Below are positions 1-64,000 of a stretch of 64,000 nt of DNA, in pieces. Both the position numbers and the translations under genes were made by a program. The stretch lies in the NCBI GenBank assembly GCA_003133665.1, contig PKYK01000037.1:1-64000 (forward strand). The letters run 5' to 3'. A model generated the notes under the pieces. It saw only the letters and a program-made list of their open reading frames with translations. It was not told the origin of the DNA and did not search any database. Numbering within the stretch: the stretch's first letter is position 1; each line of letters opens with the position of its first letter. Source of the DNA: Acidimicrobiaceae bacterium (lineage in GTDB: Bacteria > Actinomycetota > Acidimicrobiia > Acidimicrobiales > RAAP-2).

Positions 1-93
1 GAGTGGTTCCTGCGCAACAAGCGCGCCGAGTGGGACGCCTATCGTGGCCAGGTCACGCCCTTTGAACTCGAGCGCTATCTTCCACTGCTGTGA
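1..93 (+). CDS. Glutamine synthetase family protein, C-terminal end (partial)
   Basis: The first 31 codons are open and end in TGA at 91-93. The peptide finishes with the motif TPFELERYLPLL, which resembles the C-terminus of GlnA-family glutamine synthetases (ATP-dependent glutamine formation from glutamate and ammonia, cytoplasmic). Only 30 residues are in the window, so the subfamily cannot be decided. The next gene is a GlnR-like regulator whose GTG overlaps this stop by 4 bp, which supports a nitrogen-assimilation assignment and translational coupling. Confidence 0.6.
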   Translation, partial: EWFLRNKRAEWDAYRGQVTPFELERYLPLL

Positions 94-788
94 GCATCGA
101 CGTCGTACTCTGCGTGCCCTCCTGCGAAGGGCCGGTCCGCAAGGCCTTCGAGGTCACGGGGGTGACGCCGGCCATTGCGAGCACCGGCCGCCTGAACGAA
201 ATCGCCGCTCTGGAGCCCGGCGACGGCTTCGCCGGCGCCGTCATCAACGCCGCAGCCTTCCCCTTCACCGAGGCGATGAATCTCTGTCGCCAGTTGCGCA
301 GCCGAGAGCGGGGCGTCGGTCCCATCATCTTGTTGCTCGATCACTACCAACTCGATGACCTGACGTTTCGCGAGGATCTCTTCGACGATTTCGTCGTCGG
401 TCCCTTCGACGTCAGTGAGCTCGCGACGCGCCTTCGACACCGGCTGCGCCGCGCCGGCAACGAGAGTGTGGCCCCTCGAGTGGAGCACGGGGGGCTGTCG
501 ATGAACCTCGAGACCTACCAGGCCTCGATAGCCGGGCGAGTGATGGACCTGACGTACATGGAGTACGAACTCCTGCGCTTCCTCGCGACCAACCCGCACC
601 GTGTCTTCACCCGTGAGACCCTGCTGAGTCGCGTCTGGGGCTACGAGTACTACGGTGGCGCGCGAACGGTGGACGTTCACGTTCGTCGACTGCGCGCGAA
701 GTTGGGCGAAGAGCACGCCCATCTCATTCAGACGGTTCGCTCCGTCGGCTACAAGTTCGGCATGAACGGCGACCGGGCGGCCGACTAG
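90..788 (+). CDS. GlnR-like orphan OmpR-family response regulator
   Basis: This 232-residue protein has an N-terminal receiver-like domain (about 1-120) and a C-terminal OmpR winged helix (about 135-228) with RVFTRETLLSRVWGYEYYGG and RTVDVHVRRLRAKLG. The receiver is atypical: where a phospho-accepting Asp is expected the sequence reads AVINAAAFPF, as in actinobacterial GlnR proteins, which act without a partner kinase. No kinase gene lies nearby. The GTG start overlaps the glutamine synthetase stop (GTGA). By analogy it would control nitrogen assimilation genes. The GlnR link is an inference from similarity and context; a generic OmpR regulator is the alternative. Confidence 0.75.
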   Translation: MSIDVVLCVPSCEGPVRKAFEVTGVTPAIASTGRLNEIAALEPGDGFAGAVINAAAFPFTEAMNLCRQLRSRERGVGPIILLLDHYQLDDLTFREDLFDDFVVGPFDVSELATRLRHRLRRAGNESVAPRVEHGGLSMNLETYQASIAGRVMDLTYMEYELLRFLATNPHRVFTRETLLSRVWGYEYYGGARTVDVHVRRLRAKLGEEHAHLIQTVRSVGYKFGMNGDRAAD

Positions 789-1150
789 TTCGCTGGCGCG
801 TGGGCCCAGAGTTCCACTTCGGCCCGCGCGCCCAGTGGCAACTGCGCCACCGCGACTGCGGAGCGGGTCGGGCGTGGCGGCGAGAATGCGTCGACCCAGA
901 CCTCGTTGCACGCGGCGAAGTCGTTCATGTCGACGAGGAAGAGCGTGGCCTTCACGACTTGGTCGAACGTCGCCCCGGCCTCGCCGAGCACCCGACGCGC
1001 GTTGATCAGGGCCTGGCGCAGCTGATCGGCCGCGCCGCCTTCGACCATGGTCGGTGAGTCGCGGCCGGGCAGCAGTCCTAACTGACCCGAGATGACCACC
1101 AGGTCACCGGCGCGGCGCCACGGCGAATAGGGACCCACGGGAGCGCTCAC
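785..1150 (-). CDS. RidA family enamine/imine deaminase
   Basis: The protein is 121 residues when started at the GTG giving VSAPVGPYSPWRRAG, which matches the usual RidA beginning and length. The track's longer N-terminus would run into the neighbouring gene. RidA proteins form trimers and hydrolyse reactive enamines or imines such as 2-aminoacrylate in the cytoplasm. The C-terminal stretch PTRSAVAVAQLPLGARAEVE fits the family signature with its conserved arginine. It lies 19 bp downstream of the Fe-S carrier gene on the same strand, so the two may share a transcript, and it converges with the GlnR-like gene with a 4-bp overlap at the 3' ends. Confidence 0.82.
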   Translation of the reverse strand: MSAPVGPYSPWRRAGDLVVISGQLGLLPGRDSPTMVEGGAADQLRQALINARRVLGEAGATFDQVVKATLFLVDMNDFAACNEVWVDAFSPPRPTRSAVAVAQLPLGARAEVELWAHAPAN

Positions 1151-1169
1151 GTTTGAGACCCGGCGACGG

Positions 1170-1544
1170 TTAGCTGAACGAGTTGCCGCAACCGCAGGTG
1201 CGCGTCGCGTTGGGGTTCGTGATGTGGAATCCGGCACCCTGCAGGCTGTCCGAGAAGTCCAGGGTCGAACCGTTCAGCAGCTCGGCACTCTGGGCGTCGA
1301 CGACGACCTTGACACCGGCGAATTCGCGGGTGACGTCGTCTTCGGCGAATTCGGAGTCGAAGAACATGTCGTAGTTGAAGCCGGAGCAGCCGCCGGCCTT
1401 TACCGCCACGCGCAGCGCCAGCACTTCATCGACGCCTTCGGCGGCGATCAGTTCGGCGACCTTGGCAACGGCGCCGTCGGTCAGCGTGATCGGGTCGATG
1501 TCCTTCTTGCTCAGGTTTACACTGGTGGTAGTCACGTTCGACAT
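1170..1544 (-). CDS. A-type iron-sulfur cluster carrier (ErpA/IscA/HesB family)
   Basis: This 124-residue protein has the three conserved cysteines of A-type carriers: one in GGCSGFNYDM and two in TCGCGNSF near the C-terminus. Such proteins pass Fe-S clusters to target enzymes. The start is the ATG at 1544 because AAGGAG lies 5 bases upstream; the track's longer start adds an unrelated 19 residues. The Mrp/ApbC-type Fe-S ATPase is divergent on the other side, so the two cluster-handling genes share an intergenic region of about 90 bp. Which paralog name applies cannot be told from sequence alone. Confidence 0.88.
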   Translation of the reverse strand: MSNVTTTSVNLSKKDIDPITLTDGAVAKVAELIAAEGVDEVLALRVAVKAGGCSGFNYDMFFDSEFAEDDVTREFAGVKVVVDAQSAELLNGSTLDFSDSLQGAGFHITNPNATRTCGCGNSFS

Positions 1545-1630
1545 GCGGCTCCTTCGAGAGTTCTGATATCCATGGTAGCGGTCGATTCCGCTCGTGAACA
1601 CCCCTAAAGAATGACCGTTAGCGTTCCTAC

Positions 1631-2770
1631 ATGACCGTCAGCGATGAACTGCGCGAACGCCTGGCCAAGGTGCTTGACCCGGAACTGGGGGCCTCCATCG
1701 TCGACCTGGGCATGATCGGCGATATCTCGGTCGACGGGGCGGGTCACGCCGTGGTGGCGGTGTCGCTCACCACGACGGGCTGCCCGCTGCGAATCCAGAT
1801 CGAGCGCGACGTCCGAGAAGCCGCACTGTCGCTCGACGGCGTCACGAGCGTGGAGCTCGCCATGGGGGTCCTCGACGCCGCCGCCCGGGGCACCCTGATG
1901 CGGCGGGCTCGGACCTTCGCCCAGGAACGAGCGCCCCAGACCTCGATCCCCCCGCAGGCACCGGTGCTGATGATTGCCTCGGGCAAGGGCGGGGTCGGCA
2001 AGTCGTCGGTCACCGCCAACCTGGCCGTCGCCCTCGCCCAGACGGGTCGAACGGTCGGCGTCCTGGATGCCGACGTCTGGGGCTTCTCATTGTCACGACT
2101 CCTCGGCGTCCGCGGCGACGTGCAGGCGCGCGGGGGCAAGATGCAGCCCCTCGAACGGGCCATCGGCACGGGAAAGATCAGAGTCCTGTCGATGGGACTG
2201 CTCGCCGACGAGGACCAGGCGTTGCTGTGGCGCGGCCTCATCGTGCAAAAGGCCGTGGCCCAATTCATCGAAGACGCGAACTGGTCGGGGATCGACTACT
2301 TGCTGATTGACACGCCGCCGGGAACCGGCGACATCGCCATGACGTTGGCTCGCCTCTTGCCCCAGATGGGTCAGCTCGTGGTCACGACTCCCTCGCCCGC
2401 GGCCCAGCAAGTGGCCGCTCGCGCGGCCGACTTCGCGCGCAAGTCAAACATCCGAGTCCTTGGCGTTATCGAGAACATGAGCGTCCTGACCTGCTCGTGC
2501 GGACAACGTCACCATCTCTTCGGTGAGGGAGGGGGTCGCGACCTGGCCCAGCAGTTGGGCGTACCGCTACTGGCCGAAATCGCCCTCCTACCCGAGATCG
2601 GCGTTGGCGGTGACACCGGACAGCCGGCCGTGCTTCACGAAGGAAATGACGGAGCCTTCCATCAGTTGGCCCAGCGCATCCTGAACGACGTCGCGCCACC
2701 GGTCGGGGCGCAGGGTTGCACGGCTCGGTTGCTCGACGCGCTCGAGCGGGCCGTCGACTCCCCCCTCTAG
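1631..2770 (+). CDS. Mrp/NBP35 family P-loop ATPase (ApbC-like Fe-S carrier)
   Basis: The 379-residue protein has an N-terminal MIP18/DUF59 domain (about 1-85) followed by a Mrp ATPase domain. The deviant Walker A ASGKGGVGKSSVTAN sits near residues 117-130 and the DTPPGTGD motif follows further on. A CxC pair in VLTCSCGQRHH around residue 285 matches the cluster-binding cysteines of ApbC/NBP35 proteins. The family binds and transfers Fe-S clusters in an ATP-dependent way. It is divergent from the A-type carrier. The last residues overlap by 4 bp with the convergent Nudix gene. Confidence 0.9.
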   Translation: MTVSDELRERLAKVLDPELGASIVDLGMIGDISVDGAGHAVVAVSLTTTGCPLRIQIERDVREAALSLDGVTSVELAMGVLDAAARGTLMRRARTFAQERAPQTSIPPQAPVLMIASGKGGVGKSSVTANLAVALAQTGRTVGVLDADVWGFSLSRLLGVRGDVQARGGKMQPLERAIGTGKIRVLSMGLLADEDQALLWRGLIVQKAVAQFIEDANWSGIDYLLIDTPPGTGDIAMTLARLLPQMGQLVVTTPSPAAQQVAARAADFARKSNIRVLGVIENMSVLTCSCGQRHHLFGEGGGRDLAQQLGVPLLAEIALLPEIGVGGDTGQPAVLHEGNDGAFHQLAQRILNDVAPPVGAQGCTARLLDALERAVDSPL

Positions 2771-3606
2771 TCGTCGAATCCCTCGTCGCCCGGAATCAAG
2801 ATCTCGATCACCCCGTCACGAGCGACGATGCGCGGCTCGATGCGCGGAATCGCGGTGAGCGAATTCGCGTACGCCAGGACCTCGTGCGACGACGAGAAGT
2901 GGGCGATGTCCTGGAGGTTTCGGATGGTCGGGAAGATCATCTCCAATTCACCACGTTCGTGGGCCGCCAACGCGTCGACGGGGCGCACCCACTGATCGGC
3001 CACGGTCTCGCCCGCGTCATGGGCCGCCGTCTGGTCGAGCGGCGCCATCGCGACGAAGAACCTCGTGTCGAAACGGCGTGGCGGCCCCACGGGGGTTACC
3101 CAATGGGCCAGGTAGGCCAGGCCGCGGAGATCGAGAGACATCGCTTCGCGGTCCATCATCTCGACGAACCCCATCGTTGCGCCATTGATGGCCCGACGAT
3201 GAGCCGCCATGCGGTGGATCACCTCGGGGCTGTCGAAGTGAAAGGGCTCGCCACGTTCGTCGCAGGCCACGAGCAGTCCGGCCTCTTCGAAGAGTTCGCG
3301 CAGGCACGCGACGTAGTAGGCGAGTCCGCCACTGTCGAGATTGAGCCGCTTCGAGGCCTCGCCGTCGCTCAGACCGAACGCCAGGCGCTGCGCTGGGGGA
3401 CCCGCGTCGGCCGCGTCGACGCCGCCGCCGGGAAAGACGTAGGCGCCCCCGACGAAATCGCTGTTCAAATTCCGGCGAAGCATCAGCACCTCAAACCCTT
3501 CGGGGCCATCGCGCAGGGTCAGGACCGTGGCCGCCGGCCGCGGCGTCAGAATATGTTCCACAAGGCAAACTACCCAAGACCATGACCCGAAATCATCACG
3601 GGCCAT
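2767..3606 (-). CDS. Nudix hydrolase family protein
   Basis: The protein carries a Nudix fold: it opens with TPRPAATVLTLRDG, has VFPGGGVD, and later RELFEEAGLLV, so the two parts of the Nudix box are separated by an insertion of about 45 residues, as in the CoA-pyrophosphatase/NUDT19-like group. The substrate is not predictable. The track start (ATG at 3606) gives 279 residues; the GTG at 3561 (VEHILTPRP) is a likely alternative that trims 15 residues. Divergent from the DUF929 gene. Confidence 0.8.
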   Translation of the reverse strand: MARDDFGSWSWVVCLVEHILTPRPAATVLTLRDGPEGFEVLMLRRNLNSDFVGGAYVFPGGGVDAADAGPPAQRLAFGLSDGEASKRLNLDSGGLAYYVACLRELFEEAGLLVACDERGEPFHFDSPEVIHRMAAHRRAINGATMGFVEMMDREAMSLDLRGLAYLAHWVTPVGPPRRFDTRFFVAMAPLDQTAAHDAGETVADQWVRPVDALAAHERGELEMIFPTIRNLQDIAHFSSSHEVLAYANSLTAIPRIEPRIVARDGVIEILIPGDEGFDD

Positions 3607-3647
3607 CGGTCCACTAAGTTTGAGTGAACCAGATCACAAGGAGCACC

Positions 3648-4583
3648 GTGGCCAAGTCCGCCGCAACAAAGAATCCCGCCGCCAAATCCACGAAAGCCAC
3701 CAGTGGCCGCCCGGCCGGCCTGTTCACCTGGCTCGCCGTTGGTCTGGTCGTGGTGGTGGTGGCCACGCTGGTCATCATCAAGGTCACGACCGGTTCTTCC
3801 ACGCCGGGCAACTCAAGCTTTCAGCCGGCCGACGCCGCGACCGTTGCCGAATTGACGAAGATCCCCGCTTCGGTCTTCAACACCGTCGGCGTCACGTCGC
3901 CGGTCGCCACGATAACCGCCCCGATCCCCCTGAAGGGCCAGCCCGCTCTGACGGGCAAGTCCAGCACTGGTGCGACGTTGCCCAAAGTCTTCTACCTCGG
4001 TGGCGAGTACTGCCCGTTCTGCGCCGCCCAGCGTTGGTCAACCATCATTGCCCTCAGCCGCTTCGGCACATGGTCGGGCCTCGGTAACATGGCCAGTTCG
4101 ACGCTGACGGGCGAGATCTACCCGGGAACGCCGACGTTCACCTTCGTCAAGGCCACCTACAAGTCCAAGTACCTGGTGTTCTCGGGAGTCGAGCAGTACA
4201 ACAACGTCTTCAACACCGCGCTGAACTTCTATTCACCACTCCAGAAGCCAACGGCCGCGGAGCGCGCGAATTTCAAGAAGTACGACACGTCAAAGTACAT
4301 ACCGGGGATCACGGCCCAGCAGGACTACTCCATTCCGTACATGTCAATCGGGAATAGATTCCTCATCTCGGGTTCCAGTTACACGCCAGCCACCTTGGCG
4401 AATCTGACGCGTGCCCAAATTGCGTCCGGACTCAGTGACCCCACCAGTCCGGTCACGGATGCGATCATTGCCTCGGCGAACTACCAAGCGGCCGCCTTCT
4501 GCTCGTTGACGAAGAACCAGCCTGGCAACGTGTGCACGAGCGGGGGCGTGATGGCAGCAAGGAAGGCAATGGGACTTAAGTGA
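3648..4583 (+). CDS. DUF929 membrane-anchored thioredoxin-like protein
   Basis: With the GTG at 3648, preceded by AAGGAG at 3638-3643, the protein is 311 residues. It has a basic N-terminus, one membrane segment (LFTWLAVGLVVVVVATLVII, about 25-45) and an extracytoplasmic domain with GGEYCPFCAAQRW (cysteines about 122 and 125), a thioredoxin-type CxxC. DUF929 proteins are thought to act in extracellular thiol-disulfide exchange. The next gene is a VKOR homologue overlapping by 4 bp, the usual partner that re-oxidises a DsbA-like protein. The function is inferred from that pairing; the substrate proteins are unknown. Confidence 0.85.
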   Translation: MAKSAATKNPAAKSTKATSGRPAGLFTWLAVGLVVVVVATLVIIKVTTGSSTPGNSSFQPADAATVAELTKIPASVFNTVGVTSPVATITAPIPLKGQPALTGKSSTGATLPKVFYLGGEYCPFCAAQRWSTIIALSRFGTWSGLGNMASSTLTGEIYPGTPTFTFVKATYKSKYLVFSGVEQYNNVFNTALNFYSPLQKPTAAERANFKKYDTSKYIPGITAQQDYSIPYMSIGNRFLISGSSYTPATLANLTRAQIASGLSDPTSPVTDAIIASANYQAAAFCSLTKNQPGNVCTSGGVMAARKAMGLK

Positions 4584-5053
4584 GTCGAACGGCCCTCAAC
4601 GTTCCGCGTTGGGCCGTCACCTCATCGTTCCTACTGAGCCTTGTCGGCCTCGGCCTCTCGGTCTACATGACGATCGCCCACTTCGATGGGACCCAGATCC
4701 TGGCCTGTCCGACGAACAGTGTTCTCAACTGCGCCGTCGTCACGACCTCGGCGCAGTCCTATTTCCTCGGCATGCCGGTCGCCCTCCTCGGTCTGGGCAA
4801 CTTCACCGTCATGGCCGCACTGAACTCGCCGTGGGGTTGGCGGGCCAAGCCCTACTGGCTACACGTTGCTCGATTCGTGATCGCCATTGGCGCAATGGTG
4901 TTCATACTGTGGCTGATCGGTGCCGAACTGCTGATTATCAATCACATCTGTCTGTGGTGCACCGGGGTACACATCGTGACTTTCGCACTGCTCATCGTGT
5001 TGTCACTCGTGTGCCCCACGCAACTGGGTTGGGCACGCTCAGTGGCGGAGTAG
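4580..5053 (+). CDS. Vitamin K epoxide reductase (VKOR) family membrane protein
   Basis: The protein has 157 residues with four or five hydrophobic helices. Key cysteines are C43 and C51 (around VLNCAVVTT) and the CLWC pair at 124-127, the arrangement of bacterial VKOR, which oxidises quinone-linked disulfides and recharges DsbA-like oxidases. The GTG start overlaps the TGA of the DUF929 thiol protein (GTGA), so the two are probably translated together as an oxidative folding pair at the membrane. The 3' end overlaps the convergent whiB gene by 15 bp. Confidence 0.93.
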   Translation: MSRTALNVPRWAVTSSFLLSLVGLGLSVYMTIAHFDGTQILACPTNSVLNCAVVTTSAQSYFLGMPVALLGLGNFTVMAALNSPWGWRAKPYWLHVARFVIAIGAMVFILWLIGAELLIINHICLWCTGVHIVTFALLIVLSLVCPTQLGWARSVAE

Positions 5054-5287
5054 AACGCGGCGCTCGACCTCATTGAGTCCGCCCCAGACTCCGTGCGACT
5101 CGTGTCGCTCTAGCGCGCTCGCGAGACACTCCTCACGAACTGCGCAGCCGGCACAGATCTTCTTGGCCACGATCTCGCGTTCGAGTCGATCCTCTTTGCG
5201 TTCATTGGCCTCGGGTGGGAAGAAGAGAGAGCCCTCGCTGCCGCGACAGGCCGCCAGCTCCGTCCACCCCAGTGGAGTAATCGCCAT
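5039..5287 (-). CDS. WhiB-family Fe-S transcriptional regulator
   Basis: This 82-residue protein has the four WhiB cysteines (C14, C45, C48, C54; spacing C-X30-C-X2-C-X5-C) that bind a 4Fe-4S cluster, followed by the GVWGGLNEVERR turn that contacts sigma factor, and a short basic tail. WhiB proteins are confined to actinobacteria and their phages and respond to redox or nitric oxide. The subclass cannot be fixed from this sequence. It is a stand-alone gene convergent with the VKOR gene. Confidence 0.93.
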   Translation of the reverse strand: MAITPLGWTELAACRGSEGSLFFPPEANERKEDRLEREIVAKKICAGCAVREECLASALERHESHGVWGGLNEVERRVLLRH

Positions 5288-5417
5288 GGTCCGCCCCCCC
5301 CAGATTCGACCTAGGACCGCAGATTAACCACTCGCGGGTCTCCGAGGCAAGACGACTTTTTCGGCTGGAAAATCCACTGTCTCTGAGCGAAATCGCGTCT
5401 CCGCTACGCTGAACCTC

Positions 5418-5849
5418 GTGGCCACAGTACTTATAGCGAGCGACCTTTCGTCACTGCGACACGAGTTGCGGACCATGCTCGAGGGCCCCGATCTACTCAT
5501 CGAAGAGGTTTCCAGCGGGCCCGAAGTGGTGGCTCGCGTCAAGGAGGGCGGCGTCGACCTCGTGGTCGTGGACCTGCAAATCGGTTCGATGGGCGCCATG
5601 GCCATCTGCATGGAACTTCGTCACGAGGAGTCGTACGGGGCAGCCGACCCGGTATCGGTGCTCATGCTGCTCGACCGACGACCCGACGTCTTTCTCGCGC
5701 GACGCAGCGGTGCTGAGGGGTTTGTCGTGAAACCACTTGATCCCCAACGAGTCCGTGCGGCGGTGCGCGCATTACTCCGGGGTGAGAGCTACGAAGATGA
5801 ATCACTGCGGCCCGCCACTGTTCGCGTCGGTGGTGCCAACGCGAAATGA
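5418..5849 (+). CDS. Single-domain response regulator receiver protein
   Basis: This 143-residue protein is a CheY-like receiver with no output domain. The phospho-acceptor site is in VDLVVVDLQIG and the conserved lysine in GFVVKPLDP. The GTG start gives MATVLIASD. It ends inside the start of the next gene (ATGA overlap), a CBS/CorC-like protein, so the two are coexpressed. No histidine kinase is adjacent. The output could be protein-protein signalling; the target is not visible. Confidence 0.8.
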   Translation: MATVLIASDLSSLRHELRTMLEGPDLLIEEVSSGPEVVARVKEGGVDLVVVDLQIGSMGAMAICMELRHEESYGAADPVSVLMLLDRRPDVFLARRSGAEGFVVKPLDPQRVRAAVRALLRGESYEDESLRPATVRVGGANAK

Positions 5850-6679
5850 GCGATTCACAACCTCCCACGTCGGGCCTCGCGCGGTTCCGCGCGCGTGTTG
5901 CTGGTCGGGTGGAATCGCGACCGCACTCGCCAGAGGCGAGTGCGATTCACGCCCGAGTCGACCAGTTGAGCAAACTCGAACTGCGCGACGTGATGACCCC
6001 ACGTGTTGACGTGGCCTTCCTCACCATTCCGGTCACGCCCGAAGCAATTGCCGAGGCGGTCCGAGACACCGGTCACTCCTGCTTCCCCGTCGTGAACGGA
6101 GACCTTGACGAAGTCGACGGCGTGCTCTTCGTCAATGACCTCTTTCGCAGCACGACCGTGAAGCGCGCAATCGGCGTTTCGCTGCCCACCGCCAACGAGA
6201 TCGCGCGCAAGATCCGCCGCCCCCTGATGCTCCCCGAAACGCTCGACCTGCTCGACAGCCTTACCGAAATGCGCGAACAGCGTCGCACCTTCGCCCTCGT
6301 GCTCGATGAGCATGGCGGCGTCGCCGGCGTTGTCTCGGTTCGCGACATTCTCGAACAACTGGTGGGTGACCTTAGCGACGAGTTTGACGAGGACGAAGAG
6401 CCAACCATCGTTCGGATCCGCGAAGATCGGTGGCTCGTCGACGGGCAGACACACGTGGACGAAGTTGAGAAGGAACTCGGTGTCGCCATTCCCGAAGGCG
6501 AGTACGTCACGATCGCCGGCTTCGTGCTGGACCTCGCCGGGGAGATCCCCGCCGCAGGAACGACCTACTCATACGGCGACTGGACGTTTCGAGTCCAATC
6601 CGTTGAACGTCGCCGCATTAGCGAGATAGTCATTGAGTATCATCCACCCGCTGACGACGACGAACTCGACATCGAATAG
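5846..6679 (+). CDS. CBS-domain / CorC-HlyC type protein without DUF21
   Basis: The protein is 277 residues with two CBS domains (about 45-105 beginning at LRDVMTPRVD, and 112-172) and a C-terminal CorC_HlyC domain (about 185-270). It has no membrane segments, so it is the short soluble CorC form, as opposed to the full DUF21-containing Mg/Co efflux protein. CBS pairs usually sense adenosine nucleotides. It overlaps the receiver gene by 4 bp. It is the last protein gene before the tRNA pair. Confidence 0.85.
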   Translation: MSDSQPPTSGLARFRARVAGRVESRPHSPEASAIHARVDQLSKLELRDVMTPRVDVAFLTIPVTPEAIAEAVRDTGHSCFPVVNGDLDEVDGVLFVNDLFRSTTVKRAIGVSLPTANEIARKIRRPLMLPETLDLLDSLTEMREQRRTFALVLDEHGGVAGVVSVRDILEQLVGDLSDEFDEDEEPTIVRIREDRWLVDGQTHVDEVEKELGVAIPEGEYVTIAGFVLDLAGEIPAAGTTYSYGDWTFRVQSVERRRISEIVIEYHPPADDDELDIE

Positions 6680-6738
6680 CCCGTTGGTCGAGGGGCTCCG
6701 TGCCGACTAGGATTATCGGGCTGCGAGGCAACTCGCTG

Positions 6739-6816
6739 CGGGCTGTAGCGCAGCTTGGTTAGCGCGCTGCGTTCGGGACGCAGAGGTCCCCGGTTCAAAT
6801 CCGGGCAGCCCGACCA
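6739..6816 (+). tRNA. tRNA-Pro (CGG)
   Basis: A full cloverleaf can be drawn: acceptor CGGGCTG pairing with CAGCCCG, D-stem GCGC/GCGC, anticodon stem CTGCG/CGCAG with loop TTCGGGA (anticodon CGG), T-arm CCCGG-TTCAAAT-CCGGG. The CCA end is encoded at 6814-6816. It lies 30 bp upstream of tRNA-Glu. Confidence 0.95.
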
Positions 6817-6845
6817 CCATGGCGTGAGCTGTGGCCGAAGTGCAG

Positions 6846-6918
6846 GCCCCCATCGTCTAGCGGCCTAGGACACCACCCTTTCAAGGTGGCGGCACGGGTT
6901 CGAATCCCGTTGGGGGTG
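6846..6918 (+). tRNA. tRNA-Glu (TTC)
   Basis: The cloverleaf has acceptor GCCCCCA with TGGGGGT (G1-U72 wobble, common in this tRNA), anticodon stem CCACC/GGTGG with loop CTTTCAA (anticodon TTC), and T-arm CGGGTTCGAATCCCG. CCA is not encoded. Its 3' part, plus three bases beyond, recurs at 19360-19404, which suggests it served as an integration site. Confidence 0.95.
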
Positions 6919-6921
6919 CGA
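6877..6921 (+). repeat. 45-bp direct repeat, tRNA-Glu copy (att-like, left)
   Basis: This stretch from the anticodon arm to just past the tRNA end matches 19360-19404 at 43 of 45 positions in the same orientation. It is the likely left attachment site of an old island; the intact tRNA is kept on this side, as is usual for integrations into tRNA 3' ends. Confidence 0.7.
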
Positions 6922-6985
6922 CTGACCTTTCCGCTTTGACGGACTGAGGTCTTCATCACTCGATCACGTTTCACCAATTGCTGAT

Positions 6986-7552
6986 CTACTTCGATACTTG
7001 GCTTGGTTTCGAATACGGATCAACCGGAGATTGGTGACTCTCACCTTCTGGATTTGGCCCGCTGAAGCGCAGAACGAGAAGTCCTAGAAGAAGGGTAAGG
7101 ACCACCCCGACTCCAACACCCAACGAAAGAAGGGTGTTCTTAAAATCAGTTTGGGTAAGCGAGTTACTTAAGGTCAGATGTGCAGTTTCGCTCAAGATGT
7201 CGCGAACGCCCGCCAAGATTCCGATGACAAGAAATGGTCGCACAGGAAAGACGAAAGACCTAAGGTTCCCGAACACCGTGTGCGCAATATCGAGAAGAAT
7301 GATGACTACCAGAATGTTGTCGATGGCGACCACCACTGTCTGAGGAAACGTTCCCCAATGGCTGAAGAAGTGCGCGACGGCGCGTACAAGGACAACACTC
7401 GCGACAGCGAGCAGGCTGACCACGATTGCATACTCAATTGCGATGATCAGACGACGGATTAAGACATCTGCCCGACGGTCAATCGTTAACCACACAGTTC
7501 GAGTCTTCACCATGTGAGGGAACGATAGCGGCACACGATCGCTCATGTCCAC
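6986..7552 (-). CDS. PsiE-like four-helix membrane protein
   Basis: The protein has up to 188 residues and four hydrophobic helices (IIAIEYAIVVSLLAVASVVL, VVVAIDNILVVIILLDIA, PFLVIGILAGVRDILS, LLSLGVGVGVVLTLLLGLLVL). The arrangement and the segment RPFLVIGILAGVRDIL resemble the phosphate-starvation-inducible PsiE family, whose biochemical role is unclear. Starts at 7552, 7546 or 7513 (MVKTRTVW) are possible. It is the first gene inside the suspected tRNA-Glu island and points back toward the tRNA. Confidence 0.65.
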   Translation of the reverse strand: MDMSDRVPLSFPHMVKTRTVWLTIDRRADVLIRRLIIAIEYAIVVSLLAVASVVLVRAVAHFFSHWGTFPQTVVVAIDNILVVIILLDIAHTVFGNLRSFVFPVRPFLVIGILAGVRDILSETAHLTLSNSLTQTDFKNTLLSLGVGVGVVLTLLLGLLVLRFSGPNPEGESHQSPVDPYSKPSQVSK

Positions 7553-7624
7553 GCCTAGTCATGGTCGAGTGACGCGACGTTCGCCTCAAGCGGGCGCCTT
7601 CGGACGAGCGCGTCTATCACCACG

Positions 7625-7654
7625 ACAACCACAACCACAACCACAACCACAACC
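7625..7654 (+). repeat. Hexanucleotide tandem repeat (ACAACC)5
   Basis: Five perfect tandem ACAACC units lie in a gene-free stretch upstream of block copy 1. No ORF of convincing coding quality crosses it. Confidence 0.9.
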
Positions 7655-7814
7655 AACAATCGCTTGCTCACGGTGCCCGAGCACATCGAGCATTGGCCCA
7701 TCGCACGGACGGCGGTCTACCTTCGCAGTACGTTTCCCGAGCCTCCAAAGACCCTGACGCAACTGCAGTCAAGACTTGGGGCGCCAGAGACTTCACTGAG
7801 CTACAGGCCTGCGG

Positions 7815-7962
7815 TTCTAATCCCCTCTGGGAGGTTAGATATGTCGAGGATTCCCAGCAATTGTCTCTTCTAATCACGCCCTTTGGTGAAATCTGCCAAG
7901 GCGTCGAGCCATCGCACCCATTCGATAATGGGAGTTTGAACGACAACCGCTGTGGGGTGCGA
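7815..7962 (+). repeat. 148-bp interspersed block, copy 1
   Basis: This block aligns end to end with 9168-9315 and 11622-11769, all 148 bp, and in part with 10988-11068. The left end is a hairpin-forming TCTAATCCCC...GGAGGTTAGA; the right end is GGAGTTTGAAC-ACAACCGCTGTGGGGTGCGA-like. Read on the minus strand the right part encodes HPTAVVVQTPIIEWVRWLDA and stops at TAG. The rest of 7553-8071 holds only the hexamer repeat and no supported gene. Confidence 0.85.
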
Positions 7963-8071
7963 AGCCACGCGAGACCTCGATCTCCGATGGTCACTAGCCC
8001 TTCGAGAGGTCAGGGAACAACTCTGTGGACAGGCTCACCTCGTCGTCATAGGCGCGTCGTACCATGGAAGC

Positions 8072-8467
8072 ATGTCGTGGCACGAGAAATCAGTCGGTGA
8101 GACCGCCGAGGAGATCTCCTCCTGCCTAGCCAAGGGCGACACGAACTCTGCCATTCGACTGTCCTTCCGATTCCTGGAGCGGTACGGGAAGTCTGACCCG
8201 GAGACTCGCGGGCGAATCACCGCCGGACAGCCCGCGCCAACCGGAAGCCAACGTTTCGATGCCCTTCTGGCGGGGATTGTCGAATACGCATGCGCATCCC
8301 ACGGAGTGGTCGCCCCCGCCTGGGTCAACGATGAAGGCCTCTTCCTCGGCGAGTTCTGGTTCGTCTCCGGCGTGGAGTCACTTCACGCAGATGCGCTGGT
8401 CCACAGTCCGATCTCTCTCGCTCGTCGAGGAGTCTTCGTGACACAAGGCGCTCTGGAATACGCCTAG
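8072..8467 (+). CDS. Hypothetical protein, probable partner of DUF6036-like protein
   Basis: Started at the ATG at 8072 (MSWHEKSVGETAEEI) the protein has 131 residues. I do not assign a function. It has a helical N-terminal half and a C-terminal part with APAWVNDEGLFLGEFWFVSG and SPISLARRGVFVTQGALEYA. Proteins with that tail often precede nucleotidyltransferase-like DUF6036 genes in actinobacteria, so it may be the antitoxin or first member of a toxin-antitoxin-like pair. It overlaps the next gene by 1 bp. It sits between two 148-bp blocks, as an island cargo gene. Confidence 0.6.
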   Translation: MSWHEKSVGETAEEISSCLAKGDTNSAIRLSFRFLERYGKSDPETRGRITAGQPAPTGSQRFDALLAGIVEYACASHGVVAPAWVNDEGLFLGEFWFVSGVESLHADALVHSPISLARRGVFVTQGALEYA

Positions 8468-9018
8468 TGACACTCCTCGGACGCGATGAACTTCTGCGAG
8501 CCCTCGGCGAACTGGACCGGGAACTCGGGGTCCTCAACGTGCGCGCCGAGGTCTTCATCGTCGATGGTGCGGCAATGGCGATTGCCTATGACATACGTCG
8601 ATCGACCGCTGACGTAGACGCAGTGTTCGTCCCCTCCGCCGAAGTCAGGGTCGCCGCATCGCGAGTCGCGGAACGATTGAATCTTGAACCCGACTGGCTA
8701 AATGACGGTGCGAAGGCGTTCATGCCCGGCGAGGACGAGAATCGCATCGGAGTCTACGAAGGGCAACATCTCAGCGTTGCGGCAGCTTCACCAGAGTTCC
8801 TGTTGGCCATGAAACTCATGGCGTCACGAGTGGAGCGCGATCAGGACGACATTCGAGCTTTGTACAAACTCTGTGAATTCACGACTGCCGAGCAGGGTCT
8901 GAATCTCCTCGCGTCGTACTACCCGGAGCGCTTGATTCTTCCACGGGTCCAATTCCTGCTTCAGGAGATGTTCCCCGACGGCCCTGAGAAGCATCGCGAC
9001 ACCGGTCTGTCTCGCTAG
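8467..9018 (+). CDS. DUF6036-like nucleotidyltransferase-fold protein (possible toxin)
   Basis: The protein is 183 residues with a GTG start overlapping the previous stop. The segment EVFIVDGAAMAIAYDIRRST and the following ADVDAVFVPS match the nucleotidyltransferase-like fold of DUF6036/AbiEii-type proteins, with ADVDAVF as the likely acidic motif. SPEFLLAMKLMASRVERDQD is also typical of that group. Such proteins form toxin-antitoxin or abortive-infection pairs with a small upstream partner. Toxicity here is inference. Both genes lie within the suspected island. Confidence 0.65.
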   Translation: MTLLGRDELLRALGELDRELGVLNVRAEVFIVDGAAMAIAYDIRRSTADVDAVFVPSAEVRVAASRVAERLNLEPDWLNDGAKAFMPGEDENRIGVYEGQHLSVAAASPEFLLAMKLMASRVERDQDDIRALYKLCEFTTAEQGLNLLASYYPERLILPRVQFLLQEMFPDGPEKHRDTGLSR

Positions 9019-9167
9019 TCCGCATCTACCTCGCCGGCACGAGAACCCCAGTCAGCGACTCAACTCTCGACTCTGACCTTCTGGCAGGAATGCCGCTGTT
9101 CGATATGTCGGCCCGCGGAGGGCCAGGACTGCTTACTGAAAGATTGACACCCAAAGCCTTGGTGGTG

Positions 9168-9315
9168 TTCTAATCCTCTCTGGGAGGATGGATGAGACAC
9201 GGTTTCCCACTTTCTTCCCGCAGAAGTCTCACGCTTTGATGAACTCTGCCAAGGCGTCAAGCCAGCGAACCCACTCGATCACTGGAGTTTGAACTACAAC
9301 CGCTGTTGGGTGCGA
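9168..9315 (+). repeat. 148-bp interspersed block, copy 2
   Basis: This copy has exactly the length of copies 1 and 4, with the hairpin end weakened (TCTAATCCTC...GGAGGATGGA). Its minus-strand reading gives SHPTAVVVQTPVIEWVRWLD and then a TGA stop. It lies about 110 bp downstream of the aldehyde dehydrogenase gene. The remainder of 9019-9425 shows no gene. Confidence 0.85.
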
Positions 9316-9425
9316 CCACTGGTAGCCAAAGTGGTGGTGGTACGAGACCACAAAAGGGCTAGAGCGATTGCCCTGACCCTTTTGAGTTATTGATCACTAC
9401 TGCCAATTCGACATAGATGTCGGCT

Positions 9426-10805
9426 TCAATTTGCGCTCGGAATATGCATGAGTTTCTTGTTGACGAACTCATCAATGCCGGCTGGCCCTAATTCGCGACC
9501 CACTCCTGACCGTTTCGTTCCACCGAAGGGCAACTCGGCGCCTCCGCCTTCCGGCGTGTTGATCCATACCATTCCGGTATCCAGACGGTCAGCCAAGTCA
9601 AGAGCCAACTCCTCGTTAAGGCTGTAAATGCAAGCTCCGAGCCCATACGGGGTGTCGTTAGCCAATCGGACGGCTTCGTCTGCATCCGCTACCCGATAGA
9701 CGACGGCAACTGGCCCGAAGAGCTCTTCTCTAAATGCGCGCATCTCTGGCGTTACGTCGGTGAGAACACCCGCCTCAATGAAAGCTCCGGGCCTGTCCAA
9801 TCGTCGTCCTCCGGTACGCAACGTCGCGCCCTTGTCGACTGCGTCCTGAATCTGGTCCATCAAGCCTCGTGCCGCCTGCTCGGAGGACAGCGGCCCGTAC
9901 GTAGTCGCAGGGTCCGTCGGGTCACCTGTGGTCTGAGCCGCCATCGCGGCGCTAAACCGTTCGACAAACTCATCGTAGATCGCGTCAGCGACGATGAAAC
10001 GCTTGGCCGCATTGCAGGCCTGGCCCGCGTTCTCCATACGTGCGCCAACGGCGTCAGTAACCACCTGCGCCATGTCGTCGGTGTCCAAGATAATGAATGG
10101 GTCCGATCCGCCAAGTTCGAGGACAATCTTCTTCAAATGCTGCCCAGCGATAGCCGCGACGGCAGTCCCGGCACGCTCGCTGCCCGTCACCGACACACCG
10201 GCGATTCTCGGGTCAGCGATGATGCCGGCTACTTGCTCATTTGACGCGAAGATGTTGACGTAAGCGTCCGTGGGTACACCTGCGTCGTGGAAGATTCGTT
10301 CCATTTCGAGTGCAGACTCTGGACATTGTGGAGCGTGCTTCAGCAGGATGGTGTTACCGATCATGAGGTTGGGAGCGACGAACCGGGCGACCTGGTAGTA
10401 GGGATAGTTCCACGGCATTATCCCCAGCAAAGCGCCGACTGGCGCCTTTCGTACCCACGCCGTACCTTCGGTGTTCGACGGCAAGGGGACATCGGCCAAC
10501 AGCTCGGGGCCCTGATCTGCGTAGTAACGATAGATATCGACAACGAACTCAACCTCGCCCAACGCTTCAGCTGTCGTCTTGCCCATTTCACGCGTTATGA
10601 GAGAAGCGAGCGCGACTGCCCGATCGCGATACAGGTCCGCAACGCGATGCAAGACTTCGGCCCTCTCCGACTTGGACGACATCCTCCACGACTGGAATCC
10701 GCCGTCCACCCGACTAATCGCTTCGGCGATTGCAACATCAGTCGCGGTGGGGTACTCGCTCTCCGCTTCGCCAGTGGCGGGATTGACAACTCGGTAGGTA
10801 CTCAA
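9426..10805 (-). CDS. NAD(P)-dependent aldehyde dehydrogenase, succinate-semialdehyde dehydrogenase type
   Basis: This 459-residue protein is a complete aldehyde dehydrogenase. It has the cofactor-binding PWNYPYYQ, the general base in VLELGGSDPFI, the catalytic cysteine in NAGQACNAAKR and the late motif ELPFGGTKRSGVGRELG. The closest group appears to be YneI/GabD-type succinate-semialdehyde dehydrogenases, but the substrate cannot be fixed. The start is TTG at 10805, supported by GAGGAG seven bases upstream. Blocks 2 and 3 flank it on both sides, so it looks like a separate cargo unit. Codon use does not stand out by eye. Confidence 0.9.
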   Translation of the reverse strand: MSTYRVVNPATGEAESEYPTATDVAIAEAISRVDGGFQSWRMSSKSERAEVLHRVADLYRDRAVALASLITREMGKTTAEALGEVEFVVDIYRYYADQGPELLADVPLPSNTEGTAWVRKAPVGALLGIMPWNYPYYQVARFVAPNLMIGNTILLKHAPQCPESALEMERIFHDAGVPTDAYVNIFASNEQVAGIIADPRIAGVSVTGSERAGTAVAAIAGQHLKKIVLELGGSDPFIILDTDDMAQVVTDAVGARMENAGQACNAAKRFIVADAIYDEFVERFSAAMAAQTTGDPTDPATTYGPLSSEQAARGLMDQIQDAVDKGATLRTGGRRLDRPGAFIEAGVLTDVTPEMRAFREELFGPVAVVYRVADADEAVRLANDTPYGLGACIYSLNEELALDLADRLDTGMVWINTPEGGGAELPFGGTKRSGVGRELGPAGIDEFVNKKLMHIPSAN

Positions 10806-10987
10806 GGTAATACTCCTCTATGTTCTCGACGACATGCGTCCCAATAGTCCAACTTGGCTCTTGGTCACCAAACTACTCATGCGCGCAACAACTTCACTTC
10901 GACTCCAGTCCACCGGTCCGCCGCCTAGACACTCTCGACTCGGCAAATCGCCCCGTCCTCCTCCTCCTCCTACAAGGCGCTGAGCCC

Positions 10988-11068
10988 ATTTAGGAACTCC
11001 GCCAACGTGTCGAGCCATCGGACCCATTGGATCACTGGAGTTTGAACTACAACCGCTGTGGGGTGCGA
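10988..11068 (+). repeat. 148-bp block, copy 3 (truncated to about 81 bp)
   Basis: Only the right part of the block is kept. The minus strand reads SHPTAVVVQTPVIQWVRWLD and then diverges before a TAG. It begins about 20 bp beyond the stop of the DUF1801 gene, the closest gene-block spacing in the set. The hairpin half is missing. Confidence 0.75.
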
Positions 11069-11090
11069 AGTGACCGATGTCTGCCGTTGA

Positions 11091-11483
11091 CTAGTCGCGG
11101 TTCGAGGTGTTCAGCTTCACGGCGGCGCGGATGAGGGCCTTCAGCGCCTGCTCGTCGACCTTGTCGCCTTGGTGAAAGTCGATGGCACGCCTGACTTTGC
11201 CTTCGAGGCTGGAATTGAACGAGCCTGAAGGGTCCTTCAGAGAGGCGCCTTTGGCGAAGGTCATCTTCACAACGTTCTTGTATGTCTCGCCGGTGCAGAT
11301 CAGTCCGTCGTGGGACCACACCGGAACACCCCACTTCCACTCCTCGACGACTTTGGGGTCGGCCTGCTTGATCAGAGCGCGGATCCGCGAGAGCGTCTCG
11401 CCGCGCCAGTCGCTCAACTCTTTGATTCTCGCGTCTATCTGCTGAGATGGAGAGTCGCCCTTCTGCGAGCCAGTAGTTTTCAT
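11091..11483 (-). CDS. DUF1801 (YdhG-like) protein
   Basis: The protein has 130 residues from the ATG at 11483; the track start is a TTG three codons earlier. The order of motifs, IDARIKELSDWRGETLSRIR, VEEWKWGVPVWSHDGLICTG and VVKMTFAKGASLKDPSG, matches DUF1801/YdhG proteins, small single-domain proteins of uncertain role related to an iron-chaperone-like fold. It stands alone between blocks 3 and 4 and is oriented so that block 3 lies immediately downstream. Confidence 0.85.
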   Translation of the reverse strand: MKTTGSQKGDSPSQQIDARIKELSDWRGETLSRIRALIKQADPKVVEEWKWGVPVWSHDGLICTGETYKNVVKMTFAKGASLKDPSGSFNSSLEGKVRRAIDFHQGDKVDEQALKALIRAAVKLNTSNRD

Positions 11484-11621
11484 GGACTTCAAAGTACATT
11501 ATGCGTGCGACGGCTCCAAGTCAGAGCCCTTCGAAAGGCGAAGAAGCACCCAGATTGGTAGGACTGAACCAGGTGACAGTTCTTCCAAGCCAAGTCAAAC
11601 AGGGGCGGCTCCCCAACCTGT

Positions 11622-11769
11622 TTCTAATCCCCTATGGCAGGTTAGATACGCAGAGGATTCCCAGCGTTTCACCGTACTAATCACGCCATTTGATGAACGC
11701 TGCCAAGGCATCGAGCCGTCGCACCCATTCGATGACAGGAGTTTGAACTACAACCGCTGTAGGGTGCCA
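11622..11769 (+). repeat. 148-bp interspersed block, copy 4
   Basis: This copy aligns over its full length with copies 1 and 2. The hairpin end reads TCTAATCCCC...CAGGTTAGA. The minus strand reads WHPTAVVVQTPVIEWVRRLD and stops at TAG, in the same frame as copies 1-3. Coordinates may be off by one base. It lies in the gene-poor 11484-12154 interval between the DUF1801 gene and the AlpA-like remnant. Confidence 0.8.
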
Positions 11770-11937
11770 CGTGTTCTGGCTGGCCCGAGTGGGTTTGGGT
11801 GCCGACGCCACCGCCACAACCTTCTCCATAACTTTTGAAGCCCTTTCGTCGTTTCCGACGCAGTTCATAATTGCTTCGACTGTCAAGGGTTGCGGCGGTC
11901 GAACCGTCTGGTCCGTGACCAAAGTAATTACTGCCGA

Positions 11938-12123
11938 CTGTAACCTCACCGTCGTCGAGCTCATCGAGCGCTGGCCGATAGGACACCAAGACCTACGAGC
12001 TGGTGAAGGCGCCAGGCTTTCCCGAGGCGCTCGTCCTGCTGCGCGACAAGAACGGACGGCCCCAATCAATGGAGTTCCGGCTCAGTGAGATCGTCGCTTA
12101 CGAGCAGCGTCGGGAAGTTCGAA
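11938..12123 (+). pseudogene. Frameshifted AlpA/excisionase-like helix-turn-helix remnant
   Basis: One frame gives NLTVVELIERWPIG, which looks like the start of an AlpA/MerR-like DNA-binding helix. A second frame beginning around 11977 gives TYELVKAPGFPEALVLLRDK, then MEFRLSEIVAYEQRR, the typical remainder of excisionase/AlpA-type regulators. A frameshift near 11975 and an in-frame TAG separate the parts, and no start is visible. Such proteins usually belong to phages, plasmids or integrative elements. The remnant therefore supports past mobile DNA between tRNA-Glu and its partial copy. Confidence 0.6.
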
Positions 12124-12154
12124 GATCGCCGTCTCTTTCGTCAACTCCGCCGCG

Positions 12155-13309
12155 TCACACTCCCTTGTAGTTGAGGATCTGGTGGAGCGTGTGGTCGATG
12201 CGCACGAGGTCGCGCTGGGCCTCCATGATCACGTCGATTTTCTTGTAGGCGTCGGGGTGCTCGTCGAGCAGCGCCTTCGCGTCGTCGGCGTTCCACGCCT
12301 TGCCCTTCATGTCCTCGCGCAGCGTGTCGACGCTGAGCTCGGAGCGCGCGCGGTTGCGCGACATGCGCCGGCCGGCGCCGTGCGCGCACGAGTTGTAGGA
12401 CGCGGGGTTGCCGAGTCCGGTAACGATATACGAGGCAGTCCCCATCGAGCCGGGAATCACGCCCTTGTCGCCGGCTGCGGCCTTGATGGCGCCCTTGCGC
12501 GTCAGCCACACATCCTGTCCGTGGTGGTGCTCCAACTCGGTGAAGTTGTGGTGGCAGTCGATGTGCTCGCGCGACTTCGCCGGCTCGCCGAGGAACCGAC
12601 CGAGCTGGTTGATCACCGCCGACATCATCACCCAGCGGTTCGCTGTTGCGTACCGCTGGGCCCAGCGCATGTCGTAGATGTAGGCCGACCACTCGGGCGT
12701 GTTCTCGGGCAGGTAGGCGAGGTCCGGGTCGGGGAGCTGGATGGACCACTCCTTCATCAGCCCCTTCGCCTTGTCGATGTGGTGCGCAGCGAGCTGGTTC
12801 CCGATGCCGCGCGAGCCAGAGTGCAGCACCAGCCACACGCGGTCCTTCTCATCGAGGCAAACCTCGATGAAGTGGTTGCCCGAGCCGAGCGTGCCGAGCT
12901 GGGTTCGCGCGGTACGCTCCTGCTTCTCGGTCATCTCCCCGTTGTAGACGGGCAACAAGGCGTGCGGGGCAACGTCGTCGCGGAATCTCTTACCAACGCC
13001 CGACGGGATCGAGCGCGAAATCTGGTGGTGCAGTTCGTTGAGGTTGTCGGGCAGCCCAGCCGAGGTGAACTGGGTCCGCACCGCGACCATGCCGCAGCCG
13101 ATGTCGACGCCGACAGCAGCAGGGATGATGGCCCCCTTGGTGGCGATCACGGAGCCGACGGTCGCGCCGAGGCCGAAGTGGGCGTCGGGCATGAGGACGA
13201 GCGGCTTCACGACGAACGGCAGCGCCGCGGTACGCAGCGCCTGCTGACGCGCCTCGTCCTCGAGGTCCACGGCCCAGCTCAGGACATCGTCGAACTTCTC
13301 AGGCGTCAC
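12155..13309 (-). CDS. rtcB: RtcB family RNA ligase
   Basis: The protein has 384 residues from the GTG at 13309, which follows GGAGGG closely; the track's 581-residue ORF includes an unrelated upstream extension. Family motifs are LMPDAHFGLGATVGSV, GVDIGCGM (metal-binding cysteine), LHSGSRGIGNQ, DCHHNFTELEHHHG and AHGAGRRMSR, which holds the histidine that is guanylylated. RtcB joins RNA 3'-phosphate or cyclic phosphate ends to 5'-OH using GTP and Mn2+, in RNA repair or tRNA restart. It overlaps the stop of a small upstream ORF (TAGTG), suggesting coupling. No archease or RtcR gene is seen. Confidence 0.9.
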   Translation of the reverse strand: MTPEKFDDVLSWAVDLEDEARQQALRTAALPFVVKPLVLMPDAHFGLGATVGSVIATKGAIIPAAVGVDIGCGMVAVRTQFTSAGLPDNLNELHHQISRSIPSGVGKRFRDDVAPHALLPVYNGEMTEKQERTARTQLGTLGSGNHFIEVCLDEKDRVWLVLHSGSRGIGNQLAAHHIDKAKGLMKEWSIQLPDPDLAYLPENTPEWSAYIYDMRWAQRYATANRWVMMSAVINQLGRFLGEPAKSREHIDCHHNFTELEHHHGQDVWLTRKGAIKAAAGDKGVIPGSMGTASYIVTGLGNPASYNSCAHGAGRRMSRNRARSELSVDTLREDMKGKAWNADDAKALLDEHPDAYKKIDVIMEAQRDLVRIDHTLHQILNYKGV

Positions 13310-13533
13310 TAGCCCTCCGATGCTGGAAGGGAGCGGGCCAACTCGTGAGCCTTTCGAAGAACGCGCTTCTGTTCGGCGCCCCGTATTAGTCCCTGCTCCG
13401 TGTTGCGTGTCGCCTCGACCATCCTCTTTCTGACTCCTCGACGGCGCGCCTCTCGGCATCTTATGGCGATAACCACGCAGGCCGTCGAAGCGAGGAGGAA
13501 GTGGCGCGCGAACAGATACCCGGGGCCATTCAC
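13309..13533 (-). CDS. Possible small membrane protein coupled to rtcB
   Basis: A 74-residue reading begins at a GTG preceded by GGGGGG (MNGPGYLFARHFLL...) and contains one hydrophobic stretch (HFLLASTACVVIAI), a strongly basic segment and a helical tail ending ARSLPASEG. Its TAG overlaps the rtcB GTG. No family is recognised. The overlap with rtcB and the plausible ribosome site are the only support; it could be a chance ORF. Confidence 0.35.
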   Translation of the reverse strand: MNGPGYLFARHFLLASTACVVIAIRCREARRRGVRKRMVEATRNTEQGLIRGAEQKRVLRKAHELARSLPASEG

Positions 13534-13608
13534 GTCCCCCCTCGCCCCCGCGAACGATTTGGTCGCTGACGGCGACAAGGCAGATCGTGCACGCAGCACG
13601 AACTGGTC

Positions 13609-14496
13609 TCAGTCGCGCGAGAGCGCTTTTCCGTCGGCGTCCAGGTAGTCCCTCCAGGACCGCTTCGGCGCCCAGCCAAGCATCCGCTGAGCCTTCTCGC
13701 TGGAGATTCCCGATGCATCCGGACGCGAGGTGGGTCGCAGTTCGATCTTGTCCCCGTAGTACTGGTGGAGAATTTCGCCGAAGTTCCTGCCCCCGACGTT
13801 GTCTGGCGACGCGATGTAGAAGACCTCGTGTCCGGGGAGCTCCGACTCTGTGGCCAACACGATCGCGTCGGCAAGGTCGTAGACGTCGATGTAGCTCCAC
13901 AGGTTAGGGCTGAGCACCGCGGCATCGCGCACCTGGGGGCCGAGGTTCTGCTCGTAGTTGTCTTCGTTCTGAACCCAGCTCGGGCGGAGCGAGATGCACC
14001 GGATGTCCGAGCGTTCGACGGCCGCGTTCATCAGCTGTTCACCGAAGTGCTTGGACAGGGCGTACGGATCCTGCGGGTGCACCGGATGCAACTCGTCGAC
14101 TGGCGCATAGTCCGGAAGGAATTCGCGTTCGGGAAAGAAGAATCCGGGCACGGTCTCGCTCGAGATGTTCACGAAACGCTTCGCCCCGAAGCGGACGGCC
14201 GCCTCGAGAACGTTGAACGTCGCCATCAGGTTGGTGCGGAACACCACTTGCGGCGGGTTGCCGGTCGGCTCCGGGATCGCGGCGGCATGCACGACAGCAT
14301 CGGCCCCACGGATGACGGCGAATGCTTCGCCGGAATCGGTGAGATCGGCCATTTGGTACCGAGCCGTTCCCTCTGGCTCTCGTTCGAATCCCGGCCGGGT
14401 CAGATCGGTCGCGAGCACATCGTGACCCGCGTCAAGCAGTGCCTGGGTCGCAGCGCGACCGACCTTTCCGTGGGCACCCGTAATGACTACCTTCAT
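13609..14496 (-). CDS. NAD-dependent epimerase/dehydratase (uronate dehydrogenase-like SDR)
   Basis: This 295-residue extended short-chain dehydrogenase starts at the ATG at 14496 with AAGGAG just upstream. MKVVITGAHGKVGRAATQAL is the Rossmann nucleotide site, VNISSETVPG holds the active-site serine region and DPYALSKHFGEQ the YxxxK catalytic pair. Related proteins include UDP-sugar epimerases and uronate dehydrogenases; the substrate is not known. A TGTCCAATGG/CCGTTGGACA inverted repeat lies about 25-50 bp upstream of the start and is a likely operator. Confidence 0.85.
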   Translation of the reverse strand: MKVVITGAHGKVGRAATQALLDAGHDVLATDLTRPGFEREPEGTARYQMADLTDSGEAFAVIRGADAVVHAAAIPEPTGNPPQVVFRTNLMATFNVLEAAVRFGAKRFVNISSETVPGFFFPEREFLPDYAPVDELHPVHPQDPYALSKHFGEQLMNAAVERSDIRCISLRPSWVQNEDNYEQNLGPQVRDAAVLSPNLWSYIDVYDLADAIVLATESELPGHEVFYIASPDNVGGRNFGEILHQYYGDKIELRPTSRPDASGISSEKAQRMLGWAPKRSWRDYLDADGKALSRD

Positions 14497-14521
14497 GATT
14501 ACTCCTTGTTTACTCGAGACA

Positions 14522-14546
14522 TGTCCAATGGACGTGCCGTTGGACA
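14522..14546. promoter_or_regulatory. Inverted repeat, probable operator of the epimerase gene
   Basis: TGTCCAATGG, five bases, CCGTTGGACA: 10-bp arms with one mismatch, just upstream of the epimerase start. The even spacing suggests a site for a dimeric repressor. No bound regulator can be named; the interval 14497-14767 holds no gene. Confidence 0.55.
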
Positions 14547-14767
14547 TCGGTCACCAACTCTGGCGTTCGCTGCGTCGCATGTTCAGTGCGACTGCGACTG
14601 CACGTAATCTTCCACAACTCTTCCATAGTTGGATATGCCATTCTTCACGGTGCTTGGGATTCCTCAACGGTTGCCAGTCACACGGCTGTACTGAGCAGTT
14701 TCCCGATTCAGATGTTGAACAGACTGATCTCTGCTCGGGCCATGTCTGCCGAGAGCGAGAACGTCCG

Positions 14768-15544
14768 CTAGCTCCTCGCCACGTTCCCTTGATCCGCGCT
14801 ACGAGCGGGCGGGCGAAATGCGGCGAAGGGATCAGTCACCCGCAACGTCCGCTCGCTGAATCGGTAGATCGTCGCGGGTCGACCCCCGGATGATGAGGGC
14901 GACGCGACCGATGCAGTTGACTCGATGATCTCGCGACGGAGCAAGACCCTCTGAAGGTTGGTGGATGAGATCGTGTGGCCGAGACACGACTCGTACACGA
15001 CCCTCAACTCCGCGATTGTGAAGACCCTTGGTGCGAGTGCGTACGCCACGTTGGTGTAGGTCAGTTTCGCGCGGAGTCGCTCGCGTCCGGATTGGATGAT
15101 CGACGCATGATCGAAGGCCGTTGGCGGAAGATCATCAACAGGGAACCACGCCGTATCGCCAGGTATCGTCGGATTCAGATCCGTCGAGACCAAGGCGATG
15201 TAGGCCGTCGCGATAATCCGTCCTCGCGGGTCCCGGTCGACGTCGCTGCGGGTCTCCAATTGCTCAAGGAAACCAATGTCGGTAAGGTCCACCTTGGCCG
15301 CGAGATGGCGCCCGAGCGAAGACCCGAGACGCTCCGTGCTCCCGAGCGCACCGCCGGGCAGCGCCCAGCACTGGGCGAAGGGCTCATGCGCCCGCTGCCA
15401 AAGCAGCGAATGCAACTTCCGCTCGCGAACCTGGAAGACGACGGCCAGAGCCTCATGCTCGAACCGGTCCGCGGATTGGTCGGCCGTCTCGACGTCACTC
15501 GTCTGCGGAGCGAAAGAAGATCCAGGGGTTTGACGCGACGACAC
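14768..15544 (-). CDS. nrtR: NrtR-type Nudix transcriptional regulator of NAD synthesis
   Basis: The 258-residue protein has an N-terminal Nudix-like domain (about 28-160; ALPGGALGSTERLGSSLGRH) in which the catalytic Nudix glutamates are largely missing, and a C-terminal winged helix (about 165-240; FTIAELRVVYESCLG and later RVLLRREIIESTA). That is the architecture of NrtR, which binds ADP-ribose or related NAD metabolites and represses NAD biosynthesis genes. It is divergent from nadABC, with a perfect palindrome between, as expected of an autoregulated local repressor. The start is GTG at 15544. Confidence 0.85.
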   Translation of the reverse strand: MSSRQTPGSSFAPQTSDVETADQSADRFEHEALAVVFQVRERKLHSLLWQRAHEPFAQCWALPGGALGSTERLGSSLGRHLAAKVDLTDIGFLEQLETRSDVDRDPRGRIIATAYIALVSTDLNPTIPGDTAWFPVDDLPPTAFDHASIIQSGRERLRAKLTYTNVAYALAPRVFTIAELRVVYESCLGHTISSTNLQRVLLRREIIESTASVASPSSSGGRPATIYRFSERTLRVTDPFAAFRPPARSADQGNVARS

Positions 15545-15564
15545 GCCTAATGGTAACGTAAAGA

Positions 15565-15595
15565 CGAGGTTTTCGCCTATCAGGCGAAAACCTCG
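15565..15595. promoter_or_regulatory. Perfect palindrome between nrtR and nadA (candidate NrtR operator)
   Basis: CGAGGTTTTCGCCT, three bases, AGGCGAAAACCTCG: 14-bp perfect arms about 21 bp upstream of the nrtR start and 75 bp upstream of nadA. The position suits an operator controlling both divergent genes. A terminator is unlikely because no gene ends here. Confidence 0.7.
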
Positions 15596-15669
15596 GGTAA
15601 CAGTTCTCTCGCCTCACCGAAGGGACCGGTTGCCCGTGTTAATTCACTTTCTACTAGCAAGGTCGACCA

Positions 15670-16668
15670 TTGGCAACCACAGGGATTGGAAGAGACGAGG
15701 ACGTTTTTCGTCGGTGGTCCGAAGAGGTCCGGCGACTCGCCGACGAGCGCGACGCCGTCATCCTTGCCCACAACTATCAGCTCCCCGAGATCCAGGACGT
15801 CGCGGATCACGTGGGCGACTCCCTCGCCCTCTCTCGAATCGCCGCCGCGAGTTCGGCGACAACAATCGTGTTCGCCGGTGTCTACTTCATGGCCGAAACC
15901 GCAAAGATTCTGGCACCCGAAAAGACCGTGTTGATCCCCGAGCGGCGAGCCGGCTGTTCGCTCGCCGACAGCATCAACGCCGATCAGCTCCGCGAGTGGA
16001 AGTCGGAGCACCCGGACGCCGTTGTCGTTGCGTACGTGAATACTAGCGCGCAGGTAAAGGCTGAGACGGACCTGTGCTGCACGTCGGCGAACGCCGTCGA
16101 GATCGTCGCGGGCATACCGAACGACCGGGAGATCCTCTTCCTGCCCGACCAATTCCTGGGCGCGCACGTGCAGCGAACGACCAAGAGAAAGAACATGCAC
16201 ATATGGATGGGCGAGTGCCACGTGCACGCCGGCATCAGTCCGCAGGAACTTCGCACGAAGGCCGCAGCCGCGCCTGAATCGGAACTCTTCATTCACCCCG
16301 AGTGCGGGTGCGCAACACCAGCGCTGTGGCTCACCGGCACGGGTGACCTTCCCGCCGAGCGAACCCACGTGCTCTCGACCGGCGGAATGCTCGAGCGAGC
16401 ACGAACGACGCAGGCTCGTTCGGTACTCGTCGCTACCGAGACGGGAATGCTGCATCAACTGCGGAGGGTCAATCCTTCGGTCAAGTGGGAGCCCGTGAAC
16501 GCAAAGGCCGAGTGCGTGTACATGAAGATGACGACGCCAGAGGTCCTGCTCCGCTGCCTGCGCACGGGCACGACCGAAGTGGAGGTCGATCCCGAGATTG
16601 CGAGCCGGGCTCGCCGGGCCGTCGAAGCCATGATTTCGGTCGGCACGTCGTCGCCGGTGGGCGAATGA
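15670..16668 (+). CDS. nadA: Quinolinate synthase NadA
   Basis: The protein is 332 residues with a TTG start. It catalyses condensation of iminoaspartate with dihydroxyacetone phosphate to quinolinate, the second step of de novo NAD synthesis. The three 4Fe-4S ligand cysteines lie in [18 protein letters not shown] and PECGCATPA; the start region has [20 protein letters not shown]. It is the first gene of nadABC, with ATG of nadB overlapping its TGA. NrtR control is inferred from the adjacent regulator and palindrome. Confidence 0.95.
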
Positions 16669-18305
16669 AAGTCGGCTCTCTTAAGTACCTACCCTCGACG
16701 GAGCATTCGTGGCAACGCGAGACGGACATCGTCATCATCGGCGCGGGAGCGGCCGGGCTCAGCGCGGCTCTGGATTCTTCGAGACGAGGCCATCGAGTGA
16801 TCTTGCTCAGCAAGGGGAACCTTCGGGGAGGATCGACTCTCCTCGCCCAAGGCGGCCTCGCTGCCGTTGTCGGCAAGGGAGATTCACTGAACTCACACGT
16901 GAACGACACGCTGGTCGCCGCCGCCGGTCTCGCGGACGAGACGATGGTGCGCGAGTTGGTGGCGGCCGCTCCGGGCGCGGTCCGATATCTTGCCGGACTG
17001 GGCGCTCGCTTTGACAACGGTCCGCTCGGCCTGGAGGGAGGCCACTCACACCGCCGAATCGTCCACGCCGGAGGCGACGCGATCGGGGCAGAGATCCACC
17101 GGGTTCTTCGTCGGGCAGTGAGTGATTCTGACGTCGAGACGATGGAGAACGCCGTCGCGATCGATGCCCTTACGAATAGCCGTGGCGACGTCATTGGCAT
17201 CCTCGTGGGAAAGATCAACCAAACGGTCGACCAGGGGTTGGACGTGGGCATCATCGCCGCGCGTGCTGTCGTCGTGGCGACCGGAGGATTCGGCCAGGCC
17301 TTCTCCTCATCAACGAATCCCGCCGAAGTGACGGGCGACGGTCTCGCACTCGCTGCCCGGGCGGGAGCCGAGATCACGAATGTCGAGTTCGTCCAGTTTC
17401 ATCCGACCGTCCTCTATGTTCCTGGTCAGCGCGGCCAGTCCCCCCTGATCACCGAGGCCATTCGAGGCGCGGGGGCCACGATTGTTGACGCGAAGGGGAC
17501 CCCGGTCATGCGAGGACAGCACGCACGCGGTGACCTCGCTCCGCGAGACGTTGTCTCCTACACGATGTTTCAACGAATGCACTCGCCGGTCGAGCCGGTC
17601 GCCAATCTCTGGCTTGACGCGCGAGCCATCGGAGACGTTCGACTGGACAAGGACTTTCCCACGACCGTCGAGCTCTGTCGCCAGGCAGGGGTCGACCCGT
17701 CCAGCGAACTCATCCCCATTGCCCCAGCCGCCCACTATGCGTGTGGAGGGGTTCGTGCGGACCTCGACGGCAACTCATCAATCCGAGGCCTCTACGTAGT
17801 CGGAGAGGCGGCGGCGACTGGAGTGCACGGCGCCAATCGCTTGGCCTCCAACTCTCTCACCGAGGCCCTCATCAGTGGCCGTCGACTTGCCCGGCAACTC
17901 GACGATGCGCTCTCATCCCGTTCCAGTCCTTTGGCGCCTCCCGGCTGTGTCAATCCCGCTCAGGGACGCGGCGTCGAATCCTCAACCCGAGAGACGGTGT
18001 CCACCAAGATGTCGACACACGTCGGAGTTGTCCGCAGTAGAACCGGCCTCGAAGACATACTCGATACGTTGGCAAGCGCTCCCGATAGTCCCGCGGCGCC
18101 GCTCGACCTCGCCACCCTCGAAGCGACCAACCTTCATACGGTCTCTCTGCTGGCGGCTTGGGCCGCATCGCTTCGAGAAGAGAGCCGTGGGTGTCATCGT
18201 CGAAGCGACTTCCCAGAGGTCGCCGATAGGTGGGGACACTCAATCTCGCTTCACGTCTTCGAGGGCGAGATCATCACTCACGTCGAGACCATGGCCGGCG
18301 CATGA
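16665..18305 (+). CDS. nadB: L-aspartate oxidase NadB
   Basis: Started at the ATG overlapping the nadA stop, the protein has 546 residues. It oxidises L-aspartate to iminoaspartate with FAD. The FAD site [20 protein letters not shown] is near residues 21-41, with [28 protein letters not shown] and [12 protein letters not shown] matching the succinate dehydrogenase/NadB flavoprotein family. The track's earlier start adds unrelated sequence inside nadA. NadB is slightly long for the family because of a low-complexity C-terminal segment around 465-485. Confidence 0.95.
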
Positions 18306-19204
18306 TCAAGGAACTCCACGAAATGTTGGAAGTGGCCGGTATCGATTCCACGGAGCTTCAACGCCTGGTCGATCTCTCCCTTGCCGAGGACCTTCGCTTT
18401 GGACCCGACGTGACGAGTGAAGCGACTATTCCCGTCGGTCAAGAGGCCGAAGGCGAAGTGGTCGCCCGACAGCCCGGCATCGTGTGCGGCGTCACGGTAG
18501 CTCTCGTGGTCCTTGAGGCAGTGCAGTTCCCACGGTCCGGAGTCACGATCATTCACGAAGACGGCGACGCGGTCGAGGCCGGTGACGCCGTTCTGCACCT
18601 TTCGGGACCTCTCCGACCGCTGCTCCTCGCTGAACGAACACTGCTCAACTTCATGACCCACATGTCCGGAATCGCCACGGCGACTAACTCTTGGGTGCGG
18701 GCCCTGGAGGGCACGAGTTGCGCGGTGCGCGATACTAGGAAGACCACACCCGGACTTCGCCAAATAGAAAAATACTCCGTGCGACGCGGCGGCGGGACAA
18801 ATCACCGAATGGGCCTTGGCGACGCTGCCCTTATCAAGGACAACCACATCGCTGCGGCCGGTGGTATCACCCGGGCTGTCACGGCTATCCGATCCGCCAA
18901 TCCGGATATCAGTCTGGAGGTCGAGTGCGACACACTCGAGCAAGTCCGCGAAGCGATCAGCATTCAGTGCTCTCTGATACTTCTCGACAACATGGATGTT
19001 GACACGATCCGGGCCGCTGTCGAGATCGCCCGCCGATCACCGGCGGTGCGCGTCGAGGCCAGCGGCGGAATGACACTTGAAAACGCGCGCGCCGTCGCTC
19101 GGGCGGGTGTTGACTACATAGCCGTGGGTTCACTCACTCATTCGGCCGCCTCACTAGATCTTGGCCTCGACATAGTCCCTACGACACCAACAGCGAATTC
19201 TTGA
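18302..19204 (+). CDS. nadC: Nicotinate-nucleotide diphosphorylase NadC
   Basis: The protein has 300 residues from the ATG at 18302, overlapping the nadB TGA by 4 bp. It converts quinolinate and PRPP to nicotinate mononucleotide. VRDTRKTTPGLRQIEKYSVR and then GLGDAALIKDNH hold the conserved substrate-binding Arg, Lys and His residues; EASGGMTLENAR is the C-terminal phosphate-binding strand. Together the three genes make NAMN from aspartate. Confidence 0.95.
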   Translation: MIKELHEMLEVAGIDSTELQRLVDLSLAEDLRFGPDVTSEATIPVGQEAEGEVVARQPGIVCGVTVALVVLEAVQFPRSGVTIIHEDGDAVEAGDAVLHLSGPLRPLLLAERTLLNFMTHMSGIATATNSWVRALEGTSCAVRDTRKTTPGLRQIEKYSVRRGGGTNHRMGLGDAALIKDNHIAAAGGITRAVTAIRSANPDISLEVECDTLEQVREAISIQCSLILLDNMDVDTIRAAVEIARRSPAVRVEASGGMTLENARAVARAGVDYIAVGSLTHSAASLDLGLDIVPTTPTANS

Positions 19205-19359
19205 ATAGAGGGCTCCGGCAGTTCTTGGTGACGAATCGAACTGAGAGTCCCGGAAAACTAGTGTCCGTATGGTGCCCGAGGTAAGATGAAATGAAATTCC
19301 GACTTCTCGAAAAGCGACTTGATCAGTGCTTTTGCCACTGGATACAGCGCCGGTCCCCG

Positions 19360-19404
19360 CCTTTCAAGGTGGCGGCACGGGTTGGAATCCCGTTGGGGGC
19401 GCGA
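19360..19404 (+). repeat. Partial tRNA-Glu copy (att-like, right)
   Basis: This 45-bp segment repeats 6877-6921 with two mismatches: C to G inside the T-loop, and T to C at the last acceptor pair. No 5' half of a tRNA is present, so it is not a gene. A 3'-tRNA fragment in direct orientation 12.48 kb from the intact tRNA is the expected far-side scar of integration into tRNA-Glu. The rest of 19205-19495 has no gene. Confidence 0.8.
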
Positions 19405-19495
19405 GCAACCCGCTTCGGGTGTAGGTTACCCGAGACAAGGGATTTGTCAGGGCTTCGCTCCCCTCCGGCGTGCTCTCTACGCAAGGGGATGGGCA

Positions 19496-19741
19496 ATGCC
19501 ACAGTTCATGGACTTCCACGATGACCTCAAACTGCCCGACGAGGCAATTCAGCAAATCACGCAAGAGACTAGAGACGGCAAGTTCGACCAGTTCGGGGTC
19601 CGTCAGGTCGAGTTGTTTCATAACGCCAGTGGTCACGTGTACTGCCTGCTCGAGGCACCGGACGCCGAAGCCGTCCGCAGTCACCACGCCGCCCTCGGCG
19701 TTCCTTGCGGGGATGTGCACGAGGTTTCGGGCCTCCTCTAG
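19496..19741 (+). CDS. DUF4242 family small protein
   Basis: The 81-residue protein starts at ATG 19496 (MPQFMDFHDDLKL) after AGGGGA. The pattern VRQVELFHNASGHVYCLLEA and HHAALGVPCGDVHEV matches DUF4242, a family of small ferredoxin-like-fold proteins that includes a nickel-binding member from Streptomyces. The role here is unknown. The track's 140-residue form wrongly includes the tRNA-Glu fragment upstream. It is the first gene outside the suspected island. Confidence 0.8.
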   Translation: MPQFMDFHDDLKLPDEAIQQITQETRDGKFDQFGVRQVELFHNASGHVYCLLEAPDAEAVRSHHAALGVPCGDVHEVSGLL

Positions 19742-19838
19742 ACAGAGCGCAGCATTCGAACGCGCTGCCCCGACCCCGGGACCCCCTGGCATCGAGTTCG
19801 AAGTCAAACCGAGAAGGTGCGCACAATAGACTTCGTCC

Positions 19839-20228
19839 GTGGCCCTTCCGCGATTCAGCCAAGCGGTGATTGACTGTCCAGATCCGCTCAGACTCGCCGC
19901 GTTCTATTCCGCCCTTACTGGACTTGAAGTCGAACCTCTCAGTGGCTTCCCGCCAGAAGAAGTCACGGGGATCGACCTGCTGAACGATGGCCAGCCAACC
20001 CTTAGGTTCCAGACAGTTGAGGAGTACGTGCCACCAACGTGGCCGAAAGGCTCGGTGCCTCAGCAATTCCACATCGACTTTGAAGTCGAAGATCTCGATG
20101 AGGCAGAACAACACGCACTTTCCGTTGGGGCAGTTAAGGCAGACTTCCAACCCGGCGAGACCTTCAGGGTCTTCCTCGACCCAGTCGGTCACCCGTTCTG
20201 CTTGTTCAAGCCGGCCGAGCTGCCCTGA
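19839..20228 (+). CDS. VOC family (glyoxalase/bleomycin resistance-like) protein
   Basis: This 129-residue single-domain protein begins at GTG with MALPRFSQAVIDCPDPLRLA. FYSALTGLEVEPL and VFLDPVGHPFCLFKP are typical of the vicinal oxygen chelate fold. Function and substrate are unknown. A clear paralog occurs at 60218-60598, sharing CP(D/E)PL-LA-FYS-LTGL-VEPL and DPVGHPFCL. Confidence 0.85.
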   Translation: MALPRFSQAVIDCPDPLRLAAFYSALTGLEVEPLSGFPPEEVTGIDLLNDGQPTLRFQTVEEYVPPTWPKGSVPQQFHIDFEVEDLDEAEQHALSVGAVKADFQPGETFRVFLDPVGHPFCLFKPAELP

Positions 20229-20308
20229 CCAGGGTGTGACAACCCGTGACGTTGGAGGCCTGAGTCTGAACTACATCCACTTGCCGGCGCGAACTGCATT
20301 GGGCGAGT

Positions 20309-20920
20309 TCATGGTGCCGTGTCGTCAGAGACGACCCTCCAACCGGTTCTCGGCATCTTCGCCAAGGTCGCAAACGTGAATGCGGATTGTGTCACCGGGT
20401 ACGGCTTGTGCCTCACGCGCACCATTACCGCCGCGGTCGCGTTCCTTGGGACAACACCGACGTAGCCGGACCTGGAGCCATCCGGATTCTTGCACCAATG
20501 CACACCGGCCGACTGCTGTTTCACGTTGAGCACCGTCTCTCGGTTCTTGTAAATGGTGATCGGTGTGAGGTGTCGGGCCGTGTAGTACTTCTTAATCGCT
20601 GCCACGACGTCCGCGGTCACTGGCTTGGTTGGCAATCTTGCGAAGACGGGACACGGGGGCAGGGTTGCGCCGCTCGCTGCCGGGATCAGTGCCGGGGGCA
20701 ATATCAGCATGCCCATCGCGATCACCGCGACTGCAGTACCTGCCGCGAGCCGCTTCCGGCAATCGATTCGGTCCCGCCCGGCACTTCGCAGCAGCCAAAA
20801 CCCTGGCCGCCCGTCACCAACGCGCATCATCTGGTCAAACCAAGCCCATCGTCCGAACCATGTCGTCTGTAATCCGCCGCTACCGACTGTCAACATCGAT
20901 GCGGACTTGACTCGTCCCAT
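20309..20920 (-). CDS. Hypothetical membrane-anchored/exported protein
   Basis: The protein has 203 residues from the ATG at 20920, supported by GGAGG five bases upstream. A single hydrophobic segment (AAGTAVAVIAMGMLILPPAL) around residues 60-80 suggests an anchor with an external C-terminal domain that includes FARLPTKPVTADVVAAIKKY and two cysteines (LPPCPVF and VHWCKNPD). No family is recognised. It stands alone between a VOC gene and an amidohydrolase. Confidence 0.55.
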   Translation of the reverse strand: MGRVKSASMLTVGSGGLQTTWFGRWAWFDQMMRVGDGRPGFWLLRSAGRDRIDCRKRLAAGTAVAVIAMGMLILPPALIPAASGATLPPCPVFARLPTKPVTADVVAAIKKYYTARHLTPITIYKNRETVLNVKQQSAGVHWCKNPDGSRSGYVGVVPRNATAAVMVRVRHKPYPVTQSAFTFATLAKMPRTGWRVVSDDTAP

Positions 20921-21295
20921 GTCTGCCTCCACTCGCTCGACGTCCGTGCTTCAACTGCCAGAGCCTCTACGTGCCATGCCCGACCGTAAGCGCAGTTGAG
21001 GCAATCCGTCGTGGGCCGAATGTCACAATTGGTGCTGACTCGATAGGTAGAGATCTCAACTCCGTGGACATTCGGTCACGCCGGCCAGGAGGTTCAATCG
21101 AAGCCCGAGACTGATCGCTCGGGGCAAGACGGCGAATGGACTCGACCTGGATCACGCAAACGACCGACCGCTATCGATTGAATAACGGGTCTTCCCCTGC
21201 GCCGTGCACGTCACTGGAATGAACTTGTGCATTCAAGACGTCTTGGCTAGTTTGGCCGCACCGAACCGCTTCGGGTCTGATCGTGGGAGCCCCAG
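20921..21295. other. Intergenic, no supported gene
   Basis: About 375 bp separate the exported protein from the amidohydrolase. No convincing ORF, RNA or repeat is seen; promoters for the two flanking divergent genes are expected here. Confidence 0.5.
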
Positions 21296-22963
21296 ATGAC
21301 ACAGCCTTCCCTTGTCCTGCACGGAGGTCGGGTGGCTTCACCCTCCGCTGCGGGCGGATTCGCCGAGGCAATCGCTGTCCAGGGAGACACCATCGTCTCC
21401 ATCGGATCCAACGACGACATCGACGCGTTGTGCGGGCCTTCGACCAGGGTCGTCGACCTCGCGGGACGGTTGGCAATCCCCGCCTTTGGCGACGCTCACG
21501 TCCACGCAATCTCCGCTGGTCTCGAAAGCCTGCGCTGCAACCTGCTCGGTCTTCGAAGCCGCAAGGAGTACCTCGACCAGATCGCCACCTACGCGGCTGC
21601 GCTACCTGCCGATGGGTGGGTGCTCGGCGGTGGCTGGGCCATGGAGGCTTTTCCTGGTGGAGTGCCCACCGCAACCGACCTCGACGCGGTGTGCGGCGGC
21701 CGGCCGGCGTTCATCCCGAATAAGGACCACCATTCGGCATGGGTCAACACTCTCGCGCTGGAGCGTGCCGGGGTCGACGCGAGTACCCCCGACCCGTTCG
21801 CGGGGCGCATCGAACGCGACGAGCAGGGTCGCCCCTCGGGGGCTCTTCACGAAAGCGCCATGGGACTGGTCGCCCGGGCACTTCCTGAGACGTCACCCGA
21901 GGAGTTGGCGAGCGGGCTGCGGGCCGCGCTGAAGCGGCTGCACGGCCACGGAATCACCCACTGGCAGGACGCCTGCGTCGGCGCTGCAGGAGACATCGGG
22001 GTCATCGACACTTTTGACGCCTACGTGGCGGCCGCGAACGACGGATGGCTTAGCGCCAGGGTGCGCGGCGCCCTGTGGTGGGACCGCACGAAAGGCGTTG
22101 ACCAGATCCCGCACCTCCAGGGCCGCCGAGAGATTGCGCCGAACGGCACGTTTCGTGCCACGACGATAAAGATGATGGTCGACGGCGTGTGCGAGACGTT
22201 CACCGCCGCGATGTCCAGGGCATACCTGGGCGAAGCGGGTCAGAACGGCACACACCGCGGTCACCTCTTCATCGAGCCCGATGAACTCAACGAGGCAGTG
22301 CGCGCGCTCGATGCCGACGGATTTCAAGTTCACTTCCACGCGATCGGGGACCGTGCGGTTGCAACGACCCTGGACTCGATCGAAGCGCTCGGGGAGAAAC
22401 GATGGGGGGTCAACCGTCACCACATCGCTCACCTGCAGTTCATCGCACCGAGCGATCTTGACCGGTTCAACAAGATTGGCGCCATCGCCAACTTTCAACC
22501 GCTCTGGGCCTGCAACGACCCCCAGATGGAGGAGCTCACCATTCCCTTCGTCGGAGCGGACCTCACGGATTGGCAGTACTCAATCGGATCGCTCTGGAAC
22601 CGCCGGGCGAGGGTTGTCTTCGGGTCGGACTGGCCCGTCTCGAGCCCGGATCCGCTCCAGGAAATCCATGTCGCAGTGAACCGCATGCTGTCGCCGAGAT
22701 TCGGCCGGCCCGGTACGGACGAGACCACCAAGCCGTTCCGACCCGACCAGGCGCTCTCGGTCGCCGATGCCCTCGAGTCGTTCACGAAAGGTGTCGCCTA
22801 CGTGAATGGTGACGAGAACCTCCTGGGTGTGCTGGAGATGGGCCGTCGGGCTGACGTCGCGGTTCTCAGCCAGGACATCTTTCGCATTCCGGCCACGGAC
22901 ATCGGTGACACCACGGTCGATCTCACGATTGCCGGAGGCGCGGTGGTGCATGGCGACGAGTAG
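21296..22963 (+). CDS. YtcJ-like metal-dependent amidohydrolase
   Basis: The 555-residue protein belongs to the amidohydrolase-3/YtcJ group of hydrolases. The metal-binding motif is FGDAHVHAISAG after the beta-sandwich start; QVHFHAIGDRAVATTLDSIE and FGSDWPVSSPDPL supply further metal ligands and the catalytic aspartate. Members act on N-substituted or cyclic amides, but substrates are rarely known. No obvious operon partner. Confidence 0.88.
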   Translation: MTQPSLVLHGGRVASPSAAGGFAEAIAVQGDTIVSIGSNDDIDALCGPSTRVVDLAGRLAIPAFGDAHVHAISAGLESLRCNLLGLRSRKEYLDQIATYAAALPADGWVLGGGWAMEAFPGGVPTATDLDAVCGGRPAFIPNKDHHSAWVNTLALERAGVDASTPDPFAGRIERDEQGRPSGALHESAMGLVARALPETSPEELASGLRAALKRLHGHGITHWQDACVGAAGDIGVIDTFDAYVAAANDGWLSARVRGALWWDRTKGVDQIPHLQGRREIAPNGTFRATTIKMMVDGVCETFTAAMSRAYLGEAGQNGTHRGHLFIEPDELNEAVRALDADGFQVHFHAIGDRAVATTLDSIEALGEKRWGVNRHHIAHLQFIAPSDLDRFNKIGAIANFQPLWACNDPQMEELTIPFVGADLTDWQYSIGSLWNRRARVVFGSDWPVSSPDPLQEIHVAVNRMLSPRFGRPGTDETTKPFRPDQALSVADALESFTKGVAYVNGDENLLGVLEMGRRADVAVLSQDIFRIPATDIGDTTVDLTIAGGAVVHGDE

Positions 22964-23202
22964 TCGAGCCTGACGTCGCTCCGAGGACTCCTCTGCTCGC
23001 GATGGCTGGGTGAGTTCCAGCGCAGCGCTGACGCATCGGCCGTTGGTCGGCCCCCGTCACGTCGGGCCACACTGGCGAGACCCTGCGTTCGCCGAACTCC
23101 GCTGTTCACCGAATTCGCCAATCCGGAGATGGGATGAGTCTCGCCTCGTTTCGCCGTCACCACACGCCGTCAGGCACCTACCTTGTGGGGAGGGAGGGTC
23201 TC

Positions 23203-23655
23203 ATGGAAGACCAGTACAATCTCGAGCGCTTCGTCGAGGCTCAAAACCGTGTGGGCGTGTTGGACCACGTTGGCAGCTACGAACGAGCACTGCAGGAAAT
23301 CCGAAAGGGCCGGAAGGACACGCACTGGATCTGGTGGGTGTTCCCGCAACTGGCCGGGCTGGGGCTCAGCTCGACATCGCGCGAGTACTCGATTTCGTCG
23401 CTGGCGGAGGCCCAGGCCTATCTTCTTCATCCGGTCCTGGGGCCCCGCCTGCGCGAGGCCACGGCAGCCATGAACAGCCACGTCGGTTCGAGGGCCGGTT
23501 CAATCCTCAATGGTGACGACGTGAAGTTTCGCTCCTCGATGACGCTCTTCACGAGAGCTGATCCGATCGAGCCTCTCTTCCGCGACGCCATCGATCTCTT
23601 CTTCGACGGACAGCCGGACGCCAGAACCGACCGCCTCCTGGAAGGCAACGCCTAG
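23203..23655 (+). CDS. DUF1810 family protein
   Basis: The protein has 150 residues from the ATG at 23203 (MEDQYNLERFVEAQN), following GGGAGGGAGG. The signature GRKDTHWIWWVFPQLAGLG is diagnostic for DUF1810 (Calpastatin-like) proteins, helical and of uncertain function. The track's longer start adds 23 unrelated residues. It converges with the amidase gene. Confidence 0.88.
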   Translation: MEDQYNLERFVEAQNRVGVLDHVGSYERALQEIRKGRKDTHWIWWVFPQLAGLGLSSTSREYSISSLAEAQAYLLHPVLGPRLREATAAMNSHVGSRAGSILNGDDVKFRSSMTLFTRADPIEPLFRDAIDLFFDGQPDARTDRLLEGNA

Positions 23656-23798
23656 ACCCGCGGCTATACACGCCCTCGGCATCAACAGACCCGTATGGTT
23701 CGAGAGCGCCGGAACCGTTTGTCCGTGGTCGATACCCAATCAGATTCAGAAGGAATTTCCCCGGACGTCCGGTGCGATCAATCGCCGTCGAGTGCGAG

Positions 23799-25208
23799 TC
23801 AGAAGAGCGGGAACGGCCCTTCGCCCCACGACCCCGCCAGCTTCTCGGCGGCCCGAGCAGCCCTGAAAACAGTCGCCTCATCGAACGGCTGCCCGATGAA
23901 CTGAACTCCGTACGGCAACCCTCGATCAAACCCACATCGCAGGGTCAACGCCGGTCGTCCGGTCAGATTGTGAGGGCAGTTGAGTCGCGTCAGACTGTTG
24001 TCGAGTGGCTCGCTGAAGCCACCACTCCAGACCACAGTCTCCTCATCGGGGCGTGGCGCAACGAATGGCAGTGTTGGCGTGAGCGCGACGTCAAAGTCTT
24101 CGAAGTACTGTCGCCACGAATCCGCGATTATGTCTCGGAGACTCAAAGCATGTATGTAGTCGGTGGCGGCAATTGTCCGGCCCGCTTCTAGTCTTGCACG
24201 GGTGTCGTCAAGGTAGAGGTGCCCGCGTTCATTGAGCATCGAATCGTGAAACGAACTGGCTTCGGCCATTGCGATGCAGAACTCAACTGATGAATAGATG
24301 TCTGCGTGATGAACGGTGAAAGGCACGAGACGCGCTCCGTCATTCTCCAACCGCTTCGCCAGTTTCTCGATCCCCGACACGACCACCTCTGAGCAGTTCT
24401 CAAAGAAGTAGTTCTCCGGAACTCCAATTCGAAGATCCTTGACGCCGTCTTCGATTGACGTCAGATAACTCGGAACGGACCTCGCACTGCTCGTGCGGTC
24501 CTTGGCGTCATACCCGGCCATGACTTCAAGCACCAATGCAGCGTCTCTCACCGTTCTCGCGAGAGGGCCCACGTGGTCAAGGGACGGCGAAAGTGGTGTA
24601 ACACCGTGTCTGCTCACGCGCCCATAGGTAGGTTTGATCCCGACCACTCCGCAACACGAAGAAGGAATCCGAATGGATCCGGCGGTATCGGTGCCCAATC
24701 CGAAGAGCGCTTCCCCAGCGGCCACTGCCGCGGCTGACCCTCCGCTCGACCCTCCGGTAATCCTGGTCAGGTCCCAGGGATTGTGCGATTGCGGCGTAAT
24801 CCCACCGTACGCGAACTCGTGAGTGTGCGATTTGCCGATCGCTATGGCGCCAGCCTGCCTCAGGAGCGTAATGACGTGCGCATCGACCGACGGGAAATAG
24901 TCAGCGCGTACCTTCGATGACGCGGTGGTTGCACTCCCTTCAACGTCAAAGAGATCCTTCACCGCCATGGGGATACCGTGCAGCGGACCCCGGTAGTGGC
25001 CGGAGGAGACTTCTGCTTCGGCGACTCGCGCCGCTGTTCTTGCCGCCTCAGTGAATACATTTACGAACGCGTTGATTCTCGGTTCGACAGATTCAATCCG
25101 TTCGAGCACAGCTTCAACCAGGTCGATTGGCGACACTGCGCCGGTACGTATTTCGGTCGCTGCTTCTTCAACCGTCAATCGGGCAAGATCGAACGACTCT
25201 GGTTTCAC
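23799..25208 (-). CDS. Amidase (amidase signature family)
   Basis: This 469-residue enzyme has the Ser-Ser-Lys triad of the amidase signature family: lysine in [12 protein letters not shown], serines in [15 protein letters not shown] and [15 protein letters not shown]. It is similar to GatA-like and AtzF-like amidases, but no gatB or gatC neighbours are present, so a free-standing amidase is likelier than tRNA amidation. The substrate is unknown. It faces the DUF1810 gene. Confidence 0.9.
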
Positions 25209-25548
25209 GCTCCATGTCTAGACCGCGGAGAAGTCACCGTCTCCTCCGCTGGGCAGTAAACGGTGACTCTTCGCCCGGACCCAGTCAGTTCCAAGGGATT
25301 CTGCCTAGCCACTGCCACAGGTGATCCTCGTCAGGACGCCAGTTCACCAGGCGGCGCCGACTCAAACTGAATTGGAGTGCTCGTCTTTCGCGAGGGGATC
25401 CGGCCTTTCGGGGCACTGTCGATTGAGCGCCAAACGCGATGGTGATTGACCCCGCGAGATGCCCCCCAACCGTGGTGTCCGTCAAGGCGCATCCAAAGCG
25501 AGGCGCCGCAGATCGTCCTCTGGGCACTTACAAGCCCGTGATTGCCCG
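25209..25548. other. Intergenic, no supported gene
   Basis: About 340 bp upstream of the amidase and downstream of the membrane protein. Short ORFs on both strands lack recognisable features. Confidence 0.4.
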
Positions 25549-26169
25549 CTACGCCAAATTCGGTTTCTCCGAATTCTCGGTGGATTTGATCCGCGCCGGG
25601 GAAGGGAGCGCCAACCGCTGTGCCGCGTGCACCGCGAGGAGACCAAAGCCCACTCCGGTTAGGAGCTGGGCCAGGAACAGTACGTGCAGCACCTCGAAGA
25701 AGTCAAGGAGGGCGAGAACGAATCCCACTAGTTGAACCCCCAGCCACACGACGTCCATTCGGGCTGACCGGAGCCTCACGAAGATCCAGAGCGAGGCGCC
25801 GAACTCGAAGAGGATCGTTGCACAGCCACTCACAATATGGAGAATCCTCAATGGCGAATTGAGTTTGTACCCGTACGTACTCAGCAATGAGAAGAGAACC
25901 AGACCGCCATAGAGGTAGAGCAGCATCCGCATATCGTTCGTCAATCTCTCGGAACCCTCGAGCGCACGTGCTGCCTTGATCGAGAAGAGCGAGCACAGGC
26001 CGAGGCCGAGGGAGTAGGGGACCACGGTCTTGACATGAATTCCATAGTTACTCAGGCCTACTTCGTTCCACTTGAGGACGAATCCGGGATGAACAATCAC
26101 ACAGATTGCCAAGAAGAGAAGCAGGCTCAGTTGGCTGCTAATCATGTACGCGCCTGCACGAGTCTTCAC
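25549..26169 (-). CDS. Hypothetical multi-spanning membrane protein
   Basis: The protein has about 206 residues from the GTG at 26169, or 198 from the ATG at 26145; the longer track ORF overlaps the phosphoesterase gene in another frame and is unlikely. Five or six hydrophobic helices are visible, including SQLSLLLFLAICVIV, MLLYLYGGLVLFSLLSTYGY and LALLDFFEVLHVLFLAQLL. It resembles DUF998-like integral proteins only loosely. It lies downstream of a secreted phosphoesterase on the same strand. Confidence 0.6.
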   Translation of the reverse strand: MKTRAGAYMISSQLSLLLFLAICVIVHPGFVLKWNEVGLSNYGIHVKTVVPYSLGLGLCSLFSIKAARALEGSERLTNDMRMLLYLYGGLVLFSLLSTYGYKLNSPLRILHIVSGCATILFEFGASLWIFVRLRSARMDVVWLGVQLVGFVLALLDFFEVLHVLFLAQLLTGVGFGLLAVHAAQRLALPSPARIKSTENSEKPNLA

Positions 26170-26294
26170 TTGCCGAAGTGTAATTTCGATTCCCCGATCG
26201 AGAGGAATGGAGCCAGTCGACGTTCCGGCCGAGAACACCGGCGCCAGCACGGGTCTCAAAACGGGTCGAGAAAGCCGGCGAATGGCTTCATCCT

Positions 26295-27173
26295 CTACAG
26301 ATGAAACGGTCCCACCATCGAATGTGCCGTCCGGGCAGCCCCCAACAACGCGACGTGCAATAACGTTTCGCTCGTGCGAAGTAACGAGTAGTGCGTGAAC
26401 GCGACGCCCACTCGCACTCCGTGCGGTACCGAGGGCGCGATCACCAGCGTGGGCACGCGATTCGACGCCTCCGAATTGTTCTCGTCGAACGTGATGAACA
26501 GCACAAGTGAACGCGACTGATACTGCGGACTGGCGAGGATCATTGGGACTACCCGGTGAAGCCATGCGTCGCCGGTAGCGACTGGACAACTATGCATGTC
26601 GTTGCAGATGTTGGGAGCGATGAAGGTGAAACGTGCGCCCACGTTGAGCGGATTTGTCAGGGGCACATCGCTGCGCCGGCACGTTGAGTTGATCGACCGG
26701 TAGTAGACCGCGGGGTTATGCCTCGCCGCGTAGTTGGCACTCGTGACGCGATCACAACGCGAAGGCATCGACTCCACGAGCGCGCGCCAGTTGTTCCCGA
26801 GTTCAGAGAAGATGCTCGGAGACGAGAGGGGATGCACGCTTGGCTCACCGTCGTCCGTGATTCCCTGGGTCGAACCCGACGTGAGCGCAATGTAGTTGGG
26901 CAAACTGGGATGTGCAACCGCGTGATCGTTGGTGGCCAGCCCACACGCCGATGCCAGCCGGTTGAGGTAGGGAGCGCTCGGTGAACTGATGACCGAATAG
27001 CCGACATTCTCGAGAACGATCCATACCACGTGGTGGTAGCGCGTTGATCCTGACGCTCCGCACGGCGATGCGAGCGAGATCGTGATTGGAGTGCCGGCCG
27101 CCGACACTGGGCTGATTGCGCCCAGCGGCAACACGAAGAGGGCCAGCAGGGAGATCCAACTACGAAGTCGCAT
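26295..27173 (-). CDS. Secreted phosphoesterase (acid phosphatase / phospholipase C family)
   Basis: The protein has 292 residues with a signal peptide (MRLRSWISLLALFVLPLGAI, cleavage near VSAAG). HHVVWIVLENVGYSVI, then HAVAHPSLPNYIALTSG and LVLFITFDENNS match the phosphoesterase family that includes acid phosphatases and phospholipase C. It should act outside the membrane, releasing phosphate or hydrolysing phospholipid. The start is the ATG at 27173; the track start is nine codons earlier. Confidence 0.82.
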   Translation of the reverse strand: MRLRSWISLLALFVLPLGAISPVSAAGTPITISLASPCGASGSTRYHHVVWIVLENVGYSVISSPSAPYLNRLASACGLATNDHAVAHPSLPNYIALTSGSTQGITDDGEPSVHPLSSPSIFSELGNNWRALVESMPSRCDRVTSANYAARHNPAVYYRSINSTCRRSDVPLTNPLNVGARFTFIAPNICNDMHSCPVATGDAWLHRVVPMILASPQYQSRSLVLFITFDENNSEASNRVPTLVIAPSVPHGVRVGVAFTHYSLLRTSETLLHVALLGAARTAHSMVGPFHL

Positions 27174-27510
27174 GTGCACATCTTCGCAGCGCTTTCGCAC
27201 GAGGTGACCACTGCCGGCGAGTGGCCTGCACAGGCCCCATTCTTGGACCTCGGGCCTTCATCTCGCCGTTTCCGAGAGCGAGCCCGTGCGATTCGAATTC
27301 CTGGGTGAGATCGCCCCAGAGCTTCTGCTCGTCATCTGAAGAATCCGCAGTCAACCCACGATCGGACTCGCTTGCTGAAACAACGACAATCCTTGGTGGT
27401 TCGAGGTTTGAACTCTGGCGCTGGCAGGTCGCTCGAGTCCGTCGCTTCGTGTTCGCTGCAGCACTGAACTCCGAGCGGCGCTCTTCTACCGATGCGCATA
27501 GGTTGACAAG
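27174..27510. other. Divergent intergenic region, no gene seen
   Basis: A 337-bp gap between the phosphoesterase and the phosphotransferase, which point away from each other. ORFs on either strand are shadow-like. Confidence 0.4.
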
Positions 27511-28197
27511 ATGGGAGAACTTGGACCGCTGCTCGCATCGGGACGCGATTCCGACATCTTCGAGTACGGCGCGGGACTGGTGCTCAGACGCTCTCGAGGC
27601 AATCGATCGATGACCTCCGAGGCTCGAATCATGGACTTCGTGCGCGAACAGGGCTTTCCGGTACCGGCGATTCACGAAATAAGCAGTGACGGTACCGAAT
27701 TGATCATGGAACGAATCGTGGGGCCCTCGATGCTCACGGTCCTCGGCCAACGCCCATGGGCGATCAGCAGCCAGGCAGCGTTGCTCGCTGGACTGCACCA
27801 AGGACTGCACCGGATCCCCGCGCCTGATTGGGTCAGGGACGCCCCTGGCGGGACCGGGAACCAGTTGCTGCACCTTGATCTTCACCCCAACAACATCATG
27901 ATCGGAGCGACGGGACCCGTTGTCATCGATTGGTCCAACGCGGCACGAGGTGACGGAGATACCGACGTCGCCCTGACGTGGGTTCTGCTCGCCTCGGCCG
28001 GAGTGCCCGCCGGGCGCGCCACGTCTGCCTTGCTCGGATTGGCAAGATCCTCCTTGGTCCGAATGTTCCTCAAGGACTTCGACCTCGACCGGGTGAAGGT
28101 GCAGCTTCCAGCGGTCGTTGAGTGGAAGTTGACCGACCCAAACATGGATTCTGATGAGCGGGCCGCCATGCGGAAGTTGCTCGTTCGAGCGGAATGA
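27511..28197 (+). CDS. APH-family phosphotransferase
   Basis: This 228-residue kinase-like protein has the catalytic loop LLHLDLHPNNIMIG and the metal-binding VIDWSNAARGDGDTDVALTW of the aminoglycoside phosphotransferase/choline kinase fold. It is short compared with APH enzymes of about 300 residues because the N-lobe is reduced. Substrates of such proteins range from antibiotics to metabolites, so no resistance role is claimed. Stand-alone gene. Confidence 0.82.
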   Translation: MGELGPLLASGRDSDIFEYGAGLVLRRSRGNRSMTSEARIMDFVREQGFPVPAIHEISSDGTELIMERIVGPSMLTVLGQRPWAISSQAALLAGLHQGLHRIPAPDWVRDAPGGTGNQLLHLDLHPNNIMIGATGPVVIDWSNAARGDGDTDVALTWVLLASAGVPAGRATSALLGLARSSLVRMFLKDFDLDRVKVQLPAVVEWKLTDPNMDSDERAAMRKLLVRAE

Positions 28198-28515
28198 GTG
28201 GGCGTTCAGTGGCATGAGATTCCGCCTCTGTCTCTTCGGAGAACCGAATCACGGCGAAACGTTCGGGGCGCTGGTCTGGATGACCCTGGGGAGAGGGGCG
28301 AAGACGCGCAACTCCGGACGTCGGTCGGGATGCGTCACGACTGCTTGCGGACTGCGTCCGTCCATCGAGCCGCTGCGGCCCTCCCCTGACTGGAGTCTGA
28401 ACCGATGCCTCCGCGAGAAGGCAACCGCGCGAGGCCTGTTGCCGAAAGGCGGCGAATGAATTCGAAGTCCGCCAACGGGAAGCGCCGCCGTTGCGACAGC
28501 CGTAGATTGCGACGT
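28198..28515. other. Intergenic, no supported gene
   Basis: About 318 bp between the phosphotransferase and ada. ORFs here run antisense into ada and look like shadows. An in-frame upstream ATG at 28456 would extend ada by 20 basic residues. Confidence 0.35.
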
Positions 28516-29574
28516 GTGAACAATCTTGACGAGGCGAGGTGGAAGGCGGTTGAGGTCCGCGACGGCCGGACAACCGGCGTCTTCGTCTACGCCGTGCGGA
28601 CGACGGGTGTGTACTGTCGCCCCGGGTGTAGCTCTCGTCGGCCATTGCGCCGCAACGTGCAGTTCTTCGCGACGCCCGCAGATGCCGAGGGCGCCTGCTA
28701 TCGCGCCTGTCGGCGATGCAGCCCGCAGGAGCTCCGTGTAACCGATCCGACGGCGGTGGCGGTCATCTCGGTGTGCCGTCGATTCGAACATCCTGGTAGC
28801 GAACAGAGCGTGCGGGCACTCGCGGCGGAGTTGGGCTATAGCGAGCGCCACCTACGCCGACGATTCTCCGAGATTGTCGGCGTGCCGATCGGGAGTTATC
28901 AACGGGCACTGCAGGCTGACCGGATGCGTGCAGCGTTGCAGTCCGGGATGACGGTGTCTGACGCCATTTACGAAGCAGGGTACGGGTCGAGCCGCGCGTT
29001 CTACGAGCACGGTGCGATGCGGTTAGGTATGGCCCCCGGTCGATACCGAGCTGGTGGAAGGGGTGAACGGATCAGTTACACGTCAATCGTGACGCCGATA
29101 GGCCTCGTTGTGGCCGCGAGCAGCGAGCGAGGGGTGTGTTCGGTCAACGTGGGATTTGATGAGGCGGCCCTCACGTCGAGACTTGCTGCGGAGTTCCCCA
29201 ACGCGATCATTGAACGCGACGACGACGGGCTCTCTGACGTGGCTTCGGTGCTCGCTGGTGCCGTGCGGGGCGAGAAGGATCCGACGATTCTGCCACTGGA
29301 TTTGGAGGGCACGGCATTTCAGACCAGGGTCTGGGAAGCGTTGCGCAGCATTCCGGCCGGTCGCACCCGCTCGTACTCCGAGGTGGCGGCCCAGATCGGA
29401 GCGCCGGGCGCGGTGCGCGCCGTTGGATCCGCTTGCGCCGCCAACCCCGCGGCGCTCGCGGTTCCCTGTCACCGTGTCGTGAGACAGGATGGGTCGTTGG
29501 GCGGCTATCGATGGGGGATCGCAACAAAACGAGCGCTGCTTGAAGCGGAGGCGACTCATACGGCTCCGCAATGA
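28516..29574 (+). CDS. ada: Ada: methylphosphotriester and O6-methylguanine DNA methyltransferase/regulator
   Basis: The protein has 352 residues from GTG 28516 (MNNLDEARWKAVEVRDGRTT). Three parts are clear: an Ada zinc-binding domain with cysteines in VYCRPGCSSR and CYRACRRCS; an AraC-type helix-turn-helix (about 95-180, AAELGYSERHLRRRFSEIVG); and an Ogt domain with the acceptor cysteine in AVPCHRVVRQDG. It repairs alkylated DNA by transferring methyl groups to itself and in other bacteria activates the adaptive response once methylated. No alkA or alkB neighbour is visible. Confidence 0.93.
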   Translation: MNNLDEARWKAVEVRDGRTTGVFVYAVRTTGVYCRPGCSSRRPLRRNVQFFATPADAEGACYRACRRCSPQELRVTDPTAVAVISVCRRFEHPGSEQSVRALAAELGYSERHLRRRFSEIVGVPIGSYQRALQADRMRAALQSGMTVSDAIYEAGYGSSRAFYEHGAMRLGMAPGRYRAGGRGERISYTSIVTPIGLVVAASSERGVCSVNVGFDEAALTSRLAAEFPNAIIERDDDGLSDVASVLAGAVRGEKDPTILPLDLEGTAFQTRVWEALRSIPAGRTRSYSEVAAQIGAPGAVRAVGSACAANPAALAVPCHRVVRQDGSLGGYRWGIATKRALLEAEATHTAPQ

Positions 29575-29650
29575 GAAGCACCGGCATTGGCCGCCATTCG
29601 TGACTGGAGGGCAGCGGACACGACGACTCAGAAACGCAGAAGAGGTCTCA

Positions 29651-30574
29651 CTAGCGCCCCAGTAGTCTGCGAGCGAACCTAAGGATTGGGCTCGGCACGA
29701 GTCGCTTCACCGTGTCAATCTGACCACGCGCGTGCGTCAGTTGCTGCACATCCGCCTCGTTCTTCGCCTGGAGAGCCTCGAACTTCGCCTGAAGAGCCGC
29801 GTGCTCCGCTTGAAGGGCCCCGATCTGTCTCGATTGATCGTGGAGTTTGTCAGTCAGCCCGACCAGGTCTGCCGAGAGATTCTCGATAGCCCTCGCACCA
29901 TCGTCTCGAACAGCCTTGATCACGAACTGGTACGTCTCGGACTCGCGATCGTCCAGGACCTTCTCCAGGACCTGGTCATCGATGTCGCCCCTTTGGACGC
30001 CGATTTCTGTAGTGAACACGGGTGCGGTGATCCGGCACACCTCGACTGGGACCAACCCAGCCTGGTGAACCATCTCCAGCAGACTCCCCTTGGTGAAGAA
30101 ATGGACATGGGTGCTGTCAAGAAGTCCGCTCTCCCCGTACGGGAAGGTTCCGTTGAGCAGGGCAATCTTCACATCGGCATGCGCAATGTTCGGCACCGAG
30201 ATAATGACCACACCGGAGGGACGAAGGTGCTTTGCGGATTCACGAAGGGTCCTCAGTGGATCCTTCAGGTGCTCCAATACGTCGCCGAAGAGAATCGCGT
30301 CAAAAGTCTCTCCCTCCAATTTGAGCCAAAGGCTTTCGTCGTCAAGATCGCCAACAATCGCCCTTTCGAGCCACTGCTCCGCTGAACGGACGACCATGGG
30401 GTCAATCTCGACGCCGACAACGCTGCAGCCTCGGGCGTTCAGAATCTCGCTCACGTGACCAGACGCACAGCCCGCTTCAAGTACGCGCTTGTTGAAGCCG
30501 ACCATGCGAAGTATGCAGGCGTGCGAGTTGTTCTCGTTCTCCGGGTCGATCGCCGAGTGATAGTGGGAAAGCAC
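29651..30574 (-). CDS. SAM-dependent methyltransferase with C-terminal coiled coil
   Basis: The protein has 307 residues. The class-I methyltransferase part (about 1-215) has RVLEAGCASGHVSEILNARG (motif I), VVGVEIDP, and FDAILFGDVLEHLKDPLRTL. It is followed by a helical region (about 230-290) with HAALQAKFEALQAKNEADVQ-like heptads and a basic end (RFARRLLGR). Such proteins are usually involved in surface glycan or lipid modification; the coiled coil could mediate oligomerisation. The target is unknown and no glycosyltransferase is adjacent. Confidence 0.85.
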   Translation of the reverse strand: MLSHYHSAIDPENENNSHACILRMVGFNKRVLEAGCASGHVSEILNARGCSVVGVEIDPMVVRSAEQWLERAIVGDLDDESLWLKLEGETFDAILFGDVLEHLKDPLRTLRESAKHLRPSGVVIISVPNIAHADVKIALLNGTFPYGESGLLDSTHVHFFTKGSLLEMVHQAGLVPVEVCRITAPVFTTEIGVQRGDIDDQVLEKVLDDRESETYQFVIKAVRDDGARAIENLSADLVGLTDKLHDQSRQIGALQAEHAALQAKFEALQAKNEADVQQLTHARGQIDTVKRLVPSPILRFARRLLGR

Positions 30575-30745
30575 AAGAAAAATCTAGTTGACTGAGTTCG
30601 GTTCTCCAACTGGCATATCAACTCAGACACTCCCCGGGGGGAGGAACGTCCCCCTCAGGGCATTTCCCCACAATCTTCAGAGTCGACCGTTCCCGGAGGG
30701 TAAGTCCCCAGCTGGCTGCCTCACTCGAACCCCTGGGAGCGCGAA

Positions 30746-30907
30746 CTACTCTGCGGCGTCTCGAATTCCCGCGACGATTCTCAATGCTTCACTCATCCCC
30801 TGCGCAAAGCCGTTCTCGAAGTCGTCACTTCGCGCCTGAGCCAACTTGAGGTGGTGCTCGGCTTCCTTGCGCAACTGGAAGAACGCTTCATCAATCTTCT
30901 TGCTCAT
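30746..30907 (-). CDS. Small helical protein
   Basis: The ORF encodes 53 residues (MSKKIDEAFFQLRKEAEHHL ... GIRDAAE), almost wholly helical and charged. The 231-residue track ORF contains it, but the upstream part shows no protein character. The ribosome site is weak. No family is recognised; the neighbouring gene encodes an AIM24 protein on the other strand. Confidence 0.45.
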   Translation of the reverse strand: MSKKIDEAFFQLRKEAEHHLKLAQARSDDFENGFAQGMSEALRIVAGIRDAAE

Positions 30908-31171
30908 GCGGTTCCCGCTATCCCCGTGTATCCTGGCCTCCACGCTATTCGCGCCCTGTCCCCCATCAGCGATTCTGTGGATCGACCGAAGTGAGCCCGG
31001 GCTTCGTCCGACGGAGCCGGAGGGCGAGCCGAGCTGCTCAGTTGAACGGCCAATGTTGCTCGAACAAGCCCCGCCGAATTCACCGGTGTCGTGCCCGTGC
31101 CGGGGCGGCCCGGGTTCGCGGATGCGCGGCCGCCCCAGTGGAGATATTCTGCGTTCGCGAGGTGAAACGAA

Positions 31172-31978
31172 ATGGCCATTGCGTGCAAAGTGACTGGTGA
31201 GATCGCTCAGAACGTCACCTGTCAACTTGATCCCGGTCAGTCCGTGTTCGCCGATGCGACGAAATTCCGCTGGAAGACGACAAACGTTTCTATCGAGACT
31301 CGCTTGTCGGTGCCCGGAGGTCGCGCGGATGGGGAGAACCAGAAGGCTCAGCCCGGCGGCGCCGGATTCTTGAAGGCGGCGCTCGCGACAGCGACCGAAG
31401 TTGGAAAACGTGCGCTCGCCGGGCAGAGTCTCGCCTTCCAATGGTTCGCCCCGGCTGGGGGCTCCGGCCTCGTCGCCTTCGCCGGTGAATTACCCGGTCA
31501 GGTGCGGATGATCGAGCTCGACGGAACAGTGGGCTGGCGTGCGGAGAGTCGCGCCTTCATCTGTGCAGAGTCAACCGTCAACTTCGACATCGAATTCACT
31601 GGGTTCACCCTCGGTCGTCGTTCGCGCGAAGGCTTAATCTTCGAGCACTTCACTGGGGACGGCACGGTCATCCTCGGTGGAGGCGGGAGTCTCGTTGAGT
31701 TGAATCCCGCCGATTACGGCGGGAAGATCCAGGTACATGGCGGTGCCGTCGTGGCATTTGCGGATTCGGTCTCGTTTGGCACTGAGCGAGTCGGCGTCTT
31801 GAACGCGCAAACCGCGATGACCGCCGTCTTTGGCGGACAGGGTCTCAACCTCGTGACGCTCACTGGCGACGGACCTGTCATACTTCAGTCGACGTTGCAC
31901 CGTGAGTTCGAATCCGAAGAGCGCCACGACGAGGGAACTGCCAACCCCCTACGTGAAGGGCTTCTCGGTCGGTTCTAA
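31172..31978 (+). CDS. AIM24 family protein
   Basis: The protein has 268 residues and the glycine-rich beta structure of the AIM24/TIGR00266 family: SLAFQWFAPAGGSGLVAFAG, LPGQVRMIELDG and, later, HFTGDGTVILGGGGSLVELN. AIM24 proteins in bacteria have no settled function (the yeast homologue is mitochondrial). A small acidic coil protein follows after 18 bp, with AAGAAGGAGC between them, so the two are probably cotranscribed. Confidence 0.85.
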   Translation: MAIACKVTGEIAQNVTCQLDPGQSVFADATKFRWKTTNVSIETRLSVPGGRADGENQKAQPGGAGFLKAALATATEVGKRALAGQSLAFQWFAPAGGSGLVAFAGELPGQVRMIELDGTVGWRAESRAFICAESTVNFDIEFTGFTLGRRSREGLIFEHFTGDGTVILGGGGSLVELNPADYGGKIQVHGGAVVAFADSVSFGTERVGVLNAQTAMTAVFGGQGLNLVTLTGDGPVILQSTLHREFESEERHDEGTANPLREGLLGRF

Positions 31979-31996
31979 AGAGAAAGAAGGAGCATC

Positions 31997-32323
31997 ATGG
32001 CCCTCATTGACAAGGTAAAGGCCCAGGCGAGTCAACTCGCGCAAAAGGCCCAGGAAGCTGGCAAGGCCGGGCAGGCCAAGTTCGAGGACGTTCAGGCCCG
32101 CCGGCGCGCTGACGGCCTCTTGCGCGATCTCGGCGCTGTCGTCTACGCGCAGCACTCGGGAAATGCCGGGAACGAAGCCAGTTCGGAAATCGAACGGCTG
32201 GTGAATGAACTGAAAGCGTTCGAGGCCGAACACGGTCCTCTGGGCGCAAGCGGTTCGGGCGAGAACGAAGCGGACGCTCCGAAGAACCCCGAGGCACCTC
32301 CCGAGGGAGGCTTCACCCTTTAG
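31997..32323 (+). CDS. Small helical acidic protein following AIM24
   Basis: This 108-residue protein opens with MALIDKVKAQASQLAQKAQE, predicted helix, and ends with an acidic, proline-rich, probably disordered tail (ENEADAPKNPEAPPEG). GAAGGAG is seven bases upstream of the ATG. Similar small proteins accompany AIM24 genes in actinobacteria, but no function is assigned. Confidence 0.75.
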   Translation: MALIDKVKAQASQLAQKAQEAGKAGQAKFEDVQARRRADGLLRDLGAVVYAQHSGNAGNEASSEIERLVNELKAFEAEHGPLGASGSGENEADAPKNPEAPPEGGFTL

Positions 32324-32517
32324 TTCGGACGCGGGAGGTCTCCACCTCCGCCGACCATCGCCGTTCGATCCGATCAAGGTAGGGCGTCGCGGCGTGGCGC
32401 CCGACTACGTTGGCGCGAGCCAATGGCTCATCGCATTCACGCCGACGTCCGCTCGGCGAACCATGGCCAGTTTGAACCAGTAGTTGCTCGAAGCAGGAAA
32501 CCGGACGACGAGGGGCT

Positions 32518-33045
32518 GTGGGGAAGATCCAGAAGACATTCGTTGTCCCCGTGGCAATCGGTTGCGCCCTGCTGCTCGCCGCGTGCGGGTCTTTCACAAC
32601 GCCAACGACGACGACGAAAGCCCTCACCGCAACGACGGGTGCTTCGTTGGCAACCACGACCAGCAGTGCCGAGGCCAAGAGCCTGGCCGTGACACCCGCC
32701 GTACGCCAGAGCCTCCTCGATGCCGCCGCGGCCCTTCATCAACTCCCCGCATCGGACTACGCGGGACTCGCGCCCGGACGGACGTACTACGCATTCGACC
32801 CGACGACCCACCGCTACTACGCGGCTGCGGCCCTGGTCCCCAGCCCGAAATCCATCAAGGCTCAGGTCGGTACCCAGGACGACGGCGCCTACAGCCTCTT
32901 CACGAGAGCCGCCGGGACGAGTGCCTGGACCGTCTTCAGCGACGGGCTCGGCGGCGTCCAGGGATCGAGGTGTCCGGTTGTTCTGCCTGCCTCCGTGCTG
33001 GCGGTGTGGGGCTGGAGCGCGAACAGCTGCTACCCGCCCACCTGA
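32518..33045 (+). CDS. Probable lipoprotein of unknown function
   Basis: This 175-residue protein opens with a lipoprotein signal: FVVPVAIGCALLLAACGSFT, lipobox LAAC. A Thr/Ser-rich linker follows, then a globular region (GRTYYAFDPTTHRYYAAAAL). It should be attached to the outer leaflet of the cytoplasmic membrane. No family recognised. GTG start after GAGGGG. Confidence 0.7.
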   Translation: MGKIQKTFVVPVAIGCALLLAACGSFTTPTTTTKALTATTGASLATTTSSAEAKSLAVTPAVRQSLLDAAAALHQLPASDYAGLAPGRTYYAFDPTTHRYYAAAALVPSPKSIKAQVGTQDDGAYSLFTRAAGTSAWTVFSDGLGGVQGSRCPVVLPASVLAVWGWSANSCYPPT

Positions 33046-33166
33046 GAGGGACTACGCCGAGTTTCGTGGACTGGAGACACCCGTCGTCAGTGAACGCGCG
33101 TGGCAACTTGCTCCGCTATGGCCTCGACCCGGAAGGAAGACTTCGGCGCACGGATAAAATTAGGGC

Positions 33167-34054
33167 GTGGGACTCCCGAAAGTCATTCTCTACTACGGTT
33201 TCACTCCGCTGTCCGACCCTGACGCAGTACGCCTCTGGCAACGAACGCTGTGTGAAAACCTTGGCCTCAAGGGGCGCATCCTCATCTCCACTCACGGGAT
33301 CAACGGGACGCTCGGTGGCGATATGTCGGCGCTCAAGAGATACGTGAAGCAGACCAAGGAGTACCCCGGCTTCAAGGGCATCGATTTCAAATGGTCTGAC
33401 GGCACCGGCAGCGATTTCCCCCGCCTCAGGGTTCGCGTTCGCGAGGAAATCGTGTCGTTTGGCGCGCCCGGAGAACTGGTCGTCGACCAAAACGGAGTTG
33501 TGGGAGGCGGCGTTCGCCTCACCCCGACGGAGGTGAACCAGTTGGTCGCGGAACGCGGCGGCGACGTTGTCTTCTTCGACGGTCGTAACGCCTTCGAAGC
33601 GAAGATCGGGAAGTTCAAGAACGCGATCGTGCCCGATGTCACAACCACGCGCGATTTCGTCGGTGAACTCGAAAGCGGGAAGTACGACCACCTCAAGAAC
33701 ACGCCCGTCGTCACCTACTGCACCGGCGGAATCCGGTGCGAGGTCTTGTCGTCAGTCATGAAGAGTCGCGGCTTCAACGAGGTCTACCAGATCGAGGGTG
33801 GCATCGTTCGCTACGGCGAGGAGTTCCGCGACGAGGGCCTTTGGGAGGGCTCGCTCTACCTCTTTGACTCGCGGATGAACCACGAATTCAGTGACGACGT
33901 CACGGTGATCGGCGCGTGCGAGCGTTGCGGGACGCCAACCAGCAGGTTCTACAACTGCGCCAACCTTGCGTGCCGGAAACTCATACTGCTCTGCGAAGCG
34001 TGCACGGCCGACAACATCAGCAAGAACTGCTCGCCCAGCCACGGACCCAGGTGA
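33167..34054 (+). CDS. trhO: TrhO/UPF0176 rhodanese-related tRNA hydroxylase
   Basis: The 295-residue protein has an N-terminal ferredoxin-like half ([20 protein letters not shown]), a central rhodanese domain with the catalytic cysteine in [20 protein letters not shown], and a C-terminal Cys-rich part ([20 protein letters not shown]). TrhO forms 5-hydroxyuridine at tRNA position 34 with oxygen. A CCCCGCA/TGCGGGG hairpin about 30 bp downstream could be its terminator. Confidence 0.9.
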
Positions 34055-34085
34055 TCGCGGGGCAGCGCCAGACATCTGTCCGGGG

Positions 34086-34103
34086 CCCCGCACGGTTGCG
34101 GGG
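34086..34103 (+). terminator. Hairpin downstream of trhO
   Basis: CCCCGCA, loop CGGT, TGCGGGG: a perfect 7-bp stem 31 bp past the trhO stop. No run of T follows, so it would be a weak or factor-dependent terminator. Confidence 0.45.
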
Positions 34104-34504
34104 TGAACAACCACACTGGACCGGAGAGGTTCCGATGGATCGTCCGGCGTCTTCCCAGTAAGGTGCTCGCAGCTTTCTGTTGAACACCTTCCCGAAGTCG
34201 TCGAGCGGCGGGCTGTCGTGAAACGTGGCCAACTTCGGGACCAACCGGGCGAGGTGCTCTCGAACATGCGCCGGAGTGCCCGATTGGCCCAACCGGACGC
34301 CCGGCTCCAACCCGTCGGGTCTGCGAGGCGTCGCATTCCCGACGCCTCGGCTCAAGTCTGCCGACCATTTGATCGGGGCCGGGCCCTGAGCATTCGACAT
34401 GTCTCGACGGTCGGCTCGTCGGTGGCCTCACGGAGATCGGTTCAAGTGACGACCATGTCGTAGTACCCACGTGGCAGTCGAACGTTCGCCCAGTGCGACG
34501 CCTG
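34104..34504. other. Gene-free stretch with a 10-bp perfect hairpin
   Basis: No supported gene between trhO and the L,D-transpeptidase. CGAGGCGTCG, six bases, CGACGCCTCG at 34324-34349 is a perfect inverted repeat that could terminate transcription from either side. The minus-strand ORF starting at 34400 overlaps trhO and lacks recognisable features. Confidence 0.45.
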
Positions 34505-35137
34505 TCAGGCGTTCAGAATCACACGAGCCTTCGACCCGATCCCGATGCTGATTGTCGGATCGAGAGTCGGTTTGAGCCAATGCATGATGATGTTCAAGTC
34601 GATTGCGGAAATGGCGACGCAACCCTGGGTCGGCCTCCCACCGCTGACGTGCAGGAAGAACCCCGAGCCGGCACCTCGGATGACGGGATCAGTGTTGTAG
34701 TTGATGACGACCGCATGCGCGTAGGCGCCACCCGCGTAATAGAGATTCTCTGACGCGCCACCGGGAGAAAGCCGACTTCTCACGTGGCGGTTATAGAGCG
34801 AAGAGATCGGATTCTCGTCCCACCAATCGTCGGGTCCTGCTCTGAAATACGGCATCCTCGTGTCGTCATTCGCTTGGTTGCCAAAGGCTTGGGTCAGCGT
34901 GAAGACTCCGGATGGAGTTCGACCGAGACCCTCTCTCGTGGGACCGACACCGTGCACGCCTACGAATGCCAGAAACGGGCCATTGACCTGAACGTAGTGG
35001 CCGTCACTCCCGAGTTCCCAGGTCCTCACGACGGCCACCACCGAGAGAGGCGAAGTGGCTTGCACCGTGATGACTTGGCCGGGGGATTGGAGCGCGGACG
35101 CCCGTTGAGGTGCGCAACCAATCATGGTGCCCATCAC
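34505..35137 (-). CDS. L,D-transpeptidase (YkuD family), probable lipoprotein
   Basis: The 210-residue reading has the YkuD active site FFLHVSGGRPTQGCVAIS (His, Gly, Ser, catalytic Cys), and TPSGVFTLTQAF upstream. Such enzymes cross-link peptidoglycan or attach proteins to it. From the GTG at 35137 only a short hydrophobic start remains. Extending in frame to an ATT at 35176, which follows GGGGGAG at good spacing, gives RGKGSLGVAILLVMGTMIGC, a complete lipoprotein signal. ATT starts are rare, so the longer form is a suggestion. Confidence 0.82.
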   Translation of the reverse strand: MMGTMIGCAPQRASALQSPGQVITVQATSPLSVVAVVRTWELGSDGHYVQVNGPFLAFVGVHGVGPTREGLGRTPSGVFTLTQAFGNQANDDTRMPYFRAGPDDWWDENPISSLYNRHVRSRLSPGGASENLYYAGGAYAHAVVINYNTDPVIRGAGSGFFLHVSGGRPTQGCVAISAIDLNIIMHWLKPTLDPTISIGIGSKARVILNA

Positions 35138-35176
35138 TAGGAGTATGGCGACGCCGAGACTTCCCTTTCCTCGAAT

Positions 35177-35623
35177 GTCAGTGCTCCCCCGGTGTGCAGA
35201 TACCGTCAGTTGATGGTCGGCTGTACCCGCATCCTAAGTCCCGATCTACGCACACGTGCTTTCACCGATGCTCGGCGCAATGCCGATGAGAGACGGGGTC
35301 CATTGCTAGCGCCCTCGAGAGGGCTAGCCAGCGATGGCGAGGACCCGGGTGCCGCAACGGCGATCGCCGCCAGTCCTGGCCACCGACCAGCGATCGCGTC
35401 TGGAAACGGGGACGAGGAATGTGAAGACCGCCGTGGCCGGCGCGAGGGAGGGAGAGAAGGCACCGTCTCGAACAAGTCCGCTGAGAGTTGGACCATCGGG
35501 CACAAGACCGACACCCGATTGTTGAAGTCGACTTGCTGTGCACCCGAAACGGCAGGTCCCGCTAGAACGAGGACATGCTACTTTCAGGAATCTCTCGATC
35601 AACAGAATTGAGCAGCTGACGAA
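35177..35623. other. Gene-poor stretch with an imperfect hairpin
   Basis: Roughly 450 bp between the transpeptidase and the S51-like peptidase. GCTAGCGCCCTCGAGAGGGC-TAGC around 35303-35326 forms an imperfect hairpin. ORFs on both strands are low-complexity Arg/Gly-rich shadows. Confidence 0.4.
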
Positions 35624-36352
35624 GTGGGTGGCGAGATAACGGCCAATTCGGGCCCGGGTCCGCTCGCGCTGGTGGGCTCAGGCGAGTACCTGCCGCAGAT
35701 GACCGAGATTGAGGCGCGTCTTCTGGATGGGCGGGCGCCTCGCTACGTCCAACTTGCGACCGCGGCGGTGCCGGACGGGCCTCCGGTCGTCGAACGCTGG
35801 CACAAGCTGGGCATCGCCCAGGCGAAGCGTCTGGGCGTAGAGGCGATCATCGTTCCAGTCAATGACCGAGCGGACGCCGACGACCCAGCCATGGCTGCGC
35901 TGGTGTCCGGCGCCGGACTTATCTACCTCTCGGGAGGCAACCCCGGCTACCTGGCCGACACGCTGCGTGACTCCGTCGTCTGGGCGGCGATCGTCGCTGC
36001 GTGGCGGGGCGGGGCCGCACTGGCGGGATGCAGCGCCGGCGCGATGGCGATGACATCGTGGGTTCCGTCACTGCGTCACCCGCGCAAGGGTGGAACCGTC
36101 GGCCTAGCGCTACTGCCCCATCTGCGGGTCATCCCTCACTTTGACGCCTTCGCCGCGAGGGTGCCCGACCTCGTGACGCGTTTCCTCCTGCCTCACGACC
36201 CATTGGTGACCGTCATCGGGATCGACGAAGACACCGCACTGGTCGGCGGTCCGCGAGAGTGGACGGTGCAGGGTCGCCAGTCCGCGTGGCTGCTTACCCA
36301 AGACGGGCGCGAACAGTTGCCCGCCGGGTCAACGGTAACGACAGCACCGTGA
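35624..36352 (+). CDS. Peptidase S51 / cyanophycinase-like protein
   Basis: The protein has 242 residues and the class-I glutamine amidotransferase-like fold with a serine nucleophile in the elbow AGCSAGAMAM, and a later VIPHFDAF segment. IYLSGGNPGYLADTL fits S51 peptidases. Cyanophycin or Asp-X dipeptides are typical substrates of the family, but no cyanophycin synthetase is in the window. GTG start. Confidence 0.78.
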   Translation: MGGEITANSGPGPLALVGSGEYLPQMTEIEARLLDGRAPRYVQLATAAVPDGPPVVERWHKLGIAQAKRLGVEAIIVPVNDRADADDPAMAALVSGAGLIYLSGGNPGYLADTLRDSVVWAAIVAAWRGGAALAGCSAGAMAMTSWVPSLRHPRKGGTVGLALLPHLRVIPHFDAFAARVPDLVTRFLLPHDPLVTVIGIDEDTALVGGPREWTVQGRQSAWLLTQDGREQLPAGSTVTTAP

Positions 36353-36499
36353 TCAAGTAGCGGGGTATCGACGGCGGCGCCAGGTGAACGTGGTCGCTCC
36401 GACCATCCCGCACCCACACCGATCGTTCGGGTTGCCGTTGACCCCTTCCGGCCCGCCGTGCCATCATTGGGCGACGCCTTCACCACCAAGGAGGCTCGG

Positions 36500-36895
36500 T
36501 TGACACGACAGCCGACATTCGTGTGGCCAACGATTCGGGCCGACAATGCAAGAGGCCTCATTGATTTTCTGGTCCGGGCTTTCGGTTTCGTCGAAGTCGT
36601 CGCTCACGGAACCGACGGGCACGTCGACCACGCCGAAGTCGCGTGGCCCCTCGGCGGCGGAATAATGGTGGGCTCTCATCGCGACGAAGGCGATGACCAT
36701 TGGCCGATCGCGCCCGGTTCGGCCGGCACCTACGTTGTCGCCGAGAAGATCGACGAGTTGTTCGAACACGCTGTCGCGCAAGGGCCAACCGTGGTCCTCA
36801 GCCCGAGGGACACCGACCACGGATCTCGTGAGTTCATCGTCCGGGACATCGAAGGCAATCGATGGTCTTTCGGCACCTACCGGGGCGCCCCCTAG
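36500..36895 (+). CDS. VOC family protein
   Basis: Started at the TTG at 36500, which has a strong AAGGAGG five bases upstream, the protein has 131 residues. It begins PTFVWPTIRADNARGLIDFL and ends with HGSREFIVRDIEGNRWSFG, typical of PhnB/glyoxalase-like VOC proteins. The track start adds 14 residues with no ribosome site. Function unknown. Confidence 0.85.
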   Translation: MTRQPTFVWPTIRADNARGLIDFLVRAFGFVEVVAHGTDGHVDHAEVAWPLGGGIMVGSHRDEGDDHWPIAPGSAGTYVVAEKIDELFEHAVAQGPTVVLSPRDTDHGSREFIVRDIEGNRWSFGTYRGAP

Positions 36896-37000
36896 ATACT
36901 GAACTCGCTCGCCTGCAACGGCAGACGAGTCGCAGATTCCTCGGCGCCCGCGCTGCCCCCTCGCCGAAGTCCGCGAAGCGGATGCTGCAACAATGGAGGC

Positions 37001-37396
37001 GTGGGGTTCGCGGTGATCGACGGAATGAGGGCATTGGAGCTGGGCTCCAAGGGTGAGATGCGCGAACGGCTCAATGGACTCGTACTCGCCGGCCTGAAAC
37101 AGGCAACGGCGGGTCTGGTGGACGACTACGAAGACGAGCCCTTCGAAGCGGTGGGGGAACGCCTCGTTCTCGTCGACGACGACACTCGGCGAGTCGGAGT
37201 TGTCGAAGTGACCAGCACCCAATCGACGACCTTTGGTGATGTGCCGTGGTCGTTCGCCGCAGCAGAGAATGAGGGCGACACCACCATTGAAGAGTGGCGC
37301 GCAGGTCACCGCCGGTTCTGGCTCACCGAGGGCGTAGAAGTCACCGACGCAACACCCGTGTTCCTCGTGTACTTCAGACTCACCGAGGCGGTCTAA
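37001..37396 (+). CDS. ASCH domain protein
   Basis: This 131-residue protein fits the ASCH/PUA-like fold: NGLVLAGLKQATAGLVDDYE, later RVGVVEVTSTQSTTFGDVPW and WRAGHRRFW. Related proteins bind or hydrolyse modified nucleosides. GTG start, single gene. Confidence 0.82.
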   Translation: MGFAVIDGMRALELGSKGEMRERLNGLVLAGLKQATAGLVDDYEDEPFEAVGERLVLVDDDTRRVGVVEVTSTQSTTFGDVPWSFAAAENEGDTTIEEWRAGHRRFWLTEGVEVTDATPVFLVYFRLTEAV

Positions 37397-37537
37397 CGGA
37401 TTCGCCGCTGGCGATTCCGAGAGCGTTCGGCAAACTGTGCGGGCCGTTCACGGCTCACCCTCGACATCGTGCAAGGCATTTCAGAAGAGTGCGGCGCTGC
37501 GCCCAGGAAGTCATTCTCCGGTGCATTCGGAATCTGC

Positions 37538-37957
37538 TCAGAGGCCCCAGGGACCGACTCCACCCACCCGCTCCGGCGTGATGTGAATGACGTGGCCGGC
37601 TGGCGGATTCTCGAATGGGGGGAACCTGACGCCGGGCCCGACGTAGACCTCAGCCAGGCGCTGCAACAGTTGAGGAGCTCCGCCTTCCACCAATCGGGCT
37701 TGACCGTAGACGATGACGTAGTTGGCCATGCCCGCCGAGTTCGCCCCTTCCGCTTCGACCGTGAGCGCAACGCGCGGATCGCGTTCGATGTTCGTGACCT
37801 TTCGACCCCGCATCAGGTGGCCGATCACAATGTCGTCACCCTCCAGCCCAATCCACACGACACTCACCTGCGGACTGCCATCAGGGTTGATCGTGGTGAG
37901 GTGGGCGAGCCGACCAGCGGTCAGAGCCCGGCGCACTTCCTCGGTCAGGACCATCAT
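37538..37957 (-). CDS. PPOX-class F420-dependent/flavin-binding protein
   Basis: The protein has 139 residues from the ATG at 37957. RRALTAGRLAHLTTINPDGS, QVSVVWIGLEGDDIVIGHLM and RKVTNIERDPRVALTVEA are the split-barrel signature of PPOX-class F420- or FMN-dependent proteins. It probably reduces a small molecule with F420, common in actinobacteria. The substrate is unknown. The track's longer start lacks support. Confidence 0.85.
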   Translation of the reverse strand: MMVLTEEVRRALTAGRLAHLTTINPDGSPQVSVVWIGLEGDDIVIGHLMRGRKVTNIERDPRVALTVEAEGANSAGMANYVIVYGQARLVEGGAPQLLQRLAEVYVGPGVRFPPFENPPAGHVIHITPERVGGVGPWGL

Positions 37958-38132
37958 GACGAAGAGTGTAAACGCGCCGCCAACGCCGCCTCCGGCATTC
38001 GACTCGAGGCTCCAGTGTCGAGATCCACCGGCCAATCGCACTGAAGAACTGAACCCGTCACCTGTTCGCGATTCAGTTGGACGTCCGGTTCAGGGCCCGA
38101 GCAGACGTTGGAGAATCGTGTAGAACGTTCAC

Positions 38133-39167
38133 ATGACGACAAATGAGTTGGAACTGACCGATCCGGTCGATTTGTGCACGCCTGACGGTCTCCGACTGAA
38201 CCCTGCGGCGCGCGGTTGGTCACGACGACCGCTGCACCGCGCGAATCTCCGGGACCGTTTTGGAACGAACAAACGGTGGGACTACTGGGCGGTGCTGGCA
38301 GGTGACCTCGTCATCTCAACGACGTTCGCCGACGTTGACCATCTGGGCCTCGCCGACGTCTACTGGGTTGATCTGGTGTCGGGGGAAACTGGCGGCCAGG
38401 CAATCGTGGTCGCTGGCGGTCAGGGCATCGCCCTGCCCGAAGTGCCCGGCACGGCGCCGCTCAAGGTGGAGCACGACGGTCTGGCTCTGCAGATTGCCGA
38501 CAACCAGCAAGGAACGCACCTTGACGCGACCTGGACTGAGCAGGATGGTCGCCCCGGGCGACTCGACGTGTTTGTCGCATTGCCCGTAGGACACGAGTCG
38601 CTCAACGTGGTCGTACCTTGGAACGATGAACTGTTCAATTTCACGTCCAAACACCAGGCCCGCCCCGCAGTTGGCGAACTGGTGGTCGGTGATCGACATT
38701 GGTCGGTTGGCGGGTCAGACGGCGCCGAGTCGTGGGGAGTGCTCGACGTCGGCCGCGGCAGATGGCCCGCGCAGATCAACTGGAATTGGGGTGGTGGCGC
38801 AGGTCGTTGTGATGGCCACGTGGTGGGACTTCAGGTGGGCGCCAAATGGACGCAGGGGTCGGGTTTCACCGAGAACGCGCTGATCGTCGACAGCCGAGTG
38901 TCCAAGTTGGGTTCGGAACTCGAGTGGGGCTACGACTGGGAGGATCCGATGCAGCCGTGGCGCGTTGTCGACCCGGGCGGACAACTCGATGCCGTTCTCA
39001 CACCACGTTTCGACAAGCACACCAAGGTGGACGTGAGCCCGGAACTGGGCAGCGAGACCCATCAGGTATTTGGCACCTGGTCGGGTCGGCTCCTCAGCGA
39101 TGACGGCGTCGCGCTCCAGTTCAGCGGTCTCCAGGGCTTCGCGGAAGAGGCCCGTCAACGTTGGTAG
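38133..39167 (+). CDS. DUF2804 family protein
   Basis: The protein has 344 residues and the Trp-rich beta structure of DUF2804: RANLRDRFGTNKRWDYWAVL, QINWNWGGGAGRCDGHVVGL and HQVFGTWSGRL. The family is thought to relate to the lipocalin/svf1-like fold and has no assigned activity. Single gene, ATG start. Confidence 0.85.
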   Translation: MTTNELELTDPVDLCTPDGLRLNPAARGWSRRPLHRANLRDRFGTNKRWDYWAVLAGDLVISTTFADVDHLGLADVYWVDLVSGETGGQAIVVAGGQGIALPEVPGTAPLKVEHDGLALQIADNQQGTHLDATWTEQDGRPGRLDVFVALPVGHESLNVVVPWNDELFNFTSKHQARPAVGELVVGDRHWSVGGSDGAESWGVLDVGRGRWPAQINWNWGGGAGRCDGHVVGLQVGAKWTQGSGFTENALIVDSRVSKLGSELEWGYDWEDPMQPWRVVDPGGQLDAVLTPRFDKHTKVDVSPELGSETHQVFGTWSGRLLSDDGVALQFSGLQGFAEEARQRW

Positions 39168-39334
39168 GCGGACATCGAAGTGGACGGCGCCCGAGCACTG
39201 TCTTCGGGTCCCGACCGCGGGCGTCGCCGAACCCGTGAGCGCCCATCTTGCGCGAGATGTCGCGCCACGCGTGCACTGGGCCCCAACGGAATTGGGGAGT
39301 GAAATCGCCCGAAGCGGATTGCTAGATTCACGTC

Positions 39335-39664
39335 GTGGCGACTGACGCAACCTTCATCGAGCGACTCTTGGACCGGATGGTGCCCCTCGAGGTGACGGCC
39401 CGTCCAATGTTTGGCGAGTACGGCCTCTACCACGGTGGCAAGAACTTTGCGCTGGTGTGCGACAACACGCTCTACATCAAAGTGACTGAAGAAGGAAGTG
39501 CGCACGCGGGCCGGATTTCCAGAGGCTCGCCGTATCCGGGTGCCAAGCCGGCGTTCAAGATCTCCTCGTCCAAACTCAGCGACCACGATTGGCTGGTGGT
39601 GCTAGTCGAGGTCACGTCCCGGGCTCTTCCAATGCCGAAACCGAAGAAGCGCAAGGCTCCCTAG
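39335..39664 (+). CDS. TfoX/Sxy N-terminal domain protein
   Basis: This 109-residue protein begins at GTG. MVPLEVTARPMFGEYGLYHG and FALVCDNTLYIKVTEEG match the TfoX N-terminal domain; the C-terminal domain of Sxy is missing, which is usual outside gammaproteobacteria. The role is unknown; a competence function should not be assumed. It ends with a basic tail (PKPKKRKAP). Confidence 0.82.
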   Translation: MATDATFIERLLDRMVPLEVTARPMFGEYGLYHGGKNFALVCDNTLYIKVTEEGSAHAGRISRGSPYPGAKPAFKISSSKLSDHDWLVVLVEVTSRALPMPKPKKRKAP

Positions 39665-39810
39665 GGGTTCCCACGGTCGCGACCGTCCCCGTCCCGCGTC
39701 GCCCGTCGACCTCGACGAAGAGGAACCCGTGCGATAGCTGCGCTGACCGCCCGGCCCGGATTCCGAGTCAATAGTCTCAGTACAACCGAAACCGATTGGC
39801 TGGAGAATCT

Positions 39811-40863
39811 ATGTCCGAGACAGTACTGGTGACCGGCGCCACCGGATTCATCGCCCAACATTGCATTCTTCAACTTCTTGACGCCGGTTATCAGGTGCGC
39901 GGCACCGCCCGGTCCGACGGTCGAACCCAGGAAGTGGCGGACATCCTCGCGCCCCATCTCTCCGATCAGGCCCGCCAGCGACTGCGCCAGGACTTTGAAG
40001 TGGTGGCTGCGGACCTGACGTCTGATCTGGGTTGGGATGCCGCGGTGGCGGGTTGCCGGTTCGTGCTCCACCTCGCGAGCCCCCTCCCGTCGTCACCGCC
40101 GAAGGACGAGCAGGAGGTCATCATCCCCGCCCGCGATGGCGCCCTTCGCGTACTTCGAGCCGCGAGCACGGCCGGCGTCGAGCGCGTGGTGCTCACCTCA
40201 TCGGTGGCGGCTATCTGTTTCGGGCGGGACCGCGATCATCTCTTCACCGAAGACGACTGGTCGGACATTGATGGCCCGAACATCGGCGCGTACGAGAGAT
40301 CCAAGACCATCGCCGAACGTGCCGCATGGGCATTCATGGATTCACTTGCCCCGCAGTCCCGGATGGAACTGGTGGTGATCAATCCCGGTTTGGTTCTCGG
40401 ACCCCTGCTGTCGCGAGAGTGGAGCACGTCGGGCGAGTTGGTGAAGAAGCTATTGGAGCGTGACGTTCCGGCGGTTCCCGATTTCGAATTCGCGATGGTT
40501 GACGTACGCGATGTTGCCGCTGCCCACCTGGCAGCGATGGTCACTCCCGAAGCGTCCGGACAGAGATTCATCTGTTGCATAGAGAGTCACGCGATGAGAG
40601 AAGTGGCGCAGATTCTTGCCGATGAATTCGGTGCCAAGGGGTTCAAGGTGCCCACCGGTCGATTGCCGAATTTCTTGTTGCGGATTGTGGCGATATGGGA
40701 CAAGCAGGCTCGTCTCCTGTTGCCCGAGATCGGCCAATCCGTCAATTTGGACAACAGCAAGATTCGCCGAGTGCTCGGCCTCGCGCCGCGGGACCTGCAC
40801 GAGATGACCGTGTCGATGGCGAATTCGATGATCCAGTACGGAGTTGTCACTCCACGAAGGTAG
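39811..40863 (+). CDS. NAD-dependent epimerase / dihydroflavonol-reductase-like SDR
   Basis: The protein has 350 residues from ATG 39811, after GGAG. It has the Rossmann motif VLVTGATGFIAQHCI, the catalytic YxxxK in GAYERSKTIAERAA and LTSSVAAICFG for the serine. This is the extended SDR group of aldehyde and dihydroflavonol 4-reductases. The substrate is unknown. Confidence 0.88.
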   Translation: MSETVLVTGATGFIAQHCILQLLDAGYQVRGTARSDGRTQEVADILAPHLSDQARQRLRQDFEVVAADLTSDLGWDAAVAGCRFVLHLASPLPSSPPKDEQEVIIPARDGALRVLRAASTAGVERVVLTSSVAAICFGRDRDHLFTEDDWSDIDGPNIGAYERSKTIAERAAWAFMDSLAPQSRMELVVINPGLVLGPLLSREWSTSGELVKKLLERDVPAVPDFEFAMVDVRDVAAAHLAAMVTPEASGQRFICCIESHAMREVAQILADEFGAKGFKVPTGRLPNFLLRIVAIWDKQARLLLPEIGQSVNLDNSKIRRVLGLAPRDLHEMTVSMANSMIQYGVVTPRR

Positions 40864-41047
40864 GCCGCCCCACGGGATGGCCAATTCCAGGGCCGGATCC
40901 CTCATCGCGTCGTGCGTCGATGCGAAACCGGCACGGTGAGTCCTAGCAGGAGTGCGGGGGCGTCGAGGACGGGCTGGCCGATCGCTCATGCAGATTCGGC
41001 GGAGTGGCGTTTTGCGGCCCAATACCACCCAGTTGTATCGTCAGCGC

Positions 41048-42403
41048 ATGGGGAGCGAGAGTCGATTCGGTACTTGGGCGAGCGAGATCGACTTCATCCC
41101 TGACCCGGTAGCGAAGCAACGAGCCCTCGACGAGTTCGCGACGTATCTCAATCCTCAGAAGGTTCGAGTGATGCGCGCCGCGGGTCTTGACATCATTGAA
41201 GCCCAGCGCAGCGGCGCCTGGGTGTGGGACCTGGACGGTCGCCGCTTTCTCGACTGCTTCACGTCCGCTGGCTCGTTCAACGTCGGTCGGCGCAACCCCC
41301 GCGTGGTCGCCGCCGCCCACGCGGCCCTCGACCGGCTCGACCACGGCAATTTCCTCCTGTGTTCCGAGCAGAAGGCGACGCTCGCCGCTCGGTTGGCCCA
41401 GATCACCCCGGGCGATCTCTCGTGCACCATGTTCGGGACCGGCGGCGGTGAGGCCAACGACTTCGCGATCAAACTGGCCCGAGGCGCGACCCGTCGGGCC
41501 AAGATTGTCTCAACGATCAACGGCTATCACGGCCACACGGGCTTTGCGCTCTCGGCTGCGGGACGCGGAGCGTTTCGGGCGCCCTTCGAGCCGCTCATGC
41601 CGGAGTTTGTTCAGGTGCCGTTCGGCGACACCGAGGCGATGCGCGATGCGATCGATGAGCACACGGCAGCCGTGCTGCTCGAGCCGGTCCAGGGCGAGGG
41701 CGGTATCGTCGTGGCGCCGCCCGAGTATCTCGCCGACGTCCGCGCCGCCTGTGACCGAGCTGGCGCCTTGCTCATCCTGGACGAAATCCAATCCGGGCTC
41801 GGGCGCACGGGCAAGTGGTGGGCCAGCGAGCATTTCGGCGTAGTGCCCGACATCATGACCATCGCCAAGTCGCTCGGAGGGTCGGTGGTGCCGATTTCGG
41901 CGACGGTCTTCACCGAAGAACTACGTGAATTCATGATTCCCAATCCGTTCATCCATCTCTCAACCTTCGGCGGCTCCGACCTCGCCTGTGCCGTCGCGCT
42001 GGAGGTCATCAACGTGATCGAAGAGACCGGACTCGTCGATCACGCGGCCGCTATGGGGAGACTTCTCTTCGACGGTCTGCATTCAATTGCGCGCGACCAC
42101 CCGGACGTCATCGCCGACGTGCGGGGGTTGGGTCTGATGGCGGGTGTCGAGTACGTCGAGGATTCGCTCGGCCCGAGGATGTCCTACCACCTGTCCCAGC
42201 ACGGGGTCCTGGCGATCTACAGCGGCAACCAGCCGGCCGTGATGCGCCTGATGCCTTCGCTCGTCATCGAAGAGTCTGAAGTTGACTACCTGCTCCACGC
42301 CATGGAGTCAGCCCTGAAGGACCTGAAGGCCGGCGAGGGCCCGAGCGAATCATCCACGAGGACCCGACGCCGCCCGGTTCGACCGGCGCCGACAGCCAGC
42401 TGA
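41048..42403 (+). CDS. Class-III PLP aminotransferase (acetylornithine/putrescine-type)
   Basis: The protein has 451 residues from ATG 41048 (MGSESRFGTWASEIDFI). The PLP lysine is in DIMTIAKSLGGSVVPISATV, with LILDEIQSGLGRTGKWWASE and MFGTGGGEANDFAIKLARGA as further landmarks. The group acts on ornithine, acetylornithine, putrescine or 4-aminobutyrate. The next genes encode an SCP2-like protein and an amino-acid/polyamine permease, so an amine-degradation operon is plausible. The C-terminus has a Pro/Arg-rich extension of about 25 residues. Confidence 0.88.
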   Translation: MGSESRFGTWASEIDFIPDPVAKQRALDEFATYLNPQKVRVMRAAGLDIIEAQRSGAWVWDLDGRRFLDCFTSAGSFNVGRRNPRVVAAAHAALDRLDHGNFLLCSEQKATLAARLAQITPGDLSCTMFGTGGGEANDFAIKLARGATRRAKIVSTINGYHGHTGFALSAAGRGAFRAPFEPLMPEFVQVPFGDTEAMRDAIDEHTAAVLLEPVQGEGGIVVAPPEYLADVRAACDRAGALLILDEIQSGLGRTGKWWASEHFGVVPDIMTIAKSLGGSVVPISATVFTEELREFMIPNPFIHLSTFGGSDLACAVALEVINVIEETGLVDHAAAMGRLLFDGLHSIARDHPDVIADVRGLGLMAGVEYVEDSLGPRMSYHLSQHGVLAIYSGNQPAVMRLMPSLVIEESEVDYLLHAMESALKDLKAGEGPSESSTRTRRRPVRPAPTAS

Positions 42404-42415
42404 AACGAGGAGACC

Positions 42416-42775
42416 GTGGCCGATTGGGATGAGATCTGCGAAGCGCTCGCCGATTACACCATCAGCTGCAACGAGAACGTCCGACTTCGCAAGATGCAGC
42501 GCGACTGGTCGCGCATGCTCCACTTCATCTGTTCCGATACCGGAGTCACGTTCTCGATGGACGTCGACAAGGGCGAGATCATGTCGACACTCGAGGGACT
42601 CGTCGGGCTGCCCGACATCGTGGTCTCGACCACGTCCGAAACGTTCTGCGACATGTTCTGGGGTGACCTCAACCCCGTCCAGAAATACCTCCGTGGCGAG
42701 ATCACCGTCAAGGGCTCCCAAGAGGACGTCATGCGCCTCGATGCGATCAGTTACGTGATCTGGCCCGAATCCTGA
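42416..42775 (+). CDS. SCP2 sterol-carrier-like domain protein
   Basis: This 119-residue protein has a GTG start 12 bp after the aminotransferase. FSMDVDKGEIMSTLEGLVGL and FCDMFWGDLNPVQKYLRGEI fit the SCP2 lipid-binding fold, which often ends with K-GSQEDVMRL. Such domains bind hydrophobic ligands or CoA esters. Its stop overlaps the permease ATG (TGATG). Why it lies between an aminotransferase and a permease is not clear. Confidence 0.72.
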   Translation: MADWDEICEALADYTISCNENVRLRKMQRDWSRMLHFICSDTGVTFSMDVDKGEIMSTLEGLVGLPDIVVSTTSETFCDMFWGDLNPVQKYLRGEITVKGSQEDVMRLDAISYVIWPES

Positions 42776-44223
42776 TGAGTGATCAGGATGAACAGGTACC
42801 AACGATAACCCTTCGACGATCCGTCGGAACCGCCACCGCCACCGCAACCTCCGCCGGACTGGCGTTCGCCGCCATTGACTACCTCGGCGTGGTTTCCATC
42901 CTGGCGTACGCACCGGGGGCCACGGCCGCCTTCGCGATATTCATCGGTGGAATCGTTGTCATCCTGGTGTCGGCGATCTTCTCAGAGCTCAACGGCCTCT
43001 ACCCCACCGCTGCGGGAATCCGGCTCTACCTGGGACGAGCCGTCGGCAATCGAACGGCGCTCTCGGTGACGTTCACCTACATGACAACGGTCGTGCTCGT
43101 GATAGCGGCGGACGCCTTCCTGATCGGCGCCGCTGTCCGGCACGTATTGAACGAGCCCAGTGTCTTGGCCTACGTGTGGATAGTGGTGCTGCTCGGGATC
43201 GCACTTGCGGCCAACCTCAAGGGCGTTCGCCTCGCCGGTTGGGTGCAGACCATCGTCACGTACACGGTGCTTACGGGCACATCGATCCTCTCCATCATCG
43301 CCCTGTTCCACGTTGGCGGTGCCTTCAATCATCCGGTTGACCTCTTTGGCAAGGGAACGTTCTCGGGGATCCAGGCGGTCGCCTTCGCCCTCTTTCTCTA
43401 CGCGGCCTTCGAGTGGGTCACGACCACGGCGGAGGAGGCCCGGACCCCCCGGGTCATCACGCGAGCCCTCTTCGTCGCACCCCTCCTCATCTGGATTGTC
43501 GCCTCGCTTTTCGCGTTGGCACTCTCGCACCTCGTGAGCTATTCGACCTTGCACGGCAGTGCCTACCCCCAACTTCTCCTCGGCAGGGCGGCGCTCGGAA
43601 CAGTTGGTGAGATCTGGATGTTGTCGCTCACCGTTCTGACCGCGCTCAACACCTTCAACGGGGGATTCCTCGTGGCCTCGAGATTCATTTACGCCGCCGC
43701 CCGGGAAGGCAACCTCCCTCGCCAGTTCGCCCGATTGAATCTGAATGCGGTGCCCTGGTTGGCGGTGACCACGTTGACCGTCGTTTCGGCCGTGGTCGCA
43801 GCAGTCGTCTTTGCGACCGGACAGTGGCTGCTGCTGGTATCGGTCGGCGCCGCCATCGAATGCGGCATCTACGCCATTGGTTCGGTGTGTCTGCTCAGAC
43901 TGCGTTCACGCGTTGATCGAAAGCGCCCCTTCAAGCTCATTGCGGGCCAGCCCCTGGCGATCTTCGGCGCTATCCTCTTCAGCGTCCTCTTCGTCGCCAC
44001 GGCGTTCGCCGACCCCAAGGACTCCCGGCATTTCTCAATCGCGCCCTTCACGGTCATCGCGGTACTCGGGGCTCTCTCGACCACCTACGTACTGCTCGTC
44101 GTTCCCAAACTTCAACGCGCCGCGGCCGCTCGCACCGCCGCCACACGGCCGCGGCGTCGGCCGACCCGCGCGACCTTAGACGACATCAACACAATCCTGC
44201 CGGCCGCAGAAGCCTCCGACTGA
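42775..44223 (+). CDS. APC-family amino acid/polyamine permease
   Basis: This 482-residue protein has about 12 membrane helices and the APC pattern, including GLAFAAIDYLGVVSILAYAP, SAIFSELNGLYPTAAGIRLY and FALFLYAAFEWVTTTAEEAR. It should carry amino acids or polyamines by cation symport or exchange. It overlaps the SCP2 gene by 1 bp and closes the three-gene operon begun by the aminotransferase. The C-terminal tail is cytoplasmic and Arg-rich. Confidence 0.88.
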   Translation: MSDQDEQVPTITLRRSVGTATATATSAGLAFAAIDYLGVVSILAYAPGATAAFAIFIGGIVVILVSAIFSELNGLYPTAAGIRLYLGRAVGNRTALSVTFTYMTTVVLVIAADAFLIGAAVRHVLNEPSVLAYVWIVVLLGIALAANLKGVRLAGWVQTIVTYTVLTGTSILSIIALFHVGGAFNHPVDLFGKGTFSGIQAVAFALFLYAAFEWVTTTAEEARTPRVITRALFVAPLLIWIVASLFALALSHLVSYSTLHGSAYPQLLLGRAALGTVGEIWMLSLTVLTALNTFNGGFLVASRFIYAAAREGNLPRQFARLNLNAVPWLAVTTLTVVSAVVAAVVFATGQWLLLVSVGAAIECGIYAIGSVCLLRLRSRVDRKRPFKLIAGQPLAIFGAILFSVLFVATAFADPKDSRHFSIAPFTVIAVLGALSTTYVLLVVPKLQRAAAARTAATRPRRRPTRATLDDINTILPAAEASD

Positions 44224-44383
44224 TCTCGAAAGTCGGATTTCGCAATGCGAACGGACCCTGCGCCGCCTTCGCCATCGCCTCGAGGGAATGGCGAAGAAGG
44301 CCGCCGAAGTGAGATGCACAACGCCATTACCCGCCCGGGAAACGGTCACGCCAGAGATTCCCTATTCGCCCGTGTCTCGACGG

Positions 44384-44962
44384 CTATCGCGGGTGCCAGT
44401 CCGTTGCGTGACGCTCCCGAAAGTCGTCGGCCGACATCTCGTAGATCTCTTCGGGCCCGTCGATGTCATCAATTTGAACTCCCGTGAGGGTGAATCCGAA
44501 CTTCTGGATCAACTTCTGCGAGGGCCCGTTCGCCGTGCTCACCGTGTAGCGCAAGACTCTCACTCGTGGTTCTTGAGTGACCCAACTCCACATTCCGATC
44601 AACGACTCCGCCCCGAATCCCTGGCCCTGGAAATCAGGGTGGATCCCCAAGCCGATTTCAACCATTCCATTCGAGTTCGGAGCTCCGTGGAAGCTCGTGC
44701 TCCCGACGACTTCCCTTGTCTGTTTCATCACGATCCAGCGCACAAACCACTTGTTGAGTGAAGGGTCGCCCTTGACCTGGGGCACGCGCCACGAAAGGGG
44801 TCCGCTGTCATCCATCAGCACGCGATGAGGGTTTGCAAAACTGCAATCTTCATAGATTGACGGATCGTCGGGAGTTTCAAACAGCGTTACCAGTCGACTT
44901 GCCGAAATGTGATGGAGTTCGAGTCTGGGCGTGCATATCAGCGGCTGGACGCAAGAGTTCAT
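44384..44962 (-). CDS. GNAT-family N-acetyltransferase
   Basis: The protein has 192 residues from ATG 44962. TPRLELHHISASRLVTLFET is the RimJ/RimL-type start, and IGLGIHPDFQGQGFGAESLI is the acetyl-CoA binding loop; TANGPSQKLIQKFGFTLTGV is the last strand-helix. Substrate unknown. It is convergent with the permease gene. Confidence 0.85.
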   Translation of the reverse strand: MNSCVQPLICTPRLELHHISASRLVTLFETPDDPSIYEDCSFANPHRVLMDDSGPLSWRVPQVKGDPSLNKWFVRWIVMKQTREVVGSTSFHGAPNSNGMVEIGLGIHPDFQGQGFGAESLIGMWSWVTQEPRVRVLRYTVSTANGPSQKLIQKFGFTLTGVQIDDIDGPEEIYEMSADDFRERHATDWHPR

Positions 44963-45069
44963 CGGCACTTCTCAAAACTACCGTTGAGCCGCTCGATCGC
45001 GAGCACGAACGCGCGTTGACGCCTCCCCCGTATGGCTGAGGATCCGAATTGTGAGACGGATCCAACGAG

Positions 45070-45101
45070 CGTGGTGCGGCCCGGTCACGGGCCGCACCAC
45101 G
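45070..45101. terminator. Strong bidirectional terminator-like hairpin
   Basis: CGTGGTGCGGCCCG, loop GTCA, CGGGCCGCACCACG: 14-bp perfect arms. It lies 11 bp beyond the stop of the minus-strand gene at 45112, so it probably terminates that gene. There is no T-tract. Confidence 0.75.
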
Positions 45102-45111
45102 TCGTCTTGAC

Positions 45112-45738
45112 CTACGCGAGTTTCACGTAGAGAGTCGACTGGGTCACCGCAGCGTCCTCGACGAAGCAACCGGCGGTCCCGTCCAAATATGTGAGCCAAC
45201 CTGGATCCGCGGCCAGCTTGTTCTCGGCAGCCTCAAAGGCCCCAAGGTTCTCGACGCCGGTCAGCCAGCCGACGCCCCCATAGGTTCCGGTCAACCCGCG
45301 AACGAACATTGACGGTGAACCGGTGATCTCGCCATACTTCTGGGCAATCTCCACTCCCGCGGCCATGGCGCGACCAGCATTACCAGCTGCACACACGGCA
45401 CGGACACCTGCGACGTACATCGCCGAGCCCCCGGCTGAGGGACCCCCGGTCAGGGCCCGGCCAAGGAGATCGCCAACCCCGCCGTCGATGTACTTGGCGC
45501 CTTGCGCCGCGAGGGCGTTGTACTCGGCATCGGCCAGGAGTCCACCCATCCCCGACTCAAGCGAACTGAGGTCGGCCCACCACGAGGTCCAGCTGAGAGT
45601 ACCCGCAGCAGGCGAAAACGCGGTTGTCCACAGTTGAACCTCATTCCCTAAAACCTCGGCTGCGTGCTTGCCAGTGGCGGTCGCCCACTCGATGCCGTTG
45701 TTACTATTTAGTCGCGCACTTCTTGAAAATAGGAACAT
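45112..45738 (-). CDS. Protein with two internally duplicated domains, function unknown
   Basis: The protein has 208 residues from ATG 45738. Its two halves look alike: each begins with strand-forming residues (MFLFSRSARLNSNNGIEWAT; AMYVAGVRAVCAAGNAGRAM), has a W-S/L-T strand, then a LADAEYNALAAQGAKYI / LAADPGWLTYLDGTAGC stretch. This suggests a duplicated ferredoxin-like (ABM/NIPSNAP-type) fold, an inference from spacing. No catalytic residues can be named. The terminator-like hairpin follows. Confidence 0.65.
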   Translation of the reverse strand: MFLFSRSARLNSNNGIEWATATGKHAAEVLGNEVQLWTTAFSPAAGTLSWTSWWADLSSLESGMGGLLADAEYNALAAQGAKYIDGGVGDLLGRALTGGPSAGGSAMYVAGVRAVCAAGNAGRAMAAGVEIAQKYGEITGSPSMFVRGLTGTYGGVGWLTGVENLGAFEAAENKLAADPGWLTYLDGTAGCFVEDAAVTQSTLYVKLA

Positions 45739-46155
45739 GATTACCCCCCATGCCCAATGACGGTCACCGGGCATTTCGCGAACGTATCTCATCTAATTCT
45801 GTATTTCTAGTGCTTTTATCATGCCTGATAATCAGGTATTCCCTACGGAAGGCCACGATCTCGCACCCGTTTCCCGAAACTCCTCGCCATTGAAGATTGT
45901 CGCCTTAATGGAACCTTCAAATCTAACTATTGTCAATGAATTAGCCCGGAGTCGTAGGCGTGAAATACGTGTTTCAATGGATGAACTGCTCAATAGAGGT
46001 GGCGGGGCGTTTCAAGTTGAATCCAATCTGTCCCGGTTCAAGAGACTGAACGCCCTCGATCTGCATCACGTCAATTCATCCCGAGAGCCAACGCGAGATG
46101 CCGGTTCACTTCCATGGATCATGAACCGCAACGAGAGGAGCCAAGTCGCCGGTTC
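45739..46155. other. AT-richer intergenic region with a small palindrome
   Basis: This stretch is visibly richer in A and T than its surroundings. CCTGATAATCAGG at 45824-45836 is a perfect 6-bp palindrome around one A and may be an operator. The plus-strand ORF 45821-46228 starts in it, overlaps the VOC gene, and has no recognisable features, so I do not call it. Confidence 0.45.
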
Positions 46156-46509
46156 TCACTTGGGTGGCGAGCCAAGCAGGTCCGACCGATTCCCGACGCC
46201 GTCGACGAACGCCACCACTTTGCCGTAGACCTCCTCGCGAGGAACCGAGATGAACTCGACCCCGAGGAAGAACCCCACGCGACCACCCACCTGGTTGCCG
46301 ATCGCAGCCACTTGACTCTCGTCGTCCGCTCGAGCGAGGAGGATCCCGGTTGCCGAATTGGCGGGCCGAACGACCACCCAACGCCTTGGCTCACCGTGCT
46401 CATTGGCTAGCGGGGAGTCCTCTACCAGTTCAAAGCCCAGGACGCCGACGTAGAAATCAATGGCAGCGTCGTAGTCGCGTACGAGGAGTGTGACGAGTTC
46501 GAGGTGCAC
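46156..46509 (-). CDS. VOC family protein
   Basis: The protein has 117 residues from the GTG at 46509 (VHLELVTLLVRDYDAAIDFY); the track's longer start adds an Arg-rich piece. VRDYDAAIDFYVGVLGFELV and the C-terminal EVYGKVVAFVDGVGNRSDLL are typical glyoxalase-like halves. Divergent from the AhpD-like gene. Confidence 0.8.
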   Translation of the reverse strand: MHLELVTLLVRDYDAAIDFYVGVLGFELVEDSPLANEHGEPRRWVVVRPANSATGILLARADDESQVAAIGNQVGGRVGFFLGVEFISVPREEVYGKVVAFVDGVGNRSDLLGSPPK

Positions 46510-46630
46510 TGCCGCCAGATTTGGTGGCGCGACACGATCAACTACCCGAGAGCGCCGAATCGGCCGCCGTCGTGCCACTCGCGATGAGCTGTATCCTCGT
46601 GTTCACTCTTCATTTAAGGACGGTGCGGCA

Positions 46631-47260
46631 ATGCCCGAGCTCCCACAGCGAATCTCCTACTTCCCACTTCCGGAGATGGACGACGAGATGATGGAAGAGA
46701 TGCAACGGTGTGCGACCGAAGGCACTCCGCGTCCGGAGAGTTCCGCGGTTCGAGCTCACTCGAAGATGGCATTCTGGGCCTTCGCCGATTCGTGGGCGAA
46801 GCTCTACCGAAATGGCGTCGTGGACCACGCATTGAAGGAATTGTGCCGCGTGTACGTCTCACGTTCGGTGAAATGTGAGTACTGCGGAAATCAGCGCAGC
46901 ACCGAGGCTGGGATCTCGGAGGGCAAGCTTGACGACCTCATGAACTTCGAGACCTCCGGCGCCTACGACGAACGCCAGCGGGCCGCGCTCTCCTACGCCG
47001 AAGCGATCACGTGGCGGCTCGATCCGGATGACGCCTTTTGGGACCGGCTCCATTCGAACTTCACCGAACAGGAACTCGTCGAACTGGCTTGCTTCATTTC
47101 TCTGACGATGGGCCAGCAGAGTTGGATCCGACTCCTCAATATCGACCACCACAAGGTGATGGCGGGAAGTTCCGCATCCCTGGCGCCCGGATTCGAAGAC
47201 GAAGACTCGCTACGGGCGTCAAAGAGCGATTCCGGATACTGGGCGGCCAAACCCGAGTAG
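46631..47260 (+). CDS. Carboxymuconolactone decarboxylase / AhpD-like protein
   Basis: The protein has 209 residues from ATG 46631 (MPELPQRISYFPLPEMDDEM). The CxxC pair VKCEYCGNQRSTEAGISEGK is the peroxidase-like motif of AhpD/CMD proteins; LVELACFISLTMGQQSWIRL is the helix that follows. It may reduce peroxides or act on ring lactones. It is followed by an acyl-CoA dehydrogenase about 95 bp downstream. Confidence 0.85.
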   Translation: MPELPQRISYFPLPEMDDEMMEEMQRCATEGTPRPESSAVRAHSKMAFWAFADSWAKLYRNGVVDHALKELCRVYVSRSVKCEYCGNQRSTEAGISEGKLDDLMNFETSGAYDERQRAALSYAEAITWRLDPDDAFWDRLHSNFTEQELVELACFISLTMGQQSWIRLLNIDHHKVMAGSSASLAPGFEDEDSLRASKSDSGYWAAKPE

Positions 47261-47356
47261 CCGAACGGGATTGAAGGCGGCGGCGGCATTCCCTGACCCC
47301 GTTCGAGGCTCTGGAGGTTCATCAGTTTTGAGACTACCTTTGGTTGGAGAGCGTCC

Positions 47357-48562
47357 GTGGAGGCACTGGTGTCAAGCAGGACCGACGAGCAGCACGAAGG
47401 ACGGGGTCTCCTCGCACCGATGACTCCCGCACCGTTGGAAGAGGGCTTCGATAGCGACGACCCCCGACGCGTCGAGATTCGCAATTGGCTGGCGCAGCAC
47501 CCCCACCCTTCGGGGGCCGACCTTGCGGGTGCCCAATTGGTGGCACCGCACTGGCCAGCGCCATGGGGGCGAGGCGCCGATGTCGAGTACCAGCTCCTGA
47601 TAGACGACGAGTTGAGTCGGGCCCACGTACAGCGTCCGATCAATCCAATCGGCATCGGCTGGGCCGGCCCGACCATCCTCTACGCGGGAACCCCGGCGCA
47701 ACAGGAGCGGTGGCTGCCGAAACTCCTGAGCGGAGAGGAATTCTGGTGCCAGCTCTTCAGCGAACCAAACGCCGGCAGCGACCTCGCCTCGCTCGCCACC
47801 TCGGCCGTACGCGACGGCGACGAGTGGCTCATCACCGGTCAGAAGGTCTGGACGAGTTACGCCCACATCTCGACGTGGGGCATCCTGCTCGCCCGCACGT
47901 CCAACGAGGGACCGCACCAAAAGGGAATCAGTTACTTCATCTGCCCGATGAATGCCCCCGGCGTCACGGTTCGACCCCTCATCGACATGACCGGGGACCA
48001 CGCGTTCAACGAGGTGTTTCTCGACGAAGTACGCCTTCCCGCGGACTACCTCGTCGGAGAAGTGAACGACGGTTGGCGCCTCGCCAAGGTCACGCTGGGC
48101 AACGAGCGCGTTTCGCTGTCCGGGGAAGGGGCCCTCTGGGGCCGAGGCGCGACCGCGAAGGACCTGGTCGACGAGGTACGCACGAAGCAGGTGCCGCATA
48201 CGGCTCTCGAGCGCGACGATCTAGTGAAGTGCTGGTCGCACGGCGAGATTCTCCGACTCCTGCGCCTGCGGCTGCTGTCAGCGGCCCTCGCCGGTCGCGA
48301 ACCTGGCGCCGAGGCGAGCGTTCGCAAGGCCCTCGCCGACGATCACGGCCAGGAGGTTATGACCCTGGCCCACCGCCTGGCCGGCACCGCCGGCATGCTG
48401 AGCGGTCGCGGCCCGGGCGGAAGCGACGGAGCCGAAGGCGCTGCGTGGCACTACGGCCTGCTCTATTCGCAGGCCCTCACCATCGGCGGTGGCACGTCGG
48501 CAGTGCAGAGGAACATCATCGCCGAACGAGTGCTCGGCCTGCCCAAGGATGCCCCGTCATAA
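47357..48562 (+). CDS. Acyl-CoA dehydrogenase
   Basis: The 401-residue flavoprotein shows LFSEPNAGSDLASLATSAVR and EWLITGQKVWTSYAHISTWG (FAD contacts) and TIGGGTSAVQRNIIAERVLG at the end. It is an FadE-type acyl-CoA dehydrogenase, introducing a double bond into an acyl-CoA with electron transfer to ETF. The substrate is unknown. GTG start. The methyltransferase after it begins 26 bp downstream. Confidence 0.9.
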   Translation: MEALVSSRTDEQHEGRGLLAPMTPAPLEEGFDSDDPRRVEIRNWLAQHPHPSGADLAGAQLVAPHWPAPWGRGADVEYQLLIDDELSRAHVQRPINPIGIGWAGPTILYAGTPAQQERWLPKLLSGEEFWCQLFSEPNAGSDLASLATSAVRDGDEWLITGQKVWTSYAHISTWGILLARTSNEGPHQKGISYFICPMNAPGVTVRPLIDMTGDHAFNEVFLDEVRLPADYLVGEVNDGWRLAKVTLGNERVSLSGEGALWGRGATAKDLVDEVRTKQVPHTALERDDLVKCWSHGEILRLLRLRLLSAALAGREPGAEASVRKALADDHGQEVMTLAHRLAGTAGMLSGRGPGGSDGAEGAAWHYGLLYSQALTIGGGTSAVQRNIIAERVLGLPKDAPS

Positions 48563-48588
48563 CTGAGTGCCGATAGGGGGTCCGCAAG

Positions 48589-49209
48589 GTGACGTTCTAC
48601 CGCGACCGGGTCGTGCCGCGCCTCGTCAATTGGGCCTGCGGATCGCGAGGAATGGAAAGGTGGCGCGCCAGGGCGTGCGAGGGCCTTTCCGGCGTCGTCG
48701 TCGAGATTGGTTTTGGATCTGGCCTCAATGTTCCTCACTATCCCGACGCGATCGAACTCGTCTACGCCGTGGAGCCCTCGGTGCTCGCGAACAGACTGGC
48801 GGCGAAGAGAATTGCCGGCGCTCGGATTCCAATTCACCACGTTGGCCTCGACGGGCAGGCGTTGCCACTGCCCGACGGCTCATGCGACGCGGCGTTGATC
48901 ACGTTCACCCTGTGCACCGTTGACGATGCACCACTCGTCCTCAAGGAGATGATGAGGGTGTTGAAACCCGGAGGGCAACTCCACTTCCTCGAACACGGGC
49001 GAGCTCCCGACCTCGCGACTGCCCGCTGGCAAACTCGGCTCGACCCCTTGGAACGACGGATGGCCGGCGGATGCCGCCTCACCCGCGATCCACTCGCCCT
49101 GATCGTGAGCGCTGGGTTTCGCTTGGTGTGGTCCGATCAGCGCTACGCCAGAGGTCCGAAACCATGGAGTTTCTTCACGGTTGGCGTTGCCACAACACCA
49201 CCGGAGTGA
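48589..49209 (+). CDS. Class-I SAM-dependent methyltransferase
   Basis: This 206-residue protein has VVVEIGFGSGLNVPHYPDAI (motif I), LPLPDGSCDAALITFTLCTV and EMMRVLKPGGQLHFLEHGRA, the UbiE/phospholipid N-methyltransferase pattern. The substrate is unknown. GTG start. It follows the acyl-CoA dehydrogenase in the same direction. Confidence 0.85.
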   Translation: MTFYRDRVVPRLVNWACGSRGMERWRARACEGLSGVVVEIGFGSGLNVPHYPDAIELVYAVEPSVLANRLAAKRIAGARIPIHHVGLDGQALPLPDGSCDAALITFTLCTVDDAPLVLKEMMRVLKPGGQLHFLEHGRAPDLATARWQTRLDPLERRMAGGCRLTRDPLALIVSAGFRLVWSDQRYARGPKPWSFFTVGVATTPPE

Positions 49210-49273
49210 AGGAGTCACGTCCGTCGAAGGGCTCCGGATTTCAAATGAGCTGCGTCCACCGAGCCACGCTGCA

Positions 49274-50086
49274 TCAAGTCCCTGAACCAGCGGACTTCCC
49301 GACACTCTCACCGCTCGAGATCCGAGCCGCGTACGCGATCGGAGCGAGCGTCAGCACGAGAACACCCACGACCACCGCATTGACTTCTGGGAGCTGTTGA
49401 CCGAGGCGAATCGCTCCGAAGATCCAAAGCGGGAGCGTGTTCTGTGCACCAGCGGTGAACGTGGTCACAATGACCTCGTCGAAGCTCAACGCAAAGGCGA
49501 GGAGCGCTCCAGCGATTATTGCGGTGGACAGCATCGGCATCGTCACGAGGCGGAAGGTCTGAACAGGACTGGCCCCGAGGTCAGCCGAGGCCTCCAGGAG
49601 CGACATGGAGGTTCTTCGAAGTCGGGCTATGACGTTGTTGAACACGACGACGATACAGAACGTGGCGTGCCCGATCACAATGGTGTACAGCGAGAAGGGG
49701 ATCCCGGCCAGATTGAACGCCGACTGCAGGGCCAGCCCGGTAACGATTCCCGGCAGGGCGATCGGCAGGACGAGGAGAAGCGACACCGTATCGCGTCCAA
49801 AGAAGCGAAACCGGTGAATCCCAAAGGCAACAAGCATGCCGAGCACGAGGGCGATCGCCGTGGCGAGGACTCCGGCCTTGAGACTCAGCCACAAGGCACC
49901 ACGTACCGCGGGATCGTGCCAGGCCACCGAGAACCACGACGTCGTCCAGTGGTGAATGGGGAACGTCTGCACGTTCGAAGCGTCAAATGCGAAGAGAACA
50001 ATGACGAGCAGCGGCGCAATCAGGAAGAAGACAACGAAGGTCGCAAAAAGCGCCAGCCCTCCACGGGTGAATCGCGAGAGTCTCAT
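49274..50086 (-). CDS. potC: Polyamine-type ABC transporter permease (PotC-like)
   Basis: The protein has 270 residues with six membrane segments and the inner-membrane coupling loop with SMSLLEASADLGASPVQTFR (EAA-type motif). The ATG overlaps the stop of the upstream permease. It is the last gene of the potA-D-B-C operon on the minus strand and should form the heterodimeric channel with PotB for spermidine/putrescine or a related amine. Confidence 0.88.
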   Translation of the reverse strand: MRLSRFTRGGLALFATFVVFFLIAPLLVIVLFAFDASNVQTFPIHHWTTSWFSVAWHDPAVRGALWLSLKAGVLATAIALVLGMLVAFGIHRFRFFGRDTVSLLLVLPIALPGIVTGLALQSAFNLAGIPFSLYTIVIGHATFCIVVVFNNVIARLRRTSMSLLEASADLGASPVQTFRLVTMPMLSTAIIAGALLAFALSFDEVIVTTFTAGAQNTLPLWIFGAIRLGQQLPEVNAVVVGVLVLTLAPIAYAARISSGESVGKSAGSGT

Positions 50087-50973
50087 AAGGCCTCAAAGGC
50101 ACCCGCGAACCTCGCGAGCAGCAGGTAGACGGCCATGATGGCGATCGATACGAAGGCGAGCGCGGCCGCGAAGGGGAGGTTGCCACCGTTCAGGGCGCTG
50201 TCGTAGATGGCATTACCGATGAAATTCGAACTCGAACCGCCGATCAGAAGCGGGGTGATGAAGTCCCCCAGCGTCAGCGAGAACGTGAAGATCGAACCCG
50301 CGACCACTCCCGGCAGCACCATCGGCAGCAGGATCCATCGGAACGTCGACCACGCGCCCGCGCCAAGGTCGGACGACGCCTCCAACAGGGAATCCGGCAC
50401 CCGTTCGAAGGCGCCGTATATCGGAACAATCATGAACGGCAACCAGAGATAGCTGAAGACAATCCACATTGCGATGTTGGAATAGGCGATGTGGGTGGTG
50501 GGCAGCCCCAAGCGAGACTCGATGCCCGGCAGCACCCCCTTGTCCGACAGGATGTTGATCCAGGCGTACACCTTGGCGAGGTAGCTCGCCCACAACGGGA
50601 GCAACAGCATGGCCAGGAGCAATTGACGCCATCGTCGGCTGGCAATCTTGGCGAGGAAGAAGGCGAAGGGCAGGGCGACCAGCGCATCAGTGACGGTCAC
50701 GGCCACCGCCATCACGAGAGTGCGAAGGATGATCGACCCGTACACCGGCTGGGTGAGAATCTGCGAGAAATTCGACCACGTCCACTGGTAGACGACACTC
50801 CCGGTCAGCGAGTTCACGGAGAAGAATGCCGTCACGAGCATGGTCACCAGTGACGCGAGATAGACCACCAAGAACCACAACAGCGGCGGAGAAAGCGTAA
50901 GGACGCCACGCAGCCAGGGGCGGCGCCACAGCGCCGCCCCTGCCCGCTGGCGTAGACGCGCTCCGTTCGACAC
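50083..50973 (-). CDS. potB: Polyamine-type ABC transporter permease (PotB-like)
   Basis: The protein has 296 residues from the GTG at 50973, 8 bp after the PotD stop. The track's GTG at 51015 would overlap potD by 34 bp and is less likely. Six membrane helices; the EAA-type loop is PDSLLEASSDLGAGAWSTFR. Pairs with PotC. Confidence 0.87.
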   Translation of the reverse strand: MSNGARLRQRAGAALWRRPWLRGVLTLSPPLLWFLVVYLASLVTMLVTAFFSVNSLTGSVVYQWTWSNFSQILTQPVYGSIILRTLVMAVAVTVTDALVALPFAFFLAKIASRRWRQLLLAMLLLPLWASYLAKVYAWINILSDKGVLPGIESRLGLPTTHIAYSNIAMWIVFSYLWLPFMIVPIYGAFERVPDSLLEASSDLGAGAWSTFRWILLPMVLPGVVAGSIFTFSLTLGDFITPLLIGGSSSNFIGNAIYDSALNGGNLPFAAALAFVSIAIMAVYLLLARFAGAFEAL

Positions 50974-50981
50974 GGAGTGCC

Positions 50982-52172
50982 CTACCCCGCTATCTGCGTC
51001 CAGGCCTGTTGCCACTGGGTGAAGTCAACGCAGTTCGACTTTCCATTTCCACAGGCCGCCAGCGGCGTCTTCCAGAACTTGATGGTCGAGAAGTACGAAG
51101 CGGGAGCGTTGGCGTGATACGCGGCGCAGCCACCCTTCTGCAGGGTGTTCATGATCGCGCACGCCTGGGTGTTGGCGGGGGTCTCACCAAAGTAGAGCGC
51201 CTCTTCGGCCTGAACCTTGGGCGTGGAGACGTACTGCATCCACTTGTACGCGCAATTGGGGTGCGGCGCGTTCGTGGCGAGCAGCCACGTGTCCGCCCAT
51301 CCGGTCGCCCCCTCGCTCGGAATCGTGTCAGCGACTTTCGCGCCAGCCGCCTGGAGGGTGTTCGTCTGGTACGGCCACGCCGCACCGGCTACCACTGAAC
51401 CGTTCTGGAACAACGAGATCTCCTGGCTCGCAAGGTCCCAGTACTTCTTGATCAGCGGGTGCTGGGTCTTTAGGAGGCTTACGGCCGCCTTGAACTGCGT
51501 CTGGGTGAGTTCGTACGGGTCGGTGATCTTGAGTTGCGGCTTCACCTTCGAGAGGTAGAGAGCGGCGTCGGCAATCTGAATCGGGTTGTTGGGCACCGTG
51601 ATCTTTCCCTTGTAGGCCTTGTTGTACAACACTGACCACGAAGTGGGGGCGGTGGCGAACGTCTTCGTCGAATACAGAAGGACATTGGGCCCGAACTCGT
51701 AGCTGATGCCGTAGTGACGACCATTGATCGTGTTGAACGAAGGCGCTTGCAGGAAAGGTCGGAACTGTTTCCACGACGGAACGAGATTGACATTGATCGG
51801 CTTGACGTTGCCGCCGTAGATAAGTCGCAGATCGGCGTCACCGGATGCCGAGACCAGGTCGTACTGATGGCCACCACCGTTGGCCATCAACGAGACCATC
51901 TCACTGGACGAGCCGGCGTACTTCACGTTGACCTTGCAGCCCGTGGACTTGGTGAACGGAGCGACCCACTGCGGTTGCGCGTAGCCCTCCCAGGCAATGA
52001 GGTTGAGGGTGCCTTCGCCCTTGCCCACTGACTGCTGGGGGGCCATTCCCTGCGTGGGCGGCGTGCTTGACGACGCACCGGCGGAACCAGCAAATGTCGC
52101 GGGAACGGCGCCAAGGCTGAGTATCAAGGCCATCACGCTGAAACCGGTCCACCGTCGAAATCGTGGATTATT
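50982..52172 (-). CDS. potD: Polyamine-type extracellular solute-binding protein (PotD-like)
   Basis: The protein has 396 residues from ATG 52172, with AAAGGAG in place. A Sec signal peptide (WTGFSVMALILSLGAVPATF) without a lipobox cysteine is followed by GEGTLNLIAWEGYAQPQWVA and GHQYDLVSASGDADLRLIYG, as in PotD/PotF-type binding proteins. It would deliver the ligand to PotBC. Without a lipid anchor, how it stays at a monoderm surface is unclear. Confidence 0.87.
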   Translation of the reverse strand, partial: NNPRFRRWTGFSVMALILSLGAVPATFAGSAGASSSTPPTQGMAPQQSVGKGEGTLNLIAWEGYAQPQWVAPFTKSTGCKVNVKYAGSSSEMVSLMANGGGHQYDLVSASGDADLRLIYGGNVKPINVNLVPSWKQFRPFLQAPSFNTINGRHYGISYEFGPNVLLYSTKTFATAPTSWSVLYNKAYKGKITVPNNPIQIADAALYLSKVKPQLKITDPYELTQTQFKAAVSLLKTQHPLIKKYWDLASQEISLFQNGSVVAGAAWPYQTNTLQAAGAKVADTIPSEGATGWADTWLLATNAPHPNCAYKWMQYVSTPKVQAEEALYFGETPANTQACAIMNTLQKGGCAAYHANAPASYFSTIKFWKTPLAACGNGKSNCVDFTQWQQAWTQIAG

Positions 52173-52191
52173 CATACTGCTCCTTTGTCGG

Positions 52192-53253
52192 TTATCCGGG
52201 CTGACTTTCAGCACCGGAGGTGGTTGCTAGAGGAAATGCGTCGGCGAGGTCCCATGAAACCGTGACCTCACTGGTCGGCAACAATGAATCCTTCTCACCG
52301 CCGACCGATCGGTTCTGTCGAACGGCGGTGATTGATCTCCCGTCATCGAGCTCGACCGTAAAGCGTGTGACCATCCCGAGGTAGGCAACGTCGACCACGC
52401 GACCCTCGGCACCCACGTGCCCCGGGGACGGAGGACCTTGAGTGAGTTCTATCTTCTCCGGTCGCAGAACGGCTCGGCCAGCCGGCGTCACTATCACGTT
52501 GGACGTCCCGACGAACGACGCCACGAATTCGGTCGCGGGACGTTCGTAGACCTCGGTCGGCGGCCCGATCTGCTCGATCTGCCCGTCACGAAAGACCGCG
52601 AGCCGGTCACTCATCGTCAGCGCTTCCTCCTGATCGTGCGTGACGTAGATGAAGGTGATGCCAATCTGGCGCTGAATGCGCTTCAACTCCACCTGCATCT
52701 CCTGGCGAAGCTTCAGATCCAGGGCACCCAGAGGCTCATCCAGGAGTAGAACCTCGGGTTCGTTGACGATGGCGCGAGCCAGGGCCACCCGCTGGCGCTG
52801 ACCGCCCGAGAGCTGCGCCGGTTTGCGCTGAGCAAACTCAGTCATTCGAACCATCTCGAGCGCCGCCTGCACGCGATCGTTTCGCTGAATGCGCGGCACT
52901 CGGCGAACGCGAAGCCCGTACGCGACGTTCTCGGCAACGGTGAAGTGGGGGAAGAGCGCGTAATCCTGAAACACCGTGTTGACCCCGCGCTGATACGGGG
53001 GCTTGCCGGTGACGTCGACGCCGCGGAGCGAAATCGTGCCAGCGTCGGGCACTTCAAATCCAGCAATCAACCGAAGCAACGTCGTCTTGCCCGAACCCGA
53101 TGGGCCGAGCATCGTGAAGAATTCGCCGCGCGCAATGTCAAGGTCGACTTCGCGAACCGCCACGTGGGTACCGAAACGCTTGGTCACGCCCCGAAGGACG
53201 ATTCCCTGCTGCGAATCTGTGAGCGGGGTAGCGGGCGACGTCAAACTTGACAT
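52192..53253 (-). CDS. potA: Polyamine-type ABC transporter ATP-binding protein (PotA-like)
   Basis: The 353-residue ATPase has Walker A LGPSGSGKTTLLRLIAGFEV, the signature LSGGQRQRVALARAIVNEPE and Walker B EVLLLDEPLGALDLKL, plus a C-terminal TOBE-like regulatory domain (about 270-345). It is the first gene of the operon and drives import. The potD start lies 19 bp after its stop. Confidence 0.92.
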   Translation of the reverse strand: MSSLTSPATPLTDSQQGIVLRGVTKRFGTHVAVREVDLDIARGEFFTMLGPSGSGKTTLLRLIAGFEVPDAGTISLRGVDVTGKPPYQRGVNTVFQDYALFPHFTVAENVAYGLRVRRVPRIQRNDRVQAALEMVRMTEFAQRKPAQLSGGQRQRVALARAIVNEPEVLLLDEPLGALDLKLRQEMQVELKRIQRQIGITFIYVTHDQEEALTMSDRLAVFRDGQIEQIGPPTEVYERPATEFVASFVGTSNVIVTPAGRAVLRPEKIELTQGPPSPGHVGAEGRVVDVAYLGMVTRFTVELDDGRSITAVRQNRSVGGEKDSLLPTSEVTVSWDLADAFPLATTSGAESQPG

Positions 53254-53395
53254 TCCCTGACTTCCCCACGAAACATGTGCGAAGACTACACCGCCAAAAA
53301 CAGCGGCGGCGAATCGCTGCGCAAGGTCACCCTTCGGGCCTTTGCTTCACGAAACCTCTTTGGAGAATCCGAAAACGTCCGACTACCTGAGTCCG

Positions 53396-53803
53396 TTAGT
53401 TGGAGCTGTCCGGGCTTCTCGTATCGTGTGAACCGTTGGCAGGGCTGTAAGCATTGAATGCGTCCTCCAACTGAACCAACGCTGCATCACGGTCGGTAGA
53501 GGCCGTGATCACCGCCAATACGAACTGCGCGCGAGCGGTGCTGCGCGCTCCGGGTGTTCTTGCCACGCCCAGCGCATTGTGCAAGGCCGCTTGGGCGGCG
53601 ATTATCGACTTCTGGAAATTCCTGCTGATGACCTTTTCAGATTCTCGAAAGTGCTTGAGAGATGGCTGAACGGTTTTGGCTCCGACAAGCTGCGTCGACG
53701 GACTCTGCCCGCCGGTACCAGCAAAGGCCGCCGCCGGAACAGCAACGCCAAGCGTCACGCTGATCGCCAGCACGGCGCTGAGCCGAGTGAACCATGTTCT
53801 CAT
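53396..53803 (-). CDS. Small secreted protein of unknown function
   Basis: The protein has 135 residues from ATG 53803 and a signal peptide (LSAVLAISVTLGVAVPAAAF, cleavage near AFAGT). The mature part is helical (FQKSIIAAQAALHNALGVAR) and ends in a polar tail. No family recognised. It is divergent from a two-component system and could be its target or its signal-linked product, which is inference. Confidence 0.65.
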   Translation of the reverse strand: MRTWFTRLSAVLAISVTLGVAVPAAAFAGTGGQSPSTQLVGAKTVQPSLKHFRESEKVISRNFQKSIIAAQAALHNALGVARTPGARSTARAQFVLAVITASTDRDAALVQLEDAFNAYSPANGSHDTRSPDSSN

Positions 53804-53922
53804 GCTTGTTTCCCCAATTCGGACAACCTGAATCGTACTAACCGAGGTTGTGAAAACGTTGTGAAGGGGCAGATACTTTGATGGGAGCTTGGTCGGAGAC
53901 CCTTCCACGATGACCCCCTGGT

Positions 53923-54648
53923 GTGGCGAAGTACGCTCGCTTCAAAGGATGTGGGTTCTTGCCATTAGTTCTCGTAGTTGACGATGAAGCAGGCGTGCGC
54001 GATCTGCTTTGTGACGCCCTGAGGATTGCCGGTTACGACACTGAAGCCGCAATTGACGGTGCTGACGCACTGCGAATCTGGAAGAGTCAAGCAATTGACC
54101 TCTGCATCGTGGACATCAACATGCCAAACATGGACGGCTTCGAGTTCGTCGAAGCTGTTCGAAAGCAGAACGATGCCACACCCATACTTCTCTTGTCGGC
54201 GCGCGATTCTGCCAGCGACGTCGCCAAGGGCCTGCGCTTTGGCGCAGACGACTACGTACGCAAACCGTTCAGCCTGGAAGAACTTCTCCTGCGGGTGGGG
54301 GCGATTCTTCGTCGCACCAGCGGCTCCAGCGAAGGAGACCTCTCGTACAAGTGCGGGCCATTGATGATGAACGTCGATCGCCATGAGGTCACGTTCAACG
54401 ACGAAGTCATTGAGATGTCCGCCACCGAGTTTCGCCTGCTTGAGATTCTTCTCGCACGAAAGAACCGGTTGCTAACTCGAGAACAGCTGCTCAACGAAGT
54501 CTGGGACATTGACTTCGATTCAGAGACGTCCGTGCTCGACACCTACATCTCTTACCTTCGAAAGAAGATTCACCATGACGGCTTCGCCCCGATTGTCACG
54601 GTGCGGGGAGTCGGTTTCAAGTTGGTTGACGCTGTTGCCTCGGCATGA
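53923..54648 (+). CDS. OmpR-family response regulator
   Basis: The 241-residue protein has a receiver domain (phospho-accepting D64 in CIVDINMPNMDGFEF, lysine in DDYVRKPFSLEELL) and an OmpR winged helix (about 145-235, NRLLTREQLLNEVWDIDFDS). A TTG 12 codons downstream (LPLVLVVDDE) is a plausible alternative start. It overlaps the histidine kinase ATG by 4 bp and works with it. Confidence 0.92.
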   Translation: MAKYARFKGCGFLPLVLVVDDEAGVRDLLCDALRIAGYDTEAAIDGADALRIWKSQAIDLCIVDINMPNMDGFEFVEAVRKQNDATPILLLSARDSASDVAKGLRFGADDYVRKPFSLEELLLRVGAILRRTSGSSEGDLSYKCGPLMMNVDRHEVTFNDEVIEMSATEFRLLEILLARKNRLLTREQLLNEVWDIDFDSETSVLDTYISYLRKKIHHDGFAPIVTVRGVGFKLVDAVASA

Positions 54649-56012
54649 AGCTTTCGACCCGGCTCACCGCACTCCTAATAGCAATTACCACGGTTGTCGC
54701 GCTTCTCGTCGGGTGGTTTGCGGTCTCCACGAGTTCACGAGCCGACTACTCGTCGCTCGACGACACGATCAACGCGGTGATCGCGAGCGGGAAGGGGCAT
54801 CCCCTCACCGCTCTCAGTAGCGCCCTCAGCATCGTCCAGCAGAACAACTACGACTTGACGCTCGACGTGGTGGGACCCACCGGATCGGTCACGCAAATCG
54901 TTTCGGGTGATGTCCCACTGACACGTTCCCCGAGTATGGCCGACGTTCTTCATTCGCTCGCTCACGTGCGGTCATCATCGAACCTGCCGGGATTCCGCTA
55001 TCGATCAATCAGCATCGGCGCGGGCGACTACCTGCTGGTCGCGAAGTCAACTGGAGCGATCGCCGATCGAACGCACCAACTCGTCGTTCGCACCATAGGT
55101 GTTGGTCTCTTGGCGGCCCTGATGATGGGGATCGTGGCCCGACTCTTCATGCGGCGCGATCTGCGAACCATTGATGAGCTCATTGCGTTCGCGACCTCTG
55201 TGGCCCACGGCGACGTACAGCATTCAATTCCACCGGCGGCCGGGAGCACAGATATCCGAGAACTGCAGACCGCGCTCTCCCAAATGGTTCAGTCACTGCA
55301 GAAGACAATCGAAACCGAGCAGAGAATCACGAAGGCAACCCAGCAGTTCATCGGCGACGCCTCCCACGAGCTTCGAACGCCCCTCACGGTGATCAAGGGC
55401 TACGCCGAACTCCTGTCGAACCCCGGGCTGACCAATGCCCAACGAGACAGGGCACTAGAGAGGGTTCAGAAGGAGGTCGGTCGAATGGACGGGCTGGTGA
55501 ACGACCTGCTCTTCTTGGCCGAAGTGAACGAGATGCCACTGCTCGAAGGAACGTCCGTCGACCTGAGCGATCTGGTATCGGTCAATGCACGAGACTTCGC
55601 CACGGATCATCCGGAACGCACCGTCGTGACGGCCATTGAACCAGGCCTGCGCGTGACTGGTCGCCTCGACTTCTTGGAGCGACTCGTCGTCAACGCGCTG
55701 AGCAACATCGCTCGCCACACTGGCGAAGCGGATACTGTCCGGATCTCACTGCACCTCGAGGGACCTCGTTTGGAAGTTCGATTCGAGGATTCGGGTCCGG
55801 GCATGCCTGGCAACACCTACGGCGCACGCCCCGAGCGATTTCAACGATTCGACAACTCTCGATCTCGAGCTACGGGGGGTTCTGGTCTCGGGATGAGCAT
55901 CATGGCCGATGTCGCCACGGCGATGGGAGGCGTCATGACGACATCAAAGAGCCCTTTGGGAGGGCTTGCACTGGCTTTCAGTTTTCCTTGCGCGACAGCG
56001 CCACCCAGGTGA
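54645..56012 (+). CDS. Membrane sensor histidine kinase
   Basis: The 455-residue protein has two membrane helices (about 6-28 and 148-168) around a sensor region of about 120 residues, a HAMP domain, HisKA with the phosphorylated histidine in FIGDASHELRTPLTVIKGYA, and HATPase with VNALSNIARHTGEA, RFEDSGPGMPG and GGSGLGMSIMADVA. The signal is unknown. The 3' end overlaps the convergent methyltransferase by 35 bp. Confidence 0.92.
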   Translation: MKLSTRLTALLIAITTVVALLVGWFAVSTSSRADYSSLDDTINAVIASGKGHPLTALSSALSIVQQNNYDLTLDVVGPTGSVTQIVSGDVPLTRSPSMADVLHSLAHVRSSSNLPGFRYRSISIGAGDYLLVAKSTGAIADRTHQLVVRTIGVGLLAALMMGIVARLFMRRDLRTIDELIAFATSVAHGDVQHSIPPAAGSTDIRELQTALSQMVQSLQKTIETEQRITKATQQFIGDASHELRTPLTVIKGYAELLSNPGLTNAQRDRALERVQKEVGRMDGLVNDLLFLAEVNEMPLLEGTSVDLSDLVSVNARDFATDHPERTVVTAIEPGLRVTGRLDFLERLVVNALSNIARHTGEADTVRISLHLEGPRLEVRFEDSGPGMPGNTYGARPERFQRFDNSRSRATGGSGLGMSIMADVATAMGGVMTTSKSPLGGLALAFSFPCATAPPR

Positions 56013-56595
56013 ATGACTGGATCGCGCCAGTCGGAGTCAGGTGCTCTTCTCGTTCGTGCGATTTCAGAGTAAAACTCTCGCTGAAGACCTTCTGGAGATC
56101 CTCGGCGGAGTAGCGACGCACCGGCAGCCCCGAGCAATGCGTCGGCCCGTCTTCGGCAAATACTCCCAATATCAGCGTGCCACCCGGCCGAATCGCCTTG
56201 GTCGCATTCTCAACGTAACGCGCCCTCGGCTCAGGTTCGGTCAGAAAATGGAAGACGGCGCGATCGTGCCACAAGTCAAAGCGTCGCGATGGCCTCCAAT
56301 CTGTCACATCACCGACGACGCACTTCAGTCGTCCGGCAGAATCGCCAATTCGAACCAGGACTTCGTTCAGCGCGGCCTGCGAAACGTCCAGCAGGGTGAC
56401 ATCGACGTAGTTGAGCGCCATCAGTCGATCGGCAAGAAATGAAGCGCCGGCGCCCACGTCGATTATGGACGAAGTCGCGACAGAATTCTGCTGAATGAGG
56501 CGCAACGAAACGTACGGCTCACGTTGAAACCAACTCACATCCGACGTGGGTCGGGTGGAGTAGATCTCGTCCCAATGGTCAACGGTGCTGGCCAT
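55978..56595 (-). CDS. Class-I SAM-dependent methyltransferase (TPMT/TehB-like)
   Basis: The protein has 205 residues. VDHWDEIYSTRPTSDVSWFQ at the start, IIDVGAGASFLADRLMALNY (motif I) and FDLWHDRAVFHFLTEPEPRA point to the thiopurine methyltransferase-like group. The substrate is unknown. The gene ends within the kinase gene on the other strand. Confidence 0.85.
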   Translation of the reverse strand: MASTVDHWDEIYSTRPTSDVSWFQREPYVSLRLIQQNSVATSSIIDVGAGASFLADRLMALNYVDVTLLDVSQAALNEVLVRIGDSAGRLKCVVGDVTDWRPSRRFDLWHDRAVFHFLTEPEPRARYVENATKAIRPGGTLILGVFAEDGPTHCSGLPVRRYSAEDLQKVFSESFTLKSHEREEHLTPTGAIQSFTWVALSRKEN

Positions 56596-56663
56596 TTAGT
56601 GGACGGGCTCGCGTCGACCCGGGACTTGACAATTCGCTCGCAGACCTCCAGAGGCCACCTGAA

Positions 56664-56915
56664 CTACTTGGTCCCTTCCAGAAGTGCGAGGCGCGCCTTG
56701 AACTCGGCTTCGTCGATTTCGCCGTTGGCGAATCTCGTTTTGAGGATCTCAACCGGCGACTGGCGCATCCAGGGAGCTTCATTCCGGTGACGACTGAAAT
56801 GTCGAACCGTGGCCACGATGGCGAAGGCGAACAGGGACCAAAAGAGAACCATCCCTATCAGCATCACAATCCACCAACCGGGCCCAGCACCTTGGTCATG
56901 CCAGCCGTACATCAT
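56664..56915 (-). CDS. SHOCT domain membrane protein
   Basis: The protein has 83 residues, one membrane segment (GWWIVMLIGMVLFWSLFAFA) and a C-terminal SHOCT motif (SPVEILKTRFANGEIDEAEF). SHOCT domains are short oligomerisation helices found at the ends of many proteins. Function unknown. It is preceded by an intergenic region. Confidence 0.88.
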   Translation of the reverse strand: MMYGWHDQGAGPGWWIVMLIGMVLFWSLFAFAIVATVRHFSRHRNEAPWMRQSPVEILKTRFANGEIDEAEFKARLALLEGTK

Positions 56916-57402
56916 CGTGGACTCCCTTTGTCGAGCTCTGAAAACACCCTACATCCGATGACTAATCGTCCAACTGGCGGCCAAGTCAACGGCGAATTGG
57001 TGGACTGCTCAGGAGAATCGGTGCCCAATGGCGGATGCGTCGGTTGAATCAGCAAACGTCTCGATCGGTGATGCACCGGAGCGACGCCATCGGCCCATCG
57101 CCGGTGGCCAATTCCCTCCGTGCAACCGGCCAAACCCAACGACCAACGATTGCCCGATGCCCAAGGAGGTGGGTTCCTCTCGTCCAACTCCCTTGTCGAC
57201 GGTCAGGGAGCGATCTCATTCCCTCGAAGAATTGAAATCCACATTCGAGAATCCGGGTTCTCGTTGTCGCCGTCGTCGAAGCGCAGAGCCCAAAGAGAGG
57301 CGAAGCAGGCAAGGTTACGCGAAGGTGAAATCTGGGAGAACGGCAGGGAAACTGGGGCTCTTCCCAGTTAAGAGGATCCGAATCCTCGGCTAGAAGGGAG
57401 GT
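56916..57402. other. Gene-free stretch upstream of the phosphate transporter
   Basis: About 490 bp. A plus-strand ORF (57028-57393) and the long minus-strand ORF are Arg/Pro-rich shadows. GAGGAT, CCGA, ATCCTC at 57372-57387 is a short hairpin just before the PiT start and might influence its expression. Confidence 0.4.
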
Positions 57403-58575
57403 GTGCATAACTCCTTTCTTCTCGCCCTCGTCGTCATCGTGGCCCTGGCGTTCGACTTCACCAACGGCTTTCACGACACGGCGAATGCCGTCGCCCCCAC
57501 GGTGGCCACCGGGGCCCTGAAGCCTCGGACGGCGGTCCTTCTCAGCAGTGCCTTGAACCTCGCGGGGGCCTTTCTGTCGCTCAAGGTTGCCGCCACCGTG
57601 GCCAGCGGAATCGTGCAGCAGGGCCAGATAGTCCTGCCCGTCGTCTTTGGGGGCCTGGTCGGCGCTATCGCGTGGAACGTCACTACCTGGTACTTCGGCA
57701 TCCCCTCGAGCTCGAGCCACGCGCTTATCGGCGGGGTTGTCGGAGCGATGATGGCCCACGCCGGAGGCAGCGCCGTGCTGTGGAGCGGGATCACGGGAAA
57801 GGTGCTCGCGCCCTCGATCGCGGCGCCCATCTTCGCACTGCTGATTGCTGCGTTCGCCACGACGCTGTCGCGGCACCTCACGGCGAAGACCGACGGCTCG
57901 ACCAAAGCATGGGGGATGCGAGTTGGACAGATTGGTTCGTCATCGCTCCTGTCAATTGCTCACGGCACCAATGACGCACAGAAGACGATGGGTGTGATCA
58001 CCCTCGCGCTTATCGCCAATGGCACCCTCGGCGCGAACAGCGCCACCCCAAAATGGGTCGTCGTGCTTTGCGGCGTCGCAATTGCGATGGGGACATTCAT
58101 TGGGGGCTGGCGAATCATCAGAACCATGGGTCAAGGTTTCACGAAACTGAGTCCCACACAAGGATTCGCTTCCCAGGTGACGTCATCGGTCGTCATTCTC
58201 ACGTCGAGCCACTTCGGAATGCCGCTCTCGACAACCTACGTGGCGACCGGTTCCATTCTGGGGTCGGGCGTTGGCACCCGCAAGCGGAGAGTTCATTGGG
58301 CACTGGCTGGACGAGTCGGCGTGGCCTGGTTGATCACGTTGCCATCCGCCGCCCTCTTCGGGGCGGTGTGTTTCTACGGTGAACGGCTTCTCGGTTATCC
58401 ACTCGGCGTCGTGGTGATGGGGCTGCTCCTGGCGCTCTACTGCAGCTTCATCTTCCTGCGCTCGCGCAACGACAGGATCCACGCCCACAACGTCAACGAC
58501 CACTGGGGCGAACACACTGAGGCCTTCGAGAAGGTACCCAAGCCCGTCGAAGAAGTGACCGCGGGCAAGTCGTGA
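57403..58575 (+). CDS. PiT-family inorganic phosphate transporter
   Basis: This 390-residue protein has about 10-11 membrane helices and the two PiT signature repeats: LAFDFTNGFHDTANAVAPTV near the N-terminus and LLSIAHGTNDAQKTMGVITL in the second half. It should carry phosphate with metal or proton. The GTG start follows AGAAGGGAGG closely. The stop overlaps a small membrane protein; no DUF47 regulator is adjacent. Confidence 0.93.
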   Translation: MHNSFLLALVVIVALAFDFTNGFHDTANAVAPTVATGALKPRTAVLLSSALNLAGAFLSLKVAATVASGIVQQGQIVLPVVFGGLVGAIAWNVTTWYFGIPSSSSHALIGGVVGAMMAHAGGSAVLWSGITGKVLAPSIAAPIFALLIAAFATTLSRHLTAKTDGSTKAWGMRVGQIGSSSLLSIAHGTNDAQKTMGVITLALIANGTLGANSATPKWVVVLCGVAIAMGTFIGGWRIIRTMGQGFTKLSPTQGFASQVTSSVVILTSSHFGMPLSTTYVATGSILGSGVGTRKRRVHWALAGRVGVAWLITLPSAALFGAVCFYGERLLGYPLGVVVMGLLLALYCSFIFLRSRNDRIHAHNVNDHWGEHTEAFEKVPKPVEEVTAGKS

Positions 58576-58811
58576 CGACGCCGGCACCATTCATCAATTG
58601 GCACGCCCTCGGTCAGGTGTTGTTGACGAGCGTCGTCACCGGCGTGGGCATTGTGGTCCTGTTCTCGGTCTGCGTCTACTCGCTCGCAGTGTTTCGCCGG
58701 ACCGGTTCTTCGGTGTCCGTGCGCACCCTTAATGGCCTGATAATGACTGTCACGTTGATTGCCATTGCGGCAATGGTTGTCTGGGGTCTCTACGTCATCA
58801 TTCACAAGTAG
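58572..58811 (+). CDS. Small two-helix membrane protein next to PiT
   Basis: This 79-residue protein has two hydrophobic segments (TSVVTGVGIVVLFSVCVYSL and MTVTLIAIAAMVVWGLYVII). The GTG overlaps the TGA of the phosphate transporter (GTGA), so it is probably translated with it and may be an accessory subunit. No family is recognised. Confidence 0.7.
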   Translation: MTTPAPFINWHALGQVLLTSVVTGVGIVVLFSVCVYSLAVFRRTGSSVSVRTLNGLIMTVTLIAIAAMVVWGLYVIIHK

Positions 58812-58898
58812 GTCCGGTCCATCGGGAGGCTGGCGACGACTCTCGATTCCTTCGCGAGATGACTTCACCCCGATGCGCTCGGTTCTATGTTCTGTACT

Positions 58899-60080
58899 AT
58901 GACGGACAGCGGCGTACGGTTCCCTCCCGACTTCTTGTGGGGTACGGCGACGTCGGGCTACCAAATCGAAGGCGGTGGAACGAACACCGACTGGTGGCGC
59001 TTCGAGCACACCTAGGGAAGCGGCACCGCTGAACCTTGTGGCGACGCCTGCGACTCATGGAACCGCTACGAAGAGGACCTCGACCTGATTGAATCGCTGG
59101 GTCTCAACTCCTTTCGGCTATCGGTTGAGTGGGCGCGGATCGAACCCCGTCAGGGGGAGTTTTCGTCGTCAGCCCTCGCGCACTACCACGACGTGCTGGC
59201 GAGTTGCCAGCGCCGGTCAATTGTGCCCGTCGTGACGCTGCACCACTTCACGCTGCCACTCTGGGTCGCTGACGCGGGTGGCTTCGAGAATCCAGTTATC
59301 GCGACATGGATGGCCGACTACGCCCGGGTTGTCGGCGAAGCGCTTGGTGACAACATTGGCGTCGCCTGCCCTATCAACGAACCAAACATCGTCGCGGTGA
59401 TGGGGTACCTCGCAGCCCGATTCCCGCCCCAAGTGAGCAGTTGGGATCGATTCGTGGAAGTGAACAGAAACCTGCGGACGTGCCACGTCGCTATGCGCGA
59501 AGTACTTCGCGCGGGCCCCGGCAACTTCCCCATCGGCCTCGCCCTTTCGATGCAAGAGTACGAAGCGGTTCCTGGCGGCGACGATCTGCTCGACTCACTG
59601 CGCCACGAAATGGAAGACGAGTACCTACGCGCCACCGAGGGCGACGACTTCGTAGGCGTGCAGTGCTACACGAAACTCCTTATCGGACCCGGCGGAATCG
59701 ATGAGCATCCCAAAGGCGAACTGACCGAGATGGGCTACCTGTTCTGGCCGCAGTGCGTCGAGTACACGGTTCGACGAGCGGCGCAGCTCACCAGCCTGCC
59801 GATCATCGTCACCGAAAACGGCATCGGCACGAACGACGACGCGCAGCGAATTCGCTATCTCACCGAAGCCCTTCGGGGGCTCAAGAAGGTCCAGGACGAG
59901 GGTATCGACGTTCGCGGTTACTTCCAGTGGTCGCTGCTCGACAACTTCGAGTGGACGTTCGGGTACGGGCCGAAATTCGGGATTGTCGAAGTCGACCGCA
60001 CGACCTTCGAACGAAAGACGAAGCCATCGGCTCAGTGGTACGGCGAGGCGACGCGCAACTACCCGAACAGCGCGGCCTGA
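58899..60080 (+). pseudogene. GH1 beta-glucosidase with one in-frame TAG
   Basis: From ATG 58899 the reading gives MTDSGVRFPPDFLWGTATSG, the usual GH1 start, and continues in one frame to 60080 (393 codons) except for TAG at 59013-59015 after RFEHT. The later part has the acid/base motif CPINEPNIVAVMGY and the nucleophile motif IIVTENGIGTNDD, so both catalytic glutamates are intact. Without readthrough, translation would stop at codon 38. It may be a recent nonsense mutation, a sequencing error, or suppressed. Complete GH1 enzymes have 400-450 residues, so the length is near normal. Confidence 0.8.
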
Positions 60081-60217
60081 GCCACCGGTGCGCAACGCCG
60101 TGCCCCCCAGCGCGGGCCGTCACTTCATTCGCACTGACGGCCCTTCGAGTTCCCCCGGCGTCGAGACGCAGGGCATCGCAGCCATCACGCCACCGCACTC
60201 TTTGTAGGATTGGACTC

Positions 60218-60598
60218 GTGGCATACGCTCACTTCGGAATTGTTGCACTGGACTGTCCAGAGCCACTGGAACTGGCCTCGTTCTACTCGCGACTGACCGG
60301 ACTCGATGTCGAACCGCTCGGTGACCTTCCTCCGGACAAGGTGACGTGGATCGAGCTCGTCAACGAAGGCAAGCCGACCATCGCGTTTCAAAAGGTCGCA
60401 TCCTTCGTCGCCCCCGGTTGGCCCGATGGACCAATACCCCAGCAGTTGCACCTCGACTTTGACGTGGCCGACCTCGACGAAGCGGAAGCGCACGCCCTCT
60501 CGCTGGGCGCCACCAAGACGACCTTCCAGCCCGGCACGTCATTTCGTGTGTACCTCGATCCCGTCGGACACCCGTTCTGTCTGGTTCAGCGTCAGTGA
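60218..60598 (+). CDS. VOC family protein, paralog of 19839-20228
   Basis: The protein has 126 residues from the GTG at 60218; the track ORF runs on upstream in non-coding frame. It starts with MAYAHFGIVALDCPEPLELA and ends FRVYLDPVGHPFCLVQRQ. It closely resembles the protein at 19839 along its whole length, so the two arose by duplication or separate acquisition. Function unknown. Confidence 0.88.
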   Translation: MAYAHFGIVALDCPEPLELASFYSRLTGLDVEPLGDLPPDKVTWIELVNEGKPTIAFQKVASFVAPGWPDGPIPQQLHLDFDVADLDEAEAHALSLGATKTTFQPGTSFRVYLDPVGHPFCLVQRQ

Positions 60599-60823
60599 CA
60601 CCAAGTCCGCCGGGAATGGGACCGCTCCCTCGACAGCCCGGACGAGAAACCCAGCTGACCTACTCATCGAGCGAGCGCCCGACGAACGGCAGCCTGCGGA
60701 GCGGACTTCGAGCCTCATCCTTCGGATGTGCGGTTTTGACCGGATTGGAGACCTCAAGTGGCCGTCGCGGCACCGTATAGACTTACAATTCGCGTCTCGA
60801 GGTCTTGACTTCGAGAACACCGA

Positions 60824-60898
60824 GGACCTGTGGTGCAGCTCGGAGTGCACGCCGCCCTGTCAAGGCGGAGGTCGCGGGTTCAAATCCCGTCAGGTCCG
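60824..60898 (+). tRNA. tRNA-Asp (GTC)
   Basis: Acceptor GGACCTG with CAGGTCC, anticodon stem CCGCC/GGCGG and loop CTGTCAA (anticodon GTC), T-arm GCGGG-TTCAAAT-CCCGT. CCA is not encoded. Followed 28 bp later by tRNA-Phe. Confidence 0.95.
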
Positions 60899-60926
60899 CT
60901 CGACACCCGAAAGGGTGACGAGGTTA

Positions 60927-61002
60927 GGTCGAGTAGCTCAGTTGGTAGAGCGCGCGCCTGAAAAGCGTGAGGTCACCGGATCGACGCCGGTCTCGACCAC
61001 CA
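60927..61002 (+). tRNA. tRNA-Phe (GAA)
   Basis: Acceptor GGTCGAG with CTCGACC, D-arm GCTC-AGTTGGTAGA-GCGC (last pair imperfect), anticodon loop CTGAAAA (GAA), CCA encoded at 61000-61002. The T-loop reads ATCGACG between ACCGG and CCGGT, so position 54 is A in place of the near-universal T. Confidence 0.9.
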
Positions 61003-61051
61003 AACCTCGCCGTCACCAGAACGATTCTCCGTGTTCCGAGTGACGGCGTCG

Positions 61052-61372
61052 TTAACTCCGACTTGCCGAAGACGGGGTGACCCGGGCCCGCGCGTGACGG
61101 CGACTGAGGGTCGGTCGCCACGGACCGGCGAGCAGCAGGTCCCTTCGACGTCCGACGATCTCAAGTTCGTGCTCGCACGTTGACTTGGGGACCAATCCCA
61201 GGGGCTCAATGCGCGCCACCACCGTAGAGCCGGTCCAACGCTCTACGAGATAGGCGCTCACGCTGAAACGGTGACTCCTCGTTGCGGCGAACGATCTGTA
61301 GAGATAGAGTTCCCTTTCCAGATTGACGGCTCGGTTCATCAGGGCACCGTATCTGGAGCGTGTGACACACAT
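61052..61372 (-). CDS. Possible hypothetical protein
   Basis: A 106-residue reading (MCVTRSRYGALMNRAVNLER ... VTPSSASRS) lies on the minus strand between tRNA-Phe and the serine hydrolase; a start at 61339 gives 95 residues. The middle part (RFSVSAYLVERWTGSTVVAR) looks protein-like, but no family is recognised and no clear ribosome site is visible. The longer track ORF on this strand is a shadow of the serine hydrolase. Confidence 0.3.
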   Translation of the reverse strand: MCVTRSRYGALMNRAVNLERELYLYRSFAATRSHRFSVSAYLVERWTGSTVVARIEPLGLVPKSTCEHELEIVGRRRDLLLAGPWRPTLSRRHARARVTPSSASRS

Positions 61373-61426
61373 AATGGACAGGTCCCGGATTCGGGGCACA
61401 ATGCGTAGAACGTGGTGGGGGAAGAG

Positions 61427-62494
61427 ATGACCGAATTGCCGAGCATCACACCGGGCTACGCGCCGCAGCCCACGGGGGTGGCGTGGCCGACCGATCAGTG
61501 GACCCGCGGGAAAGTCAATCGGCAAGACGAACTCGAACGCGTCGTCGACGAGCTCTTCACGCACGATGACCTCGCCGTCACCAACGCCGTCGTCGTGGTC
61601 AAGGGGGGAAAGGTTCTGATCGAACGCTACGGCGGCGTCCAAGAGTTCTTCGATCGACCCGCCGAGCCCATTACGGCGACCAGTCAACTCATTTCGTGGT
61701 CGATGGCCAAGTCCATGCTCCACATGATCATCGGCACCTTGGTTGACGAGGGTCGTCTCGACCCCGATCAGATGGCTCCGGTCCCCGAGTGGCGCGATCC
61801 GGCCGACCCGCGCCACCAGATCCGCATCCGCGACCTCCTCGCCATGCGTGACGGTCTGGCCTTCGTCGAGGCGTATGAGGTGGGTCAAGAAAGCCACGTG
61901 ATCGAGATGCTGTTCGGTGAAGGGAAGGACGACATGGCGGCCTACACCGCGAAGTTGCCGCTCGCCCACGAACCCGGGACCTTCTTCAACTATTCGAGTG
62001 GCACGACCAACGTCCTCAGTCGCATCGTGGCCGATCAGGTTGGCTACGGTGAGGCCTACGCCAGATGCCTCACGGAGAGGCTCTTCGGCCCGATCGGGAT
62101 GCGCAGCGCCAAACCGACGTTTGACCCTTCGGGAGTGTTCGTCGCCTCGAGCTACGTGCACGCACAGGCACTCGACTTCGCCAAGTTCGGCCTGCTGTAT
62201 CTGCGGGGCGGCGAGTGGGAGGGACGTCAGCTGGTGTCACGCGCATGGACCGACACCGCCCAGATCGCACTGAGTCGGGACGAGGAGAGCGGTGACTTCT
62301 ACTCGTGGCAGTGGTGGGTCACTGGCGACGAGTACGGGACGTACTGGGCCAGCGGCTACGAGGGCCAAATGATCAGCGTGGTGCCCGCCCTCGACGCGCT
62401 CGTACTGCGCTTCGGGCACACGCCGGAAGCGAACTACCCCGCACTCCAGGAATGGCGCAGCCGCGTGCTGGCCGTCCTGGCAGCGTCAGATTAG
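61427..62494 (+). CDS. Serine hydrolase, beta-lactamase/class C-like
   Basis: The protein has 355 residues from ATG 61427, after GGGGGAAG; the track starts five codons earlier at GTG. The SxxK nucleophile motif is QLISWSMAKSMLHMIIGTLV, and FFNYSSGTTNVLSRIVADQV provides the Tyr of the class C/EstB/DD-peptidase-like group. Cytoplasmic because no signal peptide is seen. Substrate unknown; not evidence of antibiotic resistance. Convergent with pyrE (4-bp overlap). Confidence 0.87.
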   Translation: MTELPSITPGYAPQPTGVAWPTDQWTRGKVNRQDELERVVDELFTHDDLAVTNAVVVVKGGKVLIERYGGVQEFFDRPAEPITATSQLISWSMAKSMLHMIIGTLVDEGRLDPDQMAPVPEWRDPADPRHQIRIRDLLAMRDGLAFVEAYEVGQESHVIEMLFGEGKDDMAAYTAKLPLAHEPGTFFNYSSGTTNVLSRIVADQVGYGEAYARCLTERLFGPIGMRSAKPTFDPSGVFVASSYVHAQALDFAKFGLLYLRGGEWEGRQLVSRAWTDTAQIALSRDEESGDFYSWQWWVTGDEYGTYWASGYEGQMISVVPALDALVLRFGHTPEANYPALQEWRSRVLAVLAASD

Positions 62495-63045
62495 GCGCCC
62501 TCATAGTCGAAACCTAGATCGGGTGCGCTGAAGAGCGCGTCAAAGGCCCATCCCTCGTCGGCCGCCATCGCGCGAGCCGTGCCACCGCGGTCCACCACCG
62601 CCAGCAGCAAGACCACTTCAGCGCCGAAACCGCGCACCACTCGGGCCGCTTCGAGCAAACTGATTCCGCGGGTCACGGTGTCCTCGGTTATCACGACTCG
62701 GTCGCCCGCCCGCAACGAGCCGGCGATTCGCCCGCCCGCTCCGTGGTCCTTCTCTTCCTTGCGCACACTGAAGGCCCGCAGCGGACGGCCCCGAGTGGCG
62801 GCCACCCCGGCGGTGATGAACGTCACGCCGTCGGCGCCCATCGTCAGCCCGCCGATCGCGGTGACGTCACCGGGGATCTTCTCGAGCATCAGCGTCGCCA
62901 CGTCCACCATCACTTCAGGCGCGCAGATTGTCTGCTTGGAATCGATGAACCACGACGAAGTGCGGCCCGACTTCAGCGTGAAGTCACCTCGTCGCACTGA
63001 GTGATCGAGCAGATGCTGGCGGACACGTTCACGAGAATCGCTCAC
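62491..63045 (-). CDS. pyrE: Orotate phosphoribosyltransferase PyrE
   Basis: The protein has 184 residues. FTLKSGRTSSWFIDSKQTIC is the N-terminal orotate-binding region, and DRVVITEDTVTRGISLLEAA the PRPP site. It converts orotate and PRPP to OMP in pyrimidine synthesis. Its ATG overlaps the purM stop by 4 bp, so the two nucleotide genes are coexpressed. Confidence 0.93.
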   Translation of the reverse strand: MSDSRERVRQHLLDHSVRRGDFTLKSGRTSSWFIDSKQTICAPEVMVDVATLMLEKIPGDVTAIGGLTMGADGVTFITAGVAATRGRPLRAFSVRKEEKDHGAGGRIAGSLRAGDRVVITEDTVTRGISLLEAARVVRGFGAEVVLLLAVVDRGGTARAMAADEGWAFDALFSAPDLGFDYEGA

Positions 63046-64000
63046 GTCAGTGCAACCCTTCCGGTGCCACTGCGGATTTCACCAACGACCGAAGCCGTGA
63101 CACCGCCCATGGACGCCGCGATGAGCGCCGCGTCGGCCGCGCTCGGATCGAGCGCCACGACCATCCCCAACCCACAGTTGAAGACGCGAACCATCTCGCC
63201 CGCGCTCACCTGACCCCGACGCTGAATCTCGAAGAAGATTTCGGGCGTCGTGAAACTCGTCATGTCAATCTGCGCATCGAGTGTTGGGGTCAGGATGCGC
63301 GCCACGTTGCCCAGAATCCCCCCACCCGTGATGTGGGCGGCAGCGTGGACGGCATCACCGAACTCCTCGATCAGCGAGGTGACCGTCGGTGCGTAGATGA
63401 CCGACGGGACCAGCAGCTCATCGCCCAGCGAGCGCGACGCCCCTTCGTAGGCCGGCTCGTTGAGCATCGCATCGCTCGTCGCCAGAACCCGTCGTGCGAG
63501 GGTGTAGCCATTCGAACGCAGGCCCGGTGAGGCAAAGCCCAGCAGCACGTCACCCTCTCTGACACGCGACGGCCCCAATTCTTGGCCCCGCTCGACGACG
63601 CCGACGGCGAACCCGGCGACGTCAAGGTCATCGGGCTTCATGACGCCACCGTGTTCGGCGGTCTCGCCACCCAAGAGCGCGGTCTTGGCGAGTCGACAAC
63701 CATGCGCGATGCCACGGACCAGTTCCTCAAGTCGATCGGGGTCCAAGGCGCCAACCGCTACGTAGTCGAGCAGGAACAAGGGTTCCGCGCCAACGCAGGC
63801 GAGGTCGTCCACCAACATCGCGACGAGATCGATTCCCACCGAGTCGTAGCGGCCGACCCGTCGCGCCACGTCCAGTTTGGTGCCCACGCCGTCGGCCGAC
63901 GCCACGAGCACCGGTTCGCGGTACTTGCTGGTGTCGAGGGCGAAGAGCCCCCCAAAGCCACCGATTCCACCGAGCACCTCGGGCCGCTTGGTGCTGGCGA
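63042..64000 (-). CDS. purM: Phosphoribosylformylglycinamidine cyclo-ligase PurM (partial)
   Basis: The minus-strand frame stays open to the window end, so the N-terminus is outside. VGGIG-type start residues followed by LVASADGVGTKLDVARRVGR, LLGGETAEHGGVMKPDDLDV and AAAHITGGGILGNVARILTP are the AIR synthetase signature. The enzyme closes the imidazole ring of AIR in purine synthesis. About 319 of the usual 340-350 residues are present. Confidence 0.95.
   Translation of the reverse strand, partial: ASTKRPEVLGGIGGFGGLFALDTSKYREPVLVASADGVGTKLDVARRVGRYDSVGIDLVAMLVDDLACVGAEPLFLLDYVAVGALDPDRLEELVRGIAHGCRLAKTALLGGETAEHGGVMKPDDLDVAGFAVGVVERGQELGPSRVREGDVLLGFASPGLRSNGYTLARRVLATSDAMLNEPAYEGASRSLGDELLVPSVIYAPTVTSLIEEFGDAVHAAAHITGGGILGNVARILTPTLDAQIDMTSFTTPEIFFEIQRRGQVSAGEMVRVFNCGLGMVVALDPSAADAALIAASMGGVTASVVGEIRSGTGRVALT

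Follow-up and report, generated by a model that had tools for sequence, protein, structure and literature searches.

A 148-bp repeat as a likely attachment module of integrative cassettes at a tRNA-Glu gene in an uncultivated Acidimicrobiaceae genus

We analyzed a repeated block of ~148 bp in an array of cargo genes downstream of tRNA-Glu(TTC), in a window of 64,000 nucleotides (the whole stretch of DNA under study). We consider it likely that this block is the fixed-length attachment module (attR/P-arm) of integrative cassettes targeting the 3′ end of tRNA-Glu(TTC), and in our best reading these cassettes form a second family of tRNA-Glu-targeting integrative elements.

Within the window, a repeat search recovered three long block copies at 7815–7960, 9168–9313, and 11622–11767 and one shorter copy near 10984–11070, in one shared orientation, with the long copies 75–84% identical to the first. 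A profile search, based on a sequence-only model built from the copies of relatives (cmsearch model R1), returned four copies, all on the minus strand, with E-values of 2e-33 to 1e-17 (Table 1). The repeat reported by the first-pass annotation, i.e., three near-equal copies plus a truncated fourth in a single orientation, is thus real. Block C corresponds to model positions 1–83, with the right end retained and the left end missing. A constant length had also been claimed, and this holds for the three full copies in the window (~147 bp), but copies elsewhere in the genus vary: most measure 145–148 bp, with exceptions of +6 bp (L021), about −9 bp (L029), and −2 bp (L028), and with small frameshifting gaps in L049 and L051. 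No further good copy was found in the rest of the same genome (2.49 Mb, 85.8% complete). A weak, GC-rich profile match at 28289–28404 (E 2e-6 in the window search) was unconvincing and is probably due to chance, or else a very old block relic. An Rfam search returned two tRNAs only, plus one sub-threshold chance match elsewhere, and the block matched no Rfam family of structured RNA.

Table 1 Features of the tRNA-Glu array in the window, in order of position.
Feature	Position	Strand	Basis or remark
tRNA-Pro(CGG), precedes tRNA-Glu	6739-6816		
tRNA-Glu(TTC), array anchor (putative attB)	6846..6919	+	ARAGORN
Cargo tRNA-Glu/A: PsiE family protein	6986..7552	-	Pfam
Block A, full candidate attachment module	7814..7960	-	cmsearch R1 E 2.1e-33
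Left core of block A, TCTAACCTCCCAGAGGGGATTAGAAC	7814..7839	-	hairpin / tRNA T-arm-like outer boundary
Frame HPTAVVVQTPIIEWVRWLDALADFTKGRD	7873..7959, stop 7870-7872	-	start codon absent
Right core of block A, GCACCCCACAGCGGTTGTCGTTCAAACTCC	7931..7960	-	best-conserved part in all copies
Cargo A/B: small unknown protein + DUF6036 nucleotidyltransferase (TA-like pair)	8072..9018	+	Pfam
Block B, full candidate module	9167..9313	-	cmsearch R1 E 7e-32
Cargo B/C: aldehyde dehydrogenase	9426..10805	-	Pfam
Block C, truncated candidate module	10984..11066 (to 11070 in repeat search)	-	cmsearch R1 E 1.1e-17
Cargo C/D: DUF1801 protein	11091..11492	-	Pfam
Block D, full candidate module	11622..11767	-	cmsearch R1 E 2.7e-33
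att47 relic	19360..19404	+	blastn, 96% copy of tRNA-Glu 3′ half

The array starts at a tRNA-Pro/tRNA-Glu pair next to a gene that we take, from its translation, to be of HlyC/CorC type, and this synteny is shared by most of the genus, an uncultivated Acidimicrobiaceae group represented by metagenome-assembled genomes (MAGs) from palsa, bog, and fen. Searches with the tRNA-Glu sequence revealed exact or near-exact copies of its 3′ half (45–53 bp, hereafter att47) downstream of tRNA-Glu in many genomes. These delimit cassettes in relatives and form direct repeats of the 3′ part of tRNA-Glu in at least 15 hotspot places. The att47 relic in the window has a degenerate P-arm just upstream, a GATCAG motif 82 bp from its end, and a right flank 88% identical to the flank of an att47 in G109. 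In the interval 14690–19404, which ends with this relic, the nadA-nadB-nadC genes lie between the array and the relic; a relic behind nadC is present in G028 too, again with apparent core genes between tRNA-Glu and the att copy.

Blocks share this setting. On all 11 contigs where a block is visible together with tRNA-Glu or att47, the blocks lie behind tRNA-Glu or att47, and all 18 blocks on these contigs are antiparallel to the tRNA-Glu/att47 sense. Degenerate blocks were also detected downstream of tRNA-Glu in G111, G060, and G050; as in the window, the PsiE gene is the first behind tRNA-Glu in G111, followed by the degenerate block. A Pfam check of the neighbor genes confirmed the DUF6036 nucleotidyltransferase with its small protein, the aldehyde dehydrogenase, the DUF1801 protein, PsiE, and RtcB, but the supposed AlpA remnant (11982–12140) had no Pfam match.

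Of the 99 genomes of the genus, 13 contained confident block copies in the profile search (E < 1e-10), 24 in total. No copy was found with this profile in about 190 genomes from other genera of the order, and when 395 genomes of the class were searched with a peptide profile, only the genome studied here and one congener matched. The block therefore does recur in relatives, where the first-pass annotation had proposed to look for it, but is restricted to the genus. Confident blocks were observed in larger genomes (2.4–3.0 Mb) in the genus-wide search, and smaller congeners had no confident copy. All genomes are fragmented MAGs, whose contigs often break at blocks. Contig ends accordingly carry an unusually high share of the blocks, which is what one expects when repeats occur in variable arrays, and standard MAGs would under-report arrays whose contigs end at their modules. 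Truncation or frameshifts in several copies suggest that many blocks are probably inactive relics.

Blocks and att47 are linked by their cargo. Blocks A and B enclose the DUF6036 pair in the window, and two att47 copies enclose it in G124 (71% identity over 911 bp); another cargo, X, is arranged as att47–X–block in G105 and as block–X–block in G033 (88%). Cargo S (96% identical in G105 and G108) directly adjoins a block in G105, without a single base in between, and an att in G108; these two genomes carry S and X in opposite order, and in G108 S and X abut with no block between them, which counts against the attachment reading. For cargo Y, the preceding element is a block in G008 but a degenerate tRNA-Glu half in G038: these genomes share 321 bp at 84% identity through TCGCACCCC, beyond which one carries the block and the other the degenerate half. 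The exchange point between L024 and L030 falls exactly after GCACCCC. Five blocks, and more weakly a sixth, have as right flank a conserved left arm made of a terminator and GAGTGACC repeats, and the same left arm stands to the right of tRNA-Glu and of att47. Likewise, the cargo to the right of Block D is 70% identical over 104 bp to that to the right of an att47 in G033. Because a given cargo can have blocks as its borders in one genome and att47 in another, sequence comparison indicates that the block serves as a cassette boundary just as att47 does, and that the two occupy the same, interchangeable junctions.

Linkage on the left side of the block follows another pattern. A cyclase gene and its block are 97% identical between G027 and G028, with unrelated right and far flanks and a divergence that starts exactly at the right end of the block, and a DUF4232 gene with its block is 90% identical between G009 and G058. 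Block A similarly shares 43 bp of left cargo with a G008 block (L024:1857). In G050, a DUF1801 gene (93% homologue) lies directly behind tRNA-Glu, where the window has three further cassettes in between. The earlier suggestion of a recombination site is supported, with cargo gained, lost, and reordered at block edges in relatives and a block right end that matches the tRNA-Glu 3′ terminus; its companion, a small mobile unit, fits less well, as the block moves with its left-hand cargo and not alone.

Read on the minus strand, nearly all block copies start with GCACCCCACAGCGGTTGTAGTTCAAACTCC or a close variant, and complete copies end with CTCCCAnnnGGGATTAGAAC, with unrelated flanks on both sides; the start is kept in all confident copies not cut by a contig end, and the end is absent in some. 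By alignment, the right core appears as the counterpart of the tRNA-Glu 3′ terminus at the junction (antisense GCACCCCCAACGG; p 0.015), and the other tRNAs of the window gave no significant alignment. The left core is probably an arm-type site. Its pattern was found inside blocks only among the 99 genomes, and we rejected it as an independent site on these grounds. It also resembles the antisense 3′ end of tRNA-Glu, with none of 2000 shuffles reaching its score, although tRNA-Asp scores nearly as well, and it may possibly represent a second degenerate tRNA end.

This resemblance of both outer ends to tRNA-Glu 3′-end halves, as though some 125 bp had been inserted into an att, could point to a small non-autonomous (MITE-like) element that inserts into existing att sites. 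Under such a scenario, however, one would not expect blocks to move with their left-hand cargo, the left core to occur never without the rest of the block, or intact tRNA halves to be missing to the left of blocks, and we regard it as quite improbable. In size, the block resembles the att47 modules: in 16 of 20 of these, paired GCCC arm repeats start 142–145 bp from the tRNA 3′ end, with GATCAG 82–84 bp from that end in most, and the block, at ~148 bp and with a palindromic, T-arm-like outer end, is about as long, although it lacks the TGCCC repeat pair of these modules. Attachment sites of tyrosine integrases have a core-plus-arm organization, which would explain the fixed block length, with the left core as the presumed arm site.

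Specifically, we propose that each cassette consists, in the direction of the tRNA, of cargo followed by its own block, whose right end (..GGGGTGC), identical to the tRNA 3′ terminus, would be the crossover segment. New units would enter beside the tRNA or an existing att, building an array of the form tRNA - cargo - att - cargo - att. Two types of module would coexist in such an array: type 1, with arm repeats, an inner site, and the 47-bp tRNA-Glu 3′ half (142–145 bp in total), and type 2, the 148-bp block. A tyrosine integrase would act on the block, with the left core as arm-type site, and the need for a set distance between core and arm sites would hold the length constant. This scheme builds on the observed place and orientation of blocks, their equivalence to att47, the exchange of cargo at their right boundary, and their linkage to the cargo on their left.

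The genome studied here encodes Xer-type and other tyrosine recombinases, none of them near the array, and no integrase was found adjacent to any block, which counts against the proposed scheme. Elements of 7–11 kb behind tRNA-Glu in G105 and G109 bear an integrase, encoded at G105:C10:75574-76698 and G109:C27:89929-91020, and G108 carries an integrase at the same hotspot place; the G109 enzyme has an N-terminal SAM-like domain of the arm-binding type. The search for a co-occurring recombinase, as proposed by the first-pass annotation, thus gave hotspot integrases in three genomes, none of them tied to the block itself. Separately, several congeners carry three tandem tyrosine recombinase genes in a RIT-like arrangement (G005:C24:14603-16946; G008:C115:28001-30356; G027:C14, C15, and C58; G038:C21), and one such trio in G005 lies about 11 kb from a block.

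Units of gene plus site in one orientation, exchangeable cargo, and the lack of a local integrase are also features of integron attC arrays and CALIN, so that the block might be read as an attC-like site with a single-strand fold, used by an IntI-like integrase. Yet the IntI model TIGR02249 was never above cut-off in the genome studied here (86% complete), where the best matches were distant Xer/phage-type enzymes. The consensus fold is weak, with compensatory change in one pair of 19 and z-scores of −0.8 to −3, and is thus not attC-like; the block ends match tRNA-Glu, no R′′/R′ boxes were seen in them, and the sites alternate with tRNA-Glu halves. An integron-type array hence appears extremely improbable.

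The interior of the block is harder to reconcile with a pure DNA site. Between the block ends, a minus-strand frame reads HPTAVVVQTPVIEWVRWLDALAEFIKxRD. Among 19 gap-free copies, this frame had a pN/pS of 0.46, the lowest of the six frames, and one stop; it alone showed conservative replacements (mean BLOSUM62 +0.05 vs −0.7 or worse), and its excess of third-position changes was significant by column permutation (p 0.00085). The protein-level constraint on this frame is real and counts against a pure DNA site, where it would not be expected. Most copies have neither a start codon nor a continuous upstream frame, and the frame peptide matched no family in Pfam, NCBIfam, or PHROGs. We rejected coding on the plus strand (higher pN/pS and unconservative replacements), the block as a tag on a genuine gene upstream (the frames there being closed or differing), and an ORF running on into the left arms (stops present).

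Two readings take this coding signature as their starting point. In the first, blocks are degenerating 3′ pieces of an ordinary gene family present in multiple copies, spread by duplication and with no recombination role, which would agree with the truncated and frameshifted copies as well. However, genus- and class-wide searches found no parent gene, and sharp ends, a single orientation, the restriction to tRNA-Glu arrays, and exact exchange with att47 would all be unexpected, which makes this reading very improbable. In the second, the att lies within an ORF of the element and integration severs its last 29 or so codons, so that each block is an attachment module plus an orphan gene tail. 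The constraint on the frame begins exactly at the att core and ends at the stop, the frame continues from antisense tRNA-Glu (HPQRDSNP) at the junction, and in mycobacteriophage BPs integration removes a 33-residue tail (PMC4557955). Against this, no intact parent gene was found in the 99 genus genomes, 395 class genomes, or viral contigs, phage and plasmid records likewise yielded none (phage matches reached E 8 only), the sequence upstream differs for each copy and often contains stops, and the antisense frames of left arms are interrupted by stops. We consider this origin unlikely.

The closest known case of an attachment core within a reading frame is the integration-dependent immunity of BPs, where some 30 codons of the C-terminus lie beyond the core (PMC4557955); here, no parent gene was found and the tail alone repeats. 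That the type 2 core lies inside a small gene whose C-terminal 29 residues (HPTAVVVQTPVIEWVRWLDALAEFIK...) are swapped upon insertion or excision is unlikely. If true, this would amount to an integration-dependent protein switch in a multi-cassette tRNA array, with blocks as orphan tails left behind.

The array belongs to the additive islands that form at tRNA genes. Flexible genomic islands of this additive type in marine ‘Ca. Actinomarinales’ consist of cassettes that end in partial tRNA repeats (PMC7771536), and the claim that no element of such form had been described, i.e., that the system was new, was therefore too strong. For those islands, partial tRNA repeats alone are described, whereas here many junctions carry, in place of the tRNA repeat, a second module of 148 bp whose interior is coding-like. 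The tRNA-Lys additive island fGI-2 of Methylophilaceae, with variable cargo and a variable copy number of the last 20 bp of the tRNA (PMC10872708), differs in phylum and tRNA and is without a long conserved module. Tycheposons, in the summary given by the same study, are cargo islands anchored at tRNAs and associated with a tyrosine recombinase (PMC10872708); on that second-hand description they are a related kind, of which the present array, with its tRNA anchoring and hotspot integrases, is a candidate member. The block is a little-studied variant of such islands, distinguished by a long interior that is conserved and holds a coding-like frame; our limited literature search found no description of an attachment module of this kind, which is weak evidence of absence.

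For this uncultivated soil genus, every block and every tRNA-Glu half records an insertion in the past; together they provide a map of gene gain, in which cassettes that carry TA-like genes, cyclases, or enzymes are traceable from species to species. The array would combine an integron-like exchange of cassettes with a tRNA gene as its base, and with two attachment modules whose fixed lengths are almost equal, the block being under unexplained protein-level constraint. Finally, one G027 contig (L095, G027:C34:503-620) carries several tandem copies of the tRNA-Glu acceptor end (a CCGTTGGGGGTGCCA unit) to the right of an att47 and before the next left arm, a possible footprint of repeated recombination or slippage.

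Follow-up and report, generated by a model that had tools for sequence, protein, structure and literature searches.

A perfect palindrome between nrtR and nadABC in an uncultured acidimicrobial bacterium as a predicted NrtR operator

The divergent region between nrtR and the nadA, nadB and nadC genes of an uncultured acidimicrobial bacterium contains a perfect inverted repeat, CGAGGTTTTCGCCT-ATC-AGGCGAAAACCTCG at 15565-15595, whose arms (15565-15578 and 15582-15595) are 100% complementary around a 3-nt centre. The question raised by this locus is what such a repeat does there: whether it is bound by the regulator encoded beside it, is bound by some other regulator, or acts as a structure in RNA. 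The original prediction placed a palindrome with perfect 14-bp arms here, between NrtR and a divergent nadABC, and both the exact coordinates and arms and the orientation of the genes (nrtR on the minus strand, nadA, nadB and nadC on the plus strand) were found as described (Table 1). We propose that the NrtR encoded next to it uses the palindrome as its operator, a dimer of NrtR binding the core and repressing nadABC, and we put the probability of this reading at roughly 0.93.

Table 1. Predicted features of the nrtR-nadABC region
Feature	Position	Strand	Remarks
nrtR	14768..15544	-	258 aa, GTG start; PF00293 3.5e-7, PF21906 2.2e-10; alignment A1; PDB relatives 5bs6, 3gz5/3gz6
Predicted -35, nadABC promoter	15530..15535	+	TTGACG; TTGAC at 18-nt spacing
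Predicted -10, nadABC promoter	15554..15559	+	TAACGT, preceded by TGG; positional conservation of TAnnnT
Perfect inverted repeat, predicted NrtR operator	15565..15595	.	14-bp arms, centre ATC
Operator core, 23 bp	15569..15591	.	GTTTTCGCCT-ATC-AGGCGAAAAC; kept upstream of orthologous nrtR; fits published Mycobacterium NrtR site
nadA, quinolinate synthase	15670..16668	+	TTG start; PF02445 1.3e-108
nadB-like, L-aspartate oxidase	16665..18305	+	PF00890 7e-80, PF02910; context
nadC, quinolinate phosphoribosyltransferase	18302..19204	+	PF01729 2.1e-58, PF02749

The repeat and the nadABC promoter

The palindrome lies far beyond chance. Perfect repeats with 14-bp arms and a loop of at most 20 nt were absent from 100 first-order Markov sequences with the length and dinucleotide make-up of the window (the whole 64,000-nucleotide stretch of DNA that was analysed), against two in the real window. 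The second of these, CGTGGTGCGGCCCG-GTCA-CGGGCCGCACCACG at 45070-45101, is unrelated, has a loop of 4 nt and is not followed by a run of T. In its own genome (2.49 Mb in 80 contigs, 85.8% complete) the full palindrome is single-copy, even when 3 mismatches are allowed, and a repeat element was ruled out as its origin by this single copy. The original prediction had also suggested a search for further sites upstream of other NAD genes; none was found in the 85.8% complete genome at up to 3 mismatches to the 23-bp core, although at this completeness one may have been missed.

The genes nadA and nadB, and likewise nadB and nadC, overlap by 4 nt, and the three look like a single operon. Its predicted promoter rests on positional conservation: TTGAC and TAnnnT, separated by 18 nt and followed by 9 nt and then the core, recur in 13 of 16 Acidimicrobiia loci. 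Across the phylum 69 of 82 loci have a TAnnnT at 6-12 nt before the core, where shuffles give 3.9. A generic sigma-70 scan does not report the nadABC promoter, because TAACGT fits TATAAT at three positions only. Transcription would initiate about 7 nt after the -10 element, and the start point of nadABC is expected near 15566, in the first bases of the palindrome, so that a bound dimer would cover the nadABC start region. On the nrtR side, the palindrome occupies bp 21-51 ahead of the predicted start codon of that gene.

NrtR and its mycobacterial counterpart

The product of nrtR combines an N-terminal Nudix-like domain (PF00293 at residues 34-150) with a C-terminal winged-helix DNA-binding domain (PF21906 at 169-229), its N-terminus being poorly conserved among orthologues. 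Its closest named relatives come from Acidimicrobiaceae metagenome-assembled genomes of palsa, bog and fen samples, at identities of 84% and below, and an NrtR homologue of another phylum, compared as a protein only, is homologous over both domains (profile search E 1.3e-27). The Nudix box, GGALGSTERLGSSLGRHLAAKVDL, is impaired, in that it has none of the REUXEE glutamates of the signature GX5EX7REUXEEXGU. The same has been described for NrtR proteins that regulate NAD (PMC4666351), and with its box impaired the Nudix domain is probably a sensor rather than an enzyme.

DNA motifs are highly variable between groups of the NrtR family (PMC4666351), and the nearest published case is that of Mycobacterium smegmatis, where NrtR (MSMEG_3198) binds GTTTTCGA-N7-TCGAAAAC in vitro in the nrtR-nadABC region (PMC6800001). 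There, as here, nrtR stands beside nadA, nadB and nadC and the palindrome spans 23 bp. The outer GTTTTCG...CGAAAAC is shared at equal spacing (GTTTTCGC-N7-GCGAAAAC here), with all 14 specified bases of GTTTTCG-N9-CGAAAAC matched at 15569-15591. The two sites differ at base 8 of the half-site, which is A in M. smegmatis and C here and is variable across the phylum, and in that each arm here stays complementary for another 4 bp outwards, in an uncultured acidimicrobial host. Judged by its core and spacing, the palindrome is an NrtR operator of the type known from the mycobacterial literature. The suggestion that it may define a lineage-specific operator holds at most in part. The site does differ from the Streptococcus motif quoted in PMC6800001, but core and spacing equal those of the published Mycobacterium site, and the motif is found again across Actinomycetota. 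What is gained is an extension of the mycobacterial operator to Acidimicrobiia, with the same core in many Actinomycetota; no new mechanism is opened, and we regard the site as well supported and largely ordinary. None of the papers that we searched names both NrtR and Acidimicrob-.

The proteins agree as well. By residue numbers and spacing, T195, N196, R199 and R222 in the helices of NrtR correspond at a constant offset of 26 to T169, N170, R173 and R196 of MsNrtR, giving the same DNA-contact residues T, N, R and R. Every one of the 80 relatives has all four, and mutating any one of them in MsNrtR abolishes binding to the GTTTTCGA-N7-TCGAAAAC probe (PMC6800001). Counting against a full match, the same offset pairs MsNrtR D167 with S193 and puts K179 on a residue that varies (E205 here). 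A further actinobacterial repressor of the family, NdnR of Corynebacterium glutamicum, compared here by family and gene context, likewise shares an operon with genes of de novo NAD synthesis. It differs in the genes listed for that operon, nrtR, nadA, nadC and sufS (PMC2807442), and in its effector, which is reported as NAD where it is cited in PMC6800001 and PMC4666351.

Conservation of the core and co-occurrence with nrtR

If the palindrome is an NrtR operator, the nrtR-nadA intergenic region of related genomes is where it should be kept, and a lack of conservation there had been named as one result that would speak against the original prediction. The core is conserved. In a first survey of nine other nrtR-nadA loci, eight within the genus and one from another family of the order, all nine carried GTTTTCG-N9-CGAAAAC in the same place with at most 1 mismatch and with differing flanks. 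We then considered 80 nrtR relatives obtained by a protein search of public genomes across Actinomycetota, several of which belong to genomes of the genus survey, so that the sets are not independent. The core lies just upstream of nrtR with at most 3 mismatches in 14 in 76 of the 80, and the poorer cores have 4 (L037 and L092) or 5 (L054 and L089). It occurs in Acidimicrobiia, in Actinomycetes and, in weaker form, in Thermoleophilia, and since the sites of Geodermatophilaceae and Nocardiopsis are usually 2-3 mismatches away from it, the core drifts between groups. From 81 distinct sites we derived a consensus of two facing half-sites, RGTTTTCGHCT, which may be used for the annotation of NAD regulation in uncultured genomes.

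Some of these loci have features of their own. A Nocardiopsis metagenome-assembled genome (L036) has two adjacent operator-like sequences upstream of nrtR, GTTTTAGACTTTCAGGCAAAAAG and GTTTTATACTCCAAGTCGAAAAC. At two loci with no nadA nearby a degenerate core stands between nrtR and another gene, namely a divergent MFS transporter gene in a member of Thermoleophilia (L071, about 2948-2971, 2 mismatches) and a gene for a PnrA-like ABC substrate-binding protein (L091, about 2940-2963, 1 mismatch), which suggests that NrtR may control precursor uptake there.

The presence of the site follows that of its regulator. We surveyed 61 genomes of the genus and 98 of the order, and all of the co-occurrence counts given here ignore kinship. 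Within the genus nadA is present in 14 of 61 genomes, on which the protein search and the Pfam model agree, and at 13 of these 14 nadA loci a divergent nrtR adjoins nadA with the core in between; the remaining genome (G003) has a nadA that is 67% identical, without nrtR and without the core. A genome-wide scan for the core at up to 1 mismatch gave matches in exactly the 13 nrtR-nadA genomes and in 0 of the other 48, and this clean match of presence and absence within one genus illustrates well how an operator and its regulator are retained, or disappear, as a pair. Of the 14 sites in the genus-wide core scan 13 lie at nrtR-nadA; the fourteenth (L137 in G451, 1 mismatch), between genes that from their translations are glycosyltransferase-like and HAD-phosphatase-like, was set aside as probably due to chance. 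Beyond the genus, the class yielded two exact matches (L098 and L099), which were also rejected, as they lack the inner CT...AG and such matches are no more than in the reversed-pattern control (4/395 genomes).

At the level of the order one nadA locus (L116) has both nrtR and the site, and the other 10 have neither an orthologous nrtR nor the site. Five of them (L114, L115, L117, L118 and L124) have, ahead of nadA and co-directional with it, a gene for a distant NrtR-like winged-helix protein. These loci have no GTTTTCG-N9-CGAAAAC site, and the recognition helix of the protein reads HK.NFRR against.TNLQR, so that the order may possess another kind of NAD regulator; in L119-L123 neither an NrtR-like winged helix nor the site is found beside nadA. 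The distribution of nadA itself is patchy. It is present in only 14 of 61 genomes of the genus and 12 of 98 of the order, with a Pfam model that matches 12 of 14 control genomes. The aspartate route to NAD thus seems to be absent from most of these bacteria.

How the site may act and what else it could be

We propose that one NrtR dimer would sit on the 23-bp core, with a RGTTTTCGHCT half-site recognised by each of its two winged helices, and that, with the core starting 9 nt past the nadABC -10, the bound protein would cover the start region and block transcription of nadA-nadB-nadC. A metabolite of the NAD pool on the impaired Nudix domain may set the level of repression, with either ADP-ribose releasing NrtR or NAD strengthening its binding; the reports disagree here, giving release by 50 mM ADP-ribose for M. 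smegmatis and tighter binding with NAD for C. glutamicum (PMC6800001, PMC4666351). From the position of the site and the M. smegmatis precedent NrtR would probably repress its own gene too, although such autoregulation, while plausible, is weakly supported, as a search of the minus strand for a conserved nrtR promoter came up empty. The NrtR dimer site that was originally expected here is strongly supported by the sequence comparisons, that is, by conservation, by co-occurrence with nrtR, by its placement on the promoter of nadA and by the independence of the half-sites.

This last point bears on the possibility that the inverted repeat is not a protein operator but forms a hairpin in the 5' leader RNA of nadABC, serving as a stabiliser or attenuator. 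The leader does fold well, at -44.6 kcal/mol (z = -4.68 against shuffles), and since the repeat starts where transcription is predicted to start, the mRNA would have it as its 5' end. However, when the complementarity of each arm pair in the 81 distinct sites was compared with shuffling, pair +-4 was complementary in 32 of 81 against 30.4 expected and most outer pairs were at chance, the exceptions being pair +-12 when all sites are taken (53 against 41.6 expected, kinship ignored) and pair +-14 within Acidimicrobiia (p about 0.02, kinship ignored). With pair +-4 at chance, the compensatory changes that mark a structured RNA leader were not found between the arms. Moreover, the stems are mismatched in many relatives and the site follows nrtR, not nadA alone, so that we consider a leader hairpin very unlikely. 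With the pairs at chance apart from +-12, the symmetry would therefore come from two copies of one protein contact and not from arm pairing, and the perfect 14-bp arms seen here would be mostly the core with fortuitous outer matches.

Read on the minus strand, the repeat might instead be an intrinsic terminator or attenuator before nrtR, and a scan does give one terminator-like match, a stem of 14 pairs followed by TCTTTACGTT, where 0.5 are expected by chance. It is placed upstream of nrtR, whereas a terminator belongs behind a gene, the plus strand has no T run, and both the full stem pairing and the T tract are unconserved in relatives, all of which makes this reading next to negligible. The site could also be the operator of another regulator encoded elsewhere, given that the binding of NrtR is predicted from sequence, but the core is present only where an orthologous nrtR adjoins nadA and M. 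smegmatis NrtR binds the same core (PMC6800001); we give this hardly more than a slight chance. Somewhat less remote, but still improbable, is that the operator has in a sub-lineage also been selected for symmetry beyond the core, which might give the nadABC transcript a 5' stem-loop or NrtR an unusually tight clamp. Perfect arms of 14-16 bp are found in the genome studied here and in L017.

Within the NrtR operator as we propose it, the two half-sites are not equally conserved among the 81 sites. The one nearer the nadA -10 is the better kept, with G at position 5 in 78 against 59 sites, C at position 6 in 65 against 45 and T at position 7 in 68 against 48.
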